Below, in pieces: positions 1 to 20,701 of a stretch of DNA of 20,701 bases. This stretch comes from a virus. The position numbers and the translations under genes are program-made. A model generated the notes under the pieces. That model saw nothing but the letters and a program-made list of their open reading frames with translations. It ran no database searches and was not told where the DNA came from. Every line of letters begins with the position of its first letter. Position 1 is the stretch's first letter. Location: the IMG/VR virus record IMGVR_UViG_3300049855_000184, positions 1 to 20,701 of that record; one strand, 5' to 3'.

Positions 1-1100
1 CTGGAAGCGCCGATTGCCCAAATGGTCATGGAACTAACGTCAGGAGTGTTGTCAACGCTCAGACTGAACTGATTGTTGTTATTGGAAGTGACGCGGGCTA
101 CCAAGTTCAGAACATCACCGGCAACATACCCTTGTTGCAAAGGCACTGATGCTGAAGTGGTCTGGAGGTAGTTGGCTGGTATTTGGAACACCAGCACATC
201 AGGGAATGCTACCCCATTTTTCTGCAATCCAAACTCTACCACGCCGGTGCGAGTTGTTGGGTTTGACAGAATCATTTCAAATGACAAGTTGCCGGTACCA
301 GCAATAATATCTTCAGTAAGAGTTACCGACAATCCAAGTGTTACCCAAGTTGTTGGTGCTGGAGCCACATTGGCTACTTTGATAACCACATCAACATTGT
401 TGGTGTCAGATATTGAGAAAGTTTCTGGTGGTGGGTTAACGTAGCCAAAGCTAACCACACCAAATGAATCAATGGACGCTACCGACAGTAGTGAGCCAAC
501 CTGAGCGCCGGGCATTGTGGTCTGCAAGTTTGGTGTATCAATAACAACATACGGTCCAGTAACCACAACACCGTCAATGGACTTGACTTGCTGCACGTCA
601 CCAATAGAACTCAATGGGTCAGCTACTAAGCCAATCAAACCTGTGGCACCGGTACCTGCGTCCGTGAAAGCAATGTCGCCGGTCATGGTACCACCAGCCA
701 GTGCTAAGTAAGTTGCCTGAACCTGCGCTATGGTGTAAGCGTCGGTAATGCCATAGCCAGCCAAAGTGTATGGTTCACCACTGATTGTCGACCATGGTAT
801 TGCTGAACCAATTGTAATCTTGGCGTTGAGCGCATTCTGCAAGTCGGCCTGATTTGACAAGGTTCCAGTGATTGAACCCCAAGTTGCACCACCCCCACCA
901 CCTCCGCCTGCTTCAAGGGCAGCTACTCGGTACGTGATTGTAGTAGGTACTTGTGAATTTGCCACGCCAAGGTACGCCTGAATTGCTTCAATGGCGTCGT
1001 TAGCATTTGAATGCTGAGCGGCATGGGACGGATTATTGCGGCTATCACCTGGCAACGGATTTTGGAAGTCGTCTAGTGCGCCTGGAAATGCAGTTGTCAT
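1..1100 (-). CDS. Tail fibre protein, C-terminus cut off by the window edge
   Basis: The reading frame opens with ATG at 1100-1098 and stays open for 366 codons to the left edge, so the C-terminal end is missing. The start is supported by GAGG seven bases upstream and by an ATGA overlap with the gene before it. The N-terminus (about residues 25-45) has a His/Asn/Asp-rich helix ending in AIQAYLG, a pattern common in phage fibres. A run of seven glycines (codons at 888-908) follows, then repeats of the WGSITGTLSNQADLQNAL and YGITDAY type, which are typical of trimeric side-fibre shafts. The rest is beta-rich with many Thr, Val and Ser and no catalytic motif. Its place at the end of the tail operon, after the J-like protein, fits receptor binding. 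The fibre assignment is good; the receptor is unknown. Confidence 0.75.
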   Translation of the reverse strand, partial: MTTAFPGALDDFQNPLPGDSRNNPSHAAQHSNANDAIEAIQAYLGVANSQVPTTITYRVAALEAGGGGGGGATWGSITGTLSNQADLQNALNAKITIGSAIPWSTISGEPYTLAGYGITDAYTIAQVQATYLALAGGTMTGDIAFTDAGTGATGLIGLVADPLSSIGDVQQVKSIDGVVVTGPYVVIDTPNLQTTMPGAQVGSLLSVASIDSFGVVSFGYVNPPPETFSISDTNNVDVVIKVANVAPAPTTWVTLGLSVTLTEDIIAGTGNLSFEMILSNPTTRTGVVEFGLQKNGVAFPDVLVFQIPANYLQTTSASVPLQQGYVAGDVLNLVARVTSNNNNQFSLSVDNTPDVSSMTIWAIGAS

Positions 1101-2785
1101 TGTGATACCTCGCTTTCTAAGTTGATTGAACCACTACCCAATAATGTACCACCAGACTGGGCGTTGTAAACCTGATATGTTCCAAGCCATGAAACATTTG
1201 CCGCGCTTCCGCCACCAATGGCTTGGGCTATCGCAGTGAATGAGTTTTGCACAGCAAGCGACAACCTTACACCAGTTGGTGGAAATGACTTGCCAGCTGC
1301 TGGCCCAGTTCCCGTACCTACACCAGCGAGTATAATCCACAGACCCTGCCCAGCGTTGATTTGTTGTGGGTCGTACCAAAGACCAAGTAGTTGGTTGGTT
1401 GACTGACCATACACTCTACCATCACTCATGAATGTTACGCCAGCACTAACTGATTCGACAGTGTCGCCTGGGTCAAAAGTGTAGTTGTAGCCGTCATTGA
1501 ACACGGCACCATCCACCACACCAGTTGGGTCAGTAACATCAAGCACAACAGCAAGTTCAATTGTTGCGTTTGCTTGAACGCCATATTGTGTGGCAACAGC
1601 GTCATCGTCGAATGTTGCTACAACTGAAATAGTTTCAGAGATGTCGTAGGTAGATGTTTTACTCAGACGAATCCAGACATTTTGAGTCTTCAAGTTAATC
1701 CACGGGCCGTCAGCACCTGGCGTGTAGTAAATCCAACTCACACCATCATCACGACTAAACTCAACTATCGAATTAAACTTAATTGCAGGTGCTACAAGTG
1801 AACCTGGGTCTGTGTGCCAAGAAGTCCAGACAGGGTTGCTCTGAGGTTCTGACACGACCGAGCCATTACTATTTATTTTCAGTAAAGAAGCCACAGTCAG
1901 TGGTGAGGGTCCTGTCACAGTGTTGTTGATAAACACTGTGCCTGTAGGCATTGTGAAGTTACCTTGAGGTGGAACTACACCACTACAGTCGTATAACTCT
2001 GTAGCGTCATCGTAGGATGATTCTCCGTTGTAATAACAGCCAGGTCCAGGTGGTGGTAAGAAATCGTCGAGTATAATGGAAGCTGGTTTTGACTCAGCCG
2101 TTATACTCACAGTCCAAGTATTGGGTCCAATCAAACTTTGAGCCGGCTCAGAAATGTAACGAATTAACTCTTGACCACATGGCACATTGGTTGAAACCAT
2201 TGGATGCCAGAACCACGCTGTTCCAGCAAACCCTGCAAAGGCTAACCAATCAGCAAGCATCTCGGTGTTCATTGTGTATGACAACGAGTAGACAGTTACA
2301 TTGCGCTCACCATGCTCACTACTAAATGTAGTTGCCATCGGCCACGGAAAACCAGATGGGTATGTTGTTGGAGGTTGGTCTGCAGCTGCACTTGCAAGTT
2401 GACTGTAGTTTGCTTGGAACTGAGTTTCAGCTTCGAACGAAACCAAGAACATATTGGTTAACGGGATTCGACGAGTTCCGACTGCAGAGGTTCTACGAAT
2501 ATTTGTCGGGCTGATTACACACGAAGCGTCAGTATCATTGCCAGTTAACAAATCACATATGAAAAAGCTACCACCTGGCTGGGCTTGCAACCAAGCCATG
2601 AGACTTTGCGCACGGGTAATGTCCAAGCGCCATGTGAGAGTAATCAAACTGGCATTGTGTAGGAATGTACGACGCTGCCTGCGCCAAGCGCTGGTGTACT
2701 CAGTACGAAGCAAAGCCAAGTCCATACCAACACTGTAGTTCTCAGAAATAGGTAGCCCGTAGTAGTTTACATTAAGGGTTTCCAT
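1097..2785 (-). CDS. Tail tip or fibre-associated structural protein
   Basis: This 562-residue protein (ATG at 2785; a GTG at 2788 is the alternative) begins in a TGATG overlap with the end of the J-like gene and has AGGTGAGG just upstream. I do not recognise a named family. The N-terminal 235 residues appear to hold two related beta-rich units: about 35-121, ending VSFEAE, and about 158-231, ending VSITAE. Each has an aromatic, Trp-containing core and one or two cysteines. A Pro/Gly-rich linker with two cysteines follows (about 244-275). The C-terminal half is Thr/Val/Gly-rich, and its last 130 residues (FMSDGRVYG, then a Gly-rich tract) resemble fibre-shaft or head-binding segments. Position between J and the tail fibre suggests a baseplate or fibre-adaptor role, inferred from context. 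Confidence 0.6.
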   Translation of the reverse strand: METLNVNYYGLPISENYSVGMDLALLRTEYTSAWRRQRRTFLHNASLITLTWRLDITRAQSLMAWLQAQPGGSFFICDLLTGNDTDASCVISPTNIRRTSAVGTRRIPLTNMFLVSFEAETQFQANYSQLASAAADQPPTTYPSGFPWPMATTFSSEHGERNVTVYSLSYTMNTEMLADWLAFAGFAGTAWFWHPMVSTNVPCGQELIRYISEPAQSLIGPNTWTVSITAESKPASIILDDFLPPPGPGCYYNGESSYDDATELYDCSGVVPPQGNFTMPTGTVFINNTVTGPSPLTVASLLKINSNGSVVSEPQSNPVWTSWHTDPGSLVAPAIKFNSIVEFSRDDGVSWIYYTPGADGPWINLKTQNVWIRLSKTSTYDISETISVVATFDDDAVATQYGVQANATIELAVVLDVTDPTGVVDGAVFNDGYNYTFDPGDTVESVSAGVTFMSDGRVYGQSTNQLLGLWYDPQQINAGQGLWIILAGVGTGTGPAAGKSFPPTGVRLSLAVQNSFTAIAQAIGGGSAANVSWLGTYQVYNAQSGGTLLGSGSINLESEVSQ

Positions 2786-5178
2786 CACACCTCACCTGGT
2801 ATTGGGTATGAGTACGGAGCGTCGGAATAACTATACCCAGTGATTCCTACAGTGTCACCAGTTGGGTCAATCGAACTAATGATATACGAGGTTGCAAATG
2901 AAGTCGTGGTACCCATTGCAACAGTAGTTTGGTCCTGCCCTGAGTTAGCACCGAACATTGGGAATACTGGTGGTGCAGACAAAGTCAAGACATTGGTGTC
3001 GAGTATACCACTCAGTAAAGCAGATGGTTCACCATACTGATTGCGCAATCTGACAACCACTTGAATTGGTGTGGGTGTGATAGCGTCGATTACCAAGACA
3101 GCACCTGTAGCTGAGACAACTCGAGCAGTACGCACAGTATCAACAAGATTTTGTAATACTGAAATTCGGTCACCAATGTTGTAGACGTTACCATCCCATT
3201 CAGTTGAAAACTCGATTGCCCGACGTAAGGTTGAGCGCTTAGCCCATAGGTAGTTGCCCATTGCTATTGCTGTAGTCTTATCGGTGCAACCAGCAAACTC
3301 GAAATCTTCTGGTGATATGGCACCAGATGGTATGACTACATAGAGTTCACGAACTCCGTTGGGGTCACGATAAGCAACACGGTACCCGTCAATCAACCCA
3401 TCTTCGTTACCAAGACGCAAACCACATGAATACGAATCTTTCACCATGTTTTCTTGGGTTACGATGTACTGGTCAAATGGTCTGGCAACATCTTGACGCA
3501 TGGTTAACTGTTTGGCATAACCTTCAGGTGTAGCACGGTGACTTGCAGAAATTAACTGTAGAGCGTCATAGACAGTTTGTTGTTCATCGAAACGGAAGTT
3601 AAACCCGTTAGTGGCTGCCCACCGAGTTCCAAGCGCTTTAAGTGAGGGTACATCGACACCATTCACATCAGACTCTCGTACAATGTGCGCAAACGAATCT
3701 ACAGGATTCACAGTCGGTGCAAAGGTGGTAAAGTCTGACGAGACAGTTAACAATTTACGAGTTGCAAGAATTGAGATTCTGTCCGCAGTTGACGAAAGCG
3801 CGGCAGATGCTTTCATCTTAATTGCAATCAAAGTTACATTGCCATAAGCGTATTGACCGAAGGTGTTAACGCAAAACGCCTTGAGCCCAGTCCAACCAAC
3901 CTGCGAGAATGTATGACCACTGACATCATCAGCATCATCACGACGGCACCGAACTTTGTACCGACCCGGAGTTACTGAATATGTGGTGGTGAAGCGCAGA
4001 GCATCACGAGTGCCTTTGCGTAGGGCAAAAGTTTTAGTAATCAGTGAACCAACGTTTTGGTCATTGTCGTCAATTTCTTGTATTTCAATATTAATGGTAC
4101 AGTTCCAGTTTGACACACGACCTTCGTTATCCATGAAGTACAAGCCACGTGGTAACTCGAAGTCAAAGTCAAGACGGTCAGTAATCTTACCAACTGGAAG
4201 TGTGTTGAACCATCCACGCCAACCATCATCACCACCTACTACTTTAACAACTTGGTAATTGTGGTCGTCAGCAACTAGTGGCGCTGTGAAATACATCTTC
4301 TTACCGTCTAAGTTTGCAATCGTATGTGTAGTACGATGCATTGCCCAATAGGTCTGACCAAGAAACATTACTACATCACCAATAGCAAAACCTTCTGGAA
4401 TTTCACTACCAGTTAGTCCATTACCACTTCCTGCAGGTGAACGACCTGACCAAGAGTCTTCACCATTACGCGAAAAATCTAAGCCCTGCACGTCTTCCGA
4501 AGTTACCACATCTTCGTAGACATTAAACTCGGATTGTATAACACCGTACTGTTTCTTATGGTCTTGTGGTGCAAATACCCGATAGGAAACAAGACCCGGT
4601 GGTAGTAAGTCAAATTGGGTATTACCAAATACCAACCCATGAATATCAAACTCACCAGCGCCCAACAATAGAATTTGCGAAAGATACATGTCATTGTTGA
4701 TGTTCTCGGTGTAAGGCTGGCTAGCTACATCTGGGTAGAACCAAATCTTACCAAAGTGTTCTGTGATAACTTCACCTAGCGCAGGTTGGTTTTGCGCACC
4801 AGCAATCGAGTACACTCGTTTTTCACGACGACCACGGTCACCAAGTTTACGCTTGGCAAAGATGGCAGTCATAATTGCTGATAGTAATGTCAGTACAATA
4901 CTTGCAACTGTAGCCCAACTAATGACAACAGTACCAATAACAATACCAGCAGTACCTGGGTCATGTAGTTCATTGGTATGAATAATGACAGTGTCAGAGT
5001 TAGTTACAACCATGTCGTAGTTATCAACCACAATTTCGTTTTGGTTCACAAACACACGACCATAACCACCAGGCCAACCACCTGGGTAGTACTCGATAAT
5101 GTGGTCAATCAACGGGCCTTCAAACTTAGTCAGTTTGACTTTACTAGGGTCAAATAAATGTGGTACATGGTAAATCAT
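2785..5178 (-). CDS. J-like tail tip / host-specificity protein
   Basis: The 797-residue product has the hallmarks of the central tail-tip proteins of lambda-like siphoviruses (gpJ family). Residues 122-160 include YSIAGAQNQPALGEVITEHFGKIWFYPD, split here as YSIAGAQNQPALGEV and ITEHFGKIWFYPD, which matches the conserved start of J-type proteins. Upstream of that is an N-terminal part (1-110) with a Gly/Pro-rich YYPGGWPGGYG stretch and a long hydrophobic segment at 77-108, as in gpI-type tail assembly proteins, so the gene looks like an I-type segment joined to J. The remainder is beta-rich, consistent with hub and fibronectin-like domains. ATG at 5178 overlaps the upstream stop as ATGA. In J proteins the hub closes the tail tube and the distal part sets host range. 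At about 800 residues it is shorter than lambda J, so the distal receptor domain may be carried by the two following genes. Confidence 0.8.
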   Translation of the reverse strand: MIYHVPHLFDPSKVKLTKFEGPLIDHIIEYYPGGWPGGYGRVFVNQNEIVVDNYDMVVTNSDTVIIHTNELHDPGTAGIVIGTVVISWATVASIVLTLLSAIMTAIFAKRKLGDRGRREKRVYSIAGAQNQPALGEVITEHFGKIWFYPDVASQPYTENINNDMYLSQILLLGAGEFDIHGLVFGNTQFDLLPPGLVSYRVFAPQDHKKQYGVIQSEFNVYEDVVTSEDVQGLDFSRNGEDSWSGRSPAGSGNGLTGSEIPEGFAIGDVVMFLGQTYWAMHRTTHTIANLDGKKMYFTAPLVADDHNYQVVKVVGGDDGWRGWFNTLPVGKITDRLDFDFELPRGLYFMDNEGRVSNWNCTINIEIQEIDDNDQNVGSLITKTFALRKGTRDALRFTTTYSVTPGRYKVRCRRDDADDVSGHTFSQVGWTGLKAFCVNTFGQYAYGNVTLIAIKMKASAALSSTADRISILATRKLLTVSSDFTTFAPTVNPVDSFAHIVRESDVNGVDVPSLKALGTRWAATNGFNFRFDEQQTVYDALQLISASHRATPEGYAKQLTMRQDVARPFDQYIVTQENMVKDSYSCGLRLGNEDGLIDGYRVAYRDPNGVRELYVVIPSGAISPEDFEFAGCTDKTTAIAMGNYLWAKRSTLRRAIEFSTEWDGNVYNIGDRISVLQNLVDTVRTARVVSATGAVLVIDAITPTPIQVVVRLRNQYGEPSALLSGILDTNVLTLSAPPVFPMFGANSGQDQTTVAMGTTTSFATSYIISSIDPTGDTVGITGYSYSDAPYSYPIPGEV

Positions 5179-5540
5179 TTACGGAGCCTGTAGTAATTAA
5201 CGTCAGTGTAGCCAATTCGACCAAGGGTTTGGTGAAGATGAATCAAAGAGCCATGCGATTTCGATGTATGCAAAACATAATTCATGCCAAGGTACAGTCC
5301 GACATGACGCGGTGGTTGTCCTAAAACACCGAGTGAAACTACATCGCCTGGTTGGGCACCAAACTGTACAAACTCCCACCGATTTGATTCCATTTCGTCC
5401 AGTATGTACAAGTCAGGGTTGCCAACATAATCGAGAATGTCTGGTAACACCGTGTTAAACTCTTTTTCTGACACGAGACGCACAAGCGCATAACAATCAA
5501 GTTGTGAGTACGGTATACCGACATACTGTTGTATGTTCAT
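5175..5540 (-). CDS. NlpC/P60-type tail peptidoglycan hydrolase
   Basis: This is a 121-residue cysteine peptidase of the NlpC/P60 fold, the class that includes the C-terminal half of lambda gpK. With the start used here (ATG 5540), the catalytic Cys is C16 in DCYALV, the His is H79 in RHVGLYLG, and the third triad residue is probably H91 in YVLHT, exactly 12 residues further as in bacterial family members. GDVVSLG in front of the His is also typical. I prefer ATG 5540 to ATG 5546: AGGA lies eight bases upstream of 5540 but only two from 5546, and 5540 gives the usual ATGA overlap. It lies directly before the J-like gene, as lambda K does. Likely role: local peptidoglycan cleavage at infection, or maturation of the tail tip. 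A separate JAB/Mov34 domain is not present. Confidence 0.82.
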   Translation of the reverse strand: MNIQQYVGIPYSQLDCYALVRLVSEKEFNTVLPDILDYVGNPDLYILDEMESNRWEFVQFGAQPGDVVSLGVLGQPPRHVGLYLGMNYVLHTSKSHGSLIHLHQTLGRIGYTDVNYYRLRK

Positions 5541-6025
5541 CGCCATAGTCCTGGGTAAACGTCTGGGCGAACAATCGTCCGTGGAAATATCCTGTTCAGT
5601 AAATCAATTCGTTGAGCCTTACCATTTGCAAACTCATCGTTCATTGTGACTCTGTCCATAGTCAACTCAATAGGCGTCATTTGCTCGTCAAGTTGACCGT
5701 CAATGTACACAGTCATTGCAGCTTGAATCGGTGACTTCGATTGTTCAGCCAAAATGAGCATGCTTGCTACTTGGGCAGTTAACGGAATCTGAACCTCAAA
5801 GTCTACCAGGCCAAAATCGTTGCGCTTTGGTAGTAGAACTCTGAACGTAGCTGGCTGATAGGAAGTTAAAACACCTTTGAAGTTAAAGTCGCGAGGTTCA
5901 ACTGAATTGTTAATCAGCGCAATGTAACTTGTCCAAGCAGGGTTAGTTAATAGCAACGCCTCATAGACAGTTGTGTTAACTGGTGCACTGGAGTATATGC
6001 GTTTGAGTTCATCAGTAAGCGCCAT
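5537..6025 (-). CDS. DUF1833-like minor tail protein
   Basis: The 162-residue protein starts in a TAATG junction with the tape measure stop; AGGG lies six bases upstream of the ATG. The layout matches the DUF1833 family of phage tail proteins: an N-terminal helix (DELKRIYSSAPV), a strand-rich first half ending in a pattern of the type Y-x-P-A-T-F-x-V-x-L-P, a middle helix with QVASMLILAEQSKSP, then strands and a C-terminal R-I-F-P-R followed by YPGL. Its position between tape measure and the NlpC/P60 gene corresponds to the lambda M/L region, so a distal-tail or baseplate-ring role is likely. Family recognition is by eye; no catalytic residues are evident. Confidence 0.62.
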   Translation of the reverse strand: MALTDELKRIYSSAPVNTTVYEALLLTNPAWTSYIALINNSVEPRDFNFKGVLTSYQPATFRVLLPKRNDFGLVDFEVQIPLTAQVASMLILAEQSKSPIQAAMTVYIDGQLDEQMTPIELTMDRVTMNDEFANGKAQRIDLLNRIFPRTIVRPDVYPGLWR

Positions 6026-8220
6026 TATACACCCTGCCTTCTGATTCCATATGTACGGCGCAGAGTAGTATCAAGTACGTTACCACCAGTTGCCAAAGAT
6101 GCTGCAAGTTGTCCAAGAACAACATCTACTGAACCATCAGGACGAGTGCGGGTCTGTACTCCACCAGGAGCAGTACCGTAGTTGAACACACGAACAGTTG
6201 GGCCGGCACCACTTCCGCCACCAGCACTCAATGTTCCACCACCGACAAGACCCGAAAGAATACTACCAAAACTACCTGGAGCGCCAAGAGCCTTGAGTAT
6301 TGCAGCTTGAGCAATCACAACCAAGAGTTGCTTCAGCAGTTCTCTAAGTGCTTCTGCAGCACTAGCTGACTTATCAATCACAGAACCTAGAGCATTGGCA
6401 ATTGTGAGCCCAACATTTTCCCAAGCTTTGTTTAAACGTTCAGTAGCTTCATCGTTTTTCTTTTTAACTTCGTCTAACCACTCAGCGCTTTGTTTCAAAA
6501 AGTCAACGCTACGGGCGAGTTCAGTATTAATGTTATACCTGGCAATAGCTTCAGCTTCTAAAGCTGCTTGTTGCTCTTTAGTAAACTCTGATGATTGTAT
6601 TTCTTGTAACTCGCGCATCAAGTCAATGGCACGCTGAATTTGGTCTTGTTGTTCTTGTGATACACCAACAGCGCCAAGATTGATGTTTGCTTCAGCAGTT
6701 TTTTGTCTTGACTGTGCTAAAGCTTCATCAAACTTCTTCTGGGCAGCAGCCATTTTTTCTGCGAGCTTTTGTGCAGCTTTATCAATTTCAGCTTGGGCTG
6801 CAGGTGAGTTAAGGGCACCGAGAGAATCGCGTAACCTTGCTATGATGTTGTCCTTAAACTTATTGGTACTTTCTCCAAGCATGTTGGCTGTAGCTTGCCC
6901 AATATCATTTAGTATTTCACCAGAAATTTCGTCAAGACGGGCAGTCAGTGTGTTAAACGCTGCATCACCAAGCGCATTTAGTTCGTTAATTGTACCTTGA
7001 GCGTCGGTCTTAAACTTATCAATGTTACGTTTTTGTGCTTTTGAGTAATTAAACAATAATGGGTCTTTAGCTTTTAGTTTTACGTTTTCCCATGTTTGTA
7101 CAACAAAATCAGCTGCTGATTTAATGTTACGAATCATACCTTCAAAGGTACGACCAATTGAACCAGCAATGTAAGTAACTACTTGTCCAGCCGACTGAAA
7201 CCCACGAATTAACAACTTAGTAAACAACACAAGCGCATTGGCTGACTGATAAATTATATTGCCAAGAAGTTCTAATGAACTACCCATGTCGTCAGATTTA
7301 GCTGCAGCTGAGTCAAATGGTAGACTCGTTAGTAAGTCTGCAAACTCCAAGAACAGCCCACCAATGCGTACAAGGAACCCACCCAAAGATGCAAAAGCAG
7401 CTTGTAGTGTTTCGTTCTTTGTAATCACATACTCAAATTCAGTACGCAAGTTTTCAAGAGCATTGGTTAGTGGCAGTTCACCGGTTTTCTCGAAAGCGTC
7501 GGTAAACTCCTTGTTCATTCTGACTGCAGTCTTGATTAGTATGTCAGCAGTGATTTTACCTTGTGCACCAAGTTTTTTGAGTTCTTGAACAGTGACACCC
7601 ATAGTTTCTGCGAGGCCGTCAACTAATGAGCCAGCATTTTCTGCGAATGAACGGAACTCATCACCTGATAGCGCGCCAGCGGTTAATGCTTGTGACAACT
7701 GCACGAGTACAGAAGTAGCTTCTGAACCCGTGGTGCCATTAACCAAGAATGCTTTGTTAAGTGTGTCAATAACAATTGCAGCATGTTCTGCAGTACCACC
7801 ATATCTTTCAAGCGCCCTTGTGTATCGGGCCAGAATGGTAGCATTTTCCTTGAAAGACGTACCAGTGTTCAACGACACTGCACGAACTAACTCAAGGTTA
7901 TTTGCAAAGTCTTCACTGCCTTTTGAGACAGCTTCCAGTTGCAAACGAATAGTTTGTATCTTGGAAATTTCACGAATAGCTACGCCAAACCCGTAAATTG
8001 CTGCAGCACCTGCTGCAGCAACACGAGTAACATTTCGTATTCCAAGACTTAGTTGGTCAAAAGAACTTTGAGCCCGTTTGTTAGCAGCAACCATTTGACG
8101 TGATGCAGCTGCTGAAGTCCTACCCATTTGGGCAAGCTTTTTCTCGATACGGTCAATGGAACGTGTTACACCAGCTACGTCCTTAACTAGTATCTTAATA
8201 TCAGCAGTTGCGTCAGCCAT
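6025..8220 (-). CDS. Tape measure protein
   Basis: This 731-residue protein is the longest tail-core gene. The N-terminus is a charged coiled coil (about 10-60). A hydrophobic Ala/Gly helix follows (about 66-85), then the conserved tape-measure domain (about 90-260) with VLVQLSQALTAGALSGDEFRS and GLAETMGVTVQELKKLGAQGKI. The middle has further hydrophobic stretches (about 275-300 and 325-360), and residues 470-600 form an Ala/Lys/Glu/Gln-rich coiled coil. The end is Gly-rich and closes with LRRTYGIRRQGV, a common type of siphovirus tape-measure C-terminus. It follows the G/GT chaperones, as expected. At the usual rule of about 0.15 nm per residue the tail would be near 110 nm. GGAG lies nine bases before ATG 8220, and the start overlaps the end of the GT frame by eight bases. 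Confidence 0.92.
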   Translation of the reverse strand: MADATADIKILVKDVAGVTRSIDRIEKKLAQMGRTSAAASRQMVAANKRAQSSFDQLSLGIRNVTRVAAAGAAAIYGFGVAIREISKIQTIRLQLEAVSKGSEDFANNLELVRAVSLNTGTSFKENATILARYTRALERYGGTAEHAAIVIDTLNKAFLVNGTTGSEATSVLVQLSQALTAGALSGDEFRSFAENAGSLVDGLAETMGVTVQELKKLGAQGKITADILIKTAVRMNKEFTDAFEKTGELPLTNALENLRTEFEYVITKNETLQAAFASLGGFLVRIGGLFLEFADLLTSLPFDSAAAKSDDMGSSLELLGNIIYQSANALVLFTKLLIRGFQSAGQVVTYIAGSIGRTFEGMIRNIKSAADFVVQTWENVKLKAKDPLLFNYSKAQKRNIDKFKTDAQGTINELNALGDAAFNTLTARLDEISGEILNDIGQATANMLGESTNKFKDNIIARLRDSLGALNSPAAQAEIDKAAQKLAEKMAAAQKKFDEALAQSRQKTAEANINLGAVGVSQEQQDQIQRAIDLMRELQEIQSSEFTKEQQAALEAEAIARYNINTELARSVDFLKQSAEWLDEVKKKNDEATERLNKAWENVGLTIANALGSVIDKSASAAEALRELLKQLLVVIAQAAILKALGAPGSFGSILSGLVGGGTLSAGGGSGAGPTVRVFNYGTAPGGVQTRTRPDGSVDVVLGQLAASLATGGNVLDTTLRRTYGIRRQGV

Positions 8221-8685
8221 GTGTTTCTGCTCCGAAAATGGCGCTCATTGTTTCTACGTCTTCAATCTCTTGCACCTGTGGTTTACCACGACGTCTCATG
8301 AACTCCAACATTAGTAGTACATCTGTGGACCTCCACTTCCGTATTTCCGATGGTGGACAATGCATCAACTCAGCCAGAGAGCAAACTATTAACTCTCCGC
8401 CTGTGAGGCCTTTCCCTCGTCGTCTTTAAACCCCACTAAGTCCATTACTTGTGGAGCTAAAGCCATGAGTTTAAGTCCAAGTTGAGCGCCGACTGGCTTG
8501 CTCCAAACCAACTCCCCATCTTTATACACGCATTTCTTCAAGAGGTTGAGACCAAACTTCTTCGGGTCAACGCTTTTGTCGTCACCACCACCAAAAAATT
8601 GTTCAATATCATCGAATAAAGGTTCACGAATCTCAAATTCGCCGTACCCTTCTACCACTATTTTAACTGATTGTAACTCGGTCAT
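8213..8685 (-). CDS. Tail assembly chaperone GT fusion made by -1 frameshift
   Basis: Translating G from ATG 8685 and slipping back one base at GGGAAAG (8416-8410) gives a 157-residue fusion: 92 residues of G followed by 65 residues in the -1 frame, ending at TGA 8215-8213. The T part begins GLTGGELIVCSLAEL, contains a helix-rich segment with PPSEIRKWRSTD and LLMLEFMRRRGK, and has no start codon with a good ribosome site. This is the size and layout of lambda gpG/gpGT. In that family the G part coats the tape measure and the T part recruits tail tube subunits, with the G:GT ratio set by slippage frequency. The T frame overlaps the tape measure start by eight bases. The frameshift is inferred from sequence only. 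Confidence 0.8.
8389..8685 (-). CDS. Tail assembly chaperone G (unshifted product)
   Basis: The 98-residue in-frame product ends at TAA 8391-8389. The start is best placed at ATG 8685: GGAG lies exactly six bases upstream, whereas the earlier in-frame ATG 8697 has no Shine-Dalgarno and actually supplies part of that GGAG. The protein opens with strands (VKIVVEGYGEFEIREPLFDD), then an acidic Gly/Asp segment, then helices. Genes of this kind, placed between the major tail protein and tape measure, encode the short tail chaperone that binds the tape measure during assembly and is absent from the finished virion. Sequence similarity to lambda gpG itself is low; the assignment rests on position, size and the frameshift signal. 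Confidence 0.8.
   Translation of the reverse strand: MTELQSVKIVVEGYGEFEIREPLFDDIEQFFGGGDDKSVDPKKFGLNLLKKCVYKDGELVWSKPVGAQLGLKLMALAPQVMDLVGFKDDEGKASQAES
8410..8416 (-). promoter_or_regulatory. Programmed -1 ribosomal frameshift site (GGGAAAG)
   Basis: On the minus strand the codons are GAG GGA AAG GCC, so the heptamer GGGAAAG sits in the correct X XXY YYZ phase for simultaneous slippage of two tRNAs. It is the same heptamer used between lambda G and T. The -1 frame is open from here to 8213. Ten bases downstream a possible stimulatory hairpin forms from 8393-8399 and 8375-8381 (seven pairs including one G-U, 11-base loop), and the G stop codon lies in its loop. A smaller GCCT/AGGC hairpin is closer to the site. 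Confidence 0.82.
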
Positions 8686-8714
8686 TGCATTCTCCATTAG
8701 ATTACTTTAAAGTG

Positions 8715-8777
8715 TTCACGTACGTATATCTCCCAAGATATCATCCTTGATGGATTATCACGCGTGAACGTACGTGA
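8715..8777. repeat. Inverted repeat TCACGTACGT / ACGTACGTGA
   Basis: TCACGTACGT at 8716-8725 is the perfect inverse of ACGTACGTGA at 8768-8777. Each arm contains the self-complementary octamer ACGTACGT. TTCACG (8715-8720) and CGTGAA (8763-8768) form a further inverted pair. Between the arms lies the hairpin ATATCT-CCCA-AGATAT (8726-8741). The only other ACGTACGT I found is in the spacer of the terminase promoter (20673-20680), so these may be protein-binding sites. Function is inferred. Confidence 0.5.
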
Positions 8778-8806
8778 TTGATTTCTTGTATCCATTGTGA
8801 AAAGGT

Positions 8807-8868
8807 GGCGCGCCCATTGACGAATGGATGACGCCTTGACAGAGACCGAGGACTCTGCTGGGCGCGCC
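8807..8868 (-). terminator. Possible branched terminator or structured RNA after major tail protein
   Basis: GGCGCGCCC at 8807-8815 is the perfect 9-bp inverted repeat of GGGCGCGCC at 8860-8868. On the minus transcript the 5' arm begins seven bases after the major tail protein stop codon. The 44 bases between the arms contain a second hairpin (CAGAG 8840-8844 with CTCTG 8853-8857, 8-base loop) and a possible third (CATT/AATG around 8815-8826), so the RNA could form a three-way junction. The 3' arm is followed by ACCTTTTC, a weak U-tract. A terminator that limits read-through from the abundant tail protein is the simplest reading, but the large branched loop is unusual. Confidence 0.45.
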
Positions 8869-8875
8869 GATTAAC

Positions 8876-9550
8876 TTACGGTGCCGGTGTACGAACCAAG
8901 GTTGGACGACCAGACAGAGTGACAGAGCAGGTGAATCCTGCAGCGGCTCCAGTTTGGTAGGATTGGTCAGGGAAGCTTACGGTTCCGTTGAACAACATTA
9001 CCGGTGGAGCTGAATCACCAGGTGCGGCAGACTGTGGCATGATGAAACGGAACGAACGTGGCAGGCCGTCTCCAGCTGCTTTAATCAATTCCATGTAACC
9101 GACCGAGGTGATGTCGACGAAGCCAGTCAATGCAACAGTTGAAGCGCCGGGTGCGCCAGCAAGAGCTGCCGAGCTATCACAGAAGGTACCAACACTGATT
9201 GAGTCAGCTGCACCACCTGCAATATCAAACCCTGCAACGCAAGCTTCAAGCCATGCAGTAGCACCCAACAAAGAAGCTTGGGCAGCAGAACCAAACGCAA
9301 CAGTTTCAGCAGAGGTATCAATTTCCACGGTAACAGAAGAGGCAGTCGGAGCAGGCGATGCAGCTACCTTCCCAAACTTGCCGTCCAATGAACTCCAACC
9401 AGAACCAGTGACTAAAACAAAGTCGCCGGCAGCCAGTGAGTTGGCTACAGTTAAAGCAGTTACAGCACCTTTGGTAGCAGCGGTTACTGCGACAAGTGCC
9501 GCTCCGTTGCTAATCCAAAAGGACGCGTTTTTAACAACAAATGCACTCAT
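8876..9550 (-). CDS. Major tail tube protein
   Basis: This 224-residue protein lies between the tail terminator gene and the G/GT chaperones, the standard place for the siphovirus tail tube subunit. The start is ATG 9550: AGGAG lies seven bases upstream, whereas the frame's earlier ATG at 9607 would overlap the previous gene by 47 bases without a ribosome site. The protein is rich in Ala, Ser, Thr, Val and Gly with alternating beta-strand patterns, for example KGAVTALTVANSLAAGDFVLV near residue 30 and MELIKAAGDGLPRSFRFIMP near 155. The C-terminal segment with FNGTVSFPDQ and a last Ser/Thr-rich strand is typical of tail tube folds. Its base usage looks more GC-rich than the neighbouring tail genes, as does that of the capsid gene, which fits high expression. 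Confidence 0.82.
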   Translation of the reverse strand: MSAFVVKNASFWISNGAALVAVTAATKGAVTALTVANSLAAGDFVLVTGSGWSSLDGKFGKVAASPAPTASSVTVEIDTSAETVAFGSAAQASLLGATAWLEACVAGFDIAGGAADSISVGTFCDSSAALAGAPGASTVALTGFVDITSVGYMELIKAAGDGLPRSFRFIMPQSAAPGDSAPPVMLFNGTVSFPDQSYQTGAAAGFTCSVTLSGRPTLVRTPAP

Positions 9551-9560
9551 AACAGTACTC

Positions 9561-9905
9561 CTAAGTAAAACTAACTGAGGTGATGTAACAACGAAGGTCC
9601 GGTTCAAACTCCGTGATAATTGCAGCTAACACGCCTATACCGGAAAGGGCGAGTATTGATTGACTTGCTAAATCTTGACATTGCGTAGTACTTTCAGCGT
9701 AGATGAACAAATCAAATGGTTGAACTGAAAGTGAAGCGCCGCACATGGTATGGAATGACTCAAAATCTTCGATACCCATTGTGAAAACACAAAATGGCAA
9801 TGGGTACGGCTGAGTGTCGTCACCAGCATTTTGCACAACAAACTTAACACCCTTAAACGTAGTGATGGTGTCAAGTGCTGCTTTGATTTCGGATTCAGTA
9901 CTCAT
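9561..9905 (-). CDS. Tail terminator protein (gpU-like)
   Basis: The 114-residue product begins with a helix (ESEIKAALDTI), a strand leading to the proline-rich segment QPYPLPFCVF, further strands, and a helix (TTQCQDLASQSILAL) before a final strand pair. This alpha/beta order and length match the small tail-terminator proteins (lambda gpU or SPP1 gp17 type) that cap the tail tube and join it to the head. It overlaps the upstream neck gene as ATGA and directly precedes the major tail protein, as expected. Sequence identity to a named family is not obvious, so the call leans on position and size. Confidence 0.68.
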   Translation of the reverse strand: MSTESEIKAALDTITTFKGVKFVVQNAGDDTQPYPLPFCVFTMGIEDFESFHTMCGASLSVQPFDLFIYAESTTQCQDLASQSILALSGIGVLAAIITEFEPDLRCYITSVSFT

Positions 9906-10453
9906 GTTTGTGAGTTCTTTTTAAATGCCAGTTTTAGTTGACGCACAAGATTATCTTTTAACAAAGGTAAGGTTTTGGCTGCAGTGCTATTGAACATTGG
10001 ATGTGGGCCTTTTACTGGGTTCAGCTTTGAACGACGAGTGTAAAGTCCAGCCTTGTTGGGCTTACTCGGCGCCTTGACACCAGTTGGAATCCACTGTTTA
10101 AAGCCGTGTACAATCAAGTTCCAGTGTGGTGCTCTGCGGCTTTCCGGAGCACTTCTGCGGGTCTGGATAAACACCTTACGTCCACGGTCTCCAGTTTTCG
10201 AGTCAAAGTCACGACCTCTACGGAACAATTTTGAGATAGAAATAGCACGAGGTATACGGCCGTAGGTTTGCCATTTCCACCGACCTTCACTTTTCATGGT
10301 GACTGCTGAGTATGCACCAGCATCTACAACCATGGCACGTTGAGTTTGTTTCGCAGTTAAGTCGACCGCCTTTGGTATGGCAGTCTTTAAAATGTCGCGG
10401 TTAATTCCCGCAAGCATTTTCTGGACATCAGTGACGTCGACTTCTACTCTCAC
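9902..10453 (-). CDS. Neck / tail completion protein (gp10 or gpZ-like)
   Basis: The 183-residue, strongly basic protein starts at a GTG (10453-10451) that forms a GTGA overlap with the preceding gene; GGAG lies ten bases upstream. Residues 1-45 form a helix pattern (VQKMLAGINRDILKTAIPKAVDLTAKQTQ) similar to HK97-gp10/lambda-gpZ neck proteins, in which an N-terminal helix is followed by a twisted beta-domain. The middle is rich in Arg and Lys with FRRGRDFDSKTGDRGRKVF, and the end carries a helix (TLPLLKDNLVRQLKLAF). Position between head-closure and tail-terminator genes matches this family. It likely helps attach tail to head. Family membership is moderately sure. Confidence 0.68.
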   Translation of the reverse strand: MRVEVDVTDVQKMLAGINRDILKTAIPKAVDLTAKQTQRAMVVDAGAYSAVTMKSEGRWKWQTYGRIPRAISISKLFRRGRDFDSKTGDRGRKVFIQTRRSAPESRRAPHWNLIVHGFKQWIPTGVKAPSKPNKAGLYTRRSKLNPVKGPHPMFNSTAAKTLPLLKDNLVRQLKLAFKKNSQT

Positions 10454-10794
10454 CCTGCTGACGCTCCTGTTTCAACATCAATATACATTACATCTTTGAG
10501 TGCACTATATCGTATACCCGTAATTGCACCAAGCCAAGTACCACTAGAAGTACGAACACGGTCACGAGTAACGAGTTCCTGACTAGGGTTGACCCTTGCA
10601 ATGAGCGTAAGTTGTCTCGTGTTTTGTTCGTACGGGGCTTGTATATTTTCGCTTGCAGTAACTTGTTCATTTTCCACCTGACACCAACATGTGCGAATAG
10701 GTAGCCATGTACGTACTGGAGCGCCATTAGTGTCTGTCGACTCAACAGGACGTTCAAATATGACTCGAGTTGTAGCTAACCCTGAGTTAAACAT
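10450..10794 (-). CDS. Head closure protein (SPP1 gp16-like adaptor)
   Basis: The 114-residue protein is a small beta-barrel type. It has an N-terminal RVIFERPVESTDTNGAPVRTW, typical of head-tail joining proteins, where a strand with several Arg/Glu residues is followed by a loop with D-x-x-G-x-x-x-x-x-W. The C-terminal half has a TRDRVRTSSGTWLGAITGI strand-turn-strand and ends YIDVETG. These proteins form a ring under the connector that closes the filled head. The gene is in a TAATG junction with the connector gene upstream, with GAGGG five to six bases before the ATG, and a GTGA junction with the neck gene downstream. Order and length agree with the call. Confidence 0.72.
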   Translation of the reverse strand: MFNSGLATTRVIFERPVESTDTNGAPVRTWLPIRTCWCQVENEQVTASENIQAPYEQNTRQLTLIARVNPSQELVTRDRVRTSSGTWLGAITGIRYSALKDVMYIDVETGASAG

Positions 10795-11363
10795 TAGACC
10801 CTCGGAACATAGTAACGACTGAGATTTCCAGCCATTATAGTTTCAGCATAGACGTTAATCATTTCAGTGTTTGAACGCTGCTGGTAAAGTGAAAGCGCGA
10901 GTTCAAAAGTACTGAGCTTAATATCATCTGGCATATCAGCACCTGTAGCAAAACCAACTTCGATTTCTAACGGCCAAACAGATGGTGCCGGAACCCACTT
11001 AGGCGCCTGGTAGTCGTCAAACCCATGTTGCATACCGGCCATAACAGTATTGCGCAATGGTAACTGGTACATTTCATAGGTCTGGTAATTCTCTCCCACC
11101 AACCATTCGTAAGTTGCAAACTTGACTGGCATACCAGTCCATTGTTCAATGCGACTCATTGCAGCGTTCAGATACAACTTACACAAATCGTCATCGTCTG
11201 GAAAGTCAATGCGGGCATGTTGCTTGAACATCGGCATGATATCTTCGGTCAGAGTTGACGGAGTAATATCAGCAACCCGTGTCAAAGTTCCGATAGCTTC
11301 GAGCAGCATCCAACCATTATTGTTGAGTCCAACAGCTGTTGGTGACCACAAGAAGCAACTCAT
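10794..11363 (-). CDS. Head-tail connector, gp6-like
   Basis: The 189-residue protein begins after a near-ideal ribosome site (GGAGGT five bases before ATG 11363). The region about 33-80 matches the gp6/Gp15-type connectors: LTEDIMPMFKQHARID, then DDDDLCKLYLNAAMSRIEQWTG, with the usual R-I-D, D-D and A-x-x-x-I-E pattern. A beta-rich segment (about 85-145) and a C-terminal helix (LSTFELALSLYQQRSN) complete the fold. In HK97-like phages this protein docks beneath the portal and lengthens the DNA channel. Here it does not follow the portal directly: three accessory genes separate them. The first 30 residues (MSCFLWSPTAVGLNNNGWML) are an unusual extension. Confidence 0.8.
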   Translation of the reverse strand: MSCFLWSPTAVGLNNNGWMLLEAIGTLTRVADITPSTLTEDIMPMFKQHARIDFPDDDDLCKLYLNAAMSRIEQWTGMPVKFATYEWLVGENYQTYEMYQLPLRNTVMAGMQHGFDDYQAPKWVPAPSVWPLEIEVGFATGADMPDDIKLSTFELALSLYQQRSNTEMINVYAETIMAGNLSRYYVPRV

Positions 11364-11737
11364 TTACCACCTCCGTAAACCTGTAAAATCATGGTTTGGT
11401 TCTGATTCCAGAGTTTATCAAACTCTTTTTGACGCATACCAATACATCCAGCGCTTAGCTTATTGTCTTTCGTTGTTTCAGAATCAATCTGGTCTGTACG
11501 CGATGGTAAGTTAGTATGTATAGCGTACACACCAGATTCGTCCCGTTTAAACACAAGCATATTCATTTTTAGCTTAGTACTATAAGCCTTTTCTAGTACG
11601 TACACACCTTCTGGAGTTGGTGTGCTTGGTTTACCGACTACCACAGGTGCTTTGAATGCTAACTGTGGGTTCTCGACAAACACTGTAGCTTGGTCAATAT
11701 TGACCAAGACTACAATGCTTAAAAACATTTGCCTCAC
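11360..11737 (-). CDS. L,D-transpeptidase (YkuD-type) inside the head-tail operon
   Basis: This protein is 125 residues from GTG 11737, which forms a GTGA overlap with the gene before; ATG 11728 is the alternative. It shows the YkuD fold signature: a first strand pair with VFVENPQLAFKAPVVVGK, then TPTPEGVYVLEK, and the catalytic block with H74 in YAIHTN and S95-A-G-C98-I in LSAGCIGM, the expected His...Ser-x-Gly-Cys order. C98 would be the nucleophile. L,D-transpeptidases form or exchange 3-3 peptidoglycan cross-links or attach proteins to peptidoglycan. At about 125 residues it is essentially a lone catalytic domain without LysM or peptidoglycan-binding repeats. The hydrophobic start (FLSIVVLVNI) reads as the first beta-strand rather than a clear signal peptide, so access to the periplasm is uncertain. 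Role in the phage is unknown. Confidence 0.83.
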   Translation of the reverse strand: MRQMFLSIVVLVNIDQATVFVENPQLAFKAPVVVGKPSTPTPEGVYVLEKAYSTKLKMNMLVFKRDESGVYAIHTNLPSRTDQIDSETTKDNKLSAGCIGMRQKEFDKLWNQNQTMILQVYGGGK

Positions 11738-12606
11738 CGGCCTTTAACTTGTGTGTCGATTACGATTGGTGGAACTACAACTGGTGGGTCTGGAACGATT
11801 GGCTGAGTTGGTGCTGGTGCAGTGTACTTACAAGCAGCACCAAGCACAGCGCCGATATCAACCTTGTCGTTTTTGCAGAGATAGTCAATAGCCATACCAG
11901 TGTCAAGACCAGCTAGTATGCGGGCGTTTTCACGTACTTGGCATTGAACATCTTGCTTTGCACCACCCAAACTAACTCCAACACCTAATGCAGAAGCTGC
12001 ACCAGAAATACCACCGGCAGTACAAGCAGAGCTACTATAAATGTTGGGGGCAATTGCACCTACATTGTTGCCGTACTTGTTGTAGTGGTCAGCTTTACCC
12101 GTGCCTTCGAACGTGATGTTCGTGGATTGGCTGGAGCTGTTGTTTGAGCTGTTACTATTATCACTGGATTGGCTTTGCCCTTGATAAGCACTACCACCTT
12201 TACCACCTTCACCACCACGCCCACCTTCGGCAACATTCAGATTGGTGTTTGAACTTTCGTTCGAGTTCTTGTTGTAGTCACTGGTATTTACACCAACTCC
12301 TACAGCAACACCAACTTCATTGGAGTTACGAACCGAGTTGTAGTTATCAGCAGAAGCGCCGGCAATGGCACCCGCTACAGCAGTTGCATCAGCTGACTGA
12401 CTTTGACCTTGGGCTTGACCTTGGTTTTGCCCTTGAGCTTGAGCTTGGTTTTGCCCTTGAGCTTGCCCTTGGTCTTGGTCTTGTTCGTACTGGGTATCTG
12501 GTGATTGTTTCGGGCCGCAGTTACCACGGCAGTCACCACCTTCGTAGTTGGTAGCCTGAGCAAATCCACTCAGGGCGAATAATGCAAGTAACAATAAAAT
12601 ACGCAT
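11734..12606 (-). CDS. Secreted Gln/Ser/Asn-rich low-complexity protein, unknown function
   Basis: This 290-residue protein has a textbook Sec signal peptide: MRI, then a Leu/Ala core, and a likely cleavage after AQA at residue 18. GGAG lies nine bases before ATG 12606. The mature part has CRGNC (C26, C30), a Gln-x repeat (residues 42-71), an Asn/Ser-rich region with a Gly-rich core (GGRGGEGGKGG), and a better-conserved-looking C-terminal domain (about 190-270) with SSSACTAGGISGAASALGVG and four more cysteines. It ends in a Pro/Val/Ile-rich tail. I do not recognise the family. Even cysteine number and the leader suggest a periplasmic or outer-surface protein with disulfides. There is no lipobox Cys at the cleavage site. 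It overlaps the L,D-transpeptidase gene, so the two probably act together on the host envelope. Confidence 0.72.
   Translation of the reverse strand: MRILLLLALFALSGFAQATNYEGGDCRGNCGPKQSPDTQYEQDQDQGQAQGQNQAQAQGQNQGQAQGQSQSADATAVAGAIAGASADNYNSVRNSNEVGVAVGVGVNTSDYNKNSNESSNTNLNVAEGGRGGEGGKGGSAYQGQSQSSDNSNSSNNSSSQSTNITFEGTGKADHYNKYGNNVGAIAPNIYSSSACTAGGISGAASALGVGVSLGGAKQDVQCQVRENARILAGLDTGMAIDYLCKNDKVDIGAVLGAACKYTAPAPTQPIVPDPPVVVPPIVIDTQVKGR
12394..12483 (-). repeat. Tandem Gln-x coding repeat
   Basis: Residues 42-71 of the secreted protein alternate Gln with Asp, Gly, Ala, Asn or Ser. The DNA is built from degenerate hexamers of the CAAGGN/CAAGCN type, including two copies of CTCAAGGGCAAAACCAAG. 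Copy number in such tracts can change by slippage, so length may vary between relatives. Confidence 0.8.
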
Positions 12607-12620
12607 AGCAATTTACTCCC

Positions 12621-13736
12621 TTATTTTAAGTTAGCGAAAATGGATTTGAACGACTCAAAATCAACTGCTCCATCTACAGCTGCTTTGATTTTAGAAAGCG
12701 TTATAACTTCGTCTGGGTACATAACAGTGTGTAACGAACCATCAGTCATTTCCAACACAAAACCTTCGTCACCACTCACTACACCTTTAATTGAAACACC
12801 TGCATCACCTTTTGGTCCAGCAACTGTAGAAGCTTCACCACGGTCACCTTGCTTTCCTTGTTTACCACGACCGGCTAGTAACACCGTGCCTGTAGTAGTT
12901 TCCAGAAATGTACCAAAATCTTTCGCGTAAATATCACCAACTTCGTAAGCAACATCTTCACGGAAAGCTCCTTTGTGGCGCATGCCGAATGTACCTATAC
13001 GCTTCCAGTCTTCACTTACTCCTGGTTCAGCGCTGGTGTCTTTGACTGAGGTGAAGTATTGTCCGAGGTAGTGCTGTACGATTGTGCCTTCTCGGTGGAT
13101 GCCATCAGTCCATTGTTTTGCATCCAAGCCGAGACCATCGCGACCGATATAGCCTGCCACAGTTTTGACCTGGTCAAGTTCTTTCTTGAGGTTGTCATAG
13201 TTTACCTGTATGTCCAGTATTTCTTCAAGGTTTTCTTGTACACTTTTCTTGGTGTCTTGAATACTTTCAACAATAACTTCGAGTTTGTCGTCAGTGTCTT
13301 CGTTTGAATCGTTCAACTTTTTGTTGAAGTTTTCAACGGCAATATCTAACAGAGCAATCGTGCCATTGTTCAATTCTTCTGACTTATTCGCAACTTGTGT
13401 GTATTCAGTTGTCAAGTCAAGTAGTGCACTTTCAAGATTGGTTGTTGTGACTGACACTGCAGTCTTAACATTATCAATTTCTTGCACAATCAACTGGCGC
13501 AATTCTTGGTCAACAAAAGTTGTCTTGTTCAGAAATGTTTGCTGGGTGACTTTGACTTCCTCAACCAAAGCAGTGTACATCGACTTCACTTCATCAACCA
13601 ATATTGCTACGGTTTCAGGTGAAGCGCCTGGTTCTATACTAGCAATTTTGGACGTAACATTTGCAACCTGGTCTTCAAGTTTTTTGTCTAACGCGGCAAT
13701 GGCTTGGGCAACAGCCTTCAAAATGACCTCGCTCAT
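12621..13736 (-). CDS. Coiled-coil fibre with carbohydrate-binding-like modules and collagen-like stretch
   Basis: The 371-residue protein starts in an ATGA overlap with the portal, with GGAG eight bases upstream. Residues 1-195 are almost wholly helical with heptad-like spacing, predicting a long trimeric coiled coil. Residues 209-249 (QWTDGIHREGTIVQHYLGQYF to EDWKRIG) resemble the small Trp/Tyr carbohydrate-binding modules of the CBM5/12 type. A second similar unit follows at 252-281 (HKGAFREDVAYEVGDIYAKD). Residues 289-312 contain collagen-like Gly-x-y triplets (GRGKQGKQGDRGEA, then GPKGDAG). A compact C-terminal domain ends the protein. This architecture is that of a phage fibre or whisker. 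Since it lies beside the portal and before connector genes, it may be a head or neck fibre rather than a tail fibre, which is inference. Confidence 0.68.
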   Translation of the reverse strand: MSEVILKAVAQAIAALDKKLEDQVANVTSKIASIEPGASPETVAILVDEVKSMYTALVEEVKVTQQTFLNKTTFVDQELRQLIVQEIDNVKTAVSVTTTNLESALLDLTTEYTQVANKSEELNNGTIALLDIAVENFNKKLNDSNEDTDDKLEVIVESIQDTKKSVQENLEEILDIQVNYDNLKKELDQVKTVAGYIGRDGLGLDAKQWTDGIHREGTIVQHYLGQYFTSVKDTSAEPGVSEDWKRIGTFGMRHKGAFREDVAYEVGDIYAKDFGTFLETTTGTVLLAGRGKQGKQGDRGEASTVAGPKGDAGVSIKGVVSGDEGFVLEMTDGSLHTVMYPDEVITLSKIKAAVDGAVDFESFKSIFANLK

Positions 13737-15157
13737 TTAGCAATCTCCGCTTGAGCGCTCTTTATGAGCTGCTGTAGTTTTAGGGTTACATAGTCTTCGT
13801 CTGCAAATTTGTCATTTAAACCATCATCAGTTCCGGTGTCTGTAACGTCACCAGAGCCGTCGTCTTCAGTACCAGTGTTCGACGGCGCTGTGGTTTTACC
13901 CGCTGATGGTGCTGCAGGAGCAGGTTTAGCGTCTTCAAGTCTTACGTTCTGAGCCTGTACACGAGGCTCATCACCATAAGGAACAGAATCAAGACCCACG
14001 CGATTTCGTGCCTCGTTAGGTGAGTAAATGCCGTTTTGAGTTGCTTTAGAAAGCGTATTGATTTCTGTTTCAAAGTCGGCACGAGCTACGTTTTCCAAGT
14101 CGAAGCGCACGGTATCCACGTAGTGGTCCATGTTAAACAGTGATTCAAGATTAAACTCAATGAGTTCAGCAACATACAACAAAGAGCCGGCTTTAAACTG
14201 ACCAATCAACGTTGCAACAGAGTTGGCACCGACGTTATTCTCAGTACCTAGCAATGGAAGTGGGACACCAAACACTCGTGCAATATCAATAACAGAAGCA
14301 TTGTACGCTTGAAGAAGTTGGGCGTCATGTGCTGTAACCGACATTGATTGCCAAGTTAATCCGTTGGCGAGCACTGGAACTTTACCTTGGTTTACACCTT
14401 TGGTCACTTCATCAAATCGTTCACGCAACTCAACCATTTGAGAACCACTCAGATTAGCGTCGGTTGACAGTATACCTGATGGTCGTGACATATTGGTTGT
14501 GAACGCAGCCGTAGAACCAAGCACTGCATCATTGACTGCCAACGAAGCATAAGCATATGTAATTGGTGAGTCACCTTTTAGTACTGAGTTTCTTGAAGGC
14601 AACTTGACATGAAATACATCACGTGCTGGCACAATCCAGTCAAAATCAAGTGTCTCGTAGAAGTCACCATTGTTACTAAGGTCGTAGTACAACTCACCAT
14701 TCGGGGCAATAAATGCACGTTGTCCATTTGCAGTCAATGGCACTAACTCGTCTACCTCGTTACGGTCATTACGCTTAATGTAACAATAAGCATTGCCATA
14801 CAACATCAACGAAACTACCAACCATCCAATGAAGTCCACTGCATTTTGAGCAGGGTTTGGGTTCATCATTATACGATGCGCTACGCTGTTGGTGACGATT
14901 AAGCGTCCACCTTTTTCAGTGACACGAGTGTGGTTAGGGTATGATGCTGCAAGAATACGTGAAATGGTCATTACACATGCCATAACGGTCCCGTTCACAC
15001 CACAAGGGTTTCCACCAAGATTGCGTTGGAATCCATCACCACGTGGTATAAGGAACATGTTTCCACGCTCGCCAATACCCGCAGTCTCGCGCCACTGACC
15101 TTCTGGAGCGTCACTGAGGTGGAACATTTTACGAACAAAGTTTGGTATTAGTTTCAT
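13733..15157 (-). CDS. Portal protein, HK97 family
   Basis: The 474-residue product carries the HK97/phage-portal pattern: ACVMTISRILAASYP near residue 60, AVDFIGWLVVSLMLYGNAYCYIKR (about 108-131), a central ARDVFHVKLP and DSPITYAYASLAVNDAVLGSTAAFTTNM, and the typical VIDIARVFGVPLPLLG segment (about 305-320). These are the wing, stem and crown parts of the dodecameric ring that DNA passes through. ATG 15157 is preferred since it gives an ATGA overlap with the gene before; ATG 15184 would add nine residues and a 31-base overlap without a ribosome site. The C-terminal 70 residues form an acidic, Pro/Thr/Asp-rich tail. The gene is downstream of capsid and two accessory genes, an unusual place. 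Confidence 0.9.
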   Translation of the reverse strand: MKLIPNFVRKMFHLSDAPEGQWRETAGIGERGNMFLIPRGDGFQRNLGGNPCGVNGTVMACVMTISRILAASYPNHTRVTEKGGRLIVTNSVAHRIMMNPNPAQNAVDFIGWLVVSLMLYGNAYCYIKRNDRNEVDELVPLTANGQRAFIAPNGELYYDLSNNGDFYETLDFDWIVPARDVFHVKLPSRNSVLKGDSPITYAYASLAVNDAVLGSTAAFTTNMSRPSGILSTDANLSGSQMVELRERFDEVTKGVNQGKVPVLANGLTWQSMSVTAHDAQLLQAYNASVIDIARVFGVPLPLLGTENNVGANSVATLIGQFKAGSLLYVAELIEFNLESLFNMDHYVDTVRFDLENVARADFETEINTLSKATQNGIYSPNEARNRVGLDSVPYGDEPRVQAQNVRLEDAKPAPAAPSAGKTTAPSNTGTEDDGSGDVTDTGTDDGLNDKFADEDYVTLKLQQLIKSAQAEIAK

Positions 15158-16074
15158 GGCGTTGGTGTATTCTCCAGCATCCAAGTTTTGAGTTGTCTGA
15201 GTTCATAGTCAGACAACCAACGGTTAATGAAGAACGTTGGGCCCAGTCCAGTAAAGGGTGTGGTTTGTCCCGCAAGCATAAACGATTGAATACGGAATGT
15301 GGCAGAACCCGGTGCAGAGTAACCAGAAGTCAAATCCCAAGTGTCATCGTTTAAAATTAGTTGTTGCTCAGTAAATGACGAGTCAAACCGAGCGCCGAGA
15401 CAAAATGGTTGGTTTGATGGTGGTGCTGGTTGGTCTGGTGGTTGCACAAACCCGGAAGCTCCAGACCATAGTTGTGGTCTAATTAAACCATCTGTGCGTT
15501 GGGTTAATCCAAGCGTGATACCAACAGTACCTAATGCGTTCATTATAGCCAAGCTAATTAACGTATTATTATTACTAGGTGAGCCTTCTGCAAAGTTGAC
15601 ACACGCACCACAAACAATTGTGACTTTGTCTAAACTTGACAAATTTCCAGAGCGTATCGACATACGACCATTAGCACGCGCTGGGTCAAACGCTAGTAAC
15701 CCACCTTCATAAACGGCTGAATCACCAGCAGCTGTGCGGCTCAAGTTAAACTGTCCATTTTCATCAACAATAAACTGTACTATATCTCCATCACCCGTTA
15801 CTGGAACTACTGGGCCAGCTGATGTTTGGAACAGAGAGTTGATGTCGTTTGGGTTGTAAAGACCTGCAAGGTCGCCTGGTCTAATAAGGTCAAGCGGCGA
15901 AAACGAATAACTGAATGGAAAAGCGCTGAGTGGAAGCATCGTAAAATACGGTTGGTACCCAGCAGGGCCTTCAAATATTTGGGCGCGGCCGGCAGCTTGT
16001 TCAGCTTGCGCAAACGCATTTGGCACTTCTTGAATGAAGTGCCCGTCCCAAATAATTGAGTGTGTTAAACTCAT
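15154..16074 (-). CDS. Putative capsid-surface protein: docking module plus lectin-like domain
   Basis: This 306-residue protein shares its first 54 residues with the small protein encoded just before it (28 identities, no gaps), centred on WDGxFIQ, QAAG, QI-x-EG and GYQP. After this comes a Pro-containing linker (about 55-75), then a beta-rich domain of about 230 residues. That domain resembles concanavalin A/LamG-like lectin folds, with YEGGLLAFDPARANGRMSIR, KVTIVCGACVNFAEG, FCLGARFDSSFTEQQLILND and a closing FINRWLSDYELRQLKTWMLE, the last being a common end of such domains. Location directly after the major capsid gene and before the portal suggests a decoration protein that displays a sugar-binding domain on the head. 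Function is inferred; the lectin-like fold is moderately sure. Confidence 0.62.
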   Translation of the reverse strand: MSLTHSIIWDGHFIQEVPNAFAQAEQAAGRAQIFEGPAGYQPYFTMLPLSAFPFSYSFSPLDLIRPGDLAGLYNPNDINSLFQTSAGPVVPVTGDGDIVQFIVDENGQFNLSRTAAGDSAVYEGGLLAFDPARANGRMSIRSGNLSSLDKVTIVCGACVNFAEGSPSNNNTLISLAIMNALGTVGITLGLTQRTDGLIRPQLWSGASGFVQPPDQPAPPSNQPFCLGARFDSSFTEQQLILNDDTWDLTSGYSAPGSATFRIQSFMLAGQTTPFTGLGPTFFINRWLSDYELRQLKTWMLENTPTP

Positions 16075-16295
16075 TCGTCTTCGTCAGGTGCAGGTGGTGG
16101 AACTACTGGTTGCACGAGTGGTGGAACAACTGGAAATGGAAACTCACTTGAGTTTTTCATTTGCCAGCCGGGTTGGTAACCTTGTGTACCTTCCCAAATT
16201 TGTACTTCACCGGCAGCTTGCTTTGTTGCTGCTTCAGCTGCTGGCATGTTTTGTATGAACTCGCCATCCCAAACTACTTCAATTGCTCTTGACAT
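16071..16295 (-). CDS. Small putative capsid-docking protein with Pro-rich tail
   Basis: The 74-residue protein consists of the same roughly 54-residue N-terminal module as the next gene (WDGEFIQ, KQAAG, QIWEGTQGYQP), followed by a Pro/Val-rich tail and an acidic PDEDE end. GGAG lies seven bases before ATG 16295 and the 3' end overlaps the next gene as ATGA. It follows the capsid gene, separated by an intrinsic terminator. Known capsid decoration proteins often sit here. I infer that the shared module binds the capsid and that this gene makes a minimal, undecorated version. No characterised family was recognised. Confidence 0.6.
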   Translation of the reverse strand: MSRAIEVVWDGEFIQNMPAAEAATKQAAGEVQIWEGTQGYQPGWQMKNSSEFPFPVVPPLVQPVVPPPAPDEDE

Positions 16296-16311
16296 GTCTT
16301 TGCTCCAAGAA

Positions 16312-16339
16312 AGAAAGCCCGACCTAAATCGGGCTTTCT
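16312..16339 (-). terminator. Intrinsic terminator after the major capsid gene
   Basis: AGAAAGCCCGA and TCGGGCTTTCT form a perfect 11-bp stem with a 6-base loop, 11 bases past the capsid stop codon. On the minus strand the stem is followed by TTCTT. The next gene's ribosome site lies immediately beyond, so read-through is needed to express the following head and tail genes unless there is another start. It probably makes capsid mRNA more abundant than downstream mRNA. Confidence 0.85.
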
Positions 16340-16350
16340 GATTTCAACGA

Positions 16351-17703
16351 TTACCAGCTGACAGCGGTTAATTGCTGGACAGCACCGGAACGTACGACAG
16401 TCCAATCGAGTTCCCACATGGTACGCAGGGCAGCCGAATTGGTCTGGAACAGGGAGCGTTGTGGAGAAGCAACAACACCTGAACCCTGAGCGCCGGTAAC
16501 GAGTGGCAGTGGAGTGGTGTCTTCTTCGTGGATGGTGGCAACATCGGTACCCATGAACACAGGTACACCACCGGCGAAGTTGATTTCGGCGCAGTCAACC
16601 AGGAACACTTCCGAGTCGGGTACGTTCAAGCTGGTGACAATTGGATAGCCCATCAAACGACGGTCGGCAGTCGACGGATAAGCCAAGGTTCCAGTTGGGG
16701 TCAGGGTGGTCTGCAGGCCGATAAGGCGTTGCGGGTCCATAATCCAGACTGGGCGGCGGCCGAGTTGTGCGGAGGCCATTGCTTGAAGCATGACACGAAG
16801 GTCGGCAGTGATGTCGGCTTGGGTGTTGCCGGTGGATGGGCGGGTGTTGGCACCAAGAGCGTTAGCAATACCGGCCGGTTGAATTGCAGTTCCAGCACCG
16901 GTACCCAAGAACACACCGTCAAGGGCAATCGAAGTATCTTCAATCATCCACTGACGAATCAGGGTTTCGATGTTCGGAGTTGAGCGTCGGAACATTTCAG
17001 CCGTGAAGGTACCGATGACACCCAGTGATTTCGGGGTCAACAGCGTGCTTCCAGTCACCGCACCACCGACACGAATCGGTGAACCTTCAGCGCGAAAAGC
17101 AGCAGCAAGAGTTTTGCTACGGTTTGCGCGGGTCGGGATGTAGATGCTGTTGAAGCCGTCGAAGCTGAAACTGTTCATTGGCAAATTTGCAACGACCGAT
17201 TCAGGGGTCAGCAAATCCATGAAGGCACCGTAGGCTTGCTGGGTCAGTTCCTGCGCCCAGGTTGGCACGTTGGTCATGGCCGGATTTTGGGCAGCTTTCA
17301 TCACCAGGAACTCGGCGACTGCTTTGGTTTCTTCGTAGTCACGGTGTTTGCCGTAACGAGCTTCCATGACAGAAGCAATTGGCACTCGACCAACATAGGC
17401 TTCGAAAGTACACAGGGCCGAACGAACCAACAGGCTCACTGGGTCTTTGTGGTCGGCTTTGTTGTGCTCTTGGACATGGCCGGACTTGCCAGTCTGTGCT
17501 TGACGAGCAAAAGCTTGCTCAGCACGCTGGAACGATTCCAATGACTTGGTTTCGCTTTCGATTTCAGCCGAAATTACATCAACATTGGTGATGGCAGTTT
17601 CGTCGGTGGGGTTGTCTTCCATTGCCTTAATGGCAAGAACCAGGGCATCTTTCTTTGCCGTGATTAGTGCCTGTTTGGCAACAATTTGGTCAGTAAGTTT
17701 CAT
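16351..17703 (-). CDS. Major capsid protein, HK97 fold, with N-terminal scaffold region
   Basis: This 450-residue protein starts at ATG 17703, with GGAG seven bases upstream and a TGATG junction with the protease stop; GTG 17706 is less likely. Residues 1-90 are helical and charged (IVAKQALITAKKDALVLAI, SAEIESETKSLESFQRAEQ), the scaffold-like delta domain that the prohead protease removes in HK97-type phages. The rest is the coat fold: VPTWAQELTQQAYGAFMDLL, NSIYIPTRANRSKTLAAAF near 190, the spine-like TPKSLGVIGTFTAEMFRRSTPNIETLIRQ, and the conserved ALDGVFLGTGAGTAIQPAGI near 263. The A-domain follows with WIMDPQRLIGLQ. Codon use looks more GC-rich and even than in most neighbours, as expected for the most abundant protein. 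Confidence 0.93.
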   Translation of the reverse strand: MKLTDQIVAKQALITAKKDALVLAIKAMEDNPTDETAITNVDVISAEIESETKSLESFQRAEQAFARQAQTGKSGHVQEHNKADHKDPVSLLVRSALCTFEAYVGRVPIASVMEARYGKHRDYEETKAVAEFLVMKAAQNPAMTNVPTWAQELTQQAYGAFMDLLTPESVVANLPMNSFSFDGFNSIYIPTRANRSKTLAAAFRAEGSPIRVGGAVTGSTLLTPKSLGVIGTFTAEMFRRSTPNIETLIRQWMIEDTSIALDGVFLGTGAGTAIQPAGIANALGANTRPSTGNTQADITADLRVMLQAMASAQLGRRPVWIMDPQRLIGLQTTLTPTGTLAYPSTADRRLMGYPIVTSLNVPDSEVFLVDCAEINFAGGVPVFMGTDVATIHEEDTTPLPLVTGAQGSGVVASPQRSLFQTNSAALRTMWELDWTVVRSGAVQQLTAVSW

Positions 17704-18320
17704 CACAGTTCTCCGCGGGCGCGTTGAGCGCGGGTTGCATGTATAAGCGCATAAATTCCACGCTTGTGAGCAGCCTGATAGCGGAGCGACTGCTCCTCGG
17801 CTGATTTGTTCACCATATCACCGATGTTGCCAACTGGCTCGGTGGTAAAGAACTCTTTCATTTCGTCCTCGGTCATGTTCAGTGACTTCGCAACCATGAC
17901 GGCGCGTGGGTGCATCGGAACAGACACGAGACTAACTTCGAGTAATTCCGACTCGAAGTACTTCATACCACGTGGTTGCATCGGCTCGGCTTTCAAACCT
18001 ACAAAGCCTACAGACACAGCCTTCAAGATGCCTTCTTCAATCAGGGCACGAGCAAGGTCAGCTACTTGGCTGGTACCTTTAGCTGCGAGAGTCAGGTCAC
18101 CCAGCAAAGCGTCATTGACGATGCGCAGGTTTTTCCAGATGCCGACTGGCATGTCACCCTGTCGATGCGACATAAGGGCAACTGGGTTCTTCTTGAAGTT
18201 GTCTAACTTCCAACCCTTTTGGACGATGACGTCGCCCACACGGTCAGGGGTTTCCGCAGACAGCACGAAGGTCGGAGTATCTAATACCCGACCTGCACTT
18301 GACTTGTGGACGATTTCCAT
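17703..18320 (-). CDS. Prohead maturation protease (HK97/U35 type)
   Basis: The 205-residue serine protease shows the expected motifs: RVGDVIVQKGWKLDNFKKNPVALMSH with catalytic H52, the LKAVSVGF segment with nucleophile S103, and the late conserved block ELLEVSLVSVPMHPRA (about 125-140). This enzyme trims the capsid protein's N-terminal region inside the prohead, allowing expansion. AGAGG lies eight bases before ATG 18320, with a clear sigma70-like promoter upstream, so capsid and protease can be transcribed apart from the terminases. The C-terminal 60 residues are charged and helical and may target the enzyme to the scaffold domain. The stop overlaps the capsid start. Confidence 0.92.
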   Translation of the reverse strand: MEIVHKSSAGRVLDTPTFVLSAETPDRVGDVIVQKGWKLDNFKKNPVALMSHRQGDMPVGIWKNLRIVNDALLGDLTLAAKGTSQVADLARALIEEGILKAVSVGFVGLKAEPMQPRGMKYFESELLEVSLVSVPMHPRAVMVAKSLNMTEDEMKEFFTTEPVGNIGDMVNKSAEEQSLRYQAAHKRGIYALIHATRAQRARGEL

Positions 18321-18332
18321 AGCTGGAACCTC

Positions 18333-18360
18333 TTGACATATTTACTATTTCTAATATAAT
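18333..18360 (+). promoter_or_regulatory. Consensus-like promoter facing the opposite way
   Basis: On the plus strand, TTGACA (18333-18338) and TATAAT (18355-18360) are both exact consensus hexamers separated by 16 bases. The -10 overlaps that of the minus-strand protease promoter, so the two cannot be used at once. A transcript would run rightward, antisense to the large terminase gene. The region is AT-rich, so chance matching is possible, but two perfect hexamers at legal spacing are notable. Confidence 0.5.
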
Positions 18361-18387
18361 GATATCATAAAACGTAGGAAAAGTCAA
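18359..18387 (-). promoter_or_regulatory. sigma70-like promoter for protease and capsid genes
   Basis: On the minus strand, TTGACT (18387-18382), a 17-base spacer and TATCAT (18364-18359) form a good sigma70-type promoter. TG one base before the -10 gives an extended -10 (TATGATATCAT). Transcription would start near 18352 and read into the protease at 18320. The -10 lies in the palindrome ATGATATCAT (18359-18368). Confidence 0.72.
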
Positions 18388-18417
18388 GAAAAATATCGAC
18401 AAACGTATCTGAACGTA
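18371..18417. repeat. Three AACGTA motifs in the terminase-protease gap
   Basis: AACGTA occurs at 18371-18376, 18402-18407 and 18412-18417. The offsets of 31 and 10 bases would put all three on one face of the helix. They lie between the promoter-like elements and could be binding sites for a regulator. The motif is short and also occurs in coding DNA elsewhere, so this is tentative. Confidence 0.3.
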
Positions 18418-18442
18418 GTCTGAATGGATAATTTATCAACGG

Positions 18443-18471
18443 TTGATTTTTAGATTTAGATATGATATAAT
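18443..18471 (+). promoter_or_regulatory. Second plus-strand promoter-like element
   Basis: TTGATT (18443-18448), a 17-base spacer and TATAAT (18466-18471) with an extended -10 (TATGATATAAT). The element ACGGTTGATT...ATGATATAAT is almost the same as the terminase promoter on the other strand near 20.68 kb. Its transcript would start near 18478 and run antisense through the end of the large terminase gene. No plus-strand gene follows. Confidence 0.5.
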
Positions 18472-18480
18472 CCACATACG

Positions 18481-20058
18481 TCAGCCTATAAACGCTGCAG
18501 CATCGAAATTGGATACCACGGAACGCTCATACGAGCCCAGCGCCATGATGCTGGCAACGGCCGGGTCAATCTTTCCGTATGACTTAGCTTTGGTTAGCTT
18601 TCTGTTACCAGCAGCATCTTTCTCTAGCACAGCGTTGGAGAACGCCCATTTCAAAACTGGGTCGCCACCATGAGTGACTCGAGCATTCAGTAACATTTCT
18701 TCCATAGCTTCCACGGCTGGACTCATGTCCTTAAAGCCTTGACCATGTGGTACCAGTATCTCGACTGGGAAGTTCGGGTCTAGCTTAATTAGTTCGTTCT
18801 TGAGTATGTCGAACCTCCAGCGGTCAAAATTGATTCGTCGTACATCAAACATTTTCATCTGGTCGAGTATGTACTGGGCTACGAATGAGTACTCGACCGA
18901 AGCGCCGGGTGGAGTAACTATGAACCCACGCTGAATCCAGTCAAGGTACGGGGCGCGAGATAGCCTTGCCAGTTCAGCAATGTTTTCCTGAGGTAGAAAC
19001 GATTTGCAATGTAACGCATAGCTGTTTTCCCCTAGCTCAATAGCCATAGCCACAGAGCTCAAGTCATTTCGTGACGAGAGGTCGATGCCCATATGTACAG
19101 GCTTACCACGCAAATCCTCAAGCTCAAACGGGATGGCGCACTTCTTCCAGACCGTGGGTATCACAAAGACTGCCACAGCTGCAGTTCGTTGGTTAAGGTA
19201 CAGGTTGCGGAATGCCATTTCCATTGACGGCGAGTTCTTAGCTTTAAGTGCGTAGGAACGCATCTCGTCGATTGAGCGGAAAGAGCTTAGAGCTGGATTG
19301 CAACGATGCCAGACTTCCTCGTCCCAAATGGACAGACCTTCAGCTTCCAGTTCCTCGTCAGTCGGAGCGCTGTAGTCCACTAAGACGAAAGATGGGTCAA
19401 TAATCGAACCGTCGTTGACATTGCGGCCATAGTCCACCAACTGTGAAAGTAGAGCTTCGTCGTTCGGAGCTTGGGTTGAAATCACGATGAACAAGGGCTG
19501 TTTCTGAGCGCCTTGTGATGATTGCAAGACATCATACAATACTCGGTTGGCACCCATCTGAGCAAGTTCGTCGAAAATCACCACAGCAGGGTTTAGCCCG
19601 TGCTTTGAACGGGCTTCTGATGAAATTGAGTGGTAGGACGACGAGTTCTTTGGGCAGAATACTCTTTTGCCAGAATCCACGCATTTTAGTAGTCCAGACA
19701 ACTCCTCGTCAGAGTGTACGATGGTTGCAATGGTACGGTAGATAATAGCTGCCTGCTCACGCTCGAACGCAGCGCTGATAATTTGCTCGTTGTACCCAGC
19801 CAACGGTCCAACAAGGTGGGCAATCACAAGACAGGCAATAAGCGTGGTTTTGCCGTTTTTCCGTGGAATTGTGAGCACGGCTTGTCGCACCTGACGCACA
19901 GTCAAACCTTTAGAGTTCTTAGTGACTGGCCCATAAACTTTTGCAATGTAGTCTTTCTGGAAGTCATCCAGTACGGTCATTACGGTTGGGTCTTCGAGCG
20001 ATGGCAGCGTCTCGATGAACGCAATGATGTCGTCAACTAGACGCTTATTGTACGTCAT
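18481..20058 (-). CDS. Terminase large subunit
   Basis: The 525-residue packaging motor has an ATPase and a nuclease domain. Walker A is PRKNGKTT at residues 65-72; Walker B is VVIFDE at 159-164, followed by LAQMGANRVLYDVL. The coupling motif is VISTQAP near 192-198. The RNaseH-like nuclease begins at VHMGIDLSSRNDLSS with metal-binding D326, and later has INFDRWRFDILK near 409-420. It cuts concatemeric DNA and pumps it into the prohead through the portal. ATG 20058 is chosen since GGAG lies six bases upstream; the frame opens further (ATG 20097) but only inside the small-subunit gene. It overlaps the small subunit by 14 bases. Likely of the HK97/P27-associated terminase group. Confidence 0.95.
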   Translation of the reverse strand: MTYNKRLVDDIIAFIETLPSLEDPTVMTVLDDFQKDYIAKVYGPVTKNSKGLTVRQVRQAVLTIPRKNGKTTLIACLVIAHLVGPLAGYNEQIISAAFEREQAAIIYRTIATIVHSDEELSGLLKCVDSGKRVFCPKNSSSYHSISSEARSKHGLNPAVVIFDELAQMGANRVLYDVLQSSQGAQKQPLFIVISTQAPNDEALLSQLVDYGRNVNDGSIIDPSFVLVDYSAPTDEELEAEGLSIWDEEVWHRCNPALSSFRSIDEMRSYALKAKNSPSMEMAFRNLYLNQRTAAVAVFVIPTVWKKCAIPFELEDLRGKPVHMGIDLSSRNDLSSVAMAIELGENSYALHCKSFLPQENIAELARLSRAPYLDWIQRGFIVTPPGASVEYSFVAQYILDQMKMFDVRRINFDRWRFDILKNELIKLDPNFPVEILVPHGQGFKDMSPAVEAMEEMLLNARVTHGGDPVLKWAFSNAVLEKDAAGNRKLTKAKSYGKIDPAVASIMALGSYERSVVSNFDAAAFIG

Positions 20059-20596
20059 AGTCTTCTCCACCAAACATGAGTCTTGAGCGCTTAGCACCTA
20101 CACGACCTTCCACCAGACCTTTCAAACCTTCAGCTGTTTGCTTTGCTGTTAGTATTCGGTCTTGGGTCTTTTGCGTGATGCCAAGTTGTGGTGAGAGTCG
20201 TAACCGTACAGCCAGCATACGGGCCTGCACCTGTAGCTTTTGTAACTGGGCTAACTCCTCGATTTCCATAGCCATGCCAGACGAACCTAAGTAGTGTTTG
20301 ACCGACGCGATGTTCCAGCAATACTGAGCTATCAGGTCGTACTCGGTCTGGCGGAAGTGCATTTCGGGAGCGTTGTGAAGTATTTGCTTCCAAACGGTCT
20401 TCGCTTCTTCCATTAGGTAGTCAGGTGGTGGAGTATCTCGACCCATGAACGTCTCAACATCAGCGTCGATGAGTGCTTCGAGATGCTCCAGCTCTTCTTG
20501 TAAGTCTGACTTTTTGCCAAGACGCTCTTGCATGGCGTTCATGGCTATTTTCTTGGCTTTGGAGTTCTTTAATGATAGTTCATCAAAACTGGACAT
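20045..20596 (-). CDS. Terminase small subunit, P27-like
   Basis: The 183-residue, mostly helical protein precedes the large terminase and overlaps it by 14 bases. The central part matches P27-family small terminases: PPDYLMEEAKTVWKQILHNAPEMHFRQTEYDLIAQYCWNIA (about 57-97), the familiar 'P-x-x-L-x-x-x-A-x-x-x-W' start followed by D-x-x-x-L-x-x-Y-C. C-terminal LRLSPQLGITQKTQDRI fits the family's usual L-G-L-x-P-x-x-R-x-R/K block. It recognises the phage DNA and feeds it to the large subunit. AGAGG lies about five bases before ATG 20596, and a good promoter lies about 70 bases upstream, so this is probably the first gene of the late operon. Confidence 0.88.
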   Translation of the reverse strand: MSSFDELSLKNSKAKKIAMNAMQERLGKKSDLQEELEHLEALIDADVETFMGRDTPPPDYLMEEAKTVWKQILHNAPEMHFRQTEYDLIAQYCWNIASVKHYLGSSGMAMEIEELAQLQKLQVQARMLAVRLRLSPQLGITQKTQDRILTAKQTAEGLKGLVEGRVGAKRSRLMFGGEDYDVQ

Positions 20597-20624
20597 AGTG
20601 ACCTCTGTGCTGACGCTGCTTGGT

Positions 20625-20636
20625 GCCCACGTGGGC
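20625..20636. repeat. Perfect palindrome GCCCACGTGGGC in the terminase leader
   Basis: This 12-bp palindrome lies between the terminase promoter and the small-subunit start. In RNA it could form a 4-bp GC stem with an ACGT loop; in DNA it is a symmetric site for a dimeric protein. Either a regulator site or a packaging-start recognition element is possible. Confidence 0.4.
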
Positions 20637-20662
20637 GGATGTGCGTTTACTGACTATATTTC

Positions 20663-20690
20663 ATTATATCATACGTACGTGGAGAATCAA
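20663..20690 (-). promoter_or_regulatory. sigma70-like promoter upstream of the terminase genes
   Basis: On the minus strand, TTGATT (20690-20685), a 16-base spacer and a perfect TATAAT (20668-20663) with an extended -10 TG. The spacer contains ACGTACGT (20673-20680), the same octamer found as inverted repeats near 8.7 kb. The leader from the predicted start to ATG 20596 is about 60 bases. It probably drives the whole packaging and structural operon. Confidence 0.75.
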
Positions 20691-20701
20691 CCGTCGGGTT
20701 C

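Follow-up and report, generated by a model that had tools for sequence, protein, structure and literature searches.

What brings a YkuD-fold enzyme and a secreted low-complexity protein together between the portal and connector genes of a phage, and what could the two proteins achieve as a pair? The locus lies in a linear virus fragment of 20,701 bases (20.7 kb), analysed as a whole and called here the window. Its late operon, on the minus strand, codes for the terminase large subunit, an HK97-type major capsid protein, the portal, head-tail connector and head completion proteins, as well as tape-measure-like, NlpC/P60 and TipJ-type tail proteins. The fragment is incomplete, so that lysis genes may sit outside it. 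The interval between the portal and connector genes holds three ORFs, listed here with their flanks:

13733–15184, minus strand: portal protein (flank; PF04860, 5e-65)
12621–13736, minus strand: coiled-coil/collagen-like protein with weak tail-fibre similarity (flank; phrog_5073, E 5.8e-4)
11734–12606, minus strand: secreted low-complexity partner, 290 aa, phrog_20531-like (sequence, profile)
11360–11737, minus strand: YkuD-fold protein, 125 aa, modelled as catalytic domain only, with an alternative ATG start at 11728 (Pfam, profile, AlphaFold, Foldseek/VIA)
10794–11363, minus strand: head-tail connector (flank; PF05135, 8.9e-6; phrog_40)

The initial annotation placed the pair between portal and head-tail connector genes, which is borne out by Pfam (PF04860, PF05135 and, also among the flanks, head completion PF05521). 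Its description of the surroundings as purely structural needs refining at the gene adjoining the pair (12621–13736), whose product is coiled-coil/collagen-like. The coordinates, strand and GTGA junction stand. Translation of the enzyme could begin equally well at the ATG at 11728, preceded by GAGG, or at the GTG at 11737, which leaves the overlap of the two genes uncertain. Elsewhere in the window, two ORFs between the capsid and portal genes (15154–16074 and 16071–16295, minus strand) have related N-termini (WDG.FIQ..P.A...QAAG..QI.EG..GYQP). They apparently result from a tandem duplication and gave no match in the family searches applied to them.

For the 125-aa ORF, the match to Pfam YkuD (PF03734) has an E-value of 7.2e-13 and 49.8 bits (cut-off 23.4). 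A profile of 35 relatives from which the window sequence was excluded scores it at 41.8 bits for the best domain (E 9e-12), and none of 2000 shuffled versions reaches E 1 against that profile; the PHROG model of phrog_38499 gives only E 0.013. The AlphaFold model, computed with 32 relatives, has a pLDDT of 87.4 and a pTM of 0.81. Its residues 1–122 superpose in Foldseek/VIA-align on solved L,D-transpeptidases with Z 13–14.7, the best VIA match being 4xvo (Z 14.7, 113 residues, 2.6 Å). Since the model aligns over this length, the whole protein is, as modelled, a catalytic domain. The YkuD-type domain with H74 and S95-x-G-C98 that had been read from the letters is thus confirmed by the Pfam score, the residues themselves and a predicted fold that matches L,D-transpeptidases. 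The outcome named in the initial annotation as a refutation, a predicted structure lacking the YkuD fold, did not arise. The candidate catalytic residues are:

11516–11518, minus strand: codon of H74, candidate catalytic His, invariant in 36 aligned sequences (alignment A4)
11444–11446, minus strand: codon of C98, candidate catalytic Cys in S95-A-G-C98, invariant in the same 36 sequences (A4)

R80 and G97 are likewise invariant across these sequences. Measured against the published YkuD motif H-x(14-17)-[S/T]-H-G-C (PMC9638812), the window enzyme has H74, S95, G97 and C98, but its second His is replaced by Ala and the spacing is 20 residues. Its motif reads S-A-G-C-I-G, in which Arg at the position two residues after the catalytic Cys (C+2) is replaced by Gly; nearly all relatives have Asn there.

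The upstream gene codes for a protein with the following parts:

12553–12606, minus strand: Sec signal peptide, residues 1–18 (...GFAQA, then TN), read from the translation
12097–12501, minus strand: Q/G/N/S-rich low-complexity region, residues ~36–170, predicted disordered (pLDDT < 50)
11809–12081, minus strand: conserved C-terminal Cys domain, residues 176–266 (profile 49.5 bits, alignment A6)
11737–11751, minus strand: C-terminal tail QVKGR, which occupies the position of the lysine box described below and does not match K-K-x-x-E/Q/G

The N-terminus MRILLLLALFALSGFAQA reads in translation as a canonical Sec signal, and the protein holds six cysteines. Its C-terminal ~90–110 residues score 49.5 bits against a phage family profile that excludes the window (best of 2000 shuffles, 9.1). 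Judged by sequence, the partner belongs to the phrog_20531 secreted family, whose function is unannotated. The earlier description of a Sec-exported, cysteine-bearing low-complexity protein is therefore sound in its signal, its Q/G/N/S-rich middle, its cysteines and its family profile. The structure model of the whole partner is of low confidence (pLDDT 44).

Single-protein scans of viral contigs with either window protein or the portal yielded no usable relatives, L002 from these scans being a chance tblastn match across baseplate genes, and tblastn with the C-terminal domain of the partner gave no match. With the window enzyme, tblastn against phages gave none at 0.01 and, at E 10, only DLP5 and noise. 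The entry to the family was this weak match to gp121 of Stenotrophomonas phage DLP5, a YkuD-like protein of phrog_38499; gp120, encoded just upstream with a one-base overlap, is a signal-bearing Q/G-rich protein. This arrangement recurs in Summit, XacN1, PhiXhv-12, Ep032, phiXF1 and LucasX. Alignment-based scans of viral contigs, for which alignments A5 and A6 were too diverse, brought more than 30 further loci. In other phages, homologues of the two window proteins occur as pairs, since the upstream proteins of loci L012–L016 and others carry the window-type C-terminal domain. A scan of 84,980 bacterial and archaeal species genomes recovered only two loci, both with the pair, which indicates that the family is mainly viral within the reach of the search patterns. 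One of them, in Variovorax sp. Root411 (L056:3955-5333), lies 3 kb from an integrase-like (tyrosine-recombinase-like) gene and a tRNA-Gly gene; few recognisable phage genes are found near it, and it is possibly part of an integrative element or satellite. The open-access literature searched held no description of the enzyme–partner pair.

The pairing extends beyond this contig. A secreted protein is encoded upstream and on the same strand for 44 of 45 distinct phage YkuD enzymes (window included), mostly at a distance of no more than 130 nt, in a set drawn from Xanthomonas jumbo phages, Stenotrophomonas siphophages, metagenomic phages and two bacterial genomes. The single exception is a partial second enzyme copy. 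Other genes separate the partner from the enzyme in L037 (1.9 kb) and L038 (1.3 kb). As background, proteins both secreted and of low complexity are encoded by 3 of 242 more distant genes of such loci, and two of these three are the displaced partners of L037 and L038. The co-occurrence check proposed in the initial annotation thus gave a positive answer: the pair recurs in dozens of unrelated phages. Starting from the partner, a reciprocal search with its domain alone retrieved 36 loci, of which 22 have the enzyme downstream, eight of them on contigs missed by the enzyme search. With the CGPLQ-type partner (see below) as query, the enzyme was present in 6/7 loci, one of them as a broken remnant (a 37.5-bit fragment within a short open frame). 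This YkuD gene (L117:3473-3667, directly after the partner) seems broken and is possibly decaying. Partner-domain proteins also occur in Pelagibacter and Achromobacter phages with no enzyme nearby, which suggests that the partner can serve a purpose independent of the enzyme.

The location of the window pair in a structural operon is atypical for the family, whose members lie elsewhere among unrelated genes. It invites the thought that both proteins are virion components of the head-tail joining region, with a YkuD domain that acts on peptidoglycan during DNA entry. The place between portal and connector genes is what speaks for it; the partner bears a Sec signal, some of the enzymes carry signal peptides, and the pair lies at a long distance from recognised structural genes in DLP5, XacN1, LucasX and most metagenomic phages. 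A virion role is hardly credible and was rejected on account of the partner signal peptide and the non-structural settings elsewhere.

The partners belong to several unrelated families (CGPLQ domain, window-type domain, small protein B, SYWFGW barrel-like) and occur as three types. Type i is a low-complexity protein with a CGPLQ domain. Type ii combines low complexity with the window-type domain and often has an A/S/G/T-rich secreted protein before it and the small secreted protein B, whose sequence begins HAPQYMPGYPTAATIWPRV, after it. Type iii is a small barrel-like secreted protein ending in SYWFGW, accompanied by a tiny membrane protein, and resides in clusters with a GT2 synthase, a polysaccharide deacetylase and GH16. 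With the YkuD gene included, these phage-borne clusters (L039-L046, L075:10-2667) have an exopolysaccharide-like content. The signal-bearing YkuD proteins of two of them (L045:4860-5378, L046:4854-5378) have an EEVVVTG-type stretch after the signal, like the start of a TonB-dependent receptor. In another group (L012:5391-6395, L014:1657-2628, L015:5316-6287) the gene directly downstream of the YkuD gene codes for a caspase-domain (Peptidase C14) protein that ends in a hydrophobic C-terminal segment; the caspase domain is found in 3 of the 96 neighbour genes scanned.

In L075, types iii and ii are adjacent, each followed by its own enzyme, and then come GH16 and a phage lysozyme. Duplicate enzymes with different partners argue for dedication of each enzyme to its partner against general editing of the wall. 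By the latter, the enzyme would form 3-3 cross-links, exchange D-amino acids or trim tetrapeptides, delaying lysis, blocking a competitor's endolysin or readying the wall for the phage's own, and the partner would merely be co-expressed. YkuD enzymes do carry out such reactions (PMC12729407), and cyanophage Mic1 gp80, an annotated L,D-transpeptidase, is expressed late (PMC11237433). Wall editing is nevertheless quite unlikely here: it needs no adjoining secreted protein, yet 44 of the 45 enzymes have one, and L075 places a different partner set beside each of its two enzymes.

A second feature shared across unrelated partner families is a C-terminal lysine box, [KR][KR]x(1-3)[EQG] (K-K-x-x-E/Q/G). 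Of the genes that immediately precede the enzyme, 29 of 45 end in it, compared with 38 of 878 background genes (4%); the statistics of these counts are weakened by the pattern having been spotted in the data before counting. Among homologues of protein B the box is present in 19 of 20 with the enzyme and in none of seven without it (naive Fisher 9e-6). On the tree this association comes down to four independent changes on the best topology and one on well-supported branches, and a tree-based test was not significant, with too few independent changes. The association is for this reason only a lead. The tail of the window partner, QVKGR, has a single Lys, third from the end, and departs from the box. 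That the box stems from ribosome-binding sites was rejected for loci with gaps of 23–130 nt; for the window tail it is possible, as the start of the next gene follows its codons closely. In the B proteins of L061, L064, L067 and L085, which have no adjoining YkuD gene, the last residue is a lysine (endings LCVK, TQWSK, LVCTK and EMCK), which resembles the host Lpp box.

The reading that we favour, at roughly even odds and from sequence comparisons, is that the enzyme is a phage L,D-transpeptidase dedicated to its cognate secreted phage proteins, which it joins to peptidoglycan. The two genes would form a phage envelope-modification module. Its partner would be exported by Sec to the periplasm with a flexible Q/G/N/S-rich segment and a small cysteine-bearing domain. 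C98 would take the meso-DAP carbonyl of the peptidoglycan stem tetrapeptide, and the YkuD protein would hand it to an amine of the partner, a lysine near the C-terminus being the likeliest. A phage secreted protein would in this way be fixed covalently to the host wall, as Braun's lipoprotein is by host enzymes. The module reading draws on the YkuD fold, the catalytic residues, the secretion signal, family membership and the recurrent linkage in unrelated phages. Phage proteins that are exported and have a lysine-rich tail are found repeatedly beside a YkuD enzyme, and attachment to peptidoglycan is the simplest account of this. Anchoring is plausible; its chemistry and purpose we infer, namely that transpeptidation would prevail over hydrolysis, that the partner would be the acceptor and that a lysine would be the attachment point. 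Of the envelope-remodelling roles suggested in the initial annotation, anchoring to peptidoglycan fits the comparative evidence best, while a block of superinfection and a strengthening of the wall gained no specific support.

Host systems provide the closest precedent. L,D-transpeptidases attach Lpp, OutB and Lpg1810 via lysines that lie at the C-terminus or close to it (PMC12274547, PMC12729407); a C-terminal Lys box is enough for attachment by the host enzymes (PMC12274547), and Lpg1810 is attached through its C-terminal Lys-Thr (PMC12729407). These systems (LdtA/B/C, Ldt03/Ldt84) share with the phage pair a YkuD enzyme and the export of an acceptor that has one or more C-terminal lysines (PMC12274547, PMC12729407). 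They differ in that enzyme and acceptor are both host proteins, the enzymes are exported, and the acceptor lysine sits at the very end of the chain or right beside it, whereas the lysines of the phage box are 3–5 residues away from the end. Envelope anchoring by L,D-transpeptidases is therefore already known for the host; here it would be virus-encoded and operon-paired.

Counting against anchoring are the lack of a signal on the window enzyme, the SAGC motif with Gly at C+2, the off-box QVKGR tail and the enzyme-free partners. The chief doubt is the chemistry, the loss of Arg at C+2 being a mark of DpaA; the second is access. In Gram-negative transpeptidases C+2 is Arg and in DpaA-like hydrolases Ala or Asn (PMC8263019), and in the alignment the Arg is absent from the window enzyme and from its relatives. 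DpaA/YafK has, like the window protein, a YkuD fold without Arg at C+2; it is a 246-aa exported host protein, with Ala or Asn at this position in most of its family where the window has Gly. A hydrolase of this kind would cut links between peptidoglycan and outer-membrane anchors and weaken the envelope for lysis, the partner disrupting the outer membrane or replacing the tether. The C+2 position, where the window has Gly and its relatives almost always Asn in place of the transpeptidase Arg, speaks for it, the missing signal peptide suits release alongside an endolysin, and an amidase gene is found directly upstream of the enzyme in L037 and a lysozyme gene two genes downstream in L075. Lysis genes are not recurrent in a Pfam census of 96 neighbour genes, on which ground a lysis-cassette reading was rejected. 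A true transpeptidase, LdtMt2, also has Asn at C+2. The hydrolase is unlikely also in that it does not account for differing partner families sharing a C-terminal lysine box, or for two enzymes and two partner sets in one phage.

As to access, the window enzyme has no canonical signal peptide and its chain begins within the catalytic domain according to the model and VIA. A crude hydropathy rule calls its N-terminus signal-like, while the model assigns these residues to the first strand. Most relatives likewise have no signal peptide; the enzymes of two lineages, L045/L046 and L086 module 1, have one of their own, which places their action in the periplasm. An enzyme that stays in the cytoplasm and acts on recycled stem peptides or a non-peptidoglycan substrate, its linkage to the partner being due to shared expression or joint horizontal transfer, would be in keeping with the missing signal of the window enzyme and most relatives. 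It is very unlikely: the first hairpin of relatives bears two conserved cysteines, as would befit an oxidising compartment, some versions have signal peptides, and the linkage is specifically to secreted proteins. For the signal-less enzymes of an anchoring module, release via the holin pathway at or before lysis would be one possibility; there is a published description of holin-dependent, non-lytic protein secretion (PMC9527704).

Among known phage proteins, members of phrog_38499 (DLP5 gp121, XacN1 ORF390 'L,D-transpeptidase') are, like the window enzyme, stand-alone YkuD proteins of ~115 aa with the invariant His and Cys and a secreted low-complexity partner directly upstream. The window member is 20–32% identical to them, has no hairpin cysteine pair, reads SAGCIG instead of TxGCIN and is part of a pair in a structural operon. 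Achromobacter phage JWDelta JJJA_0025, of phrog_20531, resembles the window partner in its signal peptide, GGNGG/QGQAQGQ repeats and C-terminal cysteine domain; unlike in the window, the flanks examined in JWDelta and in Pelagibacter phages have no YkuD gene. Module 1 of L086 (IMGVR_UViG_3300034417_000033) codes for a QGQAQGQ secreted protein with 32% identity over 122 aa to the window partner and a YkuD protein with a pairwise E of 3e-9 to the window enzyme. It differs in the signal peptide of its YkuD protein and in two small ORFs between the genes. The Tlde1 effectors of type VI secretion (T6SS L,D-transpeptidase-fold effectors) also have a YkuD-type catalytic domain without a separate peptidoglycan-binding domain (PMC9638812); unlike in the window enzyme, the (S/T)HGC motif is intact in Tlde1a, which serves its secretion system as an antibacterial effector.

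More tentatively, and with the odds somewhat against it, the family may constitute a dedicated surface-display system of tailed phages in which a viral L,D-transpeptidase, matched by the C-terminal lysine box to its own secreted substrates, covalently decorates the host peptidoglycan during infection. Its substrates would be low-complexity proteins, small barrel-like outer-membrane proteins and tiny membrane proteins. If true, viruses would have an equivalent of sortase-type protein anchoring for Gram-negative hosts. The family may also be a source of small, naturally occurring L,D-transpeptidases, perhaps with exchangeable acceptor tags. For phrog_38499 and phrog_20531, whose function is unannotated, the pairing supplies a testable enzyme–substrate hypothesis. 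The hypothesis specifies an active site and a candidate attachment motif, and it can draw on natural variants that have or lack the enzyme and on the cultured phages DLP5, XacN1 and LucasX. Phage enzymes that act on the wall are known for cutting it; if viruses widely attached proteins to it, this would be a new form of host remodelling.
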